Below are positions 1 to 64,000 of a stretch of 64,000 bases of DNA, piece after piece. The translations under genes and the position numbers were made by a program. The stretch covers positions 190,206-254,205 of the forward strand of contig MKWG01000007.1 of assembly GCA_001899685.1 (NCBI GenBank), given 5' to 3'. The stretch comes from Sphingobacteriales bacterium 44-15 (GTDB taxonomy: Bacteria; Bacteroidota; Bacteroidia; Chitinophagales; Chitinophagaceae). A model generated the notes under the pieces. That model was not told the origin of the DNA and searched no databases. It was given only the letters and a program-made list of their open reading frames with translations. Every line of letters begins with the position of its first letter. Position 1 is the stretch's first letter.

Positions 1-327
1 CCACTGCAGGCCATCCTCCGCGGAAAGTGCGTTACGGGGGTTCCTGTTGCGGTCAGATACTCTCCCTATAGCAACGCCAGCCGCTGCATAAGTAGAGGAA
101 ATAGAAGACGCTTCGGCATTACAAAAACGCAGTGCACCTGCGGCCCCCTTTTCTCCCATAGCCCGTAACAATGAATTTCGCAAGGTGTCGAATGTAATCT
201 TTACCAGGCTGTCTCCTTTGTTAAGATATGCAGCCTCATCAGCAACCGCCGTTGCGGCGGGTCTATGATTTTCCACGCAACCGGCTGCAAAGGCAAAGAG
301 GATTACATACAGGACAATTCTGATCAT
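1..327 (-). CDS. DUF3365 (Tll0287-like) lipoprotein, 3' end cut by window
   Basis: Read on the minus strand from an ATG at 327, the frame stays open to the window edge (109 codons). The product starts with a lipoprotein signal (hydrophobic run, then FAAGC with Cys17). It continues with a helical stretch carrying LRFCNAEA and ends in RVSDRNRNPRNAL, the conserved tail of the DUF3365/Tll0287-like sensor domain, whose members include haem c binders. It is probably a periplasmic redox or ligand-sensing lipoprotein. No CXXCH is visible in the part present. It diverges from thioredoxin 1 across a palindromic site at 371-393 that could serve both genes. The family call is from motif recognition only. 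Confidence 0.7.
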   Translation of the reverse strand, partial: MIRIVLYVILFAFAAGCVENHRPAATAVADEAAYLNKGDSLVKITFDTLRNSLLRAMGEKGAAGALRFCNAEASSISSTYAAAGVAIGRVSDRNRNPRNALSAEDGLQW

Positions 328-370
328 ACCGTATCTCTTTAATATGTTTCAAAATTAACGCTTTAGTACC

Positions 371-393
371 GTGACTAAAGTAACTTTAGTTAC
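371..393. promoter_or_regulatory. Two overlapping GTNAC-N4-GTNAC palindromes (Crp/Fnr-type site)
   Basis: GTGACTAAAGTAAC (371-384) and the perfect palindrome GTAACTTTAGTTAC (380-393) overlap. A -7-like element TAACTTTA lies at 415-422, so the inner site is centred 28.5 bp upstream of it, near -42 from the expected start point. That is the class II activator position of Crp/Fnr proteins. Matching sites precede the efflux operon (8578-8591) and thioredoxin 2 (9110-9123). Assignment to the Crp/Fnr protein at 1608-2240 is inference. Confidence 0.6.
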
Positions 394-440
394 CTTGCAC
401 CAGCTTTATTCGGGTAACTTTACGCAATAAAATATACATT

Positions 441-815
441 ATGGCTGTAACCCAATTGACAACCCAGGATTTTAAAGACAGGATATTTAATTACGACAAA
501 GAAGAAGAATGGAAATATGCCGGCACACTGCCAGCCATTATAGATTTTTATGCCGACTGGTGTGGTCCATGCAAGATGGTAGCGCCGATACTGGAAGAGC
601 TGTCGGGGGAATATGCCGGTAAACTGCTTGTTTATAAAGTAAATACAGATATGGAACAGGATTTGTCTGCTGTGTTTGGCATACAAAGTATCCCTACGCT
701 TTTATTCGTGAATGCTGCCGGCGAAGCAATGATGCAGCCAGGTGCATATCCCAAGCATGTTTTGAAAAAAATAATCGAAGAGAGCTTACTGCCTGTAGCC
801 AAACCGGCAGAATAA
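441..815 (+). CDS. Thioredoxin family protein (Trx1)
   Basis: A 124-residue cytoplasmic thioredoxin that reduces protein disulfides. The active site is WCGPCK with Cys41 and Cys44, and the cis-Pro loop is SIPTLLF near residue 92. No signal peptide is visible. It is slightly longer than the usual 105-110 residues because of a charged N-terminal segment (DKEEEWKYAG) before the first core strand and a short tail. It is transcribed alone, away from the DUF3365 lipoprotein, from a promoter with a strong palindromic site just upstream. A second thioredoxin at 8723-9019 has the same type of site, suggesting shared control by the Crp/Fnr regulator in this block. Confidence 0.93.
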   Translation: MAVTQLTTQDFKDRIFNYDKEEEWKYAGTLPAIIDFYADWCGPCKMVAPILEELSGEYAGKLLVYKVNTDMEQDLSAVFGIQSIPTLLFVNAAGEAMMQPGAYPKHVLKKIIEESLLPVAKPAE

Positions 816-1180
816 AGCCGGCTCCCACATTAATTTCAGGTAATTATAGTCTTCAAAAAAAATTAATCCGTCCGTCATATTTATTCTGAACATTTATTTG
901 TACCTTTTCGTTCCTGCCGGAAACAGGTAACCTGTTATGATCCCTGTGAACTGATTGAACTGTGTGAAAGCTAGTGCTATGTCAACAATAATTTTTTGTA
1001 TTTCTTTGTGAGAGGTGAGGCAATAAACATTAGGATTTCACATTTATCTTCTGCCGTTTCACGTTTGACATAACACCAGAGGGTTTACGGTAGTCATGCT
1101 CCAATATCCTAAGTCATTCGTTTTTGCTCCTGCCCTTACCGTCCAATTACAATAGTTAGCGTGCCCACCCTGATCTTGTA
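816..1180. other. Intergenic region with one hairpin repeat
   Basis: No gene is seen. The stretch contains one copy of the interspersed hairpin family at 1008-1076, ending in the arm TTTCACGTTTGACATAACAC that recurs exactly at 45687-45706. The remainder is AT-rich spacer. Confidence 0.6.
1008..1076. repeat. Interspersed hairpin repeat, copy 1
   Basis: A GTGAGAGGTGAGGC arm is followed by TTTCACATTTATC and TTTCACGTTTGACATAACAC. The two sides share the vocabulary of the copy at 45610-45706 and can partly pair. Confidence 0.6.
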
Positions 1181-1504
1181 TTGACCATTCAAAATACATA
1201 TACCTGTATGCCCCAACTCAACCCTTCTGCCGTCCATATACCCTCTATTGTAAATGACATGATCGTCATCGAAATAAAGGACAATACTTTTTCTGATAAA
1301 TATTTGAACTACGATATTACGGACGCCCGCAAAAGAATATGCCGGAAAGGACAGTTCAGGGGACAATATATCCAACTGAGAGTGACTCATCTGCAGGACG
1401 GGAAATACGCAATCAACCTTCACAGCTCCGATGCGGATAATTGTTCTTTTCTTTTTGAAAAAATATCCGGTTTTCCGCCGAGGCATTATGGATTTCCCTT
1501 ATGA
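1181..1504 (+). CDS. Small orphan T9SS sorting-domain-like protein
   Basis: A 107-residue frame; an internal ATG at 1208 (MPQLNPS) is an alternative start. From about residue 28 it follows the pattern of a type A C-terminal sorting domain of the type IX secretion system: IEIKDNTFSDKYLNYDI, then ARKRICRKGQFRG, then LQDGKYAINLHSSD and a closing LFEKI strand. In the family this domain ends large secreted proteins. Here there is no cargo domain and no visible signal peptide, so it may be a stand-alone regulator, a decayed tail of a lost gene, or chance resemblance. It lies between two hairpin repeats. Confidence 0.5.
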   Translation: MTIQNTYTCMPQLNPSAVHIPSIVNDMIVIEIKDNTFSDKYLNYDITDARKRICRKGQFRGQYIQLRVTHLQDGKYAINLHSSDADNCSFLFEKISGFPPRHYGFPL

Positions 1505-1528
1505 ACATATCCTACTGCTGTCTTAATC

Positions 1529-1583
1529 GTGAAACGTGAGAAGTCAAACGTGAGATTTTCACGTTTCACCTTTCATGTCTCAC
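1529..1583. repeat. Interspersed hairpin repeat, copy 2
   Basis: GTGAAACGTGAGAAGTCAAA is followed by TTTTCACGTTTCAC and CATGTCTCAC, giving an imperfect stem. It sits 24 bases past the stop codon of the Crp/Fnr gene on the opposite strand. Confidence 0.65.
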
Positions 1584-1607
1584 CTAATACTGCATAAGGC
1601 AGGAATA

Positions 1608-2240
1608 TTATTTAAATCCATCCATCAGTTTGATCTCATTCCTGTATAAAAGGATCTTACCTTCATTCTCAAGCTGCTTCAGCAAGCGGGAGATCACCAC
1701 CCGCGATGTGGCGAGATCTTCAGCAATTATATAATGAGAAGCTTTGATAACGCTTGATCCCGAAAGCTGCTGCTTACTTTTGAGATAATGGATAAGGCGT
1801 TCATCCAGTTTATGAAAAGCAATACTTTCAATAGACTTCAGTAATTCGAGAAAACGCTCATTAAAGCTCCGCATGATATAATTTTTCCAGCTCGCATATT
1901 TGCAGAGCCACCCATCCAGTTGAGTATGAGGAATAGCCAGCAGTTCCACATCTTCTTCCGCTATCGCTTTTACCTCGCTTTTTTTAGCTTCCACACAGCA
2001 GCTATAAGCCATAGAACAGCTTTCATTGCTCGAGAGATAATACAATAATATCTCTTTGCCGTTTTCATCCATCCGGAGCACCTTGATCGTACCCTTCAGG
2101 ATCAACGGCATCATCCGGATATATTTTCCATAATCCAGTATAATATCCCCTTCCTTATAATGTCTTACTTCGCCGTGAGCGTACATTTCTTCAATGAGCG
2201 CCGGCTCAAAAATGGCCTCAAAATTTTTATTGCTGTTCAT
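1608..2240 (-). CDS. Crp/Fnr family transcriptional regulator, Cys-rich sensor
   Basis: 210 residues. An N-terminal cyclic-nucleotide-type beta-barrel (about 15-125) is followed by a C-terminal winged helix (about 150-205) with the recognition-helix sequence EDLATSRVVISRLLKQLEN. The sensor domain has Cys75, Cys81, Cys82 and Cys113 (ESCSMAYSCC), a pattern recurring in Bacteroidetes Crp/Fnr proteins, and no typical cAMP-pocket RT/RS pair, so a thiol, metal or persulfide signal is more plausible than cAMP (inference). It is the last gene of the efflux operon, 53 bp after the DUF2892 gene. Palindromes upstream of that operon and of both thioredoxins suggest positive autoregulation and a thiol-redox regulon. 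Confidence 0.9.
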   Translation of the reverse strand: MNSNKNFEAIFEPALIEEMYAHGEVRHYKEGDIILDYGKYIRMMPLILKGTIKVLRMDENGKEILLYYLSSNESCSMAYSCCVEAKKSEVKAIAEEDVELLAIPHTQLDGWLCKYASWKNYIMRSFNERFLELLKSIESIAFHKLDERLIHYLKSKQQLSGSSVIKASHYIIAEDLATSRVVISRLLKQLENEGKILLYRNEIKLMDGFK

Positions 2241-2293
2241 AGCCGGAAATAGATTCCGGCAAAGTTATCTGTTAAATCATTATATCAGACACA

Positions 2294-2503
2294 CTATCCT
2301 GCCCGATCACAACCGCAACCTTTAACACCAAATACTGCCAAAATTTTTTCCAGCGGGCAAAACCCCGTAATAGAAGATTGTACCAAGTTGACACCTACAA
2401 AAACTCCCAGCCACAACCAGTGGAGATTCACAAAATATGCCATCAGTATACTTATCAATACAAGACTTCCTGCCACAATACGTACTATTTTTTCTGCTAT
2501 CAT
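2294..2503 (-). CDS. DUF2892 / YgaP-type inner membrane protein
   Basis: A 69-residue membrane protein with two hydrophobic segments (about 7-25 and 28-46), followed by the family signature GFCPLEKIL and a GCGC tail (Cys49, Cys63, Cys65). In E. coli YgaP this domain anchors a rhodanese that handles sulfane sulfur; here the rhodanese part is absent. It lies 24 bp after the DUF3240 gene and upstream of the Crp/Fnr gene in one operon. The cysteines fit a thiol or persulfide theme, which is inference. Confidence 0.85.
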   Translation of the reverse strand: MIAEKIVRIVAGSLVLISILMAYFVNLHWLWLGVFVGVNLVQSSITGFCPLEKILAVFGVKGCGCDRAG

Positions 2504-2527
2504 TATTCTGTTATTTATGTGTGCTGA

Positions 2528-2836
2528 TCAATGACTCGATTGCTCTACCGGCATTATAAATGCATGCACGGGGAACCCGGAGTCGCTTTTCTCGTTATAG
2601 GCCTTAATAAGCTCCATCGCATGTCCCGCAGTGGTGGCATCCGTAAAACTGAATATCATGGATGAGTTAAAATCCGCTCCCCCGGAAGCGAACCAGTCCG
2701 ATAAAAGATCACGGTGGTGATTTCCTTTGAAACCGGACACATCCGTAACACTGAATACTTTGATAGCTGCCTGCCTGAAAATATTCCGTACATCTTCCAG
2801 GTATTCCTTCAGACATGTCACTACAAATAATTTCAT
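2528..2836 (-). CDS. DUF3240 / PII-like small protein
   Basis: 102 residues with a ferredoxin-like alternating beta-alpha pattern: an opening strand KLFVVTCLKEY, a central strand SMIFSFTDATTAGHAMELI, and a closing strand VHAFIMPVE. This resembles the DUF3240/PII-like proteins that accompany CusA-type and other RND pumps. No PII T-loop uridylylation motif was recognised. It starts 11 bp after the RND gene, so it is almost certainly co-expressed and may sense metal or nucleotide to tune the pump. The role is inferred from context. Confidence 0.65.
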   Translation of the reverse strand: MKLFVVTCLKEYLEDVRNIFRQAAIKVFSVTDVSGFKGNHHRDLLSDWFASGGADFNSSMIFSFTDATTAGHAMELIKAYNEKSDSGFPVHAFIMPVEQSSH

Positions 2837-2847
2837 AATGCTTTATT

Positions 2848-5800
2848 TTATTTAACAGGATATTTTTTACGCATCATTTTATAATACAGCAGCGGCACCA
2901 CCAGCAGGGTAAGGAAGGTAGAAGTGATCGTACCTCCCATGAGCGAAATGGCCAATCCCTGAAAAATAGGATCGAACAGGATGATCACAGCGCCAAGCGC
3001 CACTGCACCTGCAGTGAGCAGGATCGGCGTTGTTCTCACTGCTCCGGCTTCAATAATGGATTGTTTCAACGGAATACCCTCGCGCAGCCGTATATTGATG
3101 AAGTCAATCAATAGTACAGAGTTGCGCACCATTACCCCTGCCAGGGCGATAAAGCCTATCATGGAGGTAGCTGTGAAATAGGCGCCCATCATCCAATGTC
3201 CCAACACTATACCTACTAATGAAAGAGGAATAGCGGCCAGCATCACTAAAGGCACGGTAAAATGCTGGAACCAGCCTACGATCAGCACGTAGATCAGCAG
3301 GATCACTACGGCAAACGCAATCCCGAGATCCCGGAATACCTCATAAGTGATCTGCCACTCCCCATCCCATTTCAAACTGTAGTCGTCCTCCATCTCCGGC
3401 TGGCGGGTATATTCTTCCTTAAGGGAGTACCCCGCGGGCAGTTGAATGTTTTTAAGGCTGTCGGAGATGGTGGCAATAGCATAGGAGGGGCTTTCCAGTG
3501 CCCCGGACATATCTGCCAGCACATACACTACTTCCTTCTGGTTTTTACGGTAGATCGGCTGGGGCCTGACCTGACGGGTTACTGAAGCTATATCCCTGAG
3601 CGCTACATTATTACCCTGTATACTGGTAACATTTACGTTCATTATATCATCAATGTCTGCTTTGCCGGCATCATCCAACTGAAGCCTGACAGGAGTTTGA
3701 TTGTAACGGGCAGGCTCATACACATATCCTGCCACCATTCCGGAAAGTGCAGCGCTAACGGTTTGGGCTACCTGCGCTGTAGCCACCCCGTAGTGCATGG
3801 CTTTTTCTTTGTCTACCGTGATATGGTATTCCTGCTGATCGGCTTCCACCATCCAGTCTACATCTACCACATCCGGGGTATTTTTGAACATTGCTTTTAC
3901 CTGCTCTGCAATCGCTATCTGAGTATTGTAATCGGGACCGTATATTTCTGCCACAAGCGTAGATAATACGGGAGGACCCGGAGGCACCTCCACAATTTTT
4001 ACATTAGCATTATACTTTGCAGCAATCTTCTGTACAGGGGCCCGCATCGCTTTTGCTATAGCATGACTCTGCTCACGTCTTTCTTCCTTGTCAACAAGAT
4101 TCACCTGTATATCTGCCACATTCTCCCCACGCCTGAGGTCATAATGCCGTACCAGCCCGTTAAAACTGATGGGGGCAGCGGTACCGATATACATCTGATA
4201 GTTTTCGACCATCGGCTGTTCCGATATATACCCGGCAATATCTTTTGCCACTGCCTGTGTTTTTTCAAGGGTAGTCCCTTCCGGCATATCAATCACCACC
4301 TGGAACTCATTCTTATTATCGAAAGGAAGCATCTTGAGCGCTACCGTTTTAGTATAGAATAATAGTAAAGACCCGAGCAGGATAGTTACAATACCCAGGA
4401 TAAAAGCCCAGCGCTTCCGGCGGCTTTCGAGCAGCGGGTTTACAAAGGAACGATAGATCCGGTAGATAGCGCTTTCTTCCAGCACGGCAGCCTTTTTCTC
4501 CTGGTACCCCGTCCCTCTTTTCTCCCTCTCCCGCAAAAAGATATAGCCCAGGTAAGGAGTAAGCGTAAGAGCTACTACAAGAGACAACATCATCGCAATA
4601 GAAGCACCGATAGGCATCGGGCTCATATAGGGCCCCATCATGCCCGACACAAAAGCCATGGGCAACACTGCAGCTACCACGGTAAATGTTGCCAGTATAG
4701 TAGGATTACCCACTTCATTAATAGCATATATAGCTGCCTGCAACGGCGGCAGTTTTTTCATCTTAAAATGCCGGTGCATATTCTCCGCAATAATGATCGA
4801 ATCGTCTACCACTATCCCTGTAATGAATACCAGCGCAAACAAGGTGATGCGGTTGAGCGTATAATCCATGAAATAGTAACTGAAAAGCGTAAGCGCAAAA
4901 GTTACAGGCACCGATAAGAATACCACGAGGCCTCCACGCCATCCCATAGCCAGCATTACAAAAAGTGTAACTACCACAATAGAAATGAAAAGATGGAACA
5001 ACAACTCGGACACTTTATCTGAGGCGGTCTCACCATAATTGCGCGTTACCGTAAGCTGTACATCATCCGGCAACAGATCCTTTTTCAGGCGGGACGTTTT
5101 TTCAACGATCATTTCCGACAGTTTCATGGCATCCGCCCCTTTGGTCTTGGCTATGCTAAGTGTTACAGCCGGATAGCTTGACAAAAATTTTCCTGCCAGC
5201 GCTGTATCAGCCTTTCCATAGCCAAATAATACGTACTGACTGGGCGTCTCCGGTCCTTCTTCCACACGGGCGATCTGCCGGAGATATACCGGATGCTGCT
5301 GATTAACCCCTACCACCAGGTTACCCACATCCTCCGCGGTAGCAAGAAAATTCCCGGTAGAAACCGCAATAACCGAATCACGCCGCAACAAATTCCCTGC
5401 GGGCATCTGTACATTACTTCCCTGTATCTGCCGGGCCACGGCAAGAAAATCAATGTGGGTTTCCGTCATTTTATCTTTATCCGGGATCACTTTTACTTCG
5501 CGTCCGCGACCACCTGTAATATTCACATCTGCCACATTGGGTATCTTCTTCACTTCATTGGTAAGCGCCTGTCCCAATTGCCTTAGCTGGTAGTCGCTAT
5601 ACTTTTCACTCCAAAGAGTAAGTCCCAATACCGGAACATCGTCAATTGCCCTTGTCTTTATCAGCGGCATGCTTACTCCCTGCGGCATCCTGTCCATATT
5701 CTTCAGCAGCTCACTGTACAATTTTACCAGTGAACGCTCTATATCTTCTCCTACATGAAACTGTATTATAAGCATTGCCTGACCCTTCATGGAAGTAGAA

Positions 5801-6057
5801 TATACGTATTCGACTCCTTTAATATTAGAGATCATCTTCTCCAGCGGGGCGGCTACTTTTGTTTCAACCTCTCTGGGATCTGCTCCGGGATAACCAATAA
5901 AAATATCTGCCATCGGCACCTTGATCTGCGGCTCTTCCTCCCGGGGTATCAGAAAAGTACTGTAGCCACCTATCAGCAGAAAAGCGATCATAAGCAGGAT
6001 GGTCAGCTTTGACTGTAAAAAAACTTTTGCTATATTTCCTGAGAAACCATTCTTCAT
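2848..6057 (-). CDS. RND efflux permease (AcrB/MexF-like family)
   Basis: A 1069-residue inner-membrane proton-driven efflux pump. It has the RND plan: one N-terminal transmembrane helix (about 18-36), a large periplasmic loop, six helices from about 360, a second periplasmic loop, and a final helix block. The proton-relay acidic pair is in GIVVDDSIIIAEN near residue 417. The length fits the family. The N-terminal IPREEEPQIKVPMADIFI resembles the broad HAE1-like pumps of Bacteroidetes. The DUF3240 neighbour recalls metal pumps, but the Met residues of CusA were not identified, so the substrate is unknown. It works with the fusion protein and TolC-like channel encoded just upstream (gaps 27 and 10 bp). 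Confidence 0.95.
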   Translation of the reverse strand: MKNGFSGNIAKVFLQSKLTILLMIAFLLIGGYSTFLIPREEEPQIKVPMADIFIGYPGADPREVETKVAAPLEKMISNIKGVEYVYSTSMKGQAMLIIQFHVGEDIERSLVKLYSELLKNMDRMPQGVSMPLIKTRAIDDVPVLGLTLWSEKYSDYQLRQLGQALTNEVKKIPNVADVNITGGRGREVKVIPDKDKMTETHIDFLAVARQIQGSNVQMPAGNLLRRDSVIAVSTGNFLATAEDVGNLVVGVNQQHPVYLRQIARVEEGPETPSQYVLFGYGKADTALAGKFLSSYPAVTLSIAKTKGADAMKLSEMIVEKTSRLKKDLLPDDVQLTVTRNYGETASDKVSELLFHLFISIVVVTLFVMLAMGWRGGLVVFLSVPVTFALTLFSYYFMDYTLNRITLFALVFITGIVVDDSIIIAENMHRHFKMKKLPPLQAAIYAINEVGNPTILATFTVVAAVLPMAFVSGMMGPYMSPMPIGASIAMMLSLVVALTLTPYLGYIFLREREKRGTGYQEKKAAVLEESAIYRIYRSFVNPLLESRRKRWAFILGIVTILLGSLLLFYTKTVALKMLPFDNKNEFQVVIDMPEGTTLEKTQAVAKDIAGYISEQPMVENYQMYIGTAAPISFNGLVRHYDLRRGENVADIQVNLVDKEERREQSHAIAKAMRAPVQKIAAKYNANVKIVEVPPGPPVLSTLVAEIYGPDYNTQIAIAEQVKAMFKNTPDVVDVDWMVEADQQEYHITVDKEKAMHYGVATAQVAQTVSAALSGMVAGYVYEPARYNQTPVRLQLDDAGKADIDDIMNVNVTSIQGNNVALRDIASVTRQVRPQPIYRKNQKEVVYVLADMSGALESPSYAIATISDSLKNIQLPAGYSLKEEYTRQPEMEDDYSLKWDGEWQITYEVFRDLGIAFAVVILLIYVLIVGWFQHFTVPLVMLAAIPLSLVGIVLGHWMMGAYFTATSMIGFIALAGVMVRNSVLLIDFINIRLREGIPLKQSIIEAGAVRTTPILLTAGAVALGAVIILFDPIFQGLAISLMGGTITSTFLTLLVVPLLYYKMMRKKYPVK

Positions 6058-6084
6058 TTGAATAGATTAATATGTTTAAATTGG

Positions 6085-7182
6085 CTACTTTACCACCACA
6101 GGTACACCGTTATACAATTTGCCCTCAGCCCTGAGAATAAAAGATTCATCCGGTCCCAGGCCGGAAAGCACTTCCACATTCCCTTCAAAGCTTTTTCCGG
6201 TACGGATCCAGCGGAGCAATGCAGTATTACGGCTGCTTACAGTATATATTCCTGTTAGCTGATCTTTATATACCAGGGCCGATGCAGGCACCAGAACGGT
6301 ATTCATCCCTCCTGGCGTTGAAGCGGGTGCACCAACCTGTATATTGGCATTCGTATACATTCCGGCATAAAGCCCTGCTGTTTCGTCTTTTGGAATGGTA
6401 AGCTTAATGTTGTACTGACCTCCTGTAAATTGTGATGAGCGGTTAACCTGAGCGACAATGCCCCTTATGCTTTTGCCAACTGATTTCACCATGATATCTG
6501 CAGGCATTCCTTCCTTCACGCGGTCTATGAGGTTCTCGGGAACAAATGCGCTCACCTCGTAGCTGCCCGCATTTTCTATGGTAAGCAGGGGCATCCCGGG
6601 GTTGGCCATGCTTCCTGCATCGGCTGTTTTTTGGGTTACTATGCCTGCAAAAGGAGCAATAAGGGCTGTGTAGCTCAGCATCGCATCCACTTCTTTCTTC
6701 ACCTGGCTTGCAGCTTCAAGCCTGGATCTGGCGGCGTTATATTGCAATGTCACATTGTCCAGCTCACGTGCAGTAGCGCTTTGCTGGCTGTATAAAGCCG
6801 TAAACCTGTCGTAGTCTTTCCGGGCATTAGCCACAGCAGATTGCGCCTCTGCAATCATTGCATCAGCCTGGGCGCGTTTTGCCAGTATATCTTCATTGCT
6901 GATGGTGGCAAGCAACTGCCCTTTCTTTACGCGGTCGCCTGGCTTTACTTTTACAGACGTAATAAGTCCCATTATTCTTGTGCTGATATTCGCCGACTGC
7001 GCTGCCACTACCTGGCCGCTCACAGCAATACCTGTATTCGCACTTTCACCTGGTCTCGATAATGTTACCACCATAGGAGTTTCATGTATTGCTGCTGTAT
7101 CCTTTTTACCTGATGAACATGCGAAGGAAGCCAGCAACGGCAGGGCAAAAATTATTTTTCCCCGAAAGAGATATTTATTCAT
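6085..7182 (-). CDS. RND efflux periplasmic adaptor (membrane fusion lipoprotein)
   Basis: 365 residues. A lipoprotein signal ends at ASFACSSG (Cys22). The HlyD/AcrA-type order follows: a barrel-sandwich strand (MGLITSVKVKPGDRVKKGQLLATI, shown here in two parts MGLITSVKVKPGD and RVKKGQLL), a coiled-coil hairpin (about 100-160, rich in Ala, Gln and Arg), the return sandwich strand (APFAGIVTQKTADAGSM), and a beta-barrel (VPENLIDRVKEGMPADI). It links the RND pump to the outer-membrane channel. It is the second gene of the operon, 10 bp after the TolC gene. Confidence 0.93.
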   Translation of the reverse strand: MNKYLFRGKIIFALPLLASFACSSGKKDTAAIHETPMVVTLSRPGESANTGIAVSGQVVAAQSANISTRIMGLITSVKVKPGDRVKKGQLLATISNEDILAKRAQADAMIAEAQSAVANARKDYDRFTALYSQQSATARELDNVTLQYNAARSRLEAASQVKKEVDAMLSYTALIAPFAGIVTQKTADAGSMANPGMPLLTIENAGSYEVSAFVPENLIDRVKEGMPADIMVKSVGKSIRGIVAQVNRSSQFTGGQYNIKLTIPKDETAGLYAGMYTNANIQVGAPASTPGGMNTVLVPASALVYKDQLTGIYTVSSRNTALLRWIRTGKSFEGNVEVLSGLGPDESFILRAEGKLYNGVPVVVK

Positions 7183-7192
7183 TGCGCTCGGT

Positions 7193-8530
7193 TTATTTTT
7201 TTGATGATGATGTCAGGAAATGTATATAGGCATTAGTGACGCCTGATGTAAATACGGCCTGTGCCCATGCAAATTTTTGTTGCGATAATTGCGTGGCAGC
7301 CATCAGCACATCTGTGGTATTGACCAGCCCCTGCCTGTACCTGTTGTGCAGAATGGTAAGCGATTCGGCGGCCTGCTCAACAGCCACCTGCTGCTGCCGG
7401 ATCTCTGCCTGTGCATCAGCCAGTTGCCGGTAAGCTTTGTTCAGCGCTAAGCCGCCTTGCTCTTGTTGTTGCGCCAGCGTTTCGGTAAGCTTCTCTTTCT
7501 CCAGTTTCTTTGCCGCCACTGAATTTTTCGTACGTGTTCCTTTAAATATATCCCACGACAACCGGACGCCTGCCAGGTAGGCATCGCTGCCAAACCCCCA
7601 CATGCGGTTGTCGTTCCACTGATAACTGGCAAAAGCATTCACCCGGGGCAGGTAGCTCATCTTATCAGAACGTATCATCATATCTGCTGACGCTATCGCC
7701 TTTTGCATAGCGAGAAAATCCGGGCGTCTGTCTGAAATGCCTGCAACAGTGTCTGCAACAGGGAGAGAATCATTCACAAACGGATCTGTTGTATACATAA
7801 CACCGCCCGGCTGCCCCATCATCTGGCTAAGGTAATCGGATGCATTACGCACATCAGATCCTGCCTTTACCAGTTGTGTTTCTACTGTTGACACCCGCAC
7901 CTGAGCATTGAGCAGGTCTGACTTTTGCACCATTCCCTGCCTGAAATAATTATCTGTAAAAGCGTATACCGCCTTTGCCGTGCTCAATGCTTCTTCCAGC
8001 ACAGTCATGGCTTCATACGATAATTGCAGTTGCATATATGCCTTTTGCACTTCAAAACTGAGATAAGCTTCGGTGTACTCCGTTGTATACTCGTACAATT
8101 CTACCTGCCTGGCTGCTGCTTTACGTTGATAGATCATATCCATGTTCAGCAGTGGCTGCTGCAATTCCAGTTTCGTAAAAAAATCCGGAGCAGCAGAAGG
8201 GTGGTTTAAAAGTTCCGGGTTGAAATCCGAAGCGGTGATTGATTTTTGCTGAAGCTTAAACCCGAAAGCATTCAGCGGGTTGTTTGTCGTCATTGCCGTA
8301 TAAGAAAATCCAAGCTGCGGCAAAAAAATGGCATTGGTCTGTGCATAATTAGCTGCAGCGATATGCTGGTCAAGCTTTGAAAGCCGTATATCCCTGCTGT
8401 TGGCCATAGTGGCGGCAATTGCCTGTTCAAGCGTTAAGGTTTTCCGGCTGTCTTGCGCCACTCCTTTTACCGCAGCAAAGCATAACATGCTCCACGTTAG
8501 CAGCAAAATGAAATACTTTTCCCTGGTCAT
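7193..8530 (-). CDS. TolC family outer membrane efflux protein
   Basis: 445 residues with a signal peptide (cleavage near AKGVAQD) and two repeated OEP modules forming long helical hairpins (for example LEQAIAATMANSRDIRLSKL near the start, and LNKAYRQLADAQAEIRQQQ near residue 360). It ends with the typical LLNTTDVLMA-like motif RQGLVNTTDVLMAATQ. It is the outer-membrane exit duct for the RND pump and the first gene of the six-gene minus-strand operon. The promoter in front has a perfect TAAGTTTG -7 element and a palindromic Crp/Fnr-type site. Confidence 0.93.
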   Translation of the reverse strand: MTREKYFILLLTWSMLCFAAVKGVAQDSRKTLTLEQAIAATMANSRDIRLSKLDQHIAAANYAQTNAIFLPQLGFSYTAMTTNNPLNAFGFKLQQKSITASDFNPELLNHPSAAPDFFTKLELQQPLLNMDMIYQRKAAARQVELYEYTTEYTEAYLSFEVQKAYMQLQLSYEAMTVLEEALSTAKAVYAFTDNYFRQGMVQKSDLLNAQVRVSTVETQLVKAGSDVRNASDYLSQMMGQPGGVMYTTDPFVNDSLPVADTVAGISDRRPDFLAMQKAIASADMMIRSDKMSYLPRVNAFASYQWNDNRMWGFGSDAYLAGVRLSWDIFKGTRTKNSVAAKKLEKEKLTETLAQQQEQGGLALNKAYRQLADAQAEIRQQQVAVEQAAESLTILHNRYRQGLVNTTDVLMAATQLSQQKFAWAQAVFTSGVTNAYIHFLTSSSKK

Positions 8531-8547
8531 TCATTATAATTTGCCGG

Positions 8548-8591
8548 CAAACTTAAACGGGCAAAATACTTTTGATTGTAACATTTGTCAC
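8548..8591 (-). promoter_or_regulatory. Promoter and Crp/Fnr-type site of the efflux operon
   Basis: On the minus strand, -7 element TAAGTTTG (8555-8548) matches TAnnTTTG fully. No TTTG -33 element is present. At that place lies GTGACAAATGTTAC (8591-8578), a GTNAC-N4-GTNAC palindrome centred 29.5 bp upstream of the -7 element. A missing -33 box with an activator site there suggests activator-dependent transcription. Confidence 0.6.
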
Positions 8592-8625
8592 TTACGGAAA
8601 GAAAATAAAAACGAGCCGGCACAAT

Positions 8626-8668
8626 AAAAAAGTACCGCTCAATGACAGATCTCATCAAACGGTACTTC
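8626..8668 (-). terminator. Rho-independent terminator of trx2
   Basis: Read on the minus strand, AAGTACCG ... CGGTACTT forms an 8-bp perfect stem with a 22-nt loop, followed by a run of six T. It lies 55 bp past the thioredoxin 2 stop codon. Confidence 0.7.
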
Positions 8669-8722
8669 ACCAATAAGCACTCATCATCTGCTTCTACACA
8701 CGCATGAACTCAGTAAAAATAT

Positions 8723-9019
8723 TCATGAAGCATATTTTTTTATTACTTCTACCAATCCGGCCTTAGGCACTACCCCGCTCTGGCGCCACAATAGCTTTCC
8801 CTCTTTAAACAATATCAGCGTGGGTACTCCCTGTATCTGGAACTGCTGAGCAGCTACCGGGTTCTTATCAACATCCACTTTTATTATAGCAGCCGTTTCA
8901 CCGATCTCCTTTTTCACATCTTTAAGGATCGGCGCCATCATTTTACAGGGACCGCACCATTCTGCGGAAAAATCCACCAGAACCGGCTTTGAGGATTGTA
9001 TCATTTCATTAAAGGTCAT
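8723..9019 (-). CDS. Thioredoxin (Trx2)
   Basis: The ATG at 9019 gives 98 residues, MTFNEMIQSSKPVLVDF; the frame extends to a TTG at 9055 (110 residues). ATG is preferred because the shorter form starts as many Bacteroidetes thioredoxins do. The active site is WCGPCK (Cys22, Cys25 from the ATG) and the cis-Pro loop is GVPTLILF. It is a cytoplasmic disulfide reductase. It is monocistronic with a strong terminator and a promoter whose upstream palindrome matches those of Trx1 and the efflux operon, so the two thioredoxins probably respond together. Confidence 0.93.
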   Translation of the reverse strand: MTFNEMIQSSKPVLVDFSAEWCGPCKMMAPILKDVKKEIGETAAIIKVDVDKNPVAAQQFQIQGVPTLILFKEGKLLWRQSGVVPKAGLVEVIKKYAS

Positions 9020-9078
9020 ATTCCGCGTTTTAGTTTTCAATATTCTTGCTTCCAAATCTATGCCATCCGGCCAATGGG

Positions 9079-9123
9079 TAAAGTTAGCAACAGATAAACC
9101 ACTTATTTAGCAACAAAAGTTAC
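9079..9123 (-). promoter_or_regulatory. Promoter and Crp/Fnr-type site of trx2
   Basis: Minus strand: -7-like TAACTTTA (9086-9079), identical to that of trx1, with palindrome GTAACTTTTGTTGC (9123-9110; one mismatch to GTNAC-N4-GTNAC) centred 30.5 bp upstream. Confidence 0.5.
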
Positions 9124-9249
9124 ACACAATAAGTAAAATTTCCTGTTTTTTAGTTATAATTTCAATGAGGATAATCAATGCTCCGGATGAGAGCCATCAG
9201 CATTATAGTTCTAAAGTTGCTATAATTTTAAACATTAAACCAACATCAT

Positions 9250-10350
9250 ATGCCAACTATTGCCATACCAGAACTTTATGAGTTCACAGATACGGTACCT
9301 TACCGTCCTGCCATCTCAATATTGTTGTCACTTGAGCAAATGTCCTATGCAAAAGAAAGGGTAAAGCAATCTGTTAAGCAGGCAACAGAAGAAGTAGAGA
9401 AGCATTTGCTGGAACATTACCCTGGCGAAATGGTTTTGCTGATGACAGAAAAGCTACGCCAGCTGATCGAGTCCATCAATTACAACAGCAATAAAAAAAG
9501 TGTGGCATTATATCTCTCACCTCTGTTTGAGAAAATCCTCTACCTTGATATTCCTGTTAATGAAACCACAATAGTAGATGAATCATTCGATATAAGAGAT
9601 ATTGTTTCTAATAAAAAGCAATCAAAAGAATACCTGGTATTACACCTCTCTGAAAACGAATACAGGATATATGAAGGAAAAGGACACTCACTACGCCTCA
9701 TCCTGCATAATTCGGCAAGTGCTCACTATGCTTCATATAAAGACATATTGAATGAAGCTGCTGCTAATAATCCGGGCGGGGCAATTGCAAAGGAGTTAAT
9801 ATGGGAACATTTTCTGAAACATGCTGCCAATACGCTTGATATTTTATTGAACGCATACTATTTGCCTGTCTTTGTCATCGGGCAAACGCGCGCCATAGAT
9901 TATTTTCAGAGAACGACAGGGCATGCAGCATCCATTGTTGATTTTCTATGCACTCTTCAGGACCCCGCCGGTAATGATGCCATCAGCGAGATGCTGAAAC
10001 CTTATATATCTGACTGGGAAAAAGTAAGATATACTATTTTAAAAAAACAACTGGGAGAAGCTGCTGAAAACCAAAAACTGACCACAGGCATTAAAGCAGT
10101 CTGGCAGGAGGCATCAGCACATAAGGGAAAGCTGCTGATAGTAGAAAAAAATTTCATTTACCCGGTCGAACAGACCACCGGAAGCATCCAGATGTCGCCT
10201 GCAGCAAGATCTTACTCCTCATCCTCACTTGTAACGAATCTTGTGGATGATATTATAGAGAAAATACTGGAAGCGGGAGGAGATGTGGAATTTGTAGAAG
10301 ACGGGTACCTGGAAGACTATGATCGAATAGCATTGATTCAAGGCTATTAA
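9250..10350 (+). CDS. BaeRF3-type (archaeo-eukaryotic release factor-like) protein
   Basis: 366 residues, cytoplasmic, with no signal or membrane segment. The N-terminal RPAISILLSLEQMSYAKERV, the middle SFDIRDIV ... EYLVLHLSENEYRIYEGKG and a C-terminal subdomain with VEQTTGSIQM follow the bacterial baeRF families related to eRF1 (closest to type 3). These are proposed to act on the ribosome under stress; the catalytic GGQ is not seen. It starts a plus-strand run with pfkB and fbaB, in the midst of universal stress proteins, which fits a stress or dormancy role. Function is inferred. Confidence 0.65.
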   Translation: MPTIAIPELYEFTDTVPYRPAISILLSLEQMSYAKERVKQSVKQATEEVEKHLLEHYPGEMVLLMTEKLRQLIESINYNSNKKSVALYLSPLFEKILYLDIPVNETTIVDESFDIRDIVSNKKQSKEYLVLHLSENEYRIYEGKGHSLRLILHNSASAHYASYKDILNEAAANNPGGAIAKELIWEHFLKHAANTLDILLNAYYLPVFVIGQTRAIDYFQRTTGHAASIVDFLCTLQDPAGNDAISEMLKPYISDWEKVRYTILKKQLGEAAENQKLTTGIKAVWQEASAHKGKLLIVEKNFIYPVEQTTGSIQMSPAARSYSSSSLVTNLVDDIIEKILEAGGDVEFVEDGYLEDYDRIALIQGY

Positions 10351-10499
10351 AGGCAGAAAAAACTTTGGCAGCATTTCTTTTAAACCGGGTGCCTTACCGG
10401 AAAGCATAGCTAATATTCAAAAGGCGCTGCCCCCGGCATGAACCGATGCAACCGGAGTGGAGACGATATAATCCTGAGCTTTGCATTATTTCTTTCATT

Positions 10500-11444
10500 A
10501 TGTCTACCATTGTTACTATTACTTTCAGTCCCTGTATAGACAAAAGCACAACGGTGCCTTCAATGGTACCTGAAAAAAAGATGAAATGCACAGCGCCAAA
10601 GCTTGAACCGGGTGGCGGCGGCATCAATGTAGCCAGGGCGATAAAAAAGCTTGGAGGTGAGGCAGTTGCCATTTTTCCTTCCGGAGGCTATACCGGAATT
10701 TTTTTCAATCACCTGCTTTATGCAGAAAATATTCCTGCCATCATCATTGATACAGAAAACGAGACAAGAGAAAATTTTATAGTGCTTGATATAGCAGGCA
10801 ATAATCAGTACAGGTTTGGCATGCCGGGCACTGTTTTGCTGGAAGCTGAATGGAAAAAATGCCTGGATGCCGTTGAAAATGTCCCCGAAGCAGGATTTGT
10901 GGTGGCAAGCGGCAGCCTGCCGCCCGGAGTTCCTGCAGATATTTACAGGAGACTGGCAGCTATTGCCCGGCGTAAAGGCGCGAAATTTGTGGTGGATACT
11001 TCAGGGGATGCTTTGCGGCATGCAGCAGAAGAGGGCGTATATCTTTTAAAGCCCAACCTGGGAGAACTGAGCACGCTTATAGGCATATCCCACATAGATA
11101 CCACTATTGTAGAAGATATTGCGATGGATTTCCTGAGAGGCAGCAGTTGCGAGATCATGGTAGTTTCCATGGGAAAAGAAGGAGCCGTACTGGCAACAAA
11201 GGAGGAAGCTTACAGAATAGCGCCGCCTGAAGTAGAACGTAAAAGCACAGTTGGAGCAGGCGACAGCATGGTAGCAGGGATTGTATACAGCCTTTCTAAA
11301 GGCGATTCTTTAAAACAATCTCTTGCCTGTGGAGTAGCGTGCGGCACTGCGGCCACAATGAATTATGGAACTGAACTATGCAATAAAAATGATGTGGAGA
11401 TGCTATTACAAAAAATTGAACTTAATCATACAACAGCAGGCTGA
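10500..11444 (+). CDS. pfkB: 6-phosphofructokinase II (PfkB family)
   Basis: The start at 10500 (MSTIVTITFSPCIDKS) is chosen over an upstream in-frame ATG at 10446 because it aligns with E. coli Pfk-2. The 314-residue ribokinase-fold enzyme phosphorylates fructose 6-phosphate. Strong markers are KCTAPKLEPGGGGINVARAI near residue 30, SGSLPPGV near 140, and the C-terminal ATP/anion-hole motif STVGAGDSMVAG with its catalytic Asp. The EPGGGG loop distinguishes Pfk-2 from FruK. It lies between the BaeRF3-like gene and class I aldolase (37 bp before fbaB), giving two successive glycolytic steps in one operon, among stress genes. Confidence 0.9.
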   Translation: MSTIVTITFSPCIDKSTTVPSMVPEKKMKCTAPKLEPGGGGINVARAIKKLGGEAVAIFPSGGYTGIFFNHLLYAENIPAIIIDTENETRENFIVLDIAGNNQYRFGMPGTVLLEAEWKKCLDAVENVPEAGFVVASGSLPPGVPADIYRRLAAIARRKGAKFVVDTSGDALRHAAEEGVYLLKPNLGELSTLIGISHIDTTIVEDIAMDFLRGSSCEIMVVSMGKEGAVLATKEEAYRIAPPEVERKSTVGAGDSMVAGIVYSLSKGDSLKQSLACGVACGTAATMNYGTELCNKNDVEMLLQKIELNHTTAG

Positions 11445-11481
11445 TCACGCATAATTGCTTTGGCGCTAAAAAGAATCACTA

Positions 11482-12555
11482 ATGACAATACATGATGTTG
11501 AACAAATTATAGGTGCTGAAAATGCGGAGTTGCTAACGCACACCTGCCATACTATTCCCGGGAAGCTGCTGCACCTTCCTTCTCCGGGCTTTGTTGAAGA
11601 GATCTTTGGTATTTCTAACAGGAACGCCCAAACGCTCAGGAACCTGTCGGCAATGTTTCATACAGGCAGGCTTTCGGGAACAGGCTATCTTTCCATTCTT
11701 CCTGTAGACCAGGGCGTGGAACACAGCGCAGGCGCTTCTTTTGCACCCAACAAATTATATTTTGACCCTGAAAACATTATACGCCTTGCTATTGAAGGAG
11801 GCTGTAATGCAGTGGCTACTACCATTGGCGGGCTGGCAATGCTTTCCAGAAAATATGCGGCAAAAATTCCTTTCATCGTTAAGATCAATCATAATGAGCT
11901 GCTGACTTATCCCAATAAATATGACCAGATACTGTTCGGTTCCGTAAAGGACGCCTGGAACCTGGGTGCTGCAGCCATTGGCGCTACTATTTACTTCGGA
12001 TCGCCTGAGTCGGACCGCCAGATCACCGAAATAGCAGCGGTCTTTGAAGAAGCCCATGCCATGGGCATGGCCACTGTATTGTGGTGCTATCTGCGGAACC
12101 CGGCTTTCAAACAATCCGACAGGGATTATCATGAATCGGCCGACCTTACCGGACAGGCCAATTACCTGGGAGTGACCATACAGGCAGATATCATCAAGCA
12201 AAAGCTACCGGTAAACAATGGGGGATATGTCGCGCTTAACACCGGCAAAGTAAGCTATGGCAAATGGAACAAAAGCATGTATAGTAGTTTAGCCACAGAC
12301 AATCCCATTGATCTCTGCCGTTACCAGGTACTGAACTGCTTCATGGGAAGAGCGGGTCTCATCAATAGCGGAGGCGCTTCAGCAGGTGCATCTGATCTTA
12401 AAGAGGCGGTCGTTACGGCAATTATCAACAAACGCGCCGGGGGTATGGGACTTATTTCAGGTCGAAAAGCATTCCAGCGTTCCTTTCTGGAAGGCGTATC
12501 TCTCCTGCATGCGATCCAGGATGTGTATCTTGAAAAAGAAATCACAGTGGCTTAG
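11482..12555 (+). CDS. fbaB: Class I fructose-bisphosphate aldolase (FbaB/DhnA type)
   Basis: 357 residues. It splits fructose 1,6-bisphosphate through a lysine Schiff base. Typical segments are [22 protein letters not shown] near residue 70 (shown as [16 protein letters not shown]), the lysine-containing [11 protein letters not shown] near 238, and the phosphate-binding [12 protein letters not shown] near 296. The family includes E. coli FbaB, a gluconeogenesis- and stationary-phase-linked aldolase. It is the last gene of the BaeRF3-pfkB-fbaB run and is followed by a hairpin repeat. Confidence 0.92.
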
Positions 12556-12584
12556 CGGAAATGCTTTAACATTAACAATAGCCA

Positions 12585-12660
12585 GTGTTGTGTCAAACGT
12601 GAAATGTAAGACGTGAAATGTGAGACGTGAGATATTTTCACTTTTATCCTTTCACTTTTC
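12585..12660. repeat. Interspersed hairpin repeat, copy 3
   Basis: It begins with GTGTTGTGTCAAACGTGAAA, exactly the left arm of the copy at 45610. Several GTGAGACGTGAAA units and TTTCACTTTT follow. It lies between the convergent fbaB and AI-2E genes and slightly overlaps the end of the latter. Confidence 0.65.
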
Positions 12661-13698
12661 ATCATCATATAATGCTGTTCCCCGGTCATTTCTGCTCAAC
12701 AGTATATTAACAGACCGCAGTGAAGGTATATTATCCGCCACAATTTTCAGTATTGCTACCATCGGTATGAAAAGCACCATTCCTGCTCCGCCCCAAATGA
12801 TCCCGCCGGCAATAATAGCCACCAGCATTGCAAAAGTGCTCACATCAAGGCTTGCTCCCACTACGCGTGGGAAGATCACATTTGCCTCAAGGTATTGCAC
12901 GAAACTGAAAATCGCTATCACCCCTAACGGATACCAGGCATTTGAAGTATCCAGCCACACTACCGTGATAGGTAATAAAGCGCTTACAATAATACCGGCA
13001 TAAGGAATAATGGTCATTATGGCACAAAGCATTCCAAACAGGATAGCATGCCTTACTCCCAATACCATTAACCCGATGCTGTTCAGTATTCCTACGATCA
13101 GGTACACCATTATCATTCCTTTTATATAGTTGAAATAGGTCTGAATGGTCTGGTGCAAAATATGAGCGAGATTGGTTTGAAATGCAGACGGTACAATGCT
13201 TTGTAAATATTGCACAAACGACCTGCGATGATATAAAAACAGCGCAGTATATACCGGTGTAAGAAAAAGCATAAACAGCATATCGGCAGCTGCAGCAATA
13301 AAAGAAGAAAGGAAGCCACCTATGGATGGAGTTACGTCACCCTTCCAGTCAAATCTTTCCATGGGTATCCCTCTTTCCGAAAGCCACGCCTGCAATTGGG
13401 GTACCAGCTCAGCGAGCTTTTTGACCAGAGCATCTGCGTCTTTGCCAAACAGTGTAATTTGCCAAAGCAATAAAACAATAAGTGCGCCGAAAAGCACAGC
13501 TACAATAAGCAGGCAGGCTGTAATAGCCAGCGACCTTGGCCATTTATGCGCTTCCAGCCGGCGGCATACCGGGTAAAGTACTATGGCAATAAGTAAACCC
13601 AACAGCAAAGGAATAAACAATAGTTTTCCCACATACATCAGTACGCCGGCAAAAAGAATGATCTGCAGGTACCGCAGCAGTGTCAGGTAGTATTGCAT
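12652..13698 (-). CDS. AI-2E family transporter (PerM-like permease)
   Basis: 348 residues and about eight hydrophobic segments: an N-terminal pair (about 10-40), one at about 65-85, and a C-terminal cluster (about 200-330) with GVRHAILFGMLCAIMTIIPYAG (key part GMLCAIMTIIPYAG), the most conserved region of the family. It is an inner-membrane permease whose members export AI-2, sodium or unknown solutes. The substrate cannot be told. It is convergent with fbaB, and its start faces the end of the usp gene 140 bp away. Confidence 0.88.
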   Translation of the reverse strand: MQYYLTLLRYLQIILFAGVLMYVGKLLFIPLLLGLLIAIVLYPVCRRLEAHKWPRSLAITACLLIVAVLFGALIVLLLWQITLFGKDADALVKKLAELVPQLQAWLSERGIPMERFDWKGDVTPSIGGFLSSFIAAAADMLFMLFLTPVYTALFLYHRRSFVQYLQSIVPSAFQTNLAHILHQTIQTYFNYIKGMIMVYLIVGILNSIGLMVLGVRHAILFGMLCAIMTIIPYAGIIVSALLPITVVWLDTSNAWYPLGVIAIFSFVQYLEANVIFPRVVGASLDVSTFAMLVAIIAGGIIWGGAGMVLFIPMVAILKIVADNIPSLRSVNILLSRNDRGTALYDDEK

Positions 13699-13838
13699 AT
13701 CTTCTGAAGATACAAATAATGTAATAAGGTAAGATCAGCGGATGATATCTTTTTACCAAGGTGATAAAGTCAGTCTTCTGTCGATAAAAATCTCTTGCGA
13801 AATTTGATATCTCCCCGCATCGTGTATGTCATTACTGT

Positions 13839-14657
13839 TTACCGGTGTGCAATAAATACAGGAATATGATGCGCTTTAATTGTATCCGATACAAAGCTTT
13901 TCTTAAAAAGAGTGGATATCTCAGAGCGCCCGAAAGCGCCGCTTACCAGTATCGCTGCTTTCCGCTCGTTCAACCAGGCGCTGAAATATTTACGGGAGTC
14001 TGCACCCAACCTGGACAAGGTCAGGTTGGGAAAATGTTTGGCAGCCCACTCTGATATATACTCCTCGTCCGGCAATTTACCATCCCCTTCCTCTGCATTT
14101 ACAAGAATGGTTTCGTTGGTAGCCAGCTCAGGCAGCAGGTATGCAAATTGCTTCATGGCATATACCGATGATGCACTGGCATCAAATGCAAGGATATTGC
14201 TGGCAGGAAGTTCAAACTTCTCAGGCACCACCAGCACAGGGCATTCTGTTGCGTGCAGTGCATCTCTCAGGTATAAATTGAGCTCTTCTTTCCCCATGTT
14301 TTCATAAAATGTTTCACTCCCCAAAATGAGCAGATCGGCATAGCGGGTTTCTTTCTTCAGCTCCGGCAGGGCAAAATCTTCAAAATCTTTATGCACGGTA
14401 TAGCTGATATCATTATTGCTGCAAAAGGTTTCAAACCGTTTAATGTTGGCTGTTACCAGTTCCACATCCTCTTCTTCGATCAGCGGAATGAACAAACCAC
14501 CTGAACCTGCCGCATAGCTCCACGCATTGGCATAATTTACTTCAGGAAGAAAAGCACCCGTAACGAATACAGGACTACTGCTTTGCAGGAGCCTTATAAA
14601 CTCGAGAGCTCCTTCTGAAAAATGAGCGCCATCAAAAGCAAGAAGTATCTTTTTCAT
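13839..14657 (-). CDS. Universal stress protein, tandem-domain type (Usp1)
   Basis: 272 residues, two Usp-like halves. The N-terminal half starts KKILLAFDGAHFSEGALEF and has LLILGSETFYEN; the second half starts ILAFDASASSVYAMKQF and ends AILVSGAFGRSEISTLFKKS. The usual ATP-binding G-2X-G-9X-G(S/T) is only loosely kept (VSGAFGRSEIS). It diverges from the related Usp2 across 281 bp. Usp proteins accumulate during starvation and hypoxia. A one-mismatch GTNAC-N4-GTNAC site lies upstream (14715-14728), but its spacing from the -7-like TACTTTG is larger than in the thioredoxin promoters. Confidence 0.85.
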   Translation of the reverse strand: MKKILLAFDGAHFSEGALEFIRLLQSSSPVFVTGAFLPEVNYANAWSYAAGSGGLFIPLIEEEDVELVTANIKRFETFCSNNDISYTVHKDFEDFALPELKKETRYADLLILGSETFYENMGKEELNLYLRDALHATECPVLVVPEKFELPASNILAFDASASSVYAMKQFAYLLPELATNETILVNAEEGDGKLPDEEYISEWAAKHFPNLTLSRLGADSRKYFSAWLNERKAAILVSGAFGRSEISTLFKKSFVSDTIKAHHIPVFIAHR

Positions 14658-14938
14658 AACCTATTTTTTTTGTGACCTCAAAGTACGATTAGCCGAAAAG
14701 GAAGGCAATGACCTGTAACAACAGTACCAATGACATTCCTCAGGAACAGCGATCAGTACACCCGTTTGCATTATTTTTAAATTTTAGCGCAACCGGTGCA
14801 AAGAATTACTTCGGCCATTCCCGTGATTTTCATAATTATCATTTTACAGGATGACAGGAATCATACCATTTATGCATAGGGAAATTTATTTTTATAAACT
14901 TAAAAGCTGATCGCTCAGGAACTAAACAGGCATATTTT

Positions 14939-15778
14939 ATGAAAAAATTTATCGCTGCTTTGGACGGTTATAAGCTGTCTCCGTCCACTCTTACATACGC
15001 CCAGGAGGTTACAAAAATTGCAGATGCCCATCTGGTGGGCTTGTTTCTTGATGATTTTATCTACCGCACTTATAATGTGGGAAAGATTTATAAAACATCA
15101 AAGCACCCCGAAACAGCAATAAAGGAGCTTGATGAAAAAGACAAGCGCAAGAGGGATGCTGCTGTATCAAAGTTTCAGCAAAGCTGTGGCAAAGCGAAGA
15201 TCAGCTTCTCTGTTCACCGCACAAAGCGCGTTGCCCTGCAGGAGCTGAAGCATGAAAGCATTTTTGCAGACCTGCTGATTGTAAGCGAGAGGGAAACTTT
15301 TACCCGATATGAAGAAAAATCACCCACCTATTTCATGAAAGACCTGCTGGGAGATGTGCAGTGCCCTGTGCTGGTGGTACCCAAAAATTATACGCCTGTT
15401 GAAAAGATCGTATTGTTGTATGACGGGAGCCCTTCTTCAGTATATGCGGTAAGAATGTTCAGCTATACATTTGGCAACTTCGGTCATCTGCCGGTAGAAG
15501 TATTTACCGTAAAAGCGCCCATGGGCGGCAATCATCTTCCTGAAGGAAGGCTTATGAAGGAGTTTGTAAAGCGTCATTTCCCCGAAGCCACTTTCAGGGT
15601 AGCACAGGGAACACCCGAAAAACAGATCCTGGAATACCTGCAGCAAAACGGGAAGAACAGCATTGTGGTGACCGGCGCCTACAGAAGAAGCGAGATCTCC
15701 CGCTGGTTTAAGGCAAGCATGGCAGATATGCTGATGAAAGAGCTGGAATTGCCCATCTTTATTGCTCATAACAAATAA
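14939..15778 (+). CDS. Universal stress protein, tandem-domain type (Usp2)
   Basis: 279 residues, paralogue of Usp1: KKFIAALDGYKLSPSTLTYA at the start, IFADLLIVSERETFTRYEEK near 115, second domain from KIVLLYDGSPSSVYAVRMF near 160, and closing SIVVTGAYRRSEISRWFKAS. The insertion DDFIYRTYNVGKIYKTSKHP with a charged KELDEKDKRKRD helix after strand 2 is absent from classical 140-residue Usp proteins. Soluble, no signal peptide. Divergent arrangement with Usp1 suggests a shared control region. Confidence 0.85.
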   Translation: MKKFIAALDGYKLSPSTLTYAQEVTKIADAHLVGLFLDDFIYRTYNVGKIYKTSKHPETAIKELDEKDKRKRDAAVSKFQQSCGKAKISFSVHRTKRVALQELKHESIFADLLIVSERETFTRYEEKSPTYFMKDLLGDVQCPVLVVPKNYTPVEKIVLLYDGSPSSVYAVRMFSYTFGNFGHLPVEVFTVKAPMGGNHLPEGRLMKEFVKRHFPEATFRVAQGTPEKQILEYLQQNGKNSIVVTGAYRRSEISRWFKASMADMLMKELELPIFIAHNK

Positions 15779-15800
15779 TGCAGATCGGGCGCTTGGGGGA

Positions 15801-15895
15801 CATGAGACGCGAAACGTCAAACGTGAAATGTGAGACGTGAAATGTGAGACGTGAAAGTTTCTCTCACCTTTATCGTTTCTCTTTTATCGTCTCAC
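15801..15895. repeat. Interspersed hairpin repeat, copy 4
   Basis: GTGAAATGTGAGACGTGAAA occurs with further tandem variants, then TCTCACCTTTATCGTTTCTC and ATCGTCTCACG. It fills the gap between the convergent Usp2 and CoA-transferase genes. Confidence 0.65.
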
Positions 15896-15902
15896 GAAGA
15901 AA

Positions 15903-17183
15903 TCACGATCCGGAGCCTGTTTTGGAAGACAGCAGATATGCGGCTCTTTCAAGTCCCTCCCGGTGCATAGGGTGTGCAATATTTATCAGCGCTTCAGCCC
16001 GCTCCTTTAAGTTTTTTCCGTAAAGATGTGCTATGCCGTATTCTGTAACGATATACTGCACATGCGCCCTGGTAGTTACCACACCGGCTCCCGGCTTCAA
16101 TGCGGCAACGATCTTACTCTCTCCTTTACCGGTAACCGAAGGCATGGCGATAATGGGTTTTCCGCCTTCCGATAATGCGGCGCCACGCATAAAATCCATT
16201 TGCCCGCCTACGCCTGAATACATTTTTGACCCGATTGAATCGGCGCAAACCTGCCCGGTGATATCCACCTCAAGCGCGCTGTTGATGGCTGTCACCTTAG
16301 GGTTTTGACGGATGACATGTGTATCATTCACGTAGGCAATATCAAGCATTTCAATAAGCGGGTTGTCGTGCACAAACTCATAAAGCCGCCTGGTTCCAAG
16401 CAAAAAGCTGGACACCACTTTATGCTGTCTTTTCTTTTTCATCTCGCCTGTAATAACACCGGCTTCAATCAGGTTGATCACACCATCAGAAAACATTTCT
16501 GTATGAATGCCCAGTTTCCTGTGATTTCCCAGCATAGACAGCACGGCATCCGGGATTTTGCCAATGCCCATTTGCAGTGTTGCCCCATCCTCTATTAAAG
16601 AAGCCACATGACCGGCGATCTTCAGTGTTTCGGCATCAGGCTGACCTGCTTTTATTTCAGGGAGATTATAATCTGTCTCGACCATTGCATTAATGCGGCT
16701 GGTATGAATAAACCCGCCGCCATGGGTGCGCGGCATATTGGGGTTGACTTCCGCAATAATATACTTCGCGCTTTCTACAGCAGAAAGTGAAATATCAACG
16801 GATACTCCCAGCGAACAAAAACCATGCTGGTCCGGGGGAGAGACCTGTATCAGCGCCCCGTCCAGCGGGATGATCCTTTTCCTGAACAAAGAAGGGATCT
16901 CGCTCAGGAATACCGGCACATATTCAGCCCTTCCCTGCTGTACCGCAGCCCGGAGATTACTACCGATAAAAAAACAGTTGACCTTAAATACATTTTCATT
17001 GCCCGGTGCGGCATAGGAGGCATCCCCTTCCGTATGCATCTGGTATATGCGCACATCATGCAGCTCATGAGCCCTGCCCGAAAGCGCACGTATGATCTGC
17101 TGCGGGGCTGCGGCGGCAGAATGAATAAAAAGACGGTCACCGGGTTTTACCAACTGAACTGCCTGCTCGGCTGTAGTATACAT
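15903..17183 (-). CDS. Acetyl-CoA hydrolase/transferase family (4-hydroxybutyrate CoA-transferase-like)
   Basis: 426 residues, two-domain class I CoA transferase. Domain 1 has KPGDRLFIHSAAAAPQQII; domain 2 has GIGKIPDAVLSML, the likely catalytic glutamate in HTEMFSDG near residue 230, and GGQMDFMRGA near 330, followed by VTTRAHVQYIVTEYGIAHLYG. It moves CoA between acyl-CoA and a carboxylate such as acetate. Length and motifs fit the 4-hydroxybutyrate/acetate CoA-transferase branch, but substrate cannot be set from sequence alone. It sits between universal stress proteins; a fermentative role under oxygen limitation is inference. Confidence 0.85.
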   Translation of the reverse strand: MYTTAEQAVQLVKPGDRLFIHSAAAAPQQIIRALSGRAHELHDVRIYQMHTEGDASYAAPGNENVFKVNCFFIGSNLRAAVQQGRAEYVPVFLSEIPSLFRKRIIPLDGALIQVSPPDQHGFCSLGVSVDISLSAVESAKYIIAEVNPNMPRTHGGGFIHTSRINAMVETDYNLPEIKAGQPDAETLKIAGHVASLIEDGATLQMGIGKIPDAVLSMLGNHRKLGIHTEMFSDGVINLIEAGVITGEMKKKRQHKVVSSFLLGTRRLYEFVHDNPLIEMLDIAYVNDTHVIRQNPKVTAINSALEVDITGQVCADSIGSKMYSGVGGQMDFMRGAALSEGGKPIIAMPSVTGKGESKIVAALKPGAGVVTTRAHVQYIVTEYGIAHLYGKNLKERAEALINIAHPMHREGLERAAYLLSSKTGSGS

Positions 17184-17585
17184 GACAGAATATTTAATGA
17201 GACATAAAAAAACTAATCCCCGCTTTTGACGGGTATAACCAAAGATATTACGACTTCAGGAATATGCTTTAGTTAAATCAATACCAGCGAAATGTCAAAC
17301 GTGAAACGTGAGACGTGAAAGTTTGTTTCACATTTCACATCTTACGAAAATGAACAGACATAATTTGATTGACGTAACACCGGCATTTGCGGCTGCAAAG
17401 TTATCCCGGCTGCAGTTGGATCAGAGTGACCCGAATTAGCCCCTTACATGAGCCTGATCAAGGCGCTGGAGAAAGTTCCGTACTTTACAAACAATAATTA
17501 TAGCAAATCAAGACAGGAAGCCCCAAATGTATTCCATGTTTTGCTTCTGCGTCGGTTTCATTAATTTTAAGCAATTAACAAAACA
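17184..17585. other. Intergenic region with one hairpin repeat
   Basis: About 400 bp between a minus- and a plus-strand gene. It holds a hairpin repeat at 17288-17364. A 38-codon frame at 17448-17564 (MSLIKALEKVPYF...) has no recognisable support and is not called. No clear TAnnTTTG promoter was found. Confidence 0.5.
17288..17364. repeat. Interspersed hairpin repeat, copy 5, with conserved flank
   Basis: GTCAAACGTGAAACGTGAGA is followed by GTTTCACATTTCACATCTTA and the flank CGAAAATGAACAGACATAAT (17345-17364), which recurs exactly at 53136-53155 after copy 12. Confidence 0.7.
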
Positions 17586-18263
17586 ATGCTCCAATCCTCT
17601 TCTTTATCCAGGATACTGTTTCCGGCGGTCATCGCTATACTGGGATGGTTTGCACTTATCACCCAGTTTTATATCAATATAACAAGCGGCCTGGCAGGTA
17701 CAACCGAACTTATAATAAGATATTTCAGCTATTTCACCATTCTCACTAATTTATTGGTGGCTGTCTGCTGTACCTGCATTGTGATCATTCCCCGGAAAGG
17801 AGCAGGCGCTTTTTTCTCAAGGCCCCGGACACTTACGGCTATCACAGTATACATACTGATAGTAGGCATTATTTATAATGTTATTCTTCGCTTTTTATGG
17901 CAGCCTGAAGGGATACAAAAACTGGTGGATGAACTGCTACATTCAGTTATCCCTGTGCTGTTTCTTGTGTACTGGTGGTTTGCCCCTGATAAAAGAAACG
18001 TGCAATGGAAACACATTTTCTCCTGGTTAATATATCCTTTGATATACCTTATATATATTTTGATCCGGGGAAATTTTTCAGGATTCTACCCTTACCCCTT
18101 TGTGAATGTGGACCAGATCGGCATTACGAAAGTAATATTGAACAGCATTGGCATTACGCTGGCATTTACCATAACCGGAGTGATTCTGATCACAGCGGGC
18201 AAATGGCAGTACAGGCGGCAAACATCTGCTTCTGCCGGCACTATAAAATATACGAAACCTTGA
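17586..18263 (+). CDS. Pr6Pr family integral membrane protein
   Basis: 225 residues with six hydrophobic segments (about 10-32, 42-65, 80-100, 115-135, 142-160 and 185-208). The pattern FSYFTILTNLLVAVCC near 45-60 and the Trp/Pro-rich HSVIPVLFLVYWWFAPDKRNVQWKH (key part HSVIPVLFLVYWW) mark the Pr6Pr family, found also in actinobacteria and related to eukaryotic FAR-17a/AIG1. No biochemical role is established that I can name. It is followed 64 bp later by a phage-tube-like gene on the same strand; a functional link is unproven. Confidence 0.75.
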   Translation: MLQSSSLSRILFPAVIAILGWFALITQFYINITSGLAGTTELIIRYFSYFTILTNLLVAVCCTCIVIIPRKGAGAFFSRPRTLTAITVYILIVGIIYNVILRFLWQPEGIQKLVDELLHSVIPVLFLVYWWFAPDKRNVQWKHIFSWLIYPLIYLIYILIRGNFSGFYPYPFVNVDQIGITKVILNSIGITLAFTITGVILITAGKWQYRRQTSASAGTIKYTKP

Positions 18264-18327
18264 TTATCTTCATAGCGTTATGCTATTGCGCGCCCGTCAT
18301 TATTTTAAATACTTAATTTATTTTCTT

Positions 18328-18759
18328 ATGGGAAAATATCCTTTACCGGTCAGCCATTTCCTGGTGGAATGGGGCGGTAATTCAGTTGGGTTCACAGAAG
18401 TTTCAGGCCTATCTCAGGAAGTTGAAATAATAGAATACCGCGAAGGCAGTTCTCCGGTACACTCCCCGGTCAAAATGCCGGGACAGGTAAAGTACAGCAA
18501 TGTAACACTGAAACGTGGCATTATTAAAGGAGACAATGACTTCTTCAACTGGATCAATACCGTACAACTTAACCAGGTTGAACGGAGAGATGTATCCATA
18601 AAGCTCCTGAACGAAGCGCATGAACCTGTAAGGATCTGGAAACTTAAAAATGCATGGCCCTGTAAAGTTTCGGCCGCAGATCTCAAAGCCGACGGCAACG
18701 AGATAGCTATTGAAACGATGGAACTGGTGCATGAGGGGCTGGTAATTGAAACTGTCTGA
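18328..18759 (+). CDS. Orphan phage tail / contractile-injection inner-tube protein (gp19/Pvc1-like)
   Basis: 143 residues from ATG 18328; an in-frame upstream ATG at 18280 adds 16 hydrophobic residues and is less likely. It matches the T4 gp19/TIGR02241 tube fold: KYPLPVSHFLVEWGG, SGLSQEVEIIEYREG, KMPGQVKYSNVTLKRG, and DFFNWINTVQLNQVERRDV, the last nearly the same as tube proteins of Photorhabdus virulence cassettes and Afp. Such proteins stack as hexamers inside a contractile sheath. No sheath, baseplate, spike or AAA gene is nearby, so this is an isolated copy with no visible injection machine in the window. Confidence 0.85.
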   Translation: MGKYPLPVSHFLVEWGGNSVGFTEVSGLSQEVEIIEYREGSSPVHSPVKMPGQVKYSNVTLKRGIIKGDNDFFNWINTVQLNQVERRDVSIKLLNEAHEPVRIWKLKNAWPCKVSAADLKADGNEIAIETMELVHEGLVIETV

Positions 18760-18783
18760 AACAGTCCAACCCAACATCCGCTA

Positions 18784-19224
18784 CTACATCTCCGCTATCA
18801 AAGGCGCTTTCTTTTTCACATTTTCCTTGGGAAGTGCGACAGGCGCTGCATGCGACTGGGTAAATAACCTTTTACTAACAGGGTAATGCTTAACCGAAAG
18901 CGGGATTTTTTGAGCCATTTCCGCAGCCTGCCGAAAAATAGCTTTTTTTTGCTTTGCCATTAAAGGCCTGAGATGCTCTTTACTCCAGATAAGCAGTCCG
19001 CTGAGTTTGTGGCCCATGGCTATCAACATGCGAAAAAGTAAGGGCAAGGACATACCACGCCGCATTTCCATGGGCGATTTACTTTTCACTGCAAGGTTGA
19101 GCACCTCCACCTTCACTTTTCCACGGGGAAGCCGCCTGGCATAATAGGCCGAAATACATTCGCCGGTCTCTACATTAAAATACCGGTACACCTGGCAACT
19201 GGCAGCATATGTTTTCTTTGGCAT
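18784..19224 (-). CDS. Hypothetical basic protein
   Basis: 146 residues, strongly basic, with many Lys/Arg and a helix-rich middle (PLLFRMLIAMGHKLSGLLIWSK). The N-terminal VYRYFNVETGECISAYYARRLPRGK looks like a small beta-sheet region, and the C-terminus is disordered-looking with repeated KK and Pro. No signal peptide or known motif was recognised. It is convergent with the tube-protein gene, with 24 bp between stops. Coding is likely from length and codon pattern, but function is unknown. Confidence 0.6.
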   Translation of the reverse strand: MPKKTYAASCQVYRYFNVETGECISAYYARRLPRGKVKVEVLNLAVKSKSPMEMRRGMSLPLLFRMLIAMGHKLSGLLIWSKEHLRPLMAKQKKAIFRQAAEMAQKIPLSVKHYPVSKRLFTQSHAAPVALPKENVKKKAPLIAEM

Positions 19225-19258
19225 AAGCAGAATATATTCAAATGAGGAAATATCGAAG

Positions 19259-19295
19259 CGTATAATTACGAAATAACCGTATAATTACGAAATAA
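19259..19295. repeat. Two 18-bp direct repeats, period 19
   Basis: CGTATAATTACGAAATAA occurs exactly twice (19259-19276 and 19278-19295). It starts 35 bp upstream of the minus-strand gene beginning at 19224, so it may bind a regulator of that gene. Confidence 0.75.
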
Positions 19296-19450
19296 AATAA
19301 CATCATTATTCCGGTAATTCATCGAAATATATCCACATCAACTACAAAAAGTTACCGCCTTTTATGTAGGTATTGTCACTACTTCCTGATAATTCTGGCT
19401 TAAAACCCTCATGGGCAAAAGTTTATAAAATAAAAAAATAATATACACAT

Positions 19451-19483
19451 AAAAAAGCTCCGCCGGTTTTAACTGACGGAGCG
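19451..19483 (-). terminator. Rho-independent terminator of usp3
   Basis: On the minus strand, GCTCCGTC and GGCGGAGC form a stem (one mismatch) around AGTTAAAACC, followed by six T. It is about 95 bp past the stop of the usp gene at 19579. Confidence 0.75.
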
Positions 19484-19578
19484 ACATTATCAAAACTATA
19501 AACCTATTGAGACGCTATTCACCTCCATTTACTTCGCAGCATTTACCTTCATTTCTTCTGCCCGCAACAGGGATCCGT

Positions 19579-20442
19579 TTATTCACTGGTATGAGCTTTA
19601 TCGGGAATGACAAGTAAAGGAATGGTAGTATGATAAGCCATGCTTCTGGTAACACTCGGATGAATGGCCCTGCTCAGAAAACCACGCTGAAGGCTCACCA
19701 TCGCTACTATATCAATTCCATTACTATCTATATAATCCTGCAGCGTTTCTTCAAACCTGCTTCCGGAAAGGTGCGCTGTTATTATTTGCTGACCGGGAAA
19801 TTTTTGCCCCAGGAAATTTTTGTATGATTCCAGCTCCCTGCTGTGGTCAACGAAATCTGCCCCGATAGCACTATCCTCATCCGTAAAAACAACTATGTGT
19901 ATACGGCTTTGGAACAAACGGGCAATCCCGAAAAGAGAATCAAGTAATACGGGATCTTTTTCAAACCGGTTGGTAGCAAAAAGTATTTCTTCCGGCATGC
20001 TCCAGTCATAGCTATAGGGTACAGCGATCACCGGCACAGTGCTCCCGCCCGTAACAGAAGCAGTCTTGGTTCCCCATACTTTTTTACCTATTCCCCCCGT
20101 AGCGCCCATAGTGCCCATTATTACAACATCAGCTTTCGTGTTTTCAACAGCGGCCAGAATGTTTTCTTTCACATAACCGGTATACAATTGCGCTTCAATG
20201 GTCACGTTTTCGGATTTCCGTATTGCATCCCTGATCATGTTCAACTTTTTTGTAGCTTCATGAAGCATTTGTTCTTCCTGCTCCTTCTGTACTCCCATAT
20301 AATCCATGTACATGCCCGTATCACTTTCCACTGTATGTATCAATACAATGCCCGCCGGCATCAGCTTAGCAATTTGTACCGCAAAGCTCAATGCATTATC
20401 CGCGCATTTTGAAAAATCCGTAGGTACTAATATTTTTTTCAT
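19579..20442 (-). CDS. Universal stress protein (Usp3, two Usp domains)
   Basis: 287 residues. The N-terminal Usp domain is canonical: KKILVPTDFSKCADNALSFA, DVVIMGTMGATGGIGKKVWGTKTASVTGGSTVPVIAVP with the nucleotide-loop glycines (GTMGATGG), so it probably binds ATP. The second half (EEILFATNRFEKDPVLLDSL ... IDIVAMVSLQRGFLSRAIHPSVTRSMAYH) is a degenerate Usp domain ending PLLVIPDKAH. It differs clearly from Usp1 and Usp2. It diverges from the oxidoreductase gene at 20791. It has its own terminator. Confidence 0.9.
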   Translation of the reverse strand: MKKILVPTDFSKCADNALSFAVQIAKLMPAGIVLIHTVESDTGMYMDYMGVQKEQEEQMLHEATKKLNMIRDAIRKSENVTIEAQLYTGYVKENILAAVENTKADVVIMGTMGATGGIGKKVWGTKTASVTGGSTVPVIAVPYSYDWSMPEEILFATNRFEKDPVLLDSLFGIARLFQSRIHIVVFTDEDSAIGADFVDHSRELESYKNFLGQKFPGQQIITAHLSGSRFEETLQDYIDSNGIDIVAMVSLQRGFLSRAIHPSVTRSMAYHTTIPLLVIPDKAHTSE

Positions 20443-20790
20443 AAAACTGCTTTCAAAAATGGTGATTATAACAAATGCCTGCGATGTTATACAAGGAACC
20501 GGATAGATATCCGATTCCGTTTCTAAAATCCTGTATCGTAACTTCTGTAAAATTATACAGATATAAGCCTTTCAGGAATGAGGTTCATTCCCTCTCTGCA
20601 TGATCTGTATCATGATCGCCGGTATTCATTCCTTTATCAGCCATTCTTCAGCCTGCACGAAAAAAAGCATGGCAGGATGCTACATTGGCTGTGCCCATTC
20701 TTATCCCGGCATTTAAAATTTGAGCAGGTTATACAAAAATCAGGCGCCGGGTTATCTCAAAACTGCCCAAATTTGTATTCCAAAATTAAG
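20443..20790. other. Divergent intergenic region with a palindrome
   Basis: About 350 bp between usp3 (minus) and the oxidoreductase (plus). The only clear signal is TCTGTAAAATTATACAGA at 20544-20561, perfect 6-bp arms around 6 bp, a possible operator. An open frame from 20578 runs into the oxidoreductase but the added residues look non-coding. Confidence 0.5.
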
Positions 20791-21738
20791 ATGACAATGA
20801 AAGCAATTGTATTAACGGGCTTCGGAGGAGTGGAAAATCTCCGGTTTCGTGAATTGCCGGTTCCCGGCATAGCAGCCGATGAAGTGCTTGTAGAAGTAAA
20901 GGCATTCAGTATAAACCCGGTTGATGTTAAAACGAGGAATGGCAAAGGTATTGCCGGGAGGTTAAAAGATTTTGACCCGATCATACCCGGCTGGGATATT
21001 TCGGGCATAGTAAAGCAGGCAGGTCAGTCAGTAACCGTTTTCAAACCCGGCGACGAGGTATTTGGAATGATCAACTTTCCCGGTCACGGTAAAGCATATG
21101 CGCAATATGTGGCCGCCCCGGCAGCGCATCTCGCTGTGAAGCCCGGCAATATTTCGCATACAGAAGCCGCAGCAGCTACGCTGGCAGCGCTGACCGCATT
21201 GCAGGATCTGAGGGATGCTCTCGATATTCAGCGCGGCGATAAGCTGCTTGTACATGCTGCTGCAGGCGGCGTAGGGCATTTTGCAGTGCAGATCGCCAAA
21301 CATCTTGGCGCAGAGGTAATTGGCACTGCATCCTCCGCCAATAAAGATTTTGTATCAGGGCTGGGAGCCGACCGGTTTGTTGACTATCGCCTGCAGCCCC
21401 TGCCTGACGTAATAAGCAATGTAGACAAGGTGCTTGATACTATTGGCGGCGACAATATTGAGCTGTCGCTGCAACTGATGAAACCGGGAGGAACAATACT
21501 CAGCATAGTGTCAGGGAAGAATGACCAGGTACAGGAAAAAGCAGCGGCGAAGGGTATGACGGGCTTGACTCTGATGGTGCATTCAAGCGGCGAAGACCAG
21601 GCAAAGATCGCCCGGCTGATGGAACAGGGTATTGTAAAGCCGCATGTGTATAAGACATACGCTTTTGATGAAATTGCGGAAGCTCATAACCAGGTAGAAA
21701 GCGGAAGAACAGCAGGCAAAGTAGTGGTAACGGTCTGA
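20791..21738 (+). CDS. NADP-dependent quinone oxidoreductase-like (zinc-independent MDR family)
   Basis: ATG at 20791 (MTMKAIVLTGFGG) gives 315 residues; the frame is open for 71 codons upstream but these do not fit the family. GroES-like domain with INPVDVKTRNGKG and GWDISGIVKQAGQSVTVFKPGDEVFG; Rossmann domain with DKLLVHAAAGGVGHFAVQIAK (AAGGVG dinucleotide loop). The zinc ligands of true alcohol dehydrogenases are absent, so it is of the QOR/crotonase-reductase type that reduces quinones or enones with NADPH. It fits the oxidative stress neighbourhood. Confidence 0.88.
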   Translation: MTMKAIVLTGFGGVENLRFRELPVPGIAADEVLVEVKAFSINPVDVKTRNGKGIAGRLKDFDPIIPGWDISGIVKQAGQSVTVFKPGDEVFGMINFPGHGKAYAQYVAAPAAHLAVKPGNISHTEAAAATLAALTALQDLRDALDIQRGDKLLVHAAAGGVGHFAVQIAKHLGAEVIGTASSANKDFVSGLGADRFVDYRLQPLPDVISNVDKVLDTIGGDNIELSLQLMKPGGTILSIVSGKNDQVQEKAAAKGMTGLTLMVHSSGEDQAKIARLMEQGIVKPHVYKTYAFDEIAEAHNQVESGRTAGKVVVTV

Positions 21739-21764
21739 TTCCCTTAATTTAGCGCCTGCATAAC

Positions 21765-22772
21765 ATGGATTCGTTAACCCATATCGTTCTCGGAGCCTGC
21801 ATAGGCGAAGCACTGGCGGGAAAATATCTTGGCAAAAAAGCCATGATACTCGGTATCATCGGGCAAAGCATTCCTGATATAGATTTTATTTCAGGTATCT
21901 GGCTTACGGGTACAGATCAGATCATGGCACACCGCGCTTTCACACATTCCATATTGTTTGCCGTTATTGTTACACTGCTGCTGTCATGGATATCTGCCAG
22001 GATATTGCACCTGCACAACGTCCGGCTCAGGAAATACATATTGCTTTTTTCAGTAAACATTTTTGTACATATTTTCATTGATACCTTTAACGCCTATGGC
22101 ACTGCACTGCTATCGCCCTTTAGCGATACCCGGTATTCATTCAATACGTTATTTGTAGCAGATCCGCTTTTCTCTATCGGGCCCTTTGCCGCATGTATGT
22201 GGCTATGGTTTACCAAACAACGGTCGCTGCGAAATACTATAGTTGCCCTGGCAGGGATTGTATACTGCATATTCTATATCGGCTACGCTGTATACAACAA
22301 AACAACTGCCGACAAGGCGCTGGCCCGCACACTGTCTGAAAAGCATATTCCTTCTTCAGGATATATCAGCACACCTACCCTGTTCAACACCTGGCTTTGG
22401 TTTATGGTGGTAAAGCAGCCGCAGGGATACCAGGTGGGATACCGTTCCGTGTTTGATAAGCAGGAAAATATAACCTTACATTACATACCCCGGAACGACT
22501 CCCTGCTCTCACAGGCGGCCAGCCCAAAGGATCTGCATGACTTACTGAAATTTGCAAATGGCTATTATACTGTAGAGAAATGGCATGATACGCTCACTAT
22601 GAATATTCTCCGTTTTGGACAAACCGGCTGGCAGGATTCTTCCACCCGGTTTGCTTTTTATTACCTTCTCAATCAGCCCGGCGGCAACACGCTGGTAACG
22701 CAAAGAGGACGATTTAAAGGGATGGATGCCCATAGCATTTCCCGCTTTATACAACGCATAAAAGGATACTAA
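21765..22772 (+). CDS. Membrane-bound YdjM-like metal-dependent hydrolase
   Basis: 335 residues. The N-terminal MDSLTHIVLGACIGEAL, then SIPDIDF and HRAFTHSILFA give the His/Asp set of the YdjM/DUF457 family; IDTFNAYGTALLSPF follows. Four to five membrane helices lie between residues 25 and 180; the C-terminal part (about 190-335) is soluble and specific to Bacteroidetes homologues. Members are called metal-dependent hydrolases without a defined substrate. It begins 26 bp after the oxidoreductase gene, so the two may be co-transcribed. Confidence 0.83.
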   Translation: MDSLTHIVLGACIGEALAGKYLGKKAMILGIIGQSIPDIDFISGIWLTGTDQIMAHRAFTHSILFAVIVTLLLSWISARILHLHNVRLRKYILLFSVNIFVHIFIDTFNAYGTALLSPFSDTRYSFNTLFVADPLFSIGPFAACMWLWFTKQRSLRNTIVALAGIVYCIFYIGYAVYNKTTADKALARTLSEKHIPSSGYISTPTLFNTWLWFMVVKQPQGYQVGYRSVFDKQENITLHYIPRNDSLLSQAASPKDLHDLLKFANGYYTVEKWHDTLTMNILRFGQTGWQDSSTRFAFYYLLNQPGGNTLVTQRGRFKGMDAHSISRFIQRIKGY

Positions 22773-22820
22773 TGTCTCTCTTTCGGGTCTGCCGATGAAA
22801 CCCGGCATCAGGGAATAAGA

Positions 22821-22868
22821 GAGAAAAGTGAATGGTGAGACTTGAGGCGATAAACGTGAATGGTGAGC
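22821..22868. repeat. Interspersed hairpin repeat, copy 6 (degenerate)
   Basis: GAGAAAAGTGAATGGTGAGA and AAACGTGAATGGTGAG belong to the left-arm vocabulary. No clear right arm is present. Confidence 0.45.
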
Positions 22869-22941
22869 GCCTTACCACCTATCGCTTATGTGTGATACCT
22901 CAAATAAAAGTGCGCTACATGCAACTGTCCGGCTTAAAAAT

Positions 22942-22973
22942 ACATCTTTGAAAAGACTTTAGCTCAAAGATGT
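22942..22973. repeat. Short perfect hairpin
   Basis: ACATCTTTG (22942-22950) and CAAAGATGT (22965-22973) form a 9-bp stem with a 14-nt loop, directly beside the large hairpin. Confidence 0.7.
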
Positions 22974-22978
22974 GGTAA

Positions 22979-23081
22979 GGGCGCATTTCACATTTTCGCA
23001 CCATTTCTCCCATCGCTGCTGCGCGGAGAGGGGATTGCAGGGATGAGGGAAATATGTGCCGCGAAAATTTGAAATGCGCCC
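22979..23081. repeat. 103-bp near-perfect long hairpin
   Basis: The outer arms are 21 bp each (22979-22999 and 23061-23081) with a single mismatch; the left arm starts GGGCGCATTTCA and the right ends TGAAATGCGCCC. The next 22-23 bases inward also pair with few mismatches, leaving about 17 nt of loop (TGCGCGGAGAGGGGATT). It could be a REP-like or MITE-like element or a structured RNA. No transposase is nearby. Confidence 0.75.
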
Positions 23082-23454
23082 TGTGATAATGAGTAAAAAT
23101 ACCTGGTATGAAAACTTTTTTGTTTCGATCCGGCATCTTATCTTTACCATCCTAAACAGAACTAAAAGTTCATTACAGATTGCCCGCTGGTTATGAAATG
23201 TTATATCCGGGAATCACCAATAACCTTCATCGACTGATTCCATATCCCTTACCCCGATTGTTTACAACCGACTGTTTGCATATTAGCGATAATATGAATA
23301 CTATCGGCAACAGGAACCATGCTTATAGAGAAACCCTTATTTCAAAATAAGTGGTAACCGCAAAAGCGATCCGGAACGATAGCCGTGAATATAATTGATT
23401 GATCCGTTACCCTGTCATAATGAATTGAGCAATATTACTATAATCTGACACCAC

Positions 23455-24015
23455 ATGAGTAACCTTACAGACAGTCTCTGGCATATTATCTATGTCAGGG
23501 AAAAATGGGAAAAAAAGACATCAGTTTATCTTCAAAAGAAAGGCATTGAATTTTTTTGCCCGTTTCAAAAAACGGAGCGCCCTTTATATAACATAAGAAT
23601 ACATTCCGATGAACCGGTCTTATCCGGTTATATTTTTGTAAAAACCAGTACAGATCAACTGCGCCGGCTCAAGTCCATCCCCGGCGTACTCAATATAGTA
23701 TACTGGCTGGACAAGCCTGCGTACATCCGCGATGAAGATATGAGCGCCCTCCGGGGATTTTTGAATAATCACTCCGTTTCCAGGACAGAACGGATAAAGC
23801 TGAATTTTGAGTCGCATACCACCCTCACCAATATACTTCGCGATAACCGCGGAAGCAACCCGGCTGAGTTTATTACCTATACTTCCATCTTCGAATTTCC
23901 TGCGATAGGATATGCTTTTATCGCAGAAAACATACAGGTGGATGCAGCGGACTATGCTCATATAAAGAACACAAAAGCTCCGGCTGTAAAAGCTTTATCA
24001 GTGCTTAACGCATAA
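23455..24015 (+). CDS. NusG-like/UpxY-type transcription antiterminator, orphan
   Basis: 186 residues. The N-terminal NGN domain has WHIIYVREKWEKKTSVYLQKKGIEFFCP (start WHIIYVREKWEKK), SGYIFVKTSTDQL and IPGVLNIVYW, typical of specialised NusG paralogues such as UpxY and RfaH. The C-terminal part (about 110-186) does not show a clear KOW signature. In Bacteroidetes these proteins usually sit at the start of polysaccharide loci and help polymerase through the long operon. Here no such operon follows: the next gene is phosphoglucomutase on the opposite strand. Its target may lie elsewhere. Confidence 0.82.
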   Translation: MSNLTDSLWHIIYVREKWEKKTSVYLQKKGIEFFCPFQKTERPLYNIRIHSDEPVLSGYIFVKTSTDQLRRLKSIPGVLNIVYWLDKPAYIRDEDMSALRGFLNNHSVSRTERIKLNFESHTTLTNILRDNRGSNPAEFITYTSIFEFPAIGYAFIAENIQVDAADYAHIKNTKAPAVKALSVLNA

Positions 24016-24078
24016 CGTGAGAAGATAAACGTGAAATGTGAAAAGCTCCTCACGCCTCTCACTTTTCACGTTTCACAT
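24015..24078. repeat. Interspersed hairpin repeat, copy 7
   Basis: ACGTGAGAAGATAAACGTGA and GTGAAATGTGAAAAG face CTCACTTTTCACGTTTCAC. It starts at the stop codon of the NusG-like gene. Confidence 0.65.
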
Positions 24079-24112
24079 CTCTCTGTCTATTAACTGTCTA
24101 CTAACCTGTAAC

Positions 24113-25840
24113 CTATTTCAACTTCATATCAGCTATAATGCCCTGGATACGTTTATCCAGAACTGCGCTTACTTTATCATAGTCGGCAGCGCCCGGCAGG
24201 TTTGTATGCACGCTGAAATAAAATTTGATCTTGGGCTCTGTGCCGGAAGGCCTGGCGGATATTTTGCTGCCATCTTCCAGTACAAACTGCAATACGTTCG
24301 ATTTAGGAAGCTTTATTTCCCATTCTTCGCCGGTAATAAGGTTTTTACCTTTGCGCAGTTCATAGTCAAGCAGTTTCACCACCTTCGAGCCATTAATAGA
24401 CTGGGGTGTATTATCCCGGTATGCCTGCATCATCTCTGCGATCTCTTCCTGGCCGCGCATGCCTTTCTTTGTTATTGAAATAAGGCTCTCTTTATAAAAA
24501 CCGTATTGCACATACAGCTCCACCAGTTTTTCAAACAGGCTTTTGCCATTATCTTTTTCATAGGCCGCCATTTCGCAGAGGATAGCCACAGCGCTTACGG
24601 CATCTTTGTCCCTCAGATTGGGACCAACCAGTAAACCATAGCTTTCCTCTCCGCCGATAATATAATCTTCAACACCTTCTTTTTCCTTGATCAGCTCGGC
24701 GATCCATTTGAAGCCCGTCAATACATTGTAACATTTCACGCCGTTGGCAGCGGCAAATTTGTCAATCATATCCGTAGTAACAATGGTTTTCACTACCATA
24801 TCATTAGACTTGGCTATTCCTTTCGATTTTCTCGCTTCTATAAGGTAGCTAAAGGCAAGAACAGCCGTTTGATTACCATTCACCAGCATCCATTTGCCTT
24901 TATTGTCCTTAACGGCAATGCCTACCCTGTCTGCGTCAGGATCTGTGCCCAGAAGGATATCCGCATCCATTGCTTCCGCCTTTTTCAGACCAATGCTCAT
25001 GGCTTCACTTTCTTCAGGATTAGGATAAACAACCGTAGGGAAATTACCGTCAGGCTTCGCCTGCTCTTCTACTATGGTTACATTGGTAAAGCCATAGCGT
25101 TTCAGCAATTCGGGCACCAGCATAATGCCGGTACCATGAATGGGAGTATATACAATTTTCAAATCTTTCTGGCGCTCAATGATATCGGGATAAACACTCA
25201 GCCCTTTAGCCATGGTAAGATAGGCTTCGTCAATATCCTTACCGATGATCGTGATATTTTTCTCTCCGCCGCTCCATTTTACTTCATCTACCGAACCGAT
25301 CTTATCTACTTCCTTGATCACATTTTTATCATGCGGCGGCACAAGCTGCCCTCCGTCATTCCAGTAAGCTTTATAACCATTATACTCTTTGGGATTATGC
25401 GAAGCGGTACATACAACGCCGCCCTGGCAGCCGAGATACCTGATAGCAAACGACAGCTCCGGTGTGGGGCGGAGTGATTCAAATAAGAAAACCCTGATAC
25501 CATTAGCAGCCATCACATTAGCGGTGATCTCTGCAAACTGCCGGCTATTGTTGCGGCTGTCATGGGCTATAGCCACTCTTATTTCGCCGCCGGGATATGT
25601 TTTGTTGAGATAGTTAGCATACCCTTGTGTAGCCATTCCCACAGTATATTTATTGATCCGGTTGGTGCCCACTCCCATGATGCCGCGGAGCCCGCCCGTA
25701 CCGAATTCAAGATTACGGTAAAACGCATCTGTAAGCTCATCGGGATTTTCAGCCTGGATTTTTTTTATCTCATTCTTTGTAGCTTCATCAAAAGATCCGT
25801 TGAGCCATGCGTTTACACGCTGTGTAATGTTGGTGTCCAT
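24113..25840 (-). CDS. Phosphoglucomutase/phosphomannomutase (phospho-sugar mutase)
   Basis: 575 residues from ATG 25840 (MDTNITQRVNAWL); the frame runs 25 codons further but with poor context. The catalytic serine loop is CTASHNPKEYNGYK near residue 145, the magnesium loop is GTDPDADRVGIAV near 298, the sugar-binding loop is GGEESYG near 395, and the phosphate site is RPSGTEPKIKFY near the end. It interconverts hexose 1- and 6-phosphates (PgcA-like by length). Cytoplasmic. The phosphoribosyltransferase gene lies 75 bp upstream on the same strand. Confidence 0.95.
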   Translation of the reverse strand: MDTNITQRVNAWLNGSFDEATKNEIKKIQAENPDELTDAFYRNLEFGTGGLRGIMGVGTNRINKYTVGMATQGYANYLNKTYPGGEIRVAIAHDSRNNSRQFAEITANVMAANGIRVFLFESLRPTPELSFAIRYLGCQGGVVCTASHNPKEYNGYKAYWNDGGQLVPPHDKNVIKEVDKIGSVDEVKWSGGEKNITIIGKDIDEAYLTMAKGLSVYPDIIERQKDLKIVYTPIHGTGIMLVPELLKRYGFTNVTIVEEQAKPDGNFPTVVYPNPEESEAMSIGLKKAEAMDADILLGTDPDADRVGIAVKDNKGKWMLVNGNQTAVLAFSYLIEARKSKGIAKSNDMVVKTIVTTDMIDKFAAANGVKCYNVLTGFKWIAELIKEKEGVEDYIIGGEESYGLLVGPNLRDKDAVSAVAILCEMAAYEKDNGKSLFEKLVELYVQYGFYKESLISITKKGMRGQEEIAEMMQAYRDNTPQSINGSKVVKLLDYELRKGKNLITGEEWEIKLPKSNVLQFVLEDGSKISARPSGTEPKIKFYFSVHTNLPGAADYDKVSAVLDKRIQGIIADMKLK

Positions 25841-25915
25841 AAAATAAAAAATATTAGAGTTTGCAATCAGGAAATTTGTTTGACCGAATATCGCAGAAAT
25901 CGGGAATATTAGCAA

Positions 25916-26410
25916 CTATTCCAGCCATGCGCCTGTAACTTTTTCCCCCGAGACCTCCACAAAAATATGTTCCTGCAGGGTAGTTGCCAGGGCAAAGCCA
26001 ACATAATCGGTATGTACGGGAAAGGTCTTGTGTGTTCTGTCCACCAGCGCCAGCGTCTGTATTTTTTTAGGCTGGTTCCTCAAAAAAGGCTGCAGGGCGT
26101 ATAACATGGTCTTCCCGCTGTTGGCTACATCATCTACCACAATGATCACCGTTCCGTCAAAATTCACAGCCTGGCTGAGCGTAATTTTTTTGGGGAAGCG
26201 CTTATCATCCACTTCGATCTCCATCACTGCTACTTCTCCCCGGAAAATATCATGAAGCAATTGCCTGAGCTTCTCAGCGATCACCACACCATTCTCTTTT
26301 ATACCGGCAAGGATCAGCTTTTCTTCTCCTACATTTTGCTCTGCAATTTCATAAGCTATCCGCTGCAGCTTTTTTGCAACCTGTTCTTCTGTAAGAATAT
26401 AATTTTTCAT
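25916..26410 (-). CDS. Phosphoribosyltransferase family protein (PyrR-like)
   Basis: 164 residues with the type I PRTase fold. The PRPP-binding motif is VIIVVDDVANSGKTM near residue 90-104; the flexible region before it has VAVMEIEVDD. Its length and the N-terminal helix LTEEQVAKKLQRIAYEIAEQ resemble PyrR, but the uracil-specific hood is unclear, so regulator or salvage enzyme cannot be settled. The promoter TAGTTTTG lies 20 bp upstream of the ATG. Confidence 0.8.
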   Translation of the reverse strand: MKNYILTEEQVAKKLQRIAYEIAEQNVGEEKLILAGIKENGVVIAEKLRQLLHDIFRGEVAVMEIEVDDKRFPKKITLSQAVNFDGTVIIVVDDVANSGKTMLYALQPFLRNQPKKIQTLALVDRTHKTFPVHTDYVGFALATTLQEHIFVEVSGEKVTGAWLE

Positions 26411-26429
26411 TCCGGGAGATTAATCCCTC

Positions 26430-26437
26430 CAAAACTA
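26430..26437 (-). promoter_or_regulatory. -7 element of the phosphoribosyltransferase gene
   Basis: TAGTTTTG on the minus strand, a full TAnnTTTG match 20 bp before the start codon. The opposite gene (26498) has TACCTTTA at 26477-26484 in the same divergent gap. Confidence 0.45.
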
Positions 26438-26497
26438 AGCGGTATTACCGAATAAAACAATTCGTACTAAACATCTTACCTTTAGCGTTACAACTAC

Positions 26498-27832
26498 ATG
26501 ATAATGCATCTCGTTCCACAGATCATTTTTATTATCATCTGCGTTGCCGCCATCGGGCTATTCGCCCGGAGGGTCATGGATATCCGGCAAAATATCTTAT
26601 TAGGCAGAGACGCATATTATACAGATAACGCCGCCCAACGGTGGCGGAATGTATTGCTGCTGGCCTTTGGTCAAAAAAAGATGTTCAGAAATCCTCTTGT
26701 TGCCATCCTCCATTTTTTTGTATATGCCGGTTTTATCATCATTAATATCGAAGTGCTTGAGATCATACTGGACGGCATGCTGGGCTCACATCGCCTGTTT
26801 GCCCCCTACCTGGGCTCGGCCTATAATTTACTGATCAACGCATTTGAATTATTGGCAGTGCTGGTGATCACAGCCTGCGCAGTGTTCCTGGTAAGGCGTA
26901 ATATCATAAAAATAAAACGCTTTATCAGCAAAGACCTGGATGGCTGGCCCCGCAGCGATGCCAATTATATCCTGATCACGGAAATTATCCTGATGTTGCT
27001 TTTTCTCACCATGAATGCTACAGACCAGGTATTACAATCAAGAGGATACGGGCACTATGCAGAACATATTACCGGGAACTTTATTATTTCAGGTATGCTT
27101 ATGCCGGCGTATGGTTCCCTGTCAGACGGTACGCTGGTTACCCTTGAGCGAAGCTGCTGGTGGCTGCACATTGTGGGGATACTGGCCTTTATGAATTACT
27201 TACCCTATTCAAAACATTTACACATCATTCTTGCTTTTCCTAATGCCTATTATGCACGCCTGCTTCCTAAAGGGGAAATGAACAATATGCCCGCTGTTCA
27301 GAACGAGGTATTGTATGCTATGCAACCGGAGCTGGCGCCAACACCCGATCCGGATGCCCCCACTCCTAAGTTCGGAGCGAGAGACGTGTTTGACCTGAGT
27401 TGGAAGAACCTGCTGGATGCTTATACCTGTACGGAATGCGGCAGGTGCTCCGCCGCCTGTCCGGCCAATATTACAGGGAAAGCACTATCACCCCGGAAAA
27501 TCATGATGGATACCCGCGACCGCCTGACAGAAGTAGCAAAGAATATTAAAACCAACAGGCAGTTCAAAGATGACGGAAAGAGCCTCCTCCACAGCTATAT
27601 TACGGTAGAAGAGCTAAGGGCATGCACCACCTGCAACGCATGTGTGGAAGAATGCCCCGTAAGCATCAGCCCGCTCGAGATCATTCTTGAGCTGCGCCGT
27701 TCGCTGATCATGGAAGAAAGCAACGCTCCGCAGGAATGGAATGCCATGTTCTCCAATATTGAAAATAATTTTGCCCCGTGGAAATTCAGTCCCGACGACA
27801 GGGATAAATGGGCGTCCGAAATGTCTTCGTGA
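26498..27832 (+). CDS. Membrane-anchored [4Fe-4S] protein, HdrD/GlpC-like
   Basis: 444 residues. About five transmembrane helices (about 5-20, 60-85, 110-135, 160-180 and 225-245) form a NarI-like membrane half with candidate haem histidines. A ferredoxin-like module has CTECGRCSAACP near 310 and CTTCNACVEECP near 375, ligating two [4Fe-4S] clusters. It should pass electrons between the quinone pool and the CCG-domain partner encoded at 28812. Together they resemble a two-subunit heterodisulfide-reductase-like oxidoreductase of unknown substrate, common in Bacteroidetes. An ATG at 26504 is an alternative start. Confidence 0.88.
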   Translation: MIMHLVPQIIFIIICVAAIGLFARRVMDIRQNILLGRDAYYTDNAAQRWRNVLLLAFGQKKMFRNPLVAILHFFVYAGFIIINIEVLEIILDGMLGSHRLFAPYLGSAYNLLINAFELLAVLVITACAVFLVRRNIIKIKRFISKDLDGWPRSDANYILITEIILMLLFLTMNATDQVLQSRGYGHYAEHITGNFIISGMLMPAYGSLSDGTLVTLERSCWWLHIVGILAFMNYLPYSKHLHIILAFPNAYYARLLPKGEMNNMPAVQNEVLYAMQPELAPTPDPDAPTPKFGARDVFDLSWKNLLDAYTCTECGRCSAACPANITGKALSPRKIMMDTRDRLTEVAKNIKTNRQFKDDGKSLLHSYITVEELRACTTCNACVEECPVSISPLEIILELRRSLIMEESNAPQEWNAMFSNIENNFAPWKFSPDDRDKWASEMSS

Positions 27833-27849
27833 ACTTAGGCATAACGGTA

Positions 27850-28014
27850 TGTCAGACATCAGACGTGAAAAGACAAACGTGATAGGCGAAAATTTCATCA
27901 TGTCTACCGTCTCACTTTTCATGCCTGACATCTCCCCTCTCGCCTCTCTCTTCTCACGTCTCTCTTCTCACGTCTCTCTTCTCACGTCTCTCTTCTCACG
28001 TCTCACCTTGCACG
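27850..28014. repeat. Interspersed hairpin repeat, copy 8, with tandem expansion
   Basis: The left part (AGACGTGAAAAGACAAACGT) and right part (CGTCTCACTTTTCATG) are followed by four exact tandem copies of the 14-mer TCTCTCTTCTCACG (27945-28000) and a degenerate fifth (28001-28014). The unit is itself right-arm vocabulary, so the array looks like slippage of the repeat. Confidence 0.8.
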
Positions 28015-28019
28015 TCTCT

Positions 28020-28562
28020 CTATCCTTTTTTAGAAAGCACGTTAAGTGTTACAGTAAGATTATCAGACATGGTGATACTGCCTCCGCCAACATTAAAATC
28101 CCGCCGGTTGAGAGGGAACTCTCCTTCAAAAAAGTAGTCGTCGCCTCTGGACACTGCTTTAAACGGAAATGAGATCTCTTTGGTAACGCCTTTAATAGTA
28201 AGCCTGCCGAATACGAACAGGTAATTCTTATGATCGCTGGTAGTCACTTTTGTGGAAACAAAATGGATCTGCGGGTATTTGTCTGCATCAAAAAATTCTT
28301 CTTTTCTGAGGTGATTATCCCGCTGCTCGATCCCGGTGCTGATCGTTTTTGCATCTACCGTAACATCAAAGGAGCACGATGCAAGGCTGTCGGGATTGAA
28401 CACAATTTTACCTTTAAGACCGGTGAATGAACCCTTAACGTTAATGCCAAAATTTTTAATCCTGAAGCTCACTTCAGAGCCCTCATCCACAGGTTTGAAA
28501 GGCTGGGTAAAAAGATGATTGGTTGCCAGCAGCAAGCATATAAGCGTAAACAGTATTTTCAT
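28020..28562 (-). CDS. YceI family periplasmic/secreted lipid-binding protein
   Basis: 180 residues with a signal peptide (MKILFTLICLLLATNHLFTQ). The body is the YceI lipocalin-like barrel: VSFRIKNFGINVKGSFTGLKGKIVFNPD (key part FGINVKGSFTGLKG), DNHLRKEEFFDADKYPQIHF, and a C-terminal RRDFNVGGGSITMSDNLTVTL. YceI proteins bind polyisoprenoids or amphiphiles. It lies on the opposite strand between the two Hdr-like genes, interrupting what would otherwise be a pair. Confidence 0.92.
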   Translation of the reverse strand: MKILFTLICLLLATNHLFTQPFKPVDEGSEVSFRIKNFGINVKGSFTGLKGKIVFNPDSLASCSFDVTVDAKTISTGIEQRDNHLRKEEFFDADKYPQIHFVSTKVTTSDHKNYLFVFGRLTIKGVTKEISFPFKAVSRGDDYFFEGEFPLNRRDFNVGGGSITMSDNLTVTLNVLSKKG

Positions 28563-28668
28563 AACGGGATAGTTGTTTATCGGACCCGGGCAAAGATATT
28601 ATTCCATTTGTTAATACATTTCTTAATATTCGTACACCGGGTGCATTTAAAATTAATGAAGCCGGCAT

Positions 28669-28715
28669 AGGGAGTAAGAGGTAAGGGATAAGGGGTAAGG
28701 TAAGATATAAGGCAG
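28669..28715. repeat. Degenerate purine-rich tandem repeat
   Basis: Repeated GGTAAGGGATAAGG-like units, nearly all purine plus T, between yceI and the CCG-protein gene. Likely slippage-prone spacer. Confidence 0.5.
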
Positions 28716-28786
28716 GCAGATTCTTTTTGCGGTTATATTTTTATAGCAGAACGTACCAGGAAAAATACACAGTCATAATTTTCGTT

Positions 28787-28794
28787 TAGCTTTG
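28787..28794 (+). promoter_or_regulatory. -7 promoter element of the CCG-domain gene
   Basis: TAGCTTTG, a full match to TAnnTTTG, 17 bp before the ATG at 28812. This leaves a very short leader and shows the gene has its own promoter. Confidence 0.5.
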
Positions 28795-28811
28795 AAACAA
28801 AATCACAGCCT

Positions 28812-29594
28812 ATGCAAGTTCCGGTAATGGCAGAATTATTTGCTAAGCAGGAAACTCCCGATATACTGTTCTGGGTGGGATGTGCAGGCAGCTTTGACCA
28901 GCGGGCACAAAAGATCACACAAGCCTTTACTATTATCCTTGAGAAAGCCGGTATTAAATATGCCATACTGGGCAAAGAAGAAGCATGTACGGGCGACCCT
29001 GCACGCAGGGCCGGCAATGAATTCCTGTTTCAGATGATGGCCTATCAGAATATCCAGACGCTGAACAACTACGGCATAAAAAAAATAGTAACGGCATGTC
29101 CCCATTGCTTTAATACGCTTAAAAATGAATACCCAGTACTGGGTGGGAACTATGAAGTCATTCACCATGCCTCTTTCTTACAGCAACTGATAGACGAAGG
29201 AAAAGTAAAAATGAAGGAAAGCGGAAGCTTTAAGGGCAAGAAAATAACTTACCACGACAGCTGTTATCTTGGAAGAGCTAATAATATATACGAAGCGCCG
29301 CGAAAAGTGCTGGAAGCGCTTGACGGAGAGCTGGTAGAAATGAAACACTGCAGGAGCAAAGGGCTTTGCTGCGGTGCAGGGGGAGCGCAAATGTTCAAAG
29401 AGGAAGAAAAAGGAACTGTAAGAGTTAACCTGGAAAGGACAGATGAAGCGCTCGGAACAGGCGCTACGGTGATAGCTTCTGCCTGTCCCTTCTGCAATAC
29501 AATGCTTACAGATGGTGTAAAAAATAAAGAAAAGGAAGATACGGTGCTGGTGCTGGACGTTGCAGAGCTTGTTGCCCGTTCGCTGGCGGAGTGA
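28812..29594 (+). CDS. CCG-domain (Fe-S)-binding oxidoreductase subunit, HdrD/LutA-like
   Basis: 260 residues with two CCG-type cysteine modules: WVGCAGSFD with CTGDPARR and TACPHCFNTL, then HDSCYLGRAN with GLCCGAGGAQMF near residue 184 and SACPFCNTML. These bind a noncubane or [4Fe-4S] cluster in heterodisulfide reductases and related LutA/GlpC proteins. Cytoplasmic. The membrane partner with ferredoxin motifs is 980 bp upstream, split off by yceI on the other strand. Start at 28812 is taken, though ATG 28827 (MAELFAKQ) is possible. Confidence 0.9.
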   Translation: MQVPVMAELFAKQETPDILFWVGCAGSFDQRAQKITQAFTIILEKAGIKYAILGKEEACTGDPARRAGNEFLFQMMAYQNIQTLNNYGIKKIVTACPHCFNTLKNEYPVLGGNYEVIHHASFLQQLIDEGKVKMKESGSFKGKKITYHDSCYLGRANNIYEAPRKVLEALDGELVEMKHCRSKGLCCGAGGAQMFKEEEKGTVRVNLERTDEALGTGATVIASACPFCNTMLTDGVKNKEKEDTVLVLDVAELVARSLAE

Positions 29595-29612
29595 ATAGCG
29601 GGCAATAGACAA

Positions 29613-29677
29613 TGGTGAATGGTGAGACGTGAAATGTGAGAAGTCAAATCTCACTTCTGTCATCTCACTTTTCACGC
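29613..29677. repeat. Interspersed hairpin repeat, copy 9
   Basis: GGTGAGACGTGAAATGTGAG and AAGTCAAATCTCACTTCTGT, then ATCTCACTTTTCACG. Two 14-bp near-identical units (ACCTGTAACTTGAA and ACCTGTAACCTGAA, 29683-29710) follow just before the next gene. Confidence 0.65.
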
Positions 29678-29720
29678 GCACAACCTGTAACTTGAAACCT
29701 GTAACCTGAAACTCATATCA

Positions 29721-30137
29721 ATGCGCTACGGAAAAAATATTTTGATACTCGCAGTCCTGACCGGTATCGGGCTGTTTTTTTATATCCGCAAGGTCAACAG
29801 CGACAGAGCTTCAGGCATCAGTGTATTGATAAGACAGCCGGAACGCGGGGATATTTACAAAATAAAATATACCAATGCCAGCGGCAGCAGGAGTGTAAGA
29901 TATTTTAAAGTAGCTAAGGTTGACGAAAATAATATCGCCTTTTTTCGCGGTAAGCTGAGCGGGTGGAATGCCAGCGATGTATTTCTTGACGACTATGAAA
30001 ACGACAGGATGGTACATTTCTCTCCGGACGATCTTGAACTGATGCAAAAAGGGAAATTCAGCAACGGGGAAATGAAAAATGCCACCCTGATCGAGATCGA
30101 GCGAAGGAACGCCCGCCTCCCTGAAAACAGCTTGTGA
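29721..30137 (+). CDS. Hypothetical membrane-anchored protein
   Basis: 138 residues with one N-terminal membrane helix (about 6-23) and a soluble remainder rich in beta-strand (GDIYKIKYTNASGSRSVRYFKVAKVDENNIAFF, key part RYFKVAKVDENNIAFF). No known domain was recognised. The codon pattern and position before the next co-directional genes support it. It may be co-transcribed with 30213-30737 (75 bp gap, although that gene has its own TATTTTTG element). Confidence 0.65.
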   Translation: MRYGKNILILAVLTGIGLFFYIRKVNSDRASGISVLIRQPERGDIYKIKYTNASGSRSVRYFKVAKVDENNIAFFRGKLSGWNASDVFLDDYENDRMVHFSPDDLELMQKGKFSNGEMKNATLIEIERRNARLPENSL

Positions 30138-30212
30138 TAAAGATCTGTCAATATTTACACTGCATTAAAGCATTTTTTAGCATCAATCCGATGAGCATCG
30201 TATTTTTGCAGG

Positions 30213-30737
30213 ATGAATATATCCTACAAACATTTATTACCTCAGGATTTTTCCCCTCATTCAAGGGTATGGATCTACCAGGCAAACAGGAGGTTCACAC
30301 TTGCTGAAGTGCTTGAAGCCGAAAAAATACTGGAACAATTTACCGGTCAGTGGCAGGCGCACGGAGCTCCGGTAAAGGGCTTCGCCACAGTAATGTTCGG
30401 GCAGTTTGTATTGCTGGTGGCCGACGAGTCTGCCACCACTGTAAGCGGGTGCAGCACAGACAGTTCAGTGAGAGTGATAAAGGATATGGAAAAGCAATTC
30501 AGCCTCTCCCTTTTCGACCGGCAACTGCTCGCTTTTGTAGTGAAGGATAACATACAGTTATTACCACTGTCCCAGCTTAAATATGCCGTTGAGAACAGAT
30601 TTATTACAGGAAATACGCTGTACTTTAATAATACAGTGTCCACCAAGCAGGAACTGGAAGATAACTGGATCATCCCGGTATCTGAAAGCTGGCTCTCCGG
30701 AAAAATAAATTTCAATACTGTTGCTCCGCAACATTAA
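30213..30737 (+). CDS. Conserved Bacteroidetes protein of unknown function
   Basis: 174 residues, soluble. The segments SRVWIYQANRRFTLAE, GCSTDSSVRVIKDME and TKQELEDNWIIPVSESWL are typical of a Bacteroidetes-specific family sometimes labelled ABC transporter ATPase in databases. No Walker A, Walker B or signature motif is present, so that label is not supported. A -7 element TATTTTTG overlaps the region just before the ATG at 30213. Confidence 0.75.
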   Translation: MNISYKHLLPQDFSPHSRVWIYQANRRFTLAEVLEAEKILEQFTGQWQAHGAPVKGFATVMFGQFVLLVADESATTVSGCSTDSSVRVIKDMEKQFSLSLFDRQLLAFVVKDNIQLLPLSQLKYAVENRFITGNTLYFNNTVSTKQELEDNWIIPVSESWLSGKINFNTVAPQH

Positions 30738-30755
30738 CCGTAAAATATAACAATC

Positions 30756-31259
30756 ATGATCGTAGAAAAAGATAAAGTTGTAAGCATACAGTATAGCGCA
30801 ACGGACGAAACAGGCGCAGTTGTAGACAGCAATATGGATGTAGAGCCGCTGGAATACCTGCATGGCTATGGTAACATCCTGGAGAACCTTGAAAAAGAGC
30901 TTACCGGACTGGAAATGTCACAGGAAAAACAGGTATTGTTAGTCCCGGAGCAGGCGTATGGTGATTTCGATCCCGAACTGGTATTTGAAGTAAGCAGACA
31001 GCAGTTCCCCCAGGGAGCGGAAAACATTGAATTAGGCAACGTGGTACAGTCATCCGACGGGCAGCAACTGATGGTAACAGATATAGACGGAGACAAGATC
31101 ATTCTCGATGGCAATCATCCGCTTGCAGGAAGAACCCTTCATTTCTCCGTTATCATAAAAAATATCAGGGAGGCTACCAGTGAAGAGCTTGCTCATGGGC
31201 ATGCGCACATGCATGAAAGCGATGATCATTGTGGCCCTGATTGCGGCTGCCATCATTAG
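30756..31259 (+). CDS. slyD: FKBP-type peptidyl-prolyl isomerase, SlyD-like
   Basis: 167 residues. FKBP core with an inserted flap (IF) domain: MIVEKDKVVSIQYSATDETG, LEYLHGYGNILENLEKELTGL, VPEQAYGDFDPELVFEVS, and HPLAGRTLHFSVIIKNI. The C-terminus is a metal-binding tail (HGHAHMHESDDHCGPDCGCHH, key residues seven His and three Cys), as in E. coli SlyD, which helps load nickel. It folds proteins and buffers metals in the cytoplasm. It starts 18 bp after the previous gene, so they probably share a transcript. Confidence 0.93.
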   Translation: MIVEKDKVVSIQYSATDETGAVVDSNMDVEPLEYLHGYGNILENLEKELTGLEMSQEKQVLLVPEQAYGDFDPELVFEVSRQQFPQGAENIELGNVVQSSDGQQLMVTDIDGDKIILDGNHPLAGRTLHFSVIIKNIREATSEELAHGHAHMHESDDHCGPDCGCHH

Positions 31260-31282
31260 CCTTTTATAAACTGGAGAAGGAT

Positions 31283-32335
31283 CTATCCCCTGACCGCCCT
31301 CAATACTGATTCTTTCTCCAGCATTTTTTTCAGTAAAACGATCTGGTTGCAGGCGCGCATATAATTGTGCCCTTCATATTTTGCCCCATAATAAATATCA
31401 TTATTAATATGGTCTGCAAGAAACCGGAGCGCCTGCATGTAGATAAGATAGCAGCCCGCATCAAAAAAACTGTCCTGCTCATCCTCACTCAGTTCTCCCT
31501 GCATTCCTTCAGTATACCCCTTTACTATCGCTTTATAATAATCCTCACGGATCATTATCTTCGAAAAATCTTTCTCTTCCTCACTTACCGGCGATACACA
31601 GGTGCGCATCATATCCCCCACATCACTGGTAAAATAGCCGGGCATCACCGTATCAAGGTCTATAACACATAATCCTTTGTCGTTATTATCAAAAAGCACA
31701 TTGCTTATTTTGGTATCATGATGTGTTACCCTGAGCCTGAAAGCAGGGTTTTGCTTCATGGCATCAAAACGCTGCACAATATATTCCTGGTCTTTAAGCC
31801 AGGTGATCTCGCCGGCGCAGGCGCTGATCCTCTCAGGATTGCCGGCTTGCAGTGCGTCAAGAAACTGGCGGTATCTCAACGTAAGATTATGAAAATCGGG
31901 GATAGTTGCCTTCAGCTGCTGTACGGGAAAATCACTCAGCAGGAAAGTGAACCTCCCAAACTGTTTTGCCGCTTCAAACGCCTGCCCGGGATTTTGTACT
32001 ACATCTACAGTATGCGAGTCCGGCACAAAAGGCGCCAGCCTGAAATATCCCTGTCCTTTTATATAAACCATATCATCTCCTCCGGCAGTAAAGAGGTTCC
32101 TTACAAAAAAATAATGCGGATGATGAGCAGCAAGATAATCTCCTATCAAACGTACATTAGATGCAATATCACCAGGCGATTTAAACACATTATCATTAAT
32201 GCGCTGCAATATATAGGCCTGGACTTTATCCAGCCTGTTTATCTTCCATGTATTATTGATCAGCCCGGACCCGAACGGCTCTATACCAACAGCATTAAAG
32301 TCAAGCCCGTATTCTTTAAGTATTTCCTTAAGCAT
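31283..32335 (-). CDS. Aminoglycoside-phosphotransferase-fold sugar kinase (NahK-like)
   Basis: 350 residues with a eukaryote-like kinase fold. N-lobe GSGLINNTWKI and YILQRINDNVF (candidate Lys replaced by Gln-Arg context); catalytic loop VTHHDTKISNVLFD near 215 with the Brenner Asp and Asn; metal site CVIDLDTVMPGYFTSDVGDMMR. The HDTKxxN and DLDTVMPG pattern is like N-acetylhexosamine 1-kinase of bifidobacteria rather than antibiotic kinases. It probably phosphorylates a sugar at C1. Convergent with slyD (23 bp). Confidence 0.82.
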   Translation of the reverse strand: MLKEILKEYGLDFNAVGIEPFGSGLINNTWKINRLDKVQAYILQRINDNVFKSPGDIASNVRLIGDYLAAHHPHYFFVRNLFTAGGDDMVYIKGQGYFRLAPFVPDSHTVDVVQNPGQAFEAAKQFGRFTFLLSDFPVQQLKATIPDFHNLTLRYRQFLDALQAGNPERISACAGEITWLKDQEYIVQRFDAMKQNPAFRLRVTHHDTKISNVLFDNNDKGLCVIDLDTVMPGYFTSDVGDMMRTCVSPVSEEEKDFSKIMIREDYYKAIVKGYTEGMQGELSEDEQDSFFDAGCYLIYMQALRFLADHINNDIYYGAKYEGHNYMRACNQIVLLKKMLEKESVLRAVRG

Positions 32336-32450
32336 TGTTTTGAAAATGATTAAAGTTAGAAGAAAACGTCAAAGACCTGTCTTTTTTAGAGCGCATTCTT
32401 GAAATTTCACACAATCGTTTTCGTAAATTCGACGCTACAATTTTTCGTGT

Positions 32451-32963
32451 GTGAACATCAGGGAAGCATTACTACAGGAACATTCAAAGGCGCAATGCAA
32501 CCGTATTGTAGCCTATATCAGCGGCAATCAGCGCCGTTTCGATGAGCTGGTAAAAATTTTTCTTACGAGTGAATATCGTGTTGTCCAGCGGGCTGCATGG
32601 CCTCTTAGCAATGCCACTGCCAACCACCCGGAGCTCATACAAAAGCATCTCGCTACAATTATTAACTATTTAAAATCTCCCGGCATACACAATGCGGTAA
32701 AAAGGAATGTTATGCGGCTGCTCGAAAAAACAGATATTCCCCTGTCGCTCCAGGGAACGGTAATGGATACCTGCTTTAATTATATCGCTGACCCGAAAGA
32801 AGCAGTAGCAGTAAAAGCATTTTCACTGGGAGTGCTCGGAAAGATGATGAATATGTATCCGGAGATCATCCCCGAGTTGAAATTACTGATAGAAGACCGC
32901 CTGCCTCACGAAACGGCTGCGTTTGCGAGCAGGGCAAAAAAACTGCTTAAGAAAATAGGATAG
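32451..32963 (+). CDS. HEAT-repeat-like helical protein
   Basis: 170 residues from a GTG start (GTGAACATC), as no ATG fits. Regular amphipathic helices with the HEAT-like phrase YRVVQRAAWPLSNATANHPEL, then KRNVMRLLEKTDIP and VAVKAFSLGVLGKMMNMYPEI. Such solenoids bind proteins; partner unknown. It is a small conserved Bacteroidetes protein type as far as recalled. The flanking palindrome at 32973-33016 marks its 3' end. Confidence 0.72.
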   Translation: MNIREALLQEHSKAQCNRIVAYISGNQRRFDELVKIFLTSEYRVVQRAAWPLSNATANHPELIQKHLATIINYLKSPGIHNAVKRNVMRLLEKTDIPLSLQGTVMDTCFNYIADPKEAVAVKAFSLGVLGKMMNMYPEIIPELKLLIEDRLPHETAAFASRAKKLLKKIG

Positions 32964-32972
32964 CCACAACAA

Positions 32973-33016
32973 AGCCACAGATGCACGAATGGACTTTAAT
33001 GTATTTATTCGTGGCT
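32973..33016. repeat. Interrupted inverted repeat
   Basis: AGCCAC (32973-32978) pairs with GTGGCT (33011-33016), and ACGAAT (32985-32990) with ATTCGT (33006-33011). It lies between the convergent HEAT-like and ruvX genes and may end transcription, but no clear T-run follows on either strand. Confidence 0.5.
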
Positions 33017-33039
33017 AAAAAATAAATAACATCCTATTC

Positions 33040-33456
33040 TTATAGATCTCTTGCCTGCAAATACTCCTGCAAAATAATCGTGGCAGCGATCTGGTCAACA
33101 ACCGCCTTATCCCGTCGTTGTTTTTTCTTCATCCCCATATCAAGCATAGCCTGCTTAGCCATCTTCGAAGTATACCGTTCATCCACAGTTTCCACCGGTA
33201 TAGCAGGGAAGGTCTTTTTTATCTTTTCAATGATCTTCAACACAAGCGGTGTGGCGTGGGTATCAGAATCGTCAAGGTTGCGGGGATCACCGATAATGAT
33301 CTTCTCCACCGTCTCTTTAGCTATATAGGTTTGGAGAAAAGCAATAAGCTGCGGAGATTCAATAGTGGTCAGTCCTGTAGCAATGATCTGCAGGGGATCG
33401 GTAACCGCTATACCGGTACGTTTCAGGCCATAGTCTATTGCAAGAATGCGGGGCAT
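33040..33456 (-). CDS. ruvX: RuvX/YqgF Holliday junction resolvase-like protein
   Basis: 138 residues from ATG 33456 (MPRILAIDYGLKRTGIAV); an upstream TTG is not preferred. RNase H-like fold with the first catalytic Asp in AIDYGLKRTG, IIIGDPRNLDDS near 65, and the C-terminal acidic/Asp motif AVVDQIAATIILQEYL. It acts in rRNA maturation (16S 5' end) and possibly junction resolution. Cytoplasmic. Confidence 0.93.
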   Translation of the reverse strand: MPRILAIDYGLKRTGIAVTDPLQIIATGLTTIESPQLIAFLQTYIAKETVEKIIIGDPRNLDDSDTHATPLVLKIIEKIKKTFPAIPVETVDERYTSKMAKQAMLDMGMKKKQRRDKAVVDQIAATIILQEYLQARDL

Positions 33457-33542
33457 AAGCAAAGATACAGGCAATCAGTAGCTGTTGTAAATATTGTTTC
33501 ACGCAAAGCGGCAAAGAAGGCAAAGAAACAAAGTTGCAATAG

Positions 33543-34724
33543 TTACTTCGCCAGCTCCAGCCCAAAGATCAGCGGGGATGAATTTACCAGCGCATGGAGC
33601 AGGGCGGCATAAAATACATTTCTTGTCTTCAGGTAGCAATAGCCGTAGGCCCAGCCACCAATACATGCCAGCCCTACAAAAATAATGGAGCCGGAATGGT
33701 GATGCACCAACCCGAAAAGCACGCTGCTTATAGCCAGCGAGGTATAATTACCCGCTTCTGCCCTGCCCCACTTTATCAGCCCAAAAGCCAATCCGAACAA
33801 CAACAGCGTTATCAATGCGGGAAACCAGTGCATACCACCCCGGAGAGTGTACCCGGCAAGAAGGGCAAGCAGCAATAATATACCCAGCCCCCAGCCCCAG
33901 AATACTATCCATGAACGGGACTGGTCAATACGTTTTCCCAACATATTTTGTAGTAATCCGCGAAATACCAGCTCCTCAAAAAGAGCAGTATGTAAGAAGA
34001 TGGAAATAAACCCGATCCCGATCTTTCCAACCACGCTCATGTTCAAATGATATTCCGCCGAAAACCGGATAAAATCCACGCCGTAGCCTATAGCAAATAC
34101 CGAAACATAAAACGCCAGCCATACCCATAATACCGTCAGCAGCGACTTCCACCGGAATACAGGATAACAACCTACATCATGTAAGTTCCGCACTGTTACA
34201 AAAGCAAAGACGGCAGAGAGCATAACGATGATGCGGTAAACAGAGTCAAAGCCTCCGCCTGTATAAGGAAGATCGCCTTTGAACGCTATTCCCACTAATG
34301 TTACAGGCAGCACGAATAAAGCTAATGTGGTAAAATCAAGCCAGTCTATTTTTCCACCGGTATTGTTTTTTGCAGCAAAAACCAATACCGGGAAAAGAAT
34401 AAGATATGGTACCAGGAAAACTGTTCCTTTCAACGGATTATCGCCATTGATGATGATATAGCTGTAATAGAGCGCGATCAGCAAAAAAGGAAAGAGAATA
34501 ATTCTCTTAACATCCGATTGCATTTTCGCTCTGAGCCACTGCGATACTTCCGGCTTGCCTGTTGAAAAAAAGATAAAATACAATATCATGAAATAAGGCA
34601 ATGCTGTAAAAACAGCTCCGGCAGGATGATCTGCCCCGGTGAGCAGGATAAAGAGCAGCGACAATATCAATGTATATACTCCGCTGCGCAGGAAGGCGCT
34701 CTTTGTAGTATTTCCCGAGATCAT
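33543..34724 (-). CDS. CPBP family intramembrane glutamic endopeptidase (CAAX-like)
   Basis: 393 residues, longer than usual (200-300) because of an extended N-terminal set of about five helices. The active motif is FEELVFRGLLQ near residue 255 (EE and R), followed by LFGLVHHHSGS and ALLHALVNSSP, which supply the second and third metal/acid ligands. It cleaves membrane-embedded substrates; targets unknown. Located in the inner membrane. The ruvX and UbiA genes flank it on the same strand. Confidence 0.88.
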   Translation of the reverse strand: MISGNTTKSAFLRSGVYTLILSLLFILLTGADHPAGAVFTALPYFMILYFIFFSTGKPEVSQWLRAKMQSDVKRIILFPFLLIALYYSYIIINGDNPLKGTVFLVPYLILFPVLVFAAKNNTGGKIDWLDFTTLALFVLPVTLVGIAFKGDLPYTGGGFDSVYRIIVMLSAVFAFVTVRNLHDVGCYPVFRWKSLLTVLWVWLAFYVSVFAIGYGVDFIRFSAEYHLNMSVVGKIGIGFISIFLHTALFEELVFRGLLQNMLGKRIDQSRSWIVFWGWGLGILLLLALLAGYTLRGGMHWFPALITLLLFGLAFGLIKWGRAEAGNYTSLAISSVLFGLVHHHSGSIIFVGLACIGGWAYGYCYLKTRNVFYAALLHALVNSSPLIFGLELAK

Positions 34725-34754
34725 ATATGGCAGGGGTTGGGTTTTAATAAGAAA

Positions 34755-35681
34755 CTATTTCAGGAAAAGATCACTGATAACAAATAATGAAAATACCACG
34801 CTGGCAATACCATTCGCCGTCATAAAAGCAATATTCACGCGTCTCAGATCATGCGGCTTAACAATGGAATGCTGGTAGATCAGCATACCCGCAAAAACCA
34901 ATACACCTGCCCAGTAAGCTAATCCGAATTTACCAAAAATTCCCGCAACAACAACGATGAGTCCCGACAGCAGGTGTAATATTTCCGATACCCGGAGCGC
35001 TTTCGTTTTTCCCAGTGCGGCAGGAATGGAATAGAGGTTTTGAGATTTATCAAACTCCTCGTCCTGCAGGGCATAAATAATATCGAAGCCGCTCACCCAA
35101 AATAAAACCGTCAGCGAAAACATTACCGGCAGCCAGTCAAACCTGCCAGCCACGGCAAGATATGCACCGATGGGGGCAAGGCTAAGCCCAAGTCCAAGCA
35201 CGAGATGGCACAATGCTGTAAAACGCTTGGTATAGCTATAGCCCAGCACTACAAACAATGCTACAGGCGAAAGCAAAAAACAAAGCGTATTTATCAGGAA
35301 GCTGCAGAGCATAAAAAGCACACAACAAATGATGGTAAACCACAGTGCGCTGTTTGCCCTGATCACGCCTGAAGGGATCTCACGTATGGCAGTGCGTGGG
35401 TTCTTTGCATCAAAGTGACGGTCAAGGTAGCGGTTGAATGCCATTGCCGCACTGCGGGCAAAGATCATGCAGAGGATGACCAGCAGGAACAGCTTTACAT
35501 TTCTTTCCCAAAAGATAAGATTAGTGATAGCATGTCCCCACCCTACTGTTTGATTCAGGCTTCCCTGTTGCCCTGAAGGAAATCTATAAACGCCCAACGC
35601 AAACCCGATCATGGCAAAGGGCATGGCAAAAATGGTATGCGAAAATTTAACCAGGGAAAGATAGCGTTTGACCGTTGTCAT
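34755..35681 (-). CDS. UbiA-family prenyltransferase (menaquinone-type, MqnP-like)
   Basis: 308 residues from ATG 35681 (MTTVKRYLSLVKFSH). About nine membrane helices. First prenyl-diphosphate motif NRYLDRHFDAKNPRTAIREIPSG near residue 80 and second YALQDEEFDKSQN near 200. It attaches an isoprenoid tail to an aromatic or naphthoate precursor of quinones. The NPRTxxREIPSG wording is closer to MqnP of the futalosine route than to MenA, but no other mqn gene is nearby, so this is tentative. Inner membrane. Confidence 0.83.
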   Translation of the reverse strand: MTTVKRYLSLVKFSHTIFAMPFAMIGFALGVYRFPSGQQGSLNQTVGWGHAITNLIFWERNVKLFLLVILCMIFARSAAMAFNRYLDRHFDAKNPRTAIREIPSGVIRANSALWFTIICCVLFMLCSFLINTLCFLLSPVALFVVLGYSYTKRFTALCHLVLGLGLSLAPIGAYLAVAGRFDWLPVMFSLTVLFWVSGFDIIYALQDEEFDKSQNLYSIPAALGKTKALRVSEILHLLSGLIVVVAGIFGKFGLAYWAGVLVFAGMLIYQHSIVKPHDLRRVNIAFMTANGIASVVFSLFVISDLFLK

Positions 35682-35789
35682 AATGCAAAGGTACATGCTG
35701 CCGGGATACAGAACAGGGCGCATTCCAAATTTTCGCTATTTATCCGGATATGCAGCGCACGATATTTCTGAAAACCACCAGCTAATGCC

Positions 35790-38408
35790 TTACAAAATAA
35801 ACCTTGCGCCGGCATATATCATTCTTCCCGTTACGGGCCCCCATACCAGTGATGCATCAAAATACCTGCTGAACGGGTTTTGCGCATCGAGGATAGGATT
35901 GCTTTGCCGGTAGCCGGTCAGGTTTTCTCCACCTGTATATATTTCCCATCTCTCTCCAAGCTTCCTCGTCACCTGCGCAGCCATCTGAATATAAGCGGGA
36001 GAATAGCCGGGAAGTTGCAGATCTTCAGGATTTGAGCCGGTATAGGGAATTCTCTTTTTACCAAACCATTGTACAGTGTAGTCAAATTTCCACTTGTCTG
36101 CAATTTTGTATGCCAGGTTTACAAAAGCCCTGTGCTTTGATATGAGTGGCTTTTCCCGCATCCTGCCATAATAATCTGTTTTCGCATCCAGCCAGCGATA
36201 AGCAATCCTGATATCCAGCTTTTTCAATAATTCATAGTTCAATTCTACCTGTATGTTATGGGAATAAGACTTTCCGTCAAGATTATAAAAGCTGATCTTT
36301 TGCGGGTTGGCGTCAAGGTCAACTACGGTTTGATTAACAAAATTAGTCCGGTAAGCGTCGATACTTAAAATACCAGAACGCCGGGATAGCTTAAAGGAGT
36401 GAAGAAAATTAATACCCATTGTCCATGCTCTTTCCGGGTCAAGCCCGTAGCCATAGCTGTTAGATGGATTTAGGATCTGGAATTGCCTTGAGCTTACAAA
36501 AGCAGCAGCATTCTCTGCAAAAATATTAGCCAGCCGGTATCCTGAGCCTACTGAAAGCCGCAAGTTGGTTTGCGCTGTGAAATCGTATTTTACATTGAGC
36601 CTGGGAGTGAAGATCCATCCGAAATAATTATGGTAGTCGGCGCGGGCGCCTGCAATGACAGATAATTTCTCCGGGGCGGTATAGGTGTATTCAACAAACG
36701 CTCCTGAAATGATCTCCCCGCGTGCAAATACTTTTGTTACCGCTGACGTGTCAGTTCCATCCTGTCCATGGTCATGATCTCCTGTTCCGTCTATATGGCT
36801 ACTGTGATCCGCGGTATATATTTCATTGTAATGCTCATTGCTTAAGCTCAACCCTGCCCGGTATTTATGTGCTGTAGTCCCGATAATGGACTGATAAATA
36901 AAATTGGCATAGAAGTTTTTTTGCCTGCCCGTATATTCGCTCAGGCCATATACCGATTGATTATTAAAAATGTTACCGGAAAAGATCAATCCCAGGCTTT
37001 TATATTTATGCCCCGGAAAGACATAGCCCAGCTTGCCGGTTAAAGTATATTGTTCCGTAGCCATATCCACATTATAATGATGGGTAGCTCCGTCGATAGT
37101 GCTGTGGTGCGCATCCCGCTGACCGGCATATCTTTTATCATTTAATACTTTGACAGCAAACTGTCCCACCCATCCGTCGGTATTCATGTACTTCCAGCGA
37201 TTAATTACATTGAACTGCCGTCCGGAGGGCATATCTATAAATCCATCATGATTGGCATCGTGCCTGATCAGCACCGCATCAGAGTGGGTCAAAAGCGCAG
37301 TGCTCCATTTTTCATTTATTTTTTGAGAAAGATTAATATTCCCTTCCACCCGGCCCATGCTGTTTGCATAGGTATTTACGAGCAGCTTTTCCGGGCTGTC
37401 GGGCTTTTTTTCTTCAACATTTATCTGCCCCGTAATACTTTCATAGCCATTGGCCACCGAACCGGTTCCCTTGGTTATCTGTATGCTTTCTATCCATGGC
37501 CCGGGAATAAACGTCAAACCATAACTGCCGGGCAGTCCTTTTAATTCAGGAACATTTTCTGTCAGCAATTGAGTATAGATCCCGGAGAGCCCCAGCAACT
37601 GTATCTGTTTTATACCCGTAACAGCATCTGTATAACTTACATCTACTGAAGGACTCGTCTCGAAGCTTTCTGAAAGATTGCAGCATGCCGCTTTTGATAA
37701 TTCAGCCGCACCGAGATGCAGCACATTATAAGCGCTGCGGGAAGAGATATAGGCAGGAGTCCTTTTCGATGTTATTGTTATTGCCTTTAAATCACCGGAA
37801 CCGGTATTTTTTAAAGTGATGGTAAGCAGATCGGTATTGGCAACGGTTATGGTATCAGGTTGAAATCCTGTATAGCTTACAGCTAAAGGAACTGGAAGCG
37901 TGGATTGTATATGAAACACTCCGGTGCTGTCTGTTACAAAATATCCGCCGGAATGAAGATTCTTTATGGTAGCGCCTGCTACAGGATATATTTTACCTTT
38001 AACGGTTTCTTCGAGAATTACACCCGATAAGCTGTGTAATATCTGCCTTTCATCTCCTCCTTTTATTCTCTGGTAATGACAGCAGGAAGGCAGCGTTTGA
38101 TATATTTCGTCCGATGCTTTAAACAGCTCATTGTCATGCCCGGCTTCGGCAATTCTTTGCTGGATAGCGGACTTACTGGTGGAAGCGCTGTCAAACTGAA
38201 CAGTCAGTTGGTTGGTTTTGATATCCCATTCCGCCTTATTAACAGCCTTTATAGTAAAGGTTGACCGTTCAATGCGCGCTTTACATATTTCACAATTGCC
38301 CGCCACCCGGAAAGTTTCGGTGACTATATTTTCAGTCTGGGCAATTGAACCGCGATGCAACAGCAGAAGCGCAATGACTATTGCAAAATATTTACCACGA
38401 CTTATCAT
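35790..38408 (-). CDS. TonB-dependent receptor with N-terminal heavy-metal (HMA) domain
   Basis: 872 residues. Signal peptide, then an HMA-like domain (about 28-95) with FRVAGNCEICKARIE holding a CXXC metal site. A second Cys group SCCHYQR follows, then a carboxypeptidase-like Ig domain (about 130-205), a plug with AACCNLSESFETSPSVDVSYTDAVTG (conserved Cys pair), and a 22-strand barrel. An external loop is His/Asp-rich (HSSHIDGTGDHDHGQDGTD). It probably imports a metal or metal complex such as copper or zinc. It is the last gene of the long locus, 20 bp after the BNR gene. Confidence 0.9.
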   Translation of the reverse strand: MISRGKYFAIVIALLLLHRGSIAQTENIVTETFRVAGNCEICKARIERSTFTIKAVNKAEWDIKTNQLTVQFDSASTSKSAIQQRIAEAGHDNELFKASDEIYQTLPSCCHYQRIKGGDERQILHSLSGVILEETVKGKIYPVAGATIKNLHSGGYFVTDSTGVFHIQSTLPVPLAVSYTGFQPDTITVANTDLLTITLKNTGSGDLKAITITSKRTPAYISSRSAYNVLHLGAAELSKAACCNLSESFETSPSVDVSYTDAVTGIKQIQLLGLSGIYTQLLTENVPELKGLPGSYGLTFIPGPWIESIQITKGTGSVANGYESITGQINVEEKKPDSPEKLLVNTYANSMGRVEGNINLSQKINEKWSTALLTHSDAVLIRHDANHDGFIDMPSGRQFNVINRWKYMNTDGWVGQFAVKVLNDKRYAGQRDAHHSTIDGATHHYNVDMATEQYTLTGKLGYVFPGHKYKSLGLIFSGNIFNNQSVYGLSEYTGRQKNFYANFIYQSIIGTTAHKYRAGLSLSNEHYNEIYTADHSSHIDGTGDHDHGQDGTDTSAVTKVFARGEIISGAFVEYTYTAPEKLSVIAGARADYHNYFGWIFTPRLNVKYDFTAQTNLRLSVGSGYRLANIFAENAAAFVSSRQFQILNPSNSYGYGLDPERAWTMGINFLHSFKLSRRSGILSIDAYRTNFVNQTVVDLDANPQKISFYNLDGKSYSHNIQVELNYELLKKLDIRIAYRWLDAKTDYYGRMREKPLISKHRAFVNLAYKIADKWKFDYTVQWFGKKRIPYTGSNPEDLQLPGYSPAYIQMAAQVTRKLGERWEIYTGGENLTGYRQSNPILDAQNPFSRYFDASLVWGPVTGRMIYAGARFIL

Positions 38409-38428
38409 AAAATGACAATAACGGATGC

Positions 38429-39649
38429 TTAATATTCTTCATTTATTATCTTATAAAAGACCTGTTCTTTATTAGCGGCATTTTGCCTGCCTGAAAAAGC
38501 AACGATCAATTGATCACCCGATGATGGTTTTATTACAGGGAATGAAGCGGTGCCAACGCTGTCCGTGAGATAAATATGCTCTAATTTTTTCCCTTCCGGC
38601 GACCTGATCTCCAGCCCTATGCGGCCGCCACGGGAAGAACCTTCATCCCATACAATCCATTGCTTACCATCGCCGGTTATTTGTATTTGCGGGTGTTTGG
38701 CCGAGGGTCTGGCGCTTACCGGCTCTCTCCCTGAAAATGTTTTACCATTATCTTCTGAAGAAGTATAATAAACACCTGCGCCATTTCCTGCCGTATACCA
38801 TACAAAAGAAAGCCCTTCGGGCGTTTGTGCCATAGCAGGTCCCGTATGAGGACAGCCATTTACTACCCAGTTGTCGGGACTGATGCGTTGCGGAACTGAA
38901 AACGTATTCCCGTTATCGAAAGAAACCGAATGCACCATATCTCTTATAGAATCATTAATGATCTTCCTGTATACCATATGCACATTACCGTCTTTATCCA
39001 CAAACAGGTCCGTGCGGCAACACTGGCAACAGGTAACCCCGACAGTCCGCTCATTTTCTAACTCATTATTTTCATTGAATGTTGCGAAATACAACGCAGA
39101 ACCTTCCTTGTCTGTAATCTTCCTGTTATCAAGCCAGATAACCGCTGCCCTGCCATCCTTTAATATGTCCACATCAAAATATCGCTGGTCTATACTATTC
39201 GGATCCTTACTTAAAGCTTGAGGAACGGTCCAGTGTTTACCATTATCTGATGACCAGTTATAGTAAACCAGGCCCGAATACCGGTTTGCCGGATTAGGAT
39301 TTGATGCGCCCCAGGCTGCCAGTATCCTGCCGTCCGGCGTTTTTATTACCCTTGGCAAATTTTCACCATGAGGATACGCGTTATCGCTACCGGCCACAAC
39401 CTTTGCCGGGCCAAAATCTTTGCCATTTACAGCTTCTGCATAACATAATACTGCCTGCGTATCCGATATATCACGCAGCCAGCTGATGATCAAAGCTCCA
39501 TCCTTTGTTTTAAAAAGAGAGGGACAAGACCCCGAATATGCGCTATCTATATTGATGGGTTCCCGACTGCTTATTACATAGCGGTTTTGATTCCCTGAAT
39601 TGCAGGAAATAAAAAGTACAGCTAAAAACAGGTAGAGATATTCTTTCAT
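38429..39649 (-). CDS. BNR-repeat lipoprotein with Cys cluster
   Basis: 406 residues. Lipoprotein signal AVLFISCNSG (Cys16), then a six-bladed beta-propeller with Asp-box motifs SSDNGKHW, SFDNGNTF and SEDNGKTF. The sialidase catalytic arginine triad and Tyr/Glu pair were not recognised, so a true sialidase is doubtful. An unusual CCQCCRTDLF (about residue 220) suggests metal binding. Its start overlaps the upstream TonB receptor stop by one base (TAATG), showing coupled translation. It is likely a surface or periplasmic partner of the two receptors. Confidence 0.8.
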   Translation of the reverse strand: MKEYLYLFLAVLFISCNSGNQNRYVISSREPINIDSAYSGSCPSLFKTKDGALIISWLRDISDTQAVLCYAEAVNGKDFGPAKVVAGSDNAYPHGENLPRVIKTPDGRILAAWGASNPNPANRYSGLVYYNWSSDNGKHWTVPQALSKDPNSIDQRYFDVDILKDGRAAVIWLDNRKITDKEGSALYFATFNENNELENERTVGVTCCQCCRTDLFVDKDGNVHMVYRKIINDSIRDMVHSVSFDNGNTFSVPQRISPDNWVVNGCPHTGPAMAQTPEGLSFVWYTAGNGAGVYYTSSEDNGKTFSGREPVSARPSAKHPQIQITGDGKQWIVWDEGSSRGGRIGLEIRSPEGKKLEHIYLTDSVGTASFPVIKPSSGDQLIVAFSGRQNAANKEQVFYKIINEEY

Positions 39650-41943
39650 TATTCATTGGTTTTATTGATCTTCCACGCAATACCTATATTAAATGTTCTA
39701 AGTTGCCCGGGACGATAAGTAGTGCCCCATGCGCTTTTTTCGACTGTAGTAGCATACACAACGTTCGCTATATTCAGGCAATTTACCCACAGCTCTACTG
39801 ATTTATACTGGTAACCTGTTCTTGCATTGAAGATGTTGAATCCTTTATATTTTGCGGTGTTCTCAGGATCTGTGTAATAGCTTCCCATTCCCTGCCATTC
39901 GAGCGCTACCCTGAAGCCTTTTAAAAAAGCGGGCTTGAAGATAAGTTCGCTATTAATAATATGAGAAGGCGACTGCCCCATATAATTGCCAGAATAATCT
40001 TTTCCTTCTTTTACATATTCCCTGTATTTGTGACGCGCCACGGTGCCTCCTGCCTTTATCGTCAATCCTCTCAGTATGATATAACGGAGAGAAGCCTCTA
40101 TGCCATGATGTGTGGTTTGTCCCACATTCTGATTTTTGTAGGTGCCGTCTGTCTGTCTTACACTTACTATTTCATTGCTGCCATCCATTTTATACAGCGC
40201 AACATCAACATTTCCTCTTCCCTCATTAAAACTTAACCATCCGCCCACTTCATAATTATTGTAAGTGGAAGGTTTAAGCTCCGGCACCTGCACACCGGTA
40301 AACAGATCCGTAATATTAGGCGGTGCAAATCCTACGCTGTAATTTCCATATAGCCCTTTTGTCTCCGTAAAGCTATAGGTAAGCCCAACTTTGGGGGTGA
40401 AATAAGAAAAATAATTAGAAGCACTTTTCGCACCTGAGTAAGCGCCCGGCGAAAGCAGGTTGTTAAAATCATAATCCATCCTGTCGTAACGGGCAGCCAC
40501 AACAACTTTAAGCTTGGCAACAGGATTAAACTCCAGTTGTGTATAAACAGCAGAGTTAAAAAGATCAACTTTATAATTGGTAAGCAGTGAATCCGTTGCC
40601 GTATATGCATAATATACTTTATCTGCATTCACATCAATACCTATATAATTTGCCCGGTAGGTAGCGGGGCTGTAATCCAGGCTGATGCCGGTGATCCATC
40701 TTGCATGGAGAAAATCAAAATTTTTGCGGTGCTGTGCAATAATACCATAGCTTTTAAATGCATCTTCATTGATCTGCCCATTGGCTTTTGAGGTATTGCC
40801 CGGTACTGCTGAAATACTGTAAAACGGATTTTGCCCTATAGCAGTATTCCTGTGAAACAGCGTTACGGTAGTTTTGTTATTTTCATTCCAGATATGTTCA
40901 AATGCTGCTTTAATTCTTAAAGTATTCACTTTACGATAAGTGAACCTGTAAAAGCTTTCGTAATTTTTACTGTAGAATTTTGTGCTGTCCAGCCCACCCA
41001 CCTGATCTGTTTTGTAGTTAATATAGTCTGCCGTAAAATTCAAAAAATTATTGTCGTTGAAATGGTAATCAGCGCGGAAAGTAAGTCCTAATTTTTTGAA
41101 ATCATTATGATTTCTGTCATCTTCATTCCTGATTGCATAATAGCCGCCAATATATACTCCCAGCTTCTTAAAAGAATTTGAGGCAAAAAGATCAGTACGC
41201 TTATATCCACGACTTCCTCCTTCAACCTGGATTTTTGCAGACGGATATGCCGAAGGAGCCGGCGTAATAAAATTGACAGCTCCACCTACAGCTTCACTTC
41301 CATACAACGATGAGGCAGGCCCCTTGATCACTTCCACCCTGTCTATTGCAGCCTGGTTGATCTCGATGAGCGCATTATGATTAAAATCACCTACAGTGCG
41401 GATAGGTATGCCATCTTCCAGGTACAAATACAGGTTACTGTATCCGATCGGCTGACGTATAGACATGGCATGCTGTTCATTGCCCAGGTCCACCATAAAT
41501 ACTCCCGGCACTTTATTAAGTACCTGGTCCAGCCGGGTAGCTTTAGTGTCATTAATGGTAGCTTTAGAAATGGTATGGATCGAGATCGGAGCTTCTGATC
41601 TGGGTTGTAGTTCTCGGTTTGCTGATACAATGATCTCGGCAAGTTCTGTTGCTGCAGGTTGTAGAAAGATCCGGAGTGGATTATTTGATACAGCGAGCTT
41701 TTGCTGCCGGTAATTTATTGCTGAAATAATGATACTGTCAATAGATGTAGTGGATCGCAGCGTAAACAAGCCGGTATAATTGGTTTGGGTTGATATTTTT
41801 TTACCAGGAACGGATACGGTGACATTTGGGATAGCCAGCCCGGTCCCGTTATCAAAAACATATCCGGTTACTTCGCTCTGCGCCTGCAACCCGGAGTTGA
41901 TGACGGCAAGAAGAACAGCCAAAATGAAAATTCTCAGTGTCAT
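39649..41943 (-). CDS. TonB-dependent receptor (CirA/BtuB-like)
   Basis: 764 residues. Signal peptide ending near GLQAQ, an Ig-like carboxypeptidase domain (about 25-95), a TonB box-like ELAEIIVSA, a plug with IRQPIGYSNLYLYLEDGIPIR and IDRVEVIKGPASSLYGSEAVGGAVNFITP (key part GPASSLYGSEAVGG), and a barrel ending in an aromatic/Lys-rich strand. Outer-membrane active uptake of siderophore, cobalamin or a similar ligand; the ligand is unknown. It begins 203 bp after Omp28 and may have a separate leader; the hairpin at 42045-42081 lies in that gap. Confidence 0.92.
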   Translation of the reverse strand: MTLRIFILAVLLAVINSGLQAQSEVTGYVFDNGTGLAIPNVTVSVPGKKISTQTNYTGLFTLRSTTSIDSIIISAINYRQQKLAVSNNPLRIFLQPAATELAEIIVSANRELQPRSEAPISIHTISKATINDTKATRLDQVLNKVPGVFMVDLGNEQHAMSIRQPIGYSNLYLYLEDGIPIRTVGDFNHNALIEINQAAIDRVEVIKGPASSLYGSEAVGGAVNFITPAPSAYPSAKIQVEGGSRGYKRTDLFASNSFKKLGVYIGGYYAIRNEDDRNHNDFKKLGLTFRADYHFNDNNFLNFTADYINYKTDQVGGLDSTKFYSKNYESFYRFTYRKVNTLRIKAAFEHIWNENNKTTVTLFHRNTAIGQNPFYSISAVPGNTSKANGQINEDAFKSYGIIAQHRKNFDFLHARWITGISLDYSPATYRANYIGIDVNADKVYYAYTATDSLLTNYKVDLFNSAVYTQLEFNPVAKLKVVVAARYDRMDYDFNNLLSPGAYSGAKSASNYFSYFTPKVGLTYSFTETKGLYGNYSVGFAPPNITDLFTGVQVPELKPSTYNNYEVGGWLSFNEGRGNVDVALYKMDGSNEIVSVRQTDGTYKNQNVGQTTHHGIEASLRYIILRGLTIKAGGTVARHKYREYVKEGKDYSGNYMGQSPSHIINSELIFKPAFLKGFRVALEWQGMGSYYTDPENTAKYKGFNIFNARTGYQYKSVELWVNCLNIANVVYATTVEKSAWGTTYRPGQLRTFNIGIAWKINKTNE

Positions 41944-42044
41944 GGGATTTATAATTATTTTATTTGGAATAGTATTTAGTAGTCAGCCGGCGCACTCAAT
42001 AAATATCAGGCTGAGCATTCTATAGTCTCATCTTTTAACCTGCA

Positions 42045-42081
42045 TTACCTCTCTGCTATAATGCGGTAAAGTTTGCAATTG
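42045..42081 (-). other. Imperfect leader hairpin before the TonB receptor
   Basis: On the minus strand, TTTACCGCATTA and TAATGCAGGTTAAA pair around TAGCAGAGAGG, with one bulge. No T-run follows. It may be a processing or mRNA-stability structure within the operon. Confidence 0.4.
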
Positions 42082-42147
42082 TCATCAACATCGGTTTTCG
42101 TTATATATTAAAAAACTACGCTTCATTACACCTGATCTTATAAATTA

Positions 42148-42996
42148 TTAATAAACCTTCCCGGAAAAATCAATTGACTTTCCAATATCAACAGACCGGC
42201 TGTTCACAGCCACCCGTGGCGAAAACCCTTTGGCTTCTACCACATAAGCAACAAATGACAGGTTGTTTTTTGAATAACCGGCCGGAATAGTATAAGTAAA
42301 AGTTTTTGAGTAAAGTCCGTTCCTGGCTATAGTACCCAGCGCATCGCCAAAATAATTGCTGCTCAGAAATGACCTGAGCACATGAGAATGGTGATAATCC
42401 TCTATCCATTTCCTACTGCCGTCAACAAGATCGGCCTGCCTGTAGGGAATATCGTTTTCCAACACTGCTACCGCCAGGCGATAGTCCGCACTTGCTTCTC
42501 CTATATTAGATACCCGCACTTCTATCCTTACCGTATTATCGTTAACAACGGCAGTAGTAAGTGATATTCCTATTTTCGCCGGCGTATTGATCCTTTCCAA
42601 AAAGGCGCTGGAAGAGGCATCGAATATACCCACAGAAACAAGATCATCCCGTTGGTCTATTATCATACCCGGGTATCCTGTTACCCCGTAGAAATAATTC
42701 TGGAACTGTTTATAGCTGCTGAACTCCATCGGGTCATCTTCATCCAGCCGTCCATGTACACTTATAATATCTATTCTGCCAGGATACTTTGTTTTGGATG
42801 TTTCTTCCAAAACTTCTGACACTCCGGGGCAGTACACACAATCGAAAGAAACGAATTCCATTACCAGTACATTTTTTGTAAAGGAGCTGTCGGGATCAGC
42901 CGGAGTAATACCATCATTTTCCCCGCTGCCCTTTGCACAGGAACCGATGGCAACCACCATACAACAAACCGAAATAATCTTAAGCAGCTTCTTCAT
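42148..42996 (-). CDS. Omp28-like lipoprotein with thioredoxin-type CXXC
   Basis: 282 residues. Lipoprotein signal VVAIGSCAKG (Cys20). A thioredoxin-like domain follows with EFVSFDCVYCPGVSEVLEE (CVYC), a strand IDIISVHG, and the cis-Pro-like GYPGMIID. The C-terminal part (about 150-282) is an all-beta Ig-like domain. This is the layout of the Omp28 family of Bacteroidetes surface lipoproteins, some of which may act as thiol oxidoreductases. It begins 12 bp after the DUF6029 gene. Confidence 0.85.
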   Translation of the reverse strand: MKKLLKIISVCCMVVAIGSCAKGSGENDGITPADPDSSFTKNVLVMEFVSFDCVYCPGVSEVLEETSKTKYPGRIDIISVHGRLDEDDPMEFSSYKQFQNYFYGVTGYPGMIIDQRDDLVSVGIFDASSSAFLERINTPAKIGISLTTAVVNDNTVRIEVRVSNIGEASADYRLAVAVLENDIPYRQADLVDGSRKWIEDYHHSHVLRSFLSSNYFGDALGTIARNGLYSKTFTYTIPAGYSKNNLSFVAYVVEAKGFSPRVAVNSRSVDIGKSIDFSGKVY

Positions 42997-43008
42997 TACA
43001 ATACGTTA

Positions 43009-44583
43009 TTAAAAAGATGAGGTAACAGAAAGATGTAAACCGGTATAAGCCGGCATGTACAGGCAAACACCGCCGGCACAAATAAGCCCTTCACGATTCC
43101 TGCCATAATTCATGGCAACCCTTGTCCGGGAAAATGAATAGCTTCCTCCAACATGGTAATAATGGATATTAGTATCACCGTAATTATATATATCGCCGGC
43201 AAAACAGGTCCATTCCCCCCGGGAAAATTCAATTAAGGCTCCTGCCCAGTTCTTCAGGTAGTCGCGGCTCCATAAGTGTTGCAATTCCAACCGTAATGAT
43301 CCTGACGGCATTGATCTCCAGATCATATCCCCAGCGGCAATATGAGAAGCATACAATTTATTTTCTTTACCGATAACTATAGGATTAAATACCTGGCTGG
43401 AATAGAACAAATGTGACAGCAATGTATTATGCAGCTTTTTTTCTACTTCTATATTAATATCCTGGTAATATTTGGTGCTGCCAAAGCTCAAAAAATCAAA
43501 GCCGCGGGAAACGTCTCCGGCCAGATCATAATAAGTGGAGGCATTCAATGACAACTGCGTCCCGTATTTGCCGCCTAAAAAGCTTTCAGGCTTGAGCTGG
43601 TACTGCATATCCAATTGCCCGCCTATCTCACCATTCCCCATTGTATTGTGCGGATTGATCATGGCAAGTGAGTAACTATGCTGTTTTGTTAAAGCAGGTA
43701 AATAATTCAGATCACGGCCTATGCCCGCTATACCACGGGAAGTACCAAACTGCATATACTCCAGGCGCCGGAAGGTTACATTGCTTCCAAAACCAGGCCT
43801 GTTATATCCTGCCTCAAGCAATAGCGCACTGCCATCCTTATTTATGCTGTTTGAGTATACACTGTTGTCTTTTGTTTTATATGCATACTCCCCTTGAAAA
43901 TTAAAAGGACCTGTACTCCAGTTGGCATTCAGAGAATATGCCTGGACATTAGGATCAATTGGTTCCTGCCCCGCATAGCTTACATAGCGATTGACAGCAT
44001 TTAATTCGATACCGGCAGTAGAATATTGAGATTTCAAAAGAGACGCCAGATCAATAAACAGGCTTACACCTTTAACATTAGATTCGGCCTTGTCCATAAA
44101 CTCCCTCGGACGCCCTAAAATGGCCTTAACCCGTATCAGATTGCGGAATGAATAAGCAAGCCTTATACCTTCCATCGCTGTATTCAACCCAATAGAACGT
44201 TCCTCATACGCCCTGAGAATAAGCCCATTACCAAATTGCTCATAGAAGTCCCCTGCTGTAATTGCCAGGTTACTATCCTGAAATGATGCGTATTTAAACT
44301 CCAGCCCGCTATTGCGCAATGTACCGGGCAATCCCTGCAGCACGGGCAAATACGCCTCATACTGTACTCCCGCTTTAAATTTTTTATATTGATAATCCAA
44401 CTTAAAATAATTATTTGATCCTAAACTATTGTCCGGCGCTATTGCCCCGGTTTTATTATCATTCTGATAATAGATGGTATTGGTTTCGAAACTCCCCGAT
44501 AAATTACCCTGGGCATATATAAAATTGATGATCAGCAAAAGGGGGAACAGCGCTATATATATTCTGATGTTGTACCGCTTCAT
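43009..44583 (-). CDS. DUF6029 outer-membrane beta-barrel protein
   Basis: 524 residues with a signal peptide (ends near FIYAQG). The rest is made of alternating hydrophobic/polar strands with many Tyr/Phe/Gly turns (NSGLEFKYASFQDSNLAITAGDFYEQFG, key part AITAGDFYEQFGNG), typical of the Bacteroidetes DUF6029 family, found next to Omp28 and thioredoxin genes. It overlaps the thioredoxin stop by one base (TAATG), so the two are translationally coupled. It is probably an outer-membrane pore or receptor; function undescribed to my knowledge. Confidence 0.75.
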   Translation of the reverse strand: MKRYNIRIYIALFPLLLIINFIYAQGNLSGSFETNTIYYQNDNKTGAIAPDNSLGSNNYFKLDYQYKKFKAGVQYEAYLPVLQGLPGTLRNSGLEFKYASFQDSNLAITAGDFYEQFGNGLILRAYEERSIGLNTAMEGIRLAYSFRNLIRVKAILGRPREFMDKAESNVKGVSLFIDLASLLKSQYSTAGIELNAVNRYVSYAGQEPIDPNVQAYSLNANWSTGPFNFQGEYAYKTKDNSVYSNSINKDGSALLLEAGYNRPGFGSNVTFRRLEYMQFGTSRGIAGIGRDLNYLPALTKQHSYSLAMINPHNTMGNGEIGGQLDMQYQLKPESFLGGKYGTQLSLNASTYYDLAGDVSRGFDFLSFGSTKYYQDINIEVEKKLHNTLLSHLFYSSQVFNPIVIGKENKLYASHIAAGDMIWRSMPSGSLRLELQHLWSRDYLKNWAGALIEFSRGEWTCFAGDIYNYGDTNIHYYHVGGSYSFSRTRVAMNYGRNREGLICAGGVCLYMPAYTGLHLSVTSSF

Positions 44584-45065
44584 TAAAGTCCCTTTAAAAC
44601 TTCAAGCACTTTTTCCTCAATGCCCGGTGTATATCCAATATGGGAATAGACGATATTTCCTTCAGGAGTAATAATATACAACTGGGGAATTACATTAACG
44701 TTCAATGCCCTTTTAAAATCCTGGTTCCTGTCTATCAATACTGTAAAAGGCCATTCGCGTGCAGCCGAAAAGGTACGCACCTTTGCCAGAGACCTTACAT
44801 CGTCTGTAGAAACCGCAACCAACCTGAAGCTTACTTCTTTTTGCCATTTTACCCATTGCTCTTTAAAAGCGTTAAGCTCTTCAATGCAGGGCTTACATGT
44901 TGTTGACCAGAATGATATCACAACCGGAACGCTGTCATTAAGCAATGCACCCGAGTTGACTGACGCCCCCTGCATTGTACTCAATGGTATGAGAGGGAGC
45001 CTGGTTTGTCCCGCAACAAACAAAGCCAGCAGAGACAACAAACATGATAACAGGTATTGCTTCAT
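44583..45065 (-). CDS. TlpA/ResA-like periplasmic thioredoxin
   Basis: 160 residues from ATG 45065 (MKQYLLSCLLSLLALFVAGQ); a TTG two codons earlier is not preferred. Signal peptide, then a thioredoxin fold with VVISFWSTTCKPCIEELNAF (CKPC active site) and the cis-Pro segment NVIPQLYIITPEGNIV. It handles disulfides in the periplasm. It lies between DUF4625 (27 bp or so upstream) and DUF6029 (one-base overlap), so it likely reduces or shuffles disulfides in partners of this locus, such as Omp28 or cystine-containing cargo. Confidence 0.88.
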   Translation of the reverse strand: MKQYLLSCLLSLLALFVAGQTRLPLIPLSTMQGASVNSGALLNDSVPVVISFWSTTCKPCIEELNAFKEQWVKWQKEVSFRLVAVSTDDVRSLAKVRTFSAAREWPFTVLIDRNQDFKRALNVNVIPQLYIITPEGNIVYSHIGYTPGIEEKVLEVLKGL

Positions 45066-45098
45066 TTTCAATTATCCTATTAGTTTGAATTTGGAATA

Positions 45099-45572
45099 TT
45101 AATGCCCGTCATGCTGATGCTCTGTATTAGTTCCGTCTCCTGCTTCCACATTTATATTTTCATCCAGATTGGCTACCTGGCCCAACTGGTCCGTCACTTT
45201 CAAATGAAAGCTATACACTCCGATGGCTTGTCCTTCGGGTATTACAGGATAGTCAACAAAGCCCGCAACTTCTTTTTGACCTACATAATCACCCGTATAT
45301 TCCTTTTTAAGATCAAAAATTGCATAACCGCTTTCCTGCCGTATTTCAAGCTCTATTTTCTGGATCAGTCCCGGTGCGTGGATGTTAACCTCAAAATGGC
45401 CTTCCTCTCCCAGGTAAAAAACGTTTTCGTCCGACGCATCATGACTTCCCAGATGAACCACTTCTATAGTAGGAGGAGCAGGCTTTTCTTTTTCTTTAGT
45501 ACAGGAAGTAAATGGAAGTAAAAACAATCCCGGCAAAAACACTATGTACCATAATAAGCTTTTACTTTTCAT
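45099..45572 (-). CDS. DUF4625 lipoprotein with His-rich tail
   Basis: 157 residues. Lipoprotein signal LPFTSCTKEK (Cys24). An Ig-like beta-sandwich follows with VHLGSHDASDENVFYLGEEGHFEVNIHAPG (key part EEGHFEVNIHAPG), YSFHLKVTDQLG, and a C-terminus HQHDGH. DUF4625 proteins in Bacteroidetes sit with TonB receptors and metal proteins; the His residues suggest copper or zinc binding (inference). It follows SusD across 133 bp of hairpin repeat, so it may be expressed differently from SusCD. Confidence 0.78.
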   Translation of the reverse strand: MKSKSLLWYIVFLPGLFLLPFTSCTKEKEKPAPPTIEVVHLGSHDASDENVFYLGEEGHFEVNIHAPGLIQKIELEIRQESGYAIFDLKKEYTGDYVGQKEVAGFVDYPVIPEGQAIGVYSFHLKVTDQLGQVANLDENINVEAGDGTNTEHQHDGH

Positions 45573-45609
45573 GTCTGAATAATTTTATGATAAGATAGAA
45601 GTCACCCCA

Positions 45610-45706
45610 GTGTTGTGTCAAACGTGAAACGTGAAATGTGAGAGGTGAGACGATAAATGTGAAGATCTCACATTTATCGCCTGCCATTTCACGTTTGACA
45701 TAACAC
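45610..45706. repeat. Interspersed hairpin repeat, copy 10 (best-formed)
   Basis: Outer arms GTGTTGTGTCAAACGTGAAA (45610-45629) and TTTCACGTTTGACATAACAC (45687-45706) pair with one mismatch in 20. The inner GATAAATGTGA pairs with TCACATTTATC. It touches the SusD stop codon and lies inside the operon. Confidence 0.85.
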
Positions 45707-47427
45707 TAATAACCGGGATTTTGAGCAATGCCCAGATCGTTGCCGGATAGCCCTTTGGGAATAGGAAACCTGTAAAATTTACCGGAAATATTATCTGTTT
45801 TTGCATGCAGATGCTTATATATCTTGGCAAAAAACGGATAATTGGTTTTCACTTTACCACCTGTTCCGTCACTTTCAGGACCGAATTTAGCGACGATGGA
45901 TGCTACGGAACTGTAATCTGATTTATAGTACTCAAACGTAGGCACATCCGTTAGTACCGTGCCAACCAGTTTTCTCCAGCGGACAAGATTAGACCAATGC
46001 CTTTGTTCAAAATACAGCTCGAGATACCATTCTTTTTCCAGCTCTTCATGCGTAAGTGTAGCATAAGTGCTCACACCAGCCCTTTGCCTTAACTGGTTAA
46101 TGACCTGTGCAGCTTCCGCAGCCTTACCCAACTGAAGCAATGCCTCTGCCTTGGTCAACAGCACTTCAGCATAGCGGATGTCAATACGGTTTATATTATT
46201 CGGTTGTCCTGCTTCTGAGCCTGCGGCAACATCCGTAAACTTGGAATTACGCTGTACAAATTTGCCGATGCGCGGCGAAGTAACAGGAAATACAAAGTCA
46301 TATTCTTTGTAATCTGCTGCCTTGGTTGCCGGGGATGCCACAGGTTCATCCTGGTCAAACAACTTGGTGTAAAGAGAAAAGTGCTTACGCTTATCTTCGT
46401 CGGGAAAACGGTCAAGCAATTTAACATCCGCCGGGCCGATATGGTTATCCTGGTAGAGGTCAAACCGGAAAGTGAACGTACAATGCGTCTGGTGATTCCC
46501 CTGTGCATCGCCCAATCCATCTCCGTCATGATGAATAGTAAAGACATGCTCAGGTGATTTATCTTCAGCCGACACGCCAAAATTGCTTTCAAAATTCGTC
46601 TCCAACTTATAGTTACCGCTACTGATCACCTTATCAGCATACTCTACCACTTTTTGAAGCCTGTCATTATCCCAGGCTGCGGGAGAAGGATCTGTCCTGC
46701 CTGCTGCTATCGAAGCCACTTCGCTCTGTGAAAGCGGTTTGCTGGCCCAATTAAGATAGGCCCTGGCCAGAAGCGCATTGGCTGCCCCTTTGCTTGGATT
46801 AGAACGAACCACATCAAATGCAGGCAGATCTTTTTCGGCTTCAGTAAAATCTTTTACAATTTGAGTATACACTTCGTCAATAGACTTACGGGTTGTTTGT
46901 TCCTGCTGTGTTGGATTGGTTTTTAAGATAAGCGGTACTTCCCCCCACAGGTTTACCAGGTAAGAATAAGCATGCGCACGTATGAATTTTGCTCTTGCCC
47001 TTGCAAGGTCAATACTTGCCTGCGTCAAATTATCACCGGCCTTGCTGGAATCCGCTTTTTCAATCGTCCTGTTGGCTTCTCCAATGCTTACATACAGATA
47101 GTTGAAGATCTTTGTGGGATACCAGTTATTTACATCTGTCTTTAACTGGCTCACCAGGGGACCATCCGCATCATCAGCTCCTTCAAAGCTGACCGTATGC
47201 TCACTGGTTGATTCCAAAAGAAAGGAAAACGAAGAGCTCAGCCGCTGCCATGGCGGGAAAGCTGCACTGGCTGTGGCTAATGCTTCCTGGTCATTTTTCC
47301 AAACCGATTCTCCGGTAATTACTGGTGGCGGAGTGTCTCCTCCACCCACATCCTTCTTGCAGGAATAACCTGCGGAAGAGATCACTACAATAGCCGCGAC
47401 GGCTATTTTTTTAAGGGACTTTGTCAT
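45706..47427 (-). CDS. SusD/RagB family nutrient-binding lipoprotein
   Basis: 573 residues. Lipoprotein signal ISSAGYSCKK (Cys23). The all-helical SusD fold with tetratricopeptide-like repeats: RARAKFIRAHAYSYLVNLWGEVPLIL (key part RAHAYSYLVNLWGEVPL), NALLARAYLNWA, and the C-terminal DIRYAEVLLTKAEALLQLG and ELYFEQRHWSNLVRWRKL. It is the surface lid that captures substrate over the SusC pore. Located 52 bp after susC. Substrate unknown; no glycoside hydrolase is in the locus, arguing against a polysaccharide system. Confidence 0.94.
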   Translation of the reverse strand: MTKSLKKIAVAAIVVISSAGYSCKKDVGGGDTPPPVITGESVWKNDQEALATASAAFPPWQRLSSSFSFLLESTSEHTVSFEGADDADGPLVSQLKTDVNNWYPTKIFNYLYVSIGEANRTIEKADSSKAGDNLTQASIDLARARAKFIRAHAYSYLVNLWGEVPLILKTNPTQQEQTTRKSIDEVYTQIVKDFTEAEKDLPAFDVVRSNPSKGAANALLARAYLNWASKPLSQSEVASIAAGRTDPSPAAWDNDRLQKVVEYADKVISSGNYKLETNFESNFGVSAEDKSPEHVFTIHHDGDGLGDAQGNHQTHCTFTFRFDLYQDNHIGPADVKLLDRFPDEDKRKHFSLYTKLFDQDEPVASPATKAADYKEYDFVFPVTSPRIGKFVQRNSKFTDVAAGSEAGQPNNINRIDIRYAEVLLTKAEALLQLGKAAEAAQVINQLRQRAGVSTYATLTHEELEKEWYLELYFEQRHWSNLVRWRKLVGTVLTDVPTFEYYKSDYSSVASIVAKFGPESDGTGGKVKTNYPFFAKIYKHLHAKTDNISGKFYRFPIPKGLSGNDLGIAQNPGY

Positions 47428-47479
47428 ACTTCCTGATATTTAAACTATTAATAAATACTTATGTCAAATCAGCGCTTTT

Positions 47480-50400
47480 CTAGTAGGTAACATTTACACC
47501 AAACAAAAAGGTACGGGGCATGGGAAATGCGCCCAGATCAACACCCCCGGCTATTTCCGGGTCATACCCTTTATATCCAGTAAGTGTGAGCAGGTTTTGT
47601 CCCGTTGCAAACAGACGCAGCCGAAATGGCGGCAGCTTCCGCGACGTTAGCAGTGCTTTATTTACAGTATAGCCGATGGTTATTGTTCTAAGCCGCAAAA
47701 AAGAAGCATCTTCTATATACCGGCTATCCAGCTCAGATGAAAAAGGACTGCTGGTAATACGGGGAACGGTATTGGATGGATTAGATGCAGTCCAACTGTT
47801 CAATAATACAGCAGAAGTATTATACGCGTCTGTTGGCCGTTCCAGGTAGCGGCGAAGCTTATTATATACACTGTTGCCACTGGCGCCCTGCAATAAAACG
47901 AAGAGATCAAATCCTTTAAAATTCAGTGATGAGGAAAAGCCGTATATGAGCTTTGGCTGTTTGCTGCCCAGCACCACGCGGTCGTTTTGATCAATATGCC
48001 CGTCCTTATTAACATCTTTTAAGCGCGGATCACCGGGCTGCGGAGTAGTATACGACGGGCTGCTGGGCAATTTTGATACATCTTCTCCTTCCTGGATCAC
48101 TCCTTCAAATACCTGCCCGTAGAAGGAGCCTAAAGGCTGACCCACACGAAGGATTTCAACACCAAGTATTCTCTCCGTTACGTCATTATATAATCGCGTA
48201 ATCCTGTTTGTATTATGTGCAACGTTGGCCGCTACAGACCACTGAATGCTTTTCTTATCCACTACCAGTGCATTTACGGATACTTCCACACCCCTGTTCT
48301 CAAGGTTCCCTACATTAACCAGTTGCTCATTGCTCTGTCCCAGGTTGGGAGGGATACGGATGAGCAGGTCTGAAGTTTTCTTATAATACACATCAAGCGT
48401 TGCAGCAATGCGGTTATTCAATATACCCACGTCTACACCTGCATTATACTGCGAAGTTGTTTCCCACTTGAGATTGGTATTGCCGCTATTACCTACCTGG
48501 TATGCGATATCATTACCGTAATACACTGCCTCGAGAAGCTGCAGGTACTCGTAATCACCGATTTCCTGATTTCCTACCTGCCCTGCGCTTAAGCGTAGTT
48601 TTAAATTACTGAGCGGCTTGTAGTCTGACAGGAAGGACTCTTCATTAATATTCCATGCTAAACCTACCGAAGGGAAAAGTCCCCATTTATGATTTTTTGC
48701 AAAACGCGTGGAGTAGTCGCTCCTGAAATTAGCCGTCAGGTGATACCTGTCGAGCAATGAATAATTTACCCTGCCAAGGAGGGAATGAAGCTTACTTTCT
48801 GTTTGCCCGCTAAAGATCGGGCGGCTGCCATAAGGTTTACCATCCTGCAGATTATTTACTCCCAGGTCTTCATTGGTAAACTTTGAGCTTAAGGTTGAAA
48901 TAAAGTTGGTTTTTGTACGCTGGAAAGTATACCCTGCCAAAATATCGAATGCGTGGATATCATTTATCTGCTTCGCATAGGATAAGGTATATTCGTTAAG
49001 CAGTATCTCTGACCTTTTGTTACCAATGCCACCTATACCTTTGGGCTCAAGCCCGATAGCAGTATAAGAAGGAGAAAAATAATTTTGCGTTGTATACCCC
49101 AGGTTGCTGCCCACACTTACTTTTGCCGTTATTCCTCCTCTCGTCTTATATTGGGCGTAAGCATTTGCCAAAACAGAGGAATATATTGTTTGCGCTGTGC
49201 TCTTTAAGAGGTCTGCTATCGGGTTGGCAGTAGTATCGCCCTCTCTTAGATACGCATATTCAAAAGGATTTTTAAAATTATATGCTCCGGCTGATGTATA
49301 AAACGGTACCACCGGCGGCATATACAAGGCGTATGTCAGGGAATTGGTAATACCTGCAGAATAAGGAGAGCTGTTGTAGTTAACTTCCTCAAAAGTAGTA
49401 AGCGTATTTTGTGTGCTTTTGCTTCCTGTCAGGCTGATCCCTACCTTCAGTCCCTGTACGATAGTGCGATCATAATTTGCCCTGCCAACAAACCGTTTAA
49501 AGCCCGAATTTAAAACAACTCCTTCCTGGTCCAGATAATTGGCAGATAAGAAGTACTGTGATTTTGCGTCACCGCCACTTACCGAAAGAGAGTGGTTTTG
49601 TGTGAGACCGGTTTGCAAAACAGCCTCTTGCCAGTCATATCCTTTTCCCAACCGGGAAATCTGCTGATCAGTATATCCAGGCTTATTCAGAAAATAATCT
49701 TTCTGCAGGCGCGCCCATTGTGTTGCATTCAGCAGGTCGAGCTGCTTAGCTGAATTAGCTACGCCGAAGGAATACTGGTAGTCTATAGCGCTTCCTTCCT
49801 TTTTGCCTTTCCTGGTAGTAATCAGTATCACACCATTTGATCCCCGCGAGCCATAGATAGCAGTGGCTGATACATCCTTCAATACCTCAATGGATTCAAT
49901 ATCTCCCGGATTAAGAAAAGAAAGCGGATTGAGCTCACCTTCAATGGCTCCCATACCCACCTTAGTGGAAGAGTTATCACTGAAGTAAAGAAATCCGTCA
50001 ATCACAAAAAGAGGATTGTTGCTCGCATTCACTGAATTGCCTCCTCTTATACGGATCGTTGCGGGAGCGCCGGGTTGCCCGGAGGATTGCGTAACATTTA
50101 CGCCTGCTACTGTTCCTCCCAACAATGCATCTACCGACGGCGAAACATTATATTCCAGCACTTTTTTGGATACGGAAGCTATTGCGCCGGTCAGATCTTT
50201 TCTTCGCTGAGTGCCATATCCTACCACTACTACTTCATTCAGCACATTAATATTCCGGGAAAGTGAGATGGTAGCCGTATCATGCAACGCATACAATTTT
50301 TCTTCAACGGATTTATAACCCACAGCGCTTATAACAAGCGTTACCGGAAGCGCATTCAAAGTATGCAACGAGAAAAAACCATTAGCATTGCTCAGCACTG

Positions 50401-50572
50401 TATTATCATGCCCTTTCTCTCCTATTACGGCGCCAGCCACCGGCTCGTGATTATTATCATCAATAATATAACCGTGAATAATGCGGTGCTGTGCCTGCGC
50501 TCCCGTGCAATAAAAATAAATACCGATAAAAACAAATACCCTGATCAATAATGGCCTGTAAAAAAACTTCAT
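47480..50572 (-). CDS. SusC/RagA family TonB-linked outer membrane transporter
   Basis: 1030 residues. Signal peptide, carboxypeptidase-D-like domain (about 30-110, HGYIIDDNNHEPVAGAVI), TonB-box and plug with VVVGYGTQRRKDLTGAI, IRGGNSVNASNNPLFVIDG and SIEVLKDVSATAIYGSRGSNG (20-residue phrases shortened), then a large barrel. It forms the pedal-bin transporter with SusD. It is the first gene of the long minus-strand locus, with a 258-nt leader after a SAM-clan-like structured RNA and a perfect TTTG-N20-TAGCTTTG promoter. This places outer-membrane uptake under likely SAM control. Confidence 0.95.
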   Translation of the reverse strand: MKFFYRPLLIRVFVFIGIYFYCTGAQAQHRIIHGYIIDDNNHEPVAGAVIGEKGHDNTVLSNANGFFSLHTLNALPVTLVISAVGYKSVEEKLYALHDTATISLSRNINVLNEVVVVGYGTQRRKDLTGAIASVSKKVLEYNVSPSVDALLGGTVAGVNVTQSSGQPGAPATIRIRGGNSVNASNNPLFVIDGFLYFSDNSSTKVGMGAIEGELNPLSFLNPGDIESIEVLKDVSATAIYGSRGSNGVILITTRKGKKEGSAIDYQYSFGVANSAKQLDLLNATQWARLQKDYFLNKPGYTDQQISRLGKGYDWQEAVLQTGLTQNHSLSVSGGDAKSQYFLSANYLDQEGVVLNSGFKRFVGRANYDRTIVQGLKVGISLTGSKSTQNTLTTFEEVNYNSSPYSAGITNSLTYALYMPPVVPFYTSAGAYNFKNPFEYAYLREGDTTANPIADLLKSTAQTIYSSVLANAYAQYKTRGGITAKVSVGSNLGYTTQNYFSPSYTAIGLEPKGIGGIGNKRSEILLNEYTLSYAKQINDIHAFDILAGYTFQRTKTNFISTLSSKFTNEDLGVNNLQDGKPYGSRPIFSGQTESKLHSLLGRVNYSLLDRYHLTANFRSDYSTRFAKNHKWGLFPSVGLAWNINEESFLSDYKPLSNLKLRLSAGQVGNQEIGDYEYLQLLEAVYYGNDIAYQVGNSGNTNLKWETTSQYNAGVDVGILNNRIAATLDVYYKKTSDLLIRIPPNLGQSNEQLVNVGNLENRGVEVSVNALVVDKKSIQWSVAANVAHNTNRITRLYNDVTERILGVEILRVGQPLGSFYGQVFEGVIQEGEDVSKLPSSPSYTTPQPGDPRLKDVNKDGHIDQNDRVVLGSKQPKLIYGFSSSLNFKGFDLFVLLQGASGNSVYNKLRRYLERPTDAYNTSAVLLNSWTASNPSNTVPRITSSPFSSELDSRYIEDASFLRLRTITIGYTVNKALLTSRKLPPFRLRLFATGQNLLTLTGYKGYDPEIAGGVDLGAFPMPRTFLFGVNVTY

Positions 50573-50690
50573 GCGCTAAAAATTAAACTTGAACTGTGCT
50601 TATTGAATATTAAAAGAGACTGTACCGGTTTATCGGGGGATGCCTGTTGACAATACGCTGCCTCATCAGGCACAAGACACCTACAGGAAA

Positions 50691-50717
50691 GCTTTTACAG
50701 AGAAGCAAAATAAAAGC
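50691..50717 (-). other. Leader hairpin, possible part of expression platform
   Basis: Minus strand GCTTTTA (50717-50711) and TAAAAGC (50697-50691), a perfect 7-bp stem with a 13-nt loop, followed by TTTCC. It is too AT-rich to be a convincing terminator. Confidence 0.35.
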
Positions 50718-50830
50718 CTACCTACATCAGGTTATACCGATACAAACAGGTAAAATCAATACTGGTTTACGTCAACAACGCTCCGGAGAGCCTGACATAA
50801 AATGAACATCTGAAGCTGAATACATGATGT

Positions 50831-50942
50831 AGTCAATTTATAGTTTCTAAATATTGTTTAGACCAGGTTGGGCACTTATCCTTGCCGGAAGTTGCCAGAA
50901 GTTCGCAGAGCCTGACTCTCCCTTCTTCTGTATAAATTAACT
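50831..50942 (-). ncRNA. SAM-clan (S-box-like) riboswitch candidate upstream of susC
   Basis: On the minus strand a 112-nt element is closed by a 12-bp P1 (AGTTAATTTATA / TATAAATTGACT, one G-U). Inside: P2 GAAG ... CTTC enclosing GGAGAGTCAGGCTCTGCGAA; then TGGCAAC; P3 ACTTCC / GGATAAGT around GGCA; then GCCCAACC; P4 TCTAAA-CAATA-TTTAGA; then GAAAC before P1 closes. This is the order and wording of SAM-I (GGAGGGACTGGCCC..GAA..GGCAAC..GGTGCCAAtTCC..GAAA), with enough changes that it may be a SAM-I/IV-type variant. The neighbouring gene has a standard SAM-I switch. Ligand is inferred. Confidence 0.7.
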
Positions 50943-50971
50943 AACTAATGGTGGTGATTAATTAGATGATG

Positions 50972-51003
50972 CAAAGCTATACTGTTGTAATATTACTTCC
51001 AAA
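50972..51003 (-). promoter_or_regulatory. Promoter of the susC locus
   Basis: Minus strand TTTG (51003-51000), 20 bp, TAGCTTTG (50979-50972): a full match to the Bacteroidetes consensus. Transcription should start near 50965, about 22 nt before the riboswitch P1. Confidence 0.8.
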
Positions 51004-51120
51004 TTTTTAGTCTACTAATTTTATAGGCTTTTGTTTTATTTTTTTTTGCCTAAACAGTAAAGGAAAACCGGTTAACATTCTCTTGACCAATTCTATCCAC
51101 AGAAGTACTATCTTCAGGTT

Positions 51121-51176
51121 CGTGAAACGTGAGATGAGAAACGTGAAACGAACTTTCACATTTCACGTTTGACTTA
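51121..51176. repeat. Interspersed hairpin repeat, copy 11
   Basis: CGTGAAACGTGAGATGAGAA and ACGTGAAACG face TTTCACATTTCACGTTTGAC. Confidence 0.7.
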
Positions 51177-51514
51177 GCATTGTTTTTTTTCTGAAGCCCC
51201 TCTGTCGAAGGTTACCAAATATATGACCACCATAATATTCTGAACCCGGCAGGGGGCTCCAGAAAATAAATAACGTTTACCCATTGCAGGGGATATATAA
51301 AATTTCGGCGGAATAAATGGTGGTGGTTTATTAAAGCCGGAAGATACTAAGCCTGTCTTAGCTGCAACAATGCAAACAGGAATTTGCAAATACCTTATTA
51401 CAGGAAAAAAGCGGATTGAAATGCAAAGCGTTTAACATCGAATTATCAATTTGCCTACAAATTTAGTAGACTATTCAAATAAAACAATTTTTTCCTGCTG
51501 ATTTTTTCATTAAA

Positions 51515-52702
51515 CTATACCGCCACTGCTTCTGGTCTTTTTTTATTTGCATGACTTTCAATTACAGCAAATGCATTTTTTAAATCGTCAATAAGGTCAT
51601 CCACATCTTCCAGTCCCACGCTTAATCGTATAAGACTGTCTGCAACACCGGATACCTTTCTTATTGTTTCAGGAATAGACTTATGCGTCATTTGTGCGGG
51701 ATGACACAAGAGGCTTTTAACCCCTCCCAGGCTTTCTGCGAGCTTAAAATATGCTGTGGAAGTCACGAAGGCATTAGCCGCAGCAACCGTATCTTCTTTT
51801 AATGTGAAAGAAACAACGCTCCCAAAACCATTGGCCTGCTTCGCCGCAACAATATGATTGAAGTGATCTTTCAATCCGGGATAATACACTTTACCCACGG
51901 CAGGGTGTGTCTGTAAATATTCTGCCACCGCCTGAGCATTTGCACAATGTTGCTTCACACGAAGATGCAACGTTTCAATACCACGGATCACCAGCCAGCT
52001 GTCAAAAGGAGAAAGTATAGCCCCGCTCGCATTCTGAATGAATTTTATTTTTTCTCCAAGCTCTTTCTCCCGGGTGATGACCAGTCCTGCTATCAGGTCG
52101 CTATGCCCGCCAAGATATTTGGTGGCAGAATGCACCACAATATCAGCGCCAAGCGTAAGAGGATGTTGTAATGCCGGAGATGCAAAAGTGTTGTCTACAC
52201 AAAGCAGGCATTTATTGGATTTAGCGATACCGGCGATAGCTTCAATATCAGATATCTTCAAGGTAGGGTTAGTAGGCGTTTCGAGCCAGATGAGTTTTGT
52301 TTTTGAAGTGATGGCATTCAAAACGTTTTCTATGATGCTTGTATCAACATAGCGGACCCGGATACCAAATTTTTGATACACGTGGGTGAACATACGGAAT
52401 GCCCCGCCATAAATATCATCAACCGCTAATATTTCATCTCCGCTTTCAAGTAATTTTATTACTGCATCAATAGCAGCCAGCCCGCTGGCAAAAGCCGCGC
52501 CTGCAGTACCTTTCTCAAGAGTAGCTGCCAGTGTTTCCAATGCTGCGCGGGTGGGATTTCCACTGCGGGCATAATCATAGCCTTTATTGACACCAGGCGC
52601 TTCCTGAACGAAAGTGCTTGTCTGATAAATAGGTACCGAAATAGCTCCCGTCAACGGGTCTGCCGGAATGCTGTGGAGGAGTTGTGTTGCAATGCTGCTC
52701 AT
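51515..52702 (-). CDS. PLP-dependent trans-sulfuration enzyme (cystathionine gamma-synthase/lyase or homoserine sulfhydrylase type)
   Basis: 395 residues, Cys/Met-metabolism PLP family. The cofactor lysine is in VVHSATKYLGGHSD near residue 195; YDYARSGNPTR near 45 and SLLCHPAQMTHKSIPE and RLSVGLEDVDDLI near the end are family hallmarks. It makes or breaks C-S bonds of cystathionine or acylated homoserine. The SAM-I riboswitch and terminator just upstream argue for methionine biosynthesis (metB-like, repressed by SAM). The exact reaction cannot be fixed from motifs. Terminated-leader control is direct from sequence. Confidence 0.92.
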   Translation of the reverse strand: MSSIATQLLHSIPADPLTGAISVPIYQTSTFVQEAPGVNKGYDYARSGNPTRAALETLAATLEKGTAGAAFASGLAAIDAVIKLLESGDEILAVDDIYGGAFRMFTHVYQKFGIRVRYVDTSIIENVLNAITSKTKLIWLETPTNPTLKISDIEAIAGIAKSNKCLLCVDNTFASPALQHPLTLGADIVVHSATKYLGGHSDLIAGLVITREKELGEKIKFIQNASGAILSPFDSWLVIRGIETLHLRVKQHCANAQAVAEYLQTHPAVGKVYYPGLKDHFNHIVAAKQANGFGSVVSFTLKEDTVAAANAFVTSTAYFKLAESLGGVKSLLCHPAQMTHKSIPETIRKVSGVADSLIRLSVGLEDVDDLIDDLKNAFAVIESHANKKRPEAVAV

Positions 52703-52770
52703 CTTTTTTGGTTTTTAATGGTGAAAATTATAATTGACAATACTTACCAAAAAAGATTAACGGAGAGCAA

Positions 52771-52804
52771 TAAAAAAGCTCATCCGATAAATCAGATGAG
52801 CTTC
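52771..52804 (-). terminator. Intrinsic terminator (expression platform of the SAM-I riboswitch)
   Basis: Minus strand AAGCTCATC and GATGAGCTT form a perfect 9-bp stem with loop TGATTTATCG, followed by TTTT within a six-T run. Position between the aptamer and the start codon (about 70 bp before the ATG) is that of a transcriptional OFF switch. Confidence 0.9.
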
Positions 52805-52842
52805 AAATATATAGTAATGTATATTTTCTGAGCTGTGAATCT

Positions 52843-52964
52843 GGCTTATCTTTCACGTTTTTCACGTGATGGAATTGGCACCTTTCCTTTTAGTACAATG
52901 AAGTATAAAAGGAGGTTGCCAAGGCTTCGCAGGGCCATTACCCTCCGCCTTTCTTGATAAGTAT
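52843..52964 (-). ncRNA. SAM-I riboswitch (S-box)
   Basis: Minus strand. P1 is ACTTATC ... GATAAGCC, extended by GAAT/ATTC. Core segments match the SAM-I consensus: AAGAAAGGCGGAGGGTAATG, GCCCTGCGAA, TTGGCAACC, AAAGGTGCCAATTCC, P4 CACG/CGTG, then GAAAGATAAG. High SAM should stabilise the aptamer and let the downstream terminator form, switching the trans-sulfuration gene off. Standard architecture. Confidence 0.95.
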
Positions 52965-52996
52965 TCCGCACTTAATAAAGTAATAAAGAACTGCTA

Positions 52997-53029
52997 CAAA
53001 GGTATAATCATTATTTTTTTGCAAACAAA
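52997..53029 (-). promoter_or_regulatory. Promoter of the SAM-I riboswitch leader
   Basis: Minus strand TTTG (53029-53026), 21 bp, TACCTTTG (53004-52997); a second TTTG at 53025-53022 gives 17 bp. A full match to TAnnTTTG. Transcription should begin near 52990, shortly before the aptamer. Confidence 0.75.
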
Positions 53030-53049
53030 TTTTTTTTAAAAAAATATTG

Positions 53050-53155
53050 TGTTGTGCTAAATGTGAGACATAAAATGTCAGACGTGAGACGTGAAACAGG
53101 TCTTTCACCTTTATCATCTCATGTCTCACGTTTCACGAAAATGAACAGACATAAT
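53050..53155. repeat. Interspersed hairpin repeat, copy 12, with conserved flank
   Basis: GTGTTGTGCTAAATGTGAGA-like left side, GACGTGAGACGTGAAACAGG, then TTTCACCTTTATCATCTCAT and GTCTCACGTTTCACG. The flank CGAAAATGAACAGACATAAT (53136-53155) is identical to that of copy 5. Confidence 0.75.
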
Positions 53156-53208
53156 ATCAGAAATCTATACCTTTGGCAACAGCCGTTTACTTCTCAACAC
53201 ATTAGTAT

Positions 53209-53376
53209 ATGGGAATCTGGAGACAGATAGCAGAATACTTATTTATAAAGAAGAAAGACCCCAACCGGGAAGATTCTTCATGGACAAAATATATGCACGG
53301 GATCAACCGCATTTCCATATTCCTTTTCCTGTTTGCGATCATAGTAATGATCATCCGTTTTGCAAGAAGCTGCTGA
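53209..53376 (+). CDS. Small membrane protein, DUF6728-like
   Basis: 55 residues: MGIWRQIAEYLFIKKKDPNR, a short hydrophilic linker with TKYMHGINRISI, then one membrane helix FLFLFAIIVMIIRF. The KKDPNR and MHGINRIS phrases match a small Bacteroidetes family (DUF6728 as I recall it). It is too short for most ORF cut-offs. Its last 26 bp overlap, in antisense, the 3' end of lpxB. Function unknown; membrane anchored with the N-terminus probably in the cytoplasm. Confidence 0.75.
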   Translation: MGIWRQIAEYLFIKKKDPNREDSSWTKYMHGINRISIFLFLFAIIVMIIRFARSC

Positions 53377-54484
53377 TGGCATTAGCGGCGTTGGAAGACG
53401 CATGGCCGCCTTCACTCAACAAATTGCGCAGATCATGATAATCAGCAGCGAGCTGCTGCTTTTTTTCCGTATTGTTCAACAACAGGTCCAGCTCGCGCCG
53501 GAGATTTTCAACGGTCAGGTCATGCTGTATCAATTCTTTTACCACAGGCTTATCCATGATCAGGTTAACAAGGGAAATATAGCTGATCTTAATGACCCTC
53601 CTGGCTATGGCATAAGATATCGGGCTTCCTTTATAGCATACTACTTCCGGCACGCCAAACAACGCTGTTTCCAGTGTGGCAGTGCCTGAGGTCACCAGCG
53701 CGGCATCAGCGTGCACCAGCAGGTCATAGGTCTTACCCTTAACAGTTTTTACATTACTGTAATCTACAAGCATGCTCTCATAAAAGCTATCCTCCTGCCC
53801 CGGAGCTTTGGCTACCACGAAAAGACAGTCGGGGAAATAGCGGCTTATCGCAAGCATTACAGGCAGCTTTTTCAATATTTCCTGTTTCCTGCTTCCCGGC
53901 AGCAGGGCAACGATCCTCCTGTTGTCGCCCGGGAACAGCGCAACAGCATCCTCTTTTTTTCCGCCGGCATTTTTCTTAAAATCATCAATCACTTCTATGA
54001 GCGGGTGCCCCACATACGCCACTTCATAATTCCATTTGTGATAAAACGCTTTTTCAAAAGGTAAGATCACCAGCATTTTATCCACGCACGCTTTGATAAT
54101 TTTTACCCTGTTTTCTTTCCATGCCCACACCTGCGGCGATATATAATATATTACTTTCAGCCCCTGCTGTTTCGCCCACCGGGCAATGCGCAGGTTGAAG
54201 CCCGGGTAGTCTATAAGTATCAGGGCATCCGGCCGGTATTGCAGGATATCTGCTTTGCAGAGATCCAGGTTGCGGAAAATAGTGCGGAGATTCATCAGCA
54301 CTTCTGTAAATCCCATAAAAGCAAGATCGCGGTAATGCTTTACAATAGTGGCGCCGGCAGCTTCCATCAGGTCTCCTCCCCACGCCCTTACTTCAGCCTG
54401 CGGATCGGTTTGCCGCAGCGCTTTGATCAGGTTAGATCCGTGCAGATCTCCTGAAGCTTCTCCTGCTATGATATAATATTTCAC
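53351..54484 (-). CDS. lpxB: Lipid-A-disaccharide synthase
   Basis: 377 residues from a GTG at 54484 (encoding the start of MKYYIIAGEASGDLHG), 25 nt after the stop of the upstream gene; the frame is open further but the extra residues do not fit. GT-B fold glycosyltransferase: GEASGDLHGSNLI, YISPQVWAWKENRV, VGHPLIE, LLPGSRKQEI, and the C-terminal TSGTATLETALFGVPEVVCY (shortened TSGTATLETALFGVP). It joins UDP-2,3-diacylglucosamine with lipid X in lipid A synthesis at the inner membrane. Part of a surE - small membrane protein - lpxB cluster. Confidence 0.95.
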   Translation of the reverse strand: MKYYIIAGEASGDLHGSNLIKALRQTDPQAEVRAWGGDLMEAAGATIVKHYRDLAFMGFTEVLMNLRTIFRNLDLCKADILQYRPDALILIDYPGFNLRIARWAKQQGLKVIYYISPQVWAWKENRVKIIKACVDKMLVILPFEKAFYHKWNYEVAYVGHPLIEVIDDFKKNAGGKKEDAVALFPGDNRRIVALLPGSRKQEILKKLPVMLAISRYFPDCLFVVAKAPGQEDSFYESMLVDYSNVKTVKGKTYDLLVHADAALVTSGTATLETALFGVPEVVCYKGSPISYAIARRVIKISYISLVNLIMDKPVVKELIQHDLTVENLRRELDLLLNNTEKKQQLAADYHDLRNLLSEGGHASSNAANAISSFLQNG

Positions 54485-54509
54485 GGCTGTAATTGCTGCA
54501 TTAACGGGA

Positions 54510-54809
54510 TCATCCCAGGAATTTGAACAATAAGGAGGCAATAGCATACAGCAGCGTACTGGCAAAGATCCCTTTGGCAGTGCTGTCCCTTCTTGAATTG
54601 ATATATATCGTAAACAAAATTACGTTCAGAAAAAGACAGGGTATGCTGATGGCGGTCACCAGCCGCTTATTGGTTTTCAGCGCATCAAACATATCGCCCA
54701 TGCTGAAAACGGGATAAAACTTTACAAAATAATATATTACGAGACTAAGCAGCGGTGCAATAAAGCCCAGTATGAGCCCGAATGAGAGGTTATCCTTTTT
54801 GAATATCAC
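54510..54809 (-). CDS. Small three-helix membrane protein, unknown function
   Basis: 99 residues, GTG start overlapping the surE stop by four bases (GTGA), so translation is coupled. Three hydrophobic segments (about 9-28, 50-70 and 80-97), with a charged YINSRRDSTAKG loop. No known family recognised. It sits between surE and lpxB in the same orientation; a role in envelope biogenesis is only suggested by place. Confidence 0.72.
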   Translation of the reverse strand: MIFKKDNLSFGLILGFIAPLLSLVIYYFVKFYPVFSMGDMFDALKTNKRLVTAISIPCLFLNVILFTIYINSRRDSTAKGIFASTLLYAIASLLFKFLG

Positions 54810-55594
54810 AGCTTAAAGGTTTTTTCGAGTTTTGTTTTTTGTTCATAATTGGTAAGATCAAACTGAACAGGCACCACGCTCACATAATTATTATTCAGCG
54901 CCCATACGTCAGTATCTTTTCCCTTGTCAAAATTGACAAATGCACCGGTAAGCCAGTAATACTTTTTACCGGTGGGGTCTTTTCGCTCGTCAAAATCTTC
55001 TTCGTATTTGGCATAAGCCTGGCGGCAAACTTTTATACCGCTGATCAGGCTTTCATCTACCGCCGGGAAATTTACATTCAGGCATAAATGCTTATCCTGC
55101 TTTTTGCGTAATATACGCTCCACGATGATCCTGGCGTATTTCCTGGCAGCCGAAAAATCTGCTTCCATGCTGTAATCCAGTAAAGAAAAGCCTATGGAAG
55201 GAATGCTTTCTATAGATGCTTCAATAGCCGCACTCATAGTGCCGGAGTAGATGACATTAATGGAATGATTGGGACCGTGATTGATACCGCTCAGGCAAAT
55301 ATCAGGCTTGCCATGAAGGATCTTGTCAACGGCCAGCTTCACACAATCCACCGGGGTGCCGCTGCAGCTCCAGGCTTCTGCGCCATCTATCAGATGCACC
55401 TGCTGAAGCCTGAGCGGGGAGCCGATAGTAATAGCGTGTCCCATCCCCGACTGCGGCTTATCAGGAGCTACAATAATAATTTTACCAAGATCCTTTACTG
55501 CCTCTGCCAGGTTCAGTATACCTGGCGCCATTACGCCGTCGTCATTGGTGATAAGAATTACCGGGTCTTTTTTGCTGCGCTTTGATACTGCCAT
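54806..55594 (-). CDS. surE: 5'/3'-nucleotidase SurE
   Basis: 262 residues from ATG 55594 (MAVSKRSKKDPVILITNDDG); the frame extends 30 codons upstream without family similarity. Metal-binding ITNDDGVMAPGI at the start, PDKPQSGMGHAITIG near 48, and SGINHGPNHSINVIYSGTMSAAIEA (key part SGINHGPNHS). It hydrolyses nucleoside monophosphates and is linked to survival in stationary phase. It diverges from the XRE/S24 regulator; its start is 130 bp from the regulator ATG. Confidence 0.95.
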   Translation of the reverse strand: MAVSKRSKKDPVILITNDDGVMAPGILNLAEAVKDLGKIIIVAPDKPQSGMGHAITIGSPLRLQQVHLIDGAEAWSCSGTPVDCVKLAVDKILHGKPDICLSGINHGPNHSINVIYSGTMSAAIEASIESIPSIGFSLLDYSMEADFSAARKYARIIVERILRKKQDKHLCLNVNFPAVDESLISGIKVCRQAYAKYEEDFDERKDPTGKKYYWLTGAFVNFDKGKDTDVWALNNNYVSVVPVQFDLTNYEQKTKLEKTFKL

Positions 55595-55676
55595 ACTACC
55601 GGGTCCATTAATTATTGTAAAAGTCAACATTATTTGCCTGATGCCCAAAAATGCCAATAAAATATTGCTAAAAAAT

Positions 55677-55723
55677 TTTGTCATAACTAATACAATTAGT
55701 AGTTTGCGGCTAAATTAGTTAGC
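55677..55723 (+). promoter_or_regulatory. Autoregulatory promoter with two palindromic operators
   Basis: TTTG (55677-55680), 19 bp, TAGTTTG (55700-55706) form a near-consensus promoter. Operator 1 ACTAATACAATTAGT (55686-55700) fills the spacer and operator 2 GCTAAATTAGTTAGC (55709-55723) ends just before the ATG. Both are perfect palindromes with CTAA/TTAG arms. Binding would block polymerase, so the XRE/S24 protein probably represses itself. Confidence 0.75.
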
Positions 55724-56479
55724 ATGGCACAATCACTTGCAGGTCAAAACCTGAAATACCTGCGCAAATTGCGCGGATGGACACAGGAAGAATTTGCCAA
55801 CAAGCTCGGTATTAAGCGGTCGCTGGTAGGCGCTTATGAAGAAGAGCGCGCAGATCCCCGGATTGATGTGCTGGAAAAGCTGGGAGATATGTTCAAGCTT
55901 TCGCTGGATGACCTCCTGAGGCGCGATCTTGCCGAAGCTAAAGGCAATTATCTTGCAAAACGCAGGCAGCAGAAGCTGATGTCCGAAACCAACCTCATTC
56001 ATTTTGTCCCCGTCAAAGCAGCCGCCGGGTATCTTGCCGGGTATGCAGATACGGAATTCATTGATGAGCTGAATACATTTACCCTGCCTATGCTGACGGG
56101 AGGTAATTACAGGGCGTTTGAAATAGTGGGCGACAGCATGCTGCCTACGCCAAGCGGCTCGGTAATAGTAGGGGAAAAAACAGAAAATCTTGAGGACGCC
56201 AAAAGCGGACAGGCATATATTGTAATATCACGCAATGAAGGGATAGTATATAAACGCCTGGAAAAAAATAACCGCAATAAAAGCAGGCTGACACTGGTAA
56301 GCGACAATCCTTCCTATCAGCCCTACCAGATCAGCTCCGAAGACGTGCTGGAGCTGTGGCAGGCGCAAATGGTGATCAGCAAAGTGGCCAGCCAGCAACG
56401 CTGGGATGTAAATCAATTAGCCTCACTCGTAAATAATCTCCAGGAACAGGTAAGCGTGCTGAAGAAGAAATATAATTAG
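55724..56479 (+). CDS. XRE-type HTH regulator with S24 (LexA/CI-like) peptidase domain
   Basis: 251 residues. N-terminal HTH (about 8-65): LKYLRKLRGWTQEEFANKLG and SLVGAYEEERADP. S24 domain from about 90: putative cleavage region VKAAAGYLAGYAD, catalytic Ser in IVGDSMLPTPSGS near 145, catalytic Lys in EGIVYKRLEKN near 180. A C-terminal coiled coil (NQLASLVNNLQEQVSVLKKKY) may aid oligomerisation. It resembles a phage CI/LexA-like repressor but no prophage genes surround it. Self-control is suggested by the two operators in its promoter. A strong terminator follows. Confidence 0.9.
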   Translation: MAQSLAGQNLKYLRKLRGWTQEEFANKLGIKRSLVGAYEEERADPRIDVLEKLGDMFKLSLDDLLRRDLAEAKGNYLAKRRQQKLMSETNLIHFVPVKAAAGYLAGYADTEFIDELNTFTLPMLTGGNYRAFEIVGDSMLPTPSGSVIVGEKTENLEDAKSGQAYIVISRNEGIVYKRLEKNNRNKSRLTLVSDNPSYQPYQISSEDVLELWQAQMVISKVASQQRWDVNQLASLVNNLQEQVSVLKKKYN

Positions 56480-56975
56480 GGATGGGTTATCAGGTAAAGT
56501 ACCTCACAGGTGTATGCCTGTGGGGTCTTTTTTTGCTATGGAAATAACCAGGGTAAAAAATTAATGGTAAAAAATCTGTATTTCATTGCAAATTCGATTT
56601 TAATATTCTATTTTAGTTTTTCCTAATATATCTTATCGCATAAAACAGGTAATGATTCGCCCTCTCCAATCCTTTGAATATATCACCTGGACTGCACCCG
56701 TTATAATATTGTATTTATTGTTTTATGCTGACAATCAGGTTCCCATCGTCGGGCAGGAAGGTTTTTGCAGGCATTGTATGCCAATAAAGGCTTGTGACCG
56801 GGATCTGTTGGTAATTGCGCGACCGGATTGATTGTCACCTGATCCAATAGAATGCAGGCTGTTTTAAAATCATCCTTTTTAATGATTGCCACAATCTTCA
56901 GCACAATCTACTTTTATACCGTAATGTTTTTTAACAGGGATAACTATTAATTAAACATAAAATCTCCAAAGCAAT
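56480..56975. other. Intergenic region
   Basis: About 500 bp. It contains the terminator at 56502-56533 and an AT-rich stretch before the beta-helix gene. A 67-codon minus frame at 56701-56904 is not supported. Confidence 0.55.
56502..56533 (+). terminator. Rho-independent terminator of the XRE/S24 gene
   Basis: CCTCACAGG and CCTGTGGGG form a 9-bp stem (one G-U) with loop TGTATG, followed by TCTTTTTTT. It is 23 bp past the stop codon. Confidence 0.9.
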
Positions 56976-58010
56976 ATGAAACAATTTCTACTATTATCTG
57001 TAACTGCCACGCTTACCTGCACCATGAGTTTTGCCAAAATATGGCGGGTAAATAATAACAGTGGTATTACAGCCGATTTTACCACCCTGCAGGCAGCTCA
57101 TGATGGCGCCTCAAGCGGCGATACCATTTACCTCGAAAGCTCTCCCAATGGCTATGGCGGACTTAGCTGTTCCAAAAAATTAGCCATTATAGGCACAGGT
57201 TATTTTTTAGACCAGAATACCGATCTGCAGGCTTTTACATTGCCTTCACATGTGGCCAGCATTACTTTTAACGCAGGCTCACAAGGCTCAAGTGTTGAAG
57301 GGCTCTCGTTTGATAATAATTCCATTTATATAAATGTCAACGATATTGTAGTACGAAGAAACTATTTTGCTTCTGCCAATGGCACCACCCCCGATTACTA
57401 TGTAGGAGGAGTAGCTATTTATAATGGAGCAAGCAATATCCTGATCACCCAAAACTATGCACTTCAGATTAATAGCAACAGTTCCAGCACAGGAGTGTTG
57501 ATCAGTAATAACGTCATCAGCTTTAATGCATATTATGGGGAAACCACAACTCAGCCTTCCATTAATTTACACGCTAACACAGTAGCCATTATCAAAAATA
57601 ATATTTTCCGCAGGGGTGTAATAAGCGCCTACAACAGCAACATCAGCAATAATATTATGATTGCCGGCTCCTTAGCCGGGTCTGGCAATTTAATCTCTAA
57701 CAATATCGGCAATTCCACCCAGTTTGGCAATACCAGCGGCAATAAGCAAAATGTGGATGCGGGCACCATATTTGAAGGTACTGGTTCTTTCGATGGCGCT
57801 TACAAATTAAAATCCGGCTCGCCGGCCATTGGCGCAGGTTATGGCAGCACCACTGCCAGCCCGGTTGATTGCGGCATATTCAGCGGCACCACTCCTTATA
57901 AATTATCTGGCCTGCCGGCAATACCATCCATTTATTTCTTTACCAACCAGCCTGTAGGCAGCAACAGCGATCCTATTGATGTACAAGTGAAGGTCAGGTC
58001 GAATAATTAA
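56976..58010 (+). CDS. Secreted right-handed beta-helix-like protein
   Basis: 344 residues with a signal peptide (MKQFLLLSVTATLTCTMSFA). The body has short repeats with Asn/Ile/Val ladders (ITQNYALQINSNSS, VLISNNVISFNAY, AIIKNNIFRRGV, SNISNNIMIAGS), typical of parallel beta-helix proteins of the polymorphic outer membrane/pectin-lyase-like fold. TTLQAAHDGASSGDTIYL near the start resembles the usual cap before the helix. No catalytic residues identified. No T9SS tail. It precedes the giant secreted protein by 106 bp and may share its surface role. Confidence 0.75.
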   Translation: MKQFLLLSVTATLTCTMSFAKIWRVNNNSGITADFTTLQAAHDGASSGDTIYLESSPNGYGGLSCSKKLAIIGTGYFLDQNTDLQAFTLPSHVASITFNAGSQGSSVEGLSFDNNSIYINVNDIVVRRNYFASANGTTPDYYVGGVAIYNGASNILITQNYALQINSNSSSTGVLISNNVISFNAYYGETTTQPSINLHANTVAIIKNNIFRRGVISAYNSNISNNIMIAGSLAGSGNLISNNIGNSTQFGNTSGNKQNVDAGTIFEGTGSFDGAYKLKSGSPAIGAGYGSTTASPVDCGIFSGTTPYKLSGLPAIPSIYFFTNQPVGSNSDPIDVQVKVRSNN

Positions 58011-58116
58011 ACAGGTCATCTTATTAAAAATTACCAGGGTTTCACCCTGCAGTAGTAAGATGGCAACATCATGCCTGCCGGCAATAAATATACCCTAAGC
58101 GAATAACAGGATTGTT

Positions 58117-61100
58117 ATGAAAAAAATGGCCCTCTTTATTAAAAAAGCTGCGGTGTTATTGGTGTGTGTTTGCAGCGCCTTTGCAAATGTCCATGCACAA
58201 AACATTGCGAGGGTAGAATACTTTATAGACACCGATCCTGGTTTTGGCAGCGGAACAGCAGTATCCATCAGCCAGGGTCAGCAGGATATTACCGCTAATT
58301 TTTCGGTAAATATCAGTGCGGTATCTGACGGCTTTCATAACCTGTATGTACGTTCATTTGCAACGCCGTATACTGTAACCGAAGAAGGAAAAACAGTAAG
58401 CAAAGGCGGATGGTCGCTGGCATCGGTACGCAGTTTTTATAAAGAGAGTATTGCTACAACCACTAATACATTGCCCAATATTACCGGCGGCGAATATTTT
58501 ATTGATACTGACCCGGGCTTTGGTAAAGGGCAGCCGGTCAGCATTACCCCCGGCACTGATTTAACCAACGTAAGCTTTAACGTTAATATCAGTAATGCCA
58601 ATATTGCCACAGGCTTTCATAATTTGTATATCCGTTTTCGTGACGCCAATGGCAGGTGGAGCCAGGCTAATGTGCGCATGTTTTATAAAGAGGACATTAA
58701 TACCATCACCAGCACGCTGCCCAATATTACCAGCGGCGAATATTTTATTGATACTGAGCCGGGGTTGGGCAAAGGTCAGCCCATCAGCATTACCCCCGGC
58801 ACTGATTTAACCAACGTAAGCTTTAACGTTAATATCAGTAATGCCAATATTGCCACAGGCTTTCATAACTTATTTATGCGCTTCCGGGATGCCAATGGCA
58901 GGTGGAGCCAGACTAATGTGCGCACATTTTATAAAGAAGATATTAATACCACCAGTAACACACTGCCCAATATTACCGGCGGGGAATACTTTATTGATAA
59001 TGATCCGGGGCATGGCAAAGGCCAATCCATCAGCATTACCCCGGGTACTGATTTAACCAACGTAAGCTTTAACGTCAATATCAGCAATACCAGTATTGCC
59101 GCAGGCTTTCATAACTTATATGTCCGCTTCCGTGATGCCAATGGCAGGTGGAGCCAGGCTAATGTCCGCAGCTTTTATAAAGAGCAGCTTACAGGAGCAA
59201 CTGCCTTACCCAATGTTGTGGCACTGGAATATTTTGTAGATACAGACCCGGGGGTTGGAAAGGGGAAAAAAGTGAATGTTACGCCTTCCACTAATATTAC
59301 TTCTTTCAATTTCCCTGTTGATATGTCGGATGTATCAATAGGAAATCATAAAATATATGTTCGCGCCTTAGATGCTGCGGGGAAATGGAGTCTTGTAAGC
59401 AGCGGTGATTTTAAAGTAGAAGCTCCTTCGGAAATCTATATCACCATCGGCAAGCTACCGGAATCATTATGCAGCGGCGTTGCTTTCGGCATTCCATTCA
59501 CGGTGAATACATCTTATGGCAGCAACAATGTATTTACCGCACAATTGTCTGATGCGTCGGGCAATTTTGCCAGCCCTGTTAACGTCGGTACGCTTTCATC
59601 CGGCAACAGCGGAAGCATCAATGCGACTTTACCCGCCAATACTGCGGCAGGCAATGGCTATCGCATCCGGATCATTGCCAGCTCGCCTTTGGACACCAGC
59701 GCTGCCGGCGCTACCATCACGGTGCTGCGTTTACCTGACCAGGCTTTCAGCATCAGCGGGCCTTCACAGGCATGCACCGGCAGTCAAACGTACAGCATCA
59801 GCAATATTGCACCCAACACCACCTACACATGGTCCTTATCAGAAGGTGGAACGCTTACAGATAACGGCAGTTCCGCCACCGTAAACTGGGCAACACCGGG
59901 AACGCATACCCTGACAGTAACGCCCTCCAACAGTTGCGGCAACGGGCAGGCAAGAACATTGCAGGTAATTATTTCGTCCGGCACGCCTACTATTACAGCA
60001 TCAGGCCCGCTGAATTTCTGCGAGAGCGGTTCGGTAGTGCTCACTTCTTCTGCTGCCAGTGGCAATACCTGGAGCACAGGCGCCACTACGCAAAGCATTA
60101 CCGTTACCCAAAGCGGCACATACACTGTTACCACCGGCGGAACCACCTGCACAGCCACATCTGAGGAAGTGATAGTAACAGTAACGGCTAATACCATTCC
60201 CACATTTAATGCCATAGCGCCTTTCTGTGCAGGAACACAGGCGCCCACATTACCTGCCTCTTCCGTTAATGGAATAGCAGGCACCTGGAGCCCTGCGGTG
60301 ATCAGCAATATGCAAAGCGGGACATATACGTTTACGCCCACTTCAGCAACAGGATGTATTGCCAGTGCGCAACTGCCTGTTACGGTCATGCCGGCAATTA
60401 CGCCTGCATTCAATGCTATTCCCGATATTACTCCGGGAGGATCAGTGCCGCCATTACCCGCTACTTCCCTCAACGGTGTGAGTGGCACCTGGAGCCCTGC
60501 GGTGATCAGCAATACGCAGAGTGGTTCTTATACATTTACCCCCGTCGGTACACCCTGCGCCGTGCCTGTTACCATTAACGTAGTAGTAAGAACCGCGGTC
60601 GACCTGGCAGTACAAAATGTAAGCGCCAGCCAAACCGCCATCTCCTCCAACGACCAGGTTACTGTATCGTGGAATGTGGCCAATACAGGTTCGGCGCAAT
60701 CACTTATTGACTGGACAGAAAAAATATACCTGCAATCAACCGACGGAACCAACCGCACGTTGCTCAAACAAACTACGTACAATGTTGACGGCGTAATTGC
60801 AGTTAATCAGAATATTGCAAGAAGCAGCGTGGTAACCATACCAGCGCAGTTAGCGGTGGGAGACCAGGCGGTGTTTGTGGTGGAAATAGTACCCGGCGCT
60901 ACCGTGCAGGAAATCGCCGGTACACAGGCCAACAATACCGGGGTGCAGGCCACACCGGTAAGCATTCGCAAAATGCTGTCCGTTTCATTATCCGCTACAC
61001 AGATAACAGAAGGAACTCAGAACGGCATATCTGTGACAGTGAGCCGTACAGGTTCACTCGCCGGTGCTTTAACGGTAAATATTGCAACAGACCTGTCAGG

Positions 61101-64000
61101 AAGATATACCATTCCATCCACGCTTACCATTCCGGCAAACCAGGCTGCGGCATCATTTACCATCGGCGCTAATGAGAATAATGCAACCGAAGGTCCCCTG
61201 CAGGATACGGTAAGAATAACCGCCAGCGGGTTTGCATCTGCCAAAGCAGGCTTTACACTATTGGATAATGATAATCCTACATTGACCATCAGCAACCTGC
61301 CGGCCGAAACAACAGAAGGCAATACCGTTACTTTCCGCATCAGCACCAGCCTTGCACCATCCGCGGCGCTTACTGTTTATTTAACATCAGGCAACCAGAA
61401 ACGTTTCCCGTTGCCGGCTACGGTTACCATTGCTGCGGGCGCCACTTACGTGGATGTGCCTGTTGCGCTGGTACAGGACAGCATTCCTGAAATAAGCGAA
61501 AGCGTTAGTATTGCGGCAGGCGCAGCCAACCATATTTCGGCCAGTGCATCCATATTGGTAAATGACGATGATGTGCCCGGGCTGGAATTAGTAATACAAA
61601 CCAACACCATTGCAGAATCTGCCGGGTACTATGCCACACAGGCAACGCTTCGCCGCATTTCCGGCAGCAACTCCATTGCGTTCACCGCCAGCTTATCTGC
61701 AAGCATCAGCAATACATTGATATTGCCGCAAAATATTTCATTGGCCAAAGGTGAAAATGAAAAAACATTTTATGTAGGTGTATTAGATAATACACAGGCA
61801 GAGGGAGACCGCCAGGTAATCATTACTGCATCTGTATTTGTAAGCTCCTGCGGATGCAGCGCCCCGCCATCCAGCTCAGGTTCGGTATCCGCCACCATTA
61901 AGGTGACGGATGACGACGGCCCGGCATTGATATTATCAGCCAACCCGCTTACACTTGCAGAAGGTCTGACCAATGCAGGCACATTAAGAATAACACGTAA
62001 TACCGCTACCACCCAGGCGCTCACTGTAAACTTATCTTCATCCAATACAGGTGAAGCCACTGTGCCTGCCACAGCAACTATTGCTGCCGGTTCTGCTTTT
62101 GTAGAAGTGCCCATTACCACTATCAATGACGGAGTAGCAGACGGTAATAAACAGGTGTACTTTAATGCAACGGCCAGCGGGTTGTCAACAGGTTCTGTAT
62201 GGATAGTGGTAACCGATCAGAACAAACCGGATCTGCAAATAACATCTGCAACAGTAAGCAACAGCACCCTGCAGGCAATGGCATTGCTCAACTACCGCTT
62301 ATCAGTAAAAAATACAGGTCTTGCCACAGCGCCTTCGGGATTGCTGGTACGCGGCTATCTTTCTAAAAACACTGTGCTGGATGATGCAGACACACTGCTA
62401 ACCGAATATACCATTACATCACCCATTGCAGTAGGAGAAACGGTGCAGGTTGTAGATGCCGCCGGTGTCCCCAACTTACCCGGCGGGTATTATCTTATCT
62501 TTAAAGTCAACCCGCTTTCAGATATAACAGAGTTGTTATTAACCAATAACACATCGCAGCCTGTAGCGGTAACCATTAATCCTGATTATACGGCTACTGC
62601 AAGCGTGGCAAATGCTTATTACTTACAGGGAACCGCTGTAGCCATTACCGGCCATGCGGTAAAATCAAATGGTACCGCTGCCGGTAATGTGGCGGTAGAT
62701 GTATATGTAATTAACAACGGATACAGGAAAACCATTGCAGCCACCACCAATGCACAGGGAGATTTTAGTACCGTATACACGCCTTTAACCAATGAGGCAG
62801 GACATTATATGGTAAGCGCAGGTTATCCCGGCACCAATACTTCAGAGGAACAGGATGCATTTGATATTTTAGGTGTAAGGATCAACAGCGGCGCTGTGCC
62901 CCAGTTTAAAGTAACCATTAATGATACGTTACGAGGCAGCCTGCAGGTAGTGAACCTCTCCAACCAGGCACTCAATGATTTTACAATAGATAAAATAAGC
63001 GTTCCCGGCGGCGCCAGTATACATTTTGATACTATTCAAACGCTGGCGGGCAATGCCACCGCCAGTATCGGTTATGAAGTTTCCGGTTCATCCATATCGC
63101 CCGGAACGGTATTCAGCGTTGCCGGCATGAATGCCGTGAGCCGGGAGGGAACCATACAACCGTTGAATATTTTCTATTTCTGCCAGGCGCCCAATGGTTA
63201 TGTAGAAGCAGATATCAGCAGCATCGATGTATCCATATCCCCGGCTGCAGGTGAAAAATCAGTACAGTTCAAGCTGATCAATAAAGGCAACGGCTACTCT
63301 GGCGATATTAAGCTAAGCCTGCCCAATGCAAACTGGCTCAACAGCGTAACGCCGGTAAATATTTCATCGCTTGCCCCCGGAGATACCACAACAGTAGTGC
63401 TTAAATTCAGTGCACTGGATGAAGTGCCGTTTAATTATACCATTAACGGTACCATCGCCGTCAATACACAAAACGGCAACTCCTTCAGCATTCCGTTTGC
63501 CTTCAGGAAGGTATCTGCAACAACGGGCGATGTAAAAGTAGTAGCCACAGACCAGTTTACTTATTATACCGAAGGCGGTCCCAACGTGGCAGGCGCCCAT
63601 GTAACCATTAAAAATTATTACACAGGAGAAATATATGCAGAAGGCAATACAGACAACAGCGGTATTTTCCTGGCCACAGGTGTTCCGGAAGGAACCCATA
63701 AGATAGTGGTATCAAAAGAAAAGCATTTGGATTATACCAATACGCTCACTATTAATCCGGGCAACACTATAACGCATACGGCATTCCTGAATTACCAGGC
63801 CATCACCTATAGCTGGACAGTGGTGCCTACAGCCATACAGGATGAATATGATATTACCCTTACCGCACAATTTGAAACCAATGTGCCCGCGCCGGTAGTA
63901 ACCATTGAAATGCCCAAAACAATGCCGCAGCTTTCCGGCAATGACAGCTATGCATTTAATGCAATACTTACCAACCATGGGCTTATCGCAGCAGAAGATG
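58117..64000 (+). CDS. Giant secreted multi-repeat protein, 3' end beyond window
   Basis: Open frame from ATG 58117 with no stop to the end (1961 residues visible). Signal peptide with hydrophobic AAVLLVCVCSAFANVHA. Five tandem beta repeats beginning EYFIDTDPG follow (starts 58216, 58492, 58738, 58984 and 59227; period 246 bp for units 2 and 3, and 243 for unit 4). Then PKD/Ig-like modules with TWS (about residues 550-830), a CARDB-like segment (about 830-960), four Calx-beta-like modules (about 960-1370, with LDNDNPTLTI, NDDDVPGLEL and DDDGPALIL), another CARDB-like segment, and carboxypeptidase-like domains. It looks like a T9SS-exported adhesin or surface protein; a sorting tail would be past 64000. 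Confidence 0.85.
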   Translation, partial: MKKMALFIKKAAVLLVCVCSAFANVHAQNIARVEYFIDTDPGFGSGTAVSISQGQQDITANFSVNISAVSDGFHNLYVRSFATPYTVTEEGKTVSKGGWSLASVRSFYKESIATTTNTLPNITGGEYFIDTDPGFGKGQPVSITPGTDLTNVSFNVNISNANIATGFHNLYIRFRDANGRWSQANVRMFYKEDINTITSTLPNITSGEYFIDTEPGLGKGQPISITPGTDLTNVSFNVNISNANIATGFHNLFMRFRDANGRWSQTNVRTFYKEDINTTSNTLPNITGGEYFIDNDPGHGKGQSISITPGTDLTNVSFNVNISNTSIAAGFHNLYVRFRDANGRWSQANVRSFYKEQLTGATALPNVVALEYFVDTDPGVGKGKKVNVTPSTNITSFNFPVDMSDVSIGNHKIYVRALDAAGKWSLVSSGDFKVEAPSEIYITIGKLPESLCSGVAFGIPFTVNTSYGSNNVFTAQLSDASGNFASPVNVGTLSSGNSGSINATLPANTAAGNGYRIRIIASSPLDTSAAGATITVLRLPDQAFSISGPSQACTGSQTYSISNIAPNTTYTWSLSEGGTLTDNGSSATVNWATPGTHTLTVTPSNSCGNGQARTLQVIISSGTPTITASGPLNFCESGSVVLTSSAASGNTWSTGATTQSITVTQSGTYTVTTGGTTCTATSEEVIVTVTANTIPTFNAIAPFCAGTQAPTLPASSVNGIAGTWSPAVISNMQSGTYTFTPTSATGCIASAQLPVTVMPAITPAFNAIPDITPGGSVPPLPATSLNGVSGTWSPAVISNTQSGSYTFTPVGTPCAVPVTINVVVRTAVDLAVQNVSASQTAISSNDQVTVSWNVANTGSAQSLIDWTEKIYLQSTDGTNRTLLKQTTYNVDGVIAVNQNIARSSVVTIPAQLAVGDQAVFVVEIVPGATVQEIAGTQANNTGVQATPVSIRKMLSVSLSATQITEGTQNGISVTVSRTGSLAGALTVNIATDLSGRYTIPSTLTIPANQAAASFTIGANENNATEGPLQDTVRITASGFASAKAGFTLLDNDNPTLTISNLPAETTEGNTVTFRISTSLAPSAALTVYLTSGNQKRFPLPATVTIAAGATYVDVPVALVQDSIPEISESVSIAAGAANHISASASILVNDDDVPGLELVIQTNTIAESAGYYATQATLRRISGSNSIAFTASLSASISNTLILPQNISLAKGENEKTFYVGVLDNTQAEGDRQVIITASVFVSSCGCSAPPSSSGSVSATIKVTDDDGPALILSANPLTLAEGLTNAGTLRITRNTATTQALTVNLSSSNTGEATVPATATIAAGSAFVEVPITTINDGVADGNKQVYFNATASGLSTGSVWIVVTDQNKPDLQITSATVSNSTLQAMALLNYRLSVKNTGLATAPSGLLVRGYLSKNTVLDDADTLLTEYTITSPIAVGETVQVVDAAGVPNLPGGYYLIFKVNPLSDITELLLTNNTSQPVAVTINPDYTATASVANAYYLQGTAVAITGHAVKSNGTAAGNVAVDVYVINNGYRKTIAATTNAQGDFSTVYTPLTNEAGHYMVSAGYPGTNTSEEQDAFDILGVRINSGAVPQFKVTINDTLRGSLQVVNLSNQALNDFTIDKISVPGGASIHFDTIQTLAGNATASIGYEVSGSSISPGTVFSVAGMNAVSREGTIQPLNIFYFCQAPNGYVEADISSIDVSISPAAGEKSVQFKLINKGNGYSGDIKLSLPNANWLNSVTPVNISSLAPGDTTTVVLKFSALDEVPFNYTINGTIAVNTQNGNSFSIPFAFRKVSATTGDVKVVATDQFTYYTEGGPNVAGAHVTIKNYYTGEIYAEGNTDNSGIFLATGVPEGTHKIVVSKEKHLDYTNTLTINPGNTITHTAFLNYQAITYSWTVVPTAIQDEYDITLTAQFETNVPAPVVTIEMPKTMPQLSGNDSYAFNAILTNHGLIAAED
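58492..59226. repeat. Near-identical 246-bp intragenic tandem repeats
   Basis: Units starting at 58492, 58738 and 58984 are near-identical at the DNA level over long stretches (for example CAGCATTACCCCCGGCACTG in units 2 and 3), whereas the flanking units at 58216 and 59227 are diverged. This indicates recent duplication or gene conversion and possible copy-number variation. Confidence 0.85.

What the first reader, a model, noticed from the sequence alone, without database searches (positions are those of the whole stretch)
50831..50942. SAM-clan riboswitch-like RNA in front of a SusC/SusD uptake locus
Seen: a 112-nt element with a 12-bp closing stem and the ordered core GGAGAGTCAGGCTCTGCGAA, GGCAAC, a P3 hairpin, GCCCAACC, a P4 hairpin and GAAA, all under a perfect TTTG-N20-TAGCTTTG promoter. 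Known: this is the layout of SAM-I aptamers, and a standard SAM-I switch controls the adjacent gene. Inference: a diverged SAM-binding switch regulates outer-membrane import, an unusual target for this class. The expression platform is not obvious, because 258 nt separate the aptamer from the start codon.
Basis: partly seen in the sequence, partly recalled or inferred. Interest (0 to 1): 0.82.

Follow-up and report, generated by a model that had tools for sequence, protein, structure and literature searches.

The report
SAM riboswitch nested with leader peptide
A standard RNA sensor for the methionine-derived molecule SAM sits in front of a nutrient-import gene cluster in a Bacteroidota bacterium, and it may act by covering the start of a tiny leader gene ending in cysteine, which would tie import of an unknown nutrient to the cell's sulfur supply.

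Summary
The element is real, minus strand: an ordinary SAM-I aptamer (RF00162, 50938-50835, 71.7 bits against 44.4), not a diverged one. Another RF00162 (52963-52843) precedes the metB-like gene next door. SusC/SusD as target is supported: in four other genomes of the genus the same ~170-nt promoter-aptamer cassette follows metB and heads the same import cluster, rearranged so that another receptor comes first (one contig ends early). Six more SAM->SusC cases lie outside the genus, but SusC stays a rare target (2 of 129 sites of a phylum sample).

New: a 17-18-codon leader ORF (50825-50772, ending Arg-Cys) starts 9 nt after P1 in all five cassettes. Ten dissimilar loci share the layout: TTTATA-type P1, mostly extended with covariation towards the ORF's AUG, no terminator; eight have Cys near the peptide end. 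Polycysteine leader ORFs follow SAM aptamers mainly at OAH-sulfhydrylase, cysH, OsmC and SusC genes (23 of 217) but not at metB, metX or metH (0 of 92). Best reading: SAM-bound P1 hides the leader ORF, which gates import. SAM binding, translation, cargo and cysteine sensing by this one-Cys leader are untested.

The parts
50972..51003 (-). Bacteroidota-type promoter, TTTG-N20-TAGCTTTG
   Evidence: read; same place in 5 cassettes (G010 has TATACTTTTG); a TTG-N(17-24)-TAnnTTTG match lies within 110 nt upstream of 66 of 88 family/genus SAM sites, the -7 box alone in 79 of 88
50941..50965 (-). 5'-terminal hairpin CTAATTAAT-CACCACC-ATTAGTTAG, nearly invariant in the five cassettes, function unknown
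   Evidence: sequence; 23 nt of it occur once in own genome with up to 3 mismatches
50835..50938 (-). SAM-I riboswitch aptamer (SAM#2), RF00162
   Evidence: 71.7 bits, E 8.5e-15; covariation
50830..50943 (-). aptamer with P1 extended to 13 bp (50943-50931 / 50842-50830)
   Evidence: folding, and cognate/non-cognate strand test over 10 loci
50772..50825 (-). leader ORF MYSASDVHFMSGSPERC*, AUG 9 nt after Rfam P1 end, 4 nt after extended P1
   Evidence: aligned ORFs in 4 other genomes, coding test
50573..50771 (-). 199-nt stretch from the leader ORF to SusC; no TAnnTTTG promoter box; only a weak terminator-like hairpin at 50750-50717
47480..50572 (-). SusC/RagA-family TonB-linked receptor (1030 aa), first gene of the cluster
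   Evidence: TIGR04056 E 9.8e-243
45706..47427 (-). SusD-family lipoprotein
   Evidence: PF07980, PF14322
45099..45572 (-). DUF4625 protein, His-rich tail
   Evidence: PF15418
44583..45071 (-). TlpA/thioredoxin-like protein
   Evidence: PF00578
43009..44583 (-). DUF6029 protein
   Evidence: PF19494 E 6e-167
42148..42996 (-). Omp28-family protein
   Evidence: PF11551
39649..41943 (-). second TonB-dependent receptor (TBDT2); first gene after the cassette in three relatives
   Evidence: PF00593/PF07715
38429..39649 (-). BNR-repeat protein paired with TBDT2
   Evidence: PF13088
35790..38408 (-). TonB-dependent receptor with N-terminal heavy-metal-associated domain
   Evidence: PF00403 + PF00593
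52843..52963 (-). second SAM-I aptamer (SAM#1) in front of the metB-like gene
   Evidence: 88.4 bits
52775..52804 (-). intrinsic terminator after SAM#1, stem varied but paired in the 7 genomes aligned
51515..52702 (-). Cys/Met-metabolism PLP enzyme (cystathionine gamma-synthase/lyase type; called MetB here)
   Evidence: PF01053 E 7e-151; the NCBIfam models shown score below their cut-offs

Best explanation
A SAM-I OFF switch controls an outer-membrane import cluster. When SAM is plentiful it stabilises the aptamer and its 13-bp P1; because P1 ends 4 nt before the AUG of a 17-codon leader ORF and its 3' strand (UAUAAAUU) is the AU-rich stretch upstream of that AUG, ribosomes cannot start the leader ORF. 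When SAM is low P1 opens, the leader ORF is translated, and passage or stalling of the ribosome near its terminal Arg-Cys-stop lets SusC and the genes behind it be expressed, so that import rises when the SAM/cysteine sulfur pool is low. Shown by sequence comparison: aptamer, its conservation with the cluster, leader ORF, P1-AUG geometry, covarying P1 extension, absence of a terminator. Inferred: SAM binding, occlusion of the start, translation of the ORF, coupling to SusC, cysteine sensing by this particular leader (one Cys codon only), and that the cargo is a sulfur source or a cofactor for sulfur metabolism.
For: RF00162 hit with covariation including the pseudoknot. Gene set metB / SAM#2 / {TBDT2-BNR-HMA receptor} / {SusC-SusD-DUF4625-Trx-DUF6029-Omp28} is kept in G002, G010 and (without a BNR match) G009 with the two blocks swapped relative to the window, SAM#2 first each time; in G003 the contig ends inside the HMA receptor. 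Cassette nearly invariant in 5 genomes. Leader ORF with same start and stop in 5 of 5 and one in-frame indel; open in all five and as similar in 11 of 5000 column shuffles. Of 209 SAM sites tested, 17 have an ORF of 8 or more codons starting 6-9 nt after P1; 14 of these 17 have the P1 TTTATA, and of 17 TTTATA sites among 217, 14 have that ORF. P1 extension pairs better with its own partner strand: 5.4 versus 2.9 pairs, reached by 1 of 20000 permutations over 10 dissimilar loci. No terminator in these 14, against 96 of 203 other sites and 38 of 41 MetB sites. Cys-run (CCC) leader ORFs after SAM aptamers: OAHS 11 of 86, SusC/TBDT 4 of 11, CysH 3 of 5, OsmC 2 of 2, uncharacterised 3 of 10; MetB 0 of 41, MetX 0 of 19, MetH 0 of 32; shuffles expect 0.03-0.10 per group.
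Against: The window's own leader has one Cys codon, and none of the 5 genus cassettes has a Cys run. Two of the 14 (L200, L221) have no Cys in the last ten codons; Cys in the last ten codons is also common in other ATG-started leader ORFs (113 of 252), so a single Cys is weak evidence. Five of the 14 are one lineage, so counts on 14 overstate independence; in L247 the P1 extension adds only 1 pair. Three sites with another P1 (L051, L189, L212) also have an ORF 6-9 nt after P1. Lack of a terminator is not special to this group: MetH 0 of 32, MetX 1 of 19 and SusC outside the genus 1 of 6 have one. In G011 the same cluster lies divergent from metB without a detected aptamer, and TBDT2-BNR pairs in seven other genomes have none. 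J3/4 is one nucleotide shorter than in the 12 other aptamers compared. How the leader ORF would act on SusC 199 nt away is unknown; no conserved structure was found there.
Confidence: 0.55

Rival explanations
1. A plain SAM-I switch acts on SusC directly (hidden terminator, Rho, or start-site masking somewhere in the 258 nt); the leader ORF is incidental.
For: A weak terminator-like hairpin lies at 50750-50717 (2 such sites found in the region, 2.6 expected from shuffles). The metB aptamer next door has a clear terminator.
Against: No comparable terminator in the four other cassettes or in the 14 loci of the same layout; sequence conservation falls off just after the leader ORF and the downstream gene differs between genomes, so a platform acting on SusC itself is not shared.
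Confidence: 0.22
2. SAM gates the leader ORF, but the ORF works by translation-transcription coupling (protecting the nascent RNA from Rho) and does not sense cysteine. This is a narrower form of the best explanation and overlaps with it; the odds are not exclusive.
For: Same geometry evidence as the best explanation; only one Cys codon here, none near the end in L200 and L221.
Against: The C-terminal RC-stop is kept in 5 of 5 with synonymous changes (CGA/CGT, TAA/TGA) and seven of the nine other dissimilar leaders of this layout have Cys near the end, six of them two or more.
Confidence: 0.35
3. The aptamer binds another ligand (SAH or a SAM analogue) because J3/4 is shortened.
For: J3/4 is one nucleotide shorter than in 12 other aptamers.
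Against: Core, pseudoknot and score are those of RF00162; residues that contact SAM in solved SAM-I structures (recalled, no call) appear present.
Confidence: 0.04
4. SAM#2 is a non-functional duplicate of the metB aptamer.
For: Tandem position 1.9 kb from SAM#1.
Against: Promoter and aptamer are nearly invariant across genomes whose MetB proteins are 78-86% identical to the window's.
Confidence: 0.02

Closest known systems
SAM-I (S-box) riboswitch, RF00162
   Same: full-length match above gathering score, helices and L2-J3/4 pseudoknot
   Different: target is an outer-membrane import cluster; no terminator found; P1 extended to a leader-ORF AUG
Polycysteine leader ORF attenuators of mycobacteria (Canestrari et al. 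2020; only its title seen, in the reference lists of PMC13236596 and PMC9031893; paper not held)
   Same: by its title, short polycysteine ORFs that act as cysteine-responsive attenuators
   Different: here behind a SAM-I aptamer, in Bacteroidota; the window's leader has one Cys
uORFC-8-2 motif before cysS in Rhodobacterales (PMC8632094, passages)
   Same: leader ORF with tandem Cys codons proposed to attenuate a Cys gene
   Different: ends in its own terminator; no riboswitch mentioned in the passage
TPP and cobalamin riboswitches before outer-membrane transporters in Bacteroidota (PMC7366714 and PMC9723704, passages)
   Same: riboswitch in front of an outer-membrane nutrient transporter
   Different: the ligand is a form of the vitamin concerned; here the expected ligand is SAM and the cargo is unknown
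Tandem riboswitches, including T-box+SAM in Bacillota (PMC12452182, passages)
   Same: two sensors of related metabolites in one leader
   Different: the second sensor here would be a leader ORF, not a second aptamer

Membership tests
SAM-I riboswitch RF00162 | covariance-model score over the curated gathering score | tested here: met
   71.7 vs 44.4 bits
SAM-I riboswitch RF00162 | P1, P2, P3 with compensatory changes | tested here: met
   both-sided changes at P1-3, P1-8, P2a-2 to 2a-5, P2b-2, P3a-1, P3b-2 over 17 sequences; the two outermost Rfam P1 pairs hold in only 6 and 9 of 17; P4 not counted
SAM-I riboswitch RF00162 | pseudoknot between L2 and J3/4 | tested here: met
   CAGG:CCUG vs AUGG:CCAU; the four pairs hold in 14, 17, 17 and 17 of 17
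SAM-I riboswitch RF00162 | kink-turn in P2 | not tested
   no separate analysis made
SAM-I riboswitch RF00162 | selective SAM binding | not testable with these tools
   needs in-line probing
SAM-I transcription-terminating switch | intrinsic terminator after P1 | tested here: not met
   none found in the window leader within 130 nt and none in 13 like loci; present in MetB 38 of 41
SAM-IV / SAM-I-IV (RF00634, RF01725) | best score within the SAM clan | tested here: not met
   RF00162 is the reported best of the clan
Polycysteine leader-ORF attenuator | run of Cys codons in a short ORF before a sulfur gene | tested here: not met
   window leader ends RC*, one Cys; met in 23 of 217 SAM leaders, the window not among them
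SusC/SusD pair | TIGR04056 SusC followed by SusD-family lipoprotein | tested here: met

The most novel reading that the evidence does not exclude
Bacteroidota use a nested sulfur gate: a SAM-I riboswitch whose direct output is not the structural gene but a cysteine-reading leader ORF. In one form SAM terminates transcription before a polycysteine ORF; in the other (the window's) P1 itself extends to and hides the ORF's AUG. Only cells short of both SAM and cysteine fully open the gene, which may be a SusC/D importer of a sulfur source.
Probability: 0.45. Interest if true: 0.82.

Novelty: new variant of a known kind. Interest (0 to 1): 0.64.

Why it matters
SusC/D systems are mostly discussed as glycan importers (recalled); a SAM-I switch gives a handle on a set whose cargo should matter to sulfur or one-carbon metabolism. 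The pairing of a riboswitch with a Cys-codon leader ORF would be a two-input control built from an RNA sensor and a ribosome sensor, and the P1-on-AUG form is a very short expression platform that can be tested with a few point mutations. It also points to further candidate sulfur-regulated genes in the phylum through their leaders.

Tried and rejected
Rejected: a diverged or SAM-IV type aptamer; a terminator platform for SAM#2 (a 14-bp hairpin at 50750-50717 is not above shuffle level in number and has no counterpart in the four relatives); a conserved RNA structure after the leader ORF (energy -2.5 kcal/mol only). A first measure of P1 extension by free duplex folding did not separate the groups (12 against 203 sites, p 0.57 for extension and 0.08 for pairs), because it lets strands extend by chance; the later test with cognate and non-cognate strands did. 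In one search one locus (L247) was misparsed and inflated the result; one search repeats it corrected. An exact pattern for MQLCCC-stop found only its source in 244 genomes, so that peptide ending is not itself a family. Module elsewhere: Trx-DUF6029 is an adjacent same-strand pair in 15 of 18 fetched loci, with no RF00162 in the six of these that were scanned; in those 18 loci SusC, SusD, DUF4625 and TBDT2 gave no strong match. A role in copper uptake for the TBDT2/HMA part was considered from the HMA domain and left open. A covariance model of the aptamers was built and not used.

Rows dropped: of the phylum listing 129 places were read (29 as given loci, 100 fetched); other listed and all unlisted places were left for lack of calls, not by target. 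Eight of 217 sites had no classifiable first gene and were left out of the P1-AUG test (209 tested). A first CCC scan with poorer gene starts gave 16 hits and its shuffles 15; with better gene starts gives 23, and repeats the shuffles for it (sum of means 0.31; two antisense hits, both in the metB/metX/metH group). Labels MetB, OAHS, CysH, CysD, MetX, MetH, HSD, RteC and OsmC come from similarity to a panel; one member of each was checked by Pfam or NCBIfam (the MetX member scores below the MetX cut-offs). The panel label 'MetF?' (1 site) is a tetrapyrrole-methylase-family protein, not MetF.

Full report
OBSERVATION. The element exists as described, on the minus strand. cmscan over the window finds two RF00162 (SAM-I) matches: 50938-50835(-), 71.7 bits, and 52963-52843(-), 88.4 bits. 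In a search of 50600-51300 at E up to 10 the six other matches are microRNA and lncRNA models far below their gathering scores. The promoter TTTG-N20-TAGCTTTG, the core motifs and the 258-nt distance to SusC are confirmed by reading.

GENES. Downstream on the minus strand: SusC (TIGR04056), SusD, DUF4625, a TlpA/thioredoxin-like protein, DUF6029, Omp28, a second TonB-dependent receptor (TBDT2), a BNR protein and a receptor with a heavy-metal domain. Upstream is a Cys/Met PLP enzyme with its own SAM-I aptamer (SAM#1).

CONSERVED LINK. The genome has three RF00162 sites. All 12 genomes of the genus searched have at least one. In G000, G002, G003, G009 and G010 a second aptamer follows metB. In G002 and G010 the order is metB, SAM#2, TBDT2, BNR, HMA receptor, SusC, SusD, DUF4625, Trx, DUF6029, Omp28; G009 is the same without a BNR match; in the window the two blocks are swapped. 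In G003 the contig ends within the HMA receptor, the first gene after SAM#2. So the aptamer heads the same gene set whichever gene comes first. Exception: in G011 TBDT2, BNR, HMA receptor and SusC lie divergent from metB and no second aptamer is found. One named relative is Terrimonas sp. NS-102 (L151; its contig length equals that of G002:C5).

OTHER SAM->SusC CASES. I read the first downstream gene at 217 SAM sites: 25 in the genus, 63 in 30 family genomes chosen because they had more than one site, and 129 of a phylum sample. SusC or another TonB receptor follows in 11: five in the genus, four in three other genera of the family (G235, G112, G106, G246) and two in another family of the class (G383, G328). 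The four family cases each have a SusD-family gene next; their aptamers re-score at 70.6-78.3 bits. In the phylum sample, not chosen by target, it is 2 of 129, with 5 unclassified; the rest are OAH sulfhydrylase 68, metH 27, metX 18 and metB 9.

LEADER ORF. Alignment of the five cassettes shows near identity from the promoter to about 15 nt past P1. There a short ORF begins in each: window MYSASDVHFMSGSPERC*, G002 MQPGSKSIYLMFCSKMRC*, G009 MHLGTKSFHLMSCWNTRC*, G003 MHSGTRSFHLMSVWSTRC*, G010 MYSRTILIHLMFSKITRC*. Start and stop are aligned, the single indel is 3 nt, R-C-stop is kept through synonymous changes. Column shuffles gave an ORF open in all five and as similar in 11 of 5000; variable codon positions are 11, 8 and 12 of 16 for first, second and third, so the coding signal is moderate. 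The ORF is the same in kind before SusC, TBDT2 or the HMA receptor.

CYS LEADERS. The four family SAM->SusC leaders carry Cys-run ORFs...RMQLSCCCCCMR* (G235)...MQRCCCCCCMG* (G112)...MRCCCC* (G106)...RMQLCCC* (G246); G328 has ...RMCMELCCSS* and G383 ...RMCMPVNI*, neither with a run of three. Over 217 sites a CCC-containing ATG-started ORF lies between aptamer and gene in 23: OAHS 11 of 86, SusC/TBDT 4 of 11, CysH 3 of 5, OsmC 2 of 2, an unassigned gene 2 of 2, unclassified 1 of 8; none in MetB (41), MetX (19), MetH (32), HSD (3), RteC (7) or the one tetrapyrrole-methylase site. Dinucleotide shuffles of the same segments expect 0.31 in all; reading the antisense strand gives 2, both in the metB/metX/metH group. 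Six of the 11 OAHS hits come from the 10 OAHS sites of the window's genus, so they are not independent; one is the third aptamer of the own genome, with MMLLRYNPILPVTCGICCCCMP*. Among 174 upstream regions in 32 long loci 21 have such an ORF: 7 at OAHS (six directly behind a SAM aptamer), 7 at cysH (PAPS reductase domain in all seven), 4 at SAM-led SusC, 2 at SAM-led OsmC and 1 at a PhyH gene. Those loci were mostly chosen around SAM sites, so the background is not a random gene set.

TWO LAYOUTS. In type A a strong terminator follows P1 and the Cys ORF comes later (for example OAHS L002, L012, L014, L048, L066, L072; CysH L097, L110, L111; SusC of G328, whose ORF has only CC). In type B an ORF of 8 or more codons starts 6-9 nt after P1, P1 is TTTATA and no terminator is found: five cassettes, OsmC in G009 and G003, OAHS L187, L200, L221, L223, L230, L237, L247. 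Of 209 sites tested, 17 have an ORF at that distance and 14 of the 17 have TTTATA; the other three are L051, L189 and L212. Of 17 TTTATA sites, the three without it are L232, L240 and L249. Terminator within 130 nt: 0 of 14 type B, 96 of 203 others, 38 of 41 MetB, but also 0 of 32 MetH and 1 of 19 MetX. For ten dissimilar type-B loci the strands flanking P1 pair on towards the AUG: 5.4 pairs on average with the true partner (1 in L247 to 9 in L016), 2.9 with partners from other loci; 1 of 20000 permutations reaches this. In the window P1 reaches 13 bp and ends 4 nt before the AUG. Because type B was picked by an ORF near P1 (and Cys for the first 12), the P1 sequence, missing terminator and covarying extension are the independent parts of this evidence. 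Of the 14, 12 have Cys in the last ten codons, but so do 113 of 252 other leader ORFs; the runs, not the single Cys, are the striking part.

MECHANISM. The simplest account is that P1, stabilised by SAM, hides the leader ORF's start, and that the leader ORF governs the cluster. How it does so (Cys stalling, coupling, or both) is inferred. The neighbouring SAM#1 looks like a terminator switch: the stem GCTCATC/GATGAGC varies in paired fashion in the seven genomes aligned, and the P1 3' strand GATAAGCCAGAT can pair with ATCTGATTTATC of the terminator (read).

LITERATURE. Ten searches of the open-access library were made. No held paper has 'SAM riboswitch' with 'SusC' and 'Bacteroidetes'. The one paper with 'SAM riboswitch', 'TonB' and 'Bacteroidetes' (PMC7160235) names SAM riboswitches only in lists of known RNAs in the passages shown. 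The other listings were judged by title and abstract start; passages were read in PMC3766115, where 'TonB' and 'outer membrane' do not occur, and in PMC13236596, PMC9031893, PMC12452182, PMC9723704, PMC7366714, PMC8632094, PMC6429828 and PMC2965389. Leader-peptide attenuation in a flavobacterium and leader-like short ORFs in Bacteroides are mentioned in general terms. Most subscription papers are not held, so 'not in print' is not shown.

VERDICT. SAM-I identity about 0.97, control of the import cluster about 0.9, leader ORF real about 0.75, cysteine sensing by this leader about 0.4 (own estimates).

Noticed in passing
L032 (G000:C37:70000-89999), aptamer at C37:79711-79832: Third SAM aptamer of the own genome precedes an OAH sulfhydrylase, with terminator and polycysteine leader ORF MMLLRYNPILPVTCGICCCCMP*.
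   Followed up: partly
L033:14048-14782, L039:6645-7376, L040:10892-11623, L041:7371-8099, L043:789-1580, L044:7841-8575, L119:9363-10079: Seven cysH-type genes have polycysteine ORFs just upstream, such as MVKIDIYCCCCC*, possibly a cysteine attenuator independent of SAM.
   Followed up: partly
L030:9014-9877, L031:6429-7382: SAM-I aptamers in front of OsmC-type genes (L030 checked by Pfam) with Cys-run leader ORFs in G009 and G003.
   Followed up: partly
L154 (MKRS01000888.1, 'Bacteroidales bacterium 45-6' MAG): A 3.4-kb contig carries the window's cassette and SusC start with no difference seen by eye in the stretch printed; the bin name disagrees with the family, so possibly a misbinned contig.
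   Followed up: no
L075-L081: TBDT2-BNR pair is kept in seven genomes of other genera without an Rfam hit nearby; in L075 it lies beside nitrate-assimilation-like genes (recognised by eye, not tested).
   Followed up: partly
L288, L290, L291, L295, L297: DUF6029 lies tail to tail with a metF-like gene in 5 of 18 fetched loci (two confirmed as TIGR00676); in L298 a partial copy is 3.8 kb away.
   Followed up: partly
L056, L065, L067, L068, L069, L071, L087: SAM aptamers upstream of an RteC-type gene (L068 checked by Pfam) in seven family sites.
   Followed up: no
L216/L237 (G297:C3:371546 and 373101): Another tandem pair of SAM aptamers 1.5 kb apart in a different family; the second is type B with a Cys-rich leader before OAHS.
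   Followed up: partly
window 50941-50965 (-) and 51312-51332 (-): Nearly invariant 5' hairpin with loop CACCACC just after the promoter; a similar AATAAA-CCACCACC-ATTTATT motif lies after metB.
   Followed up: partly
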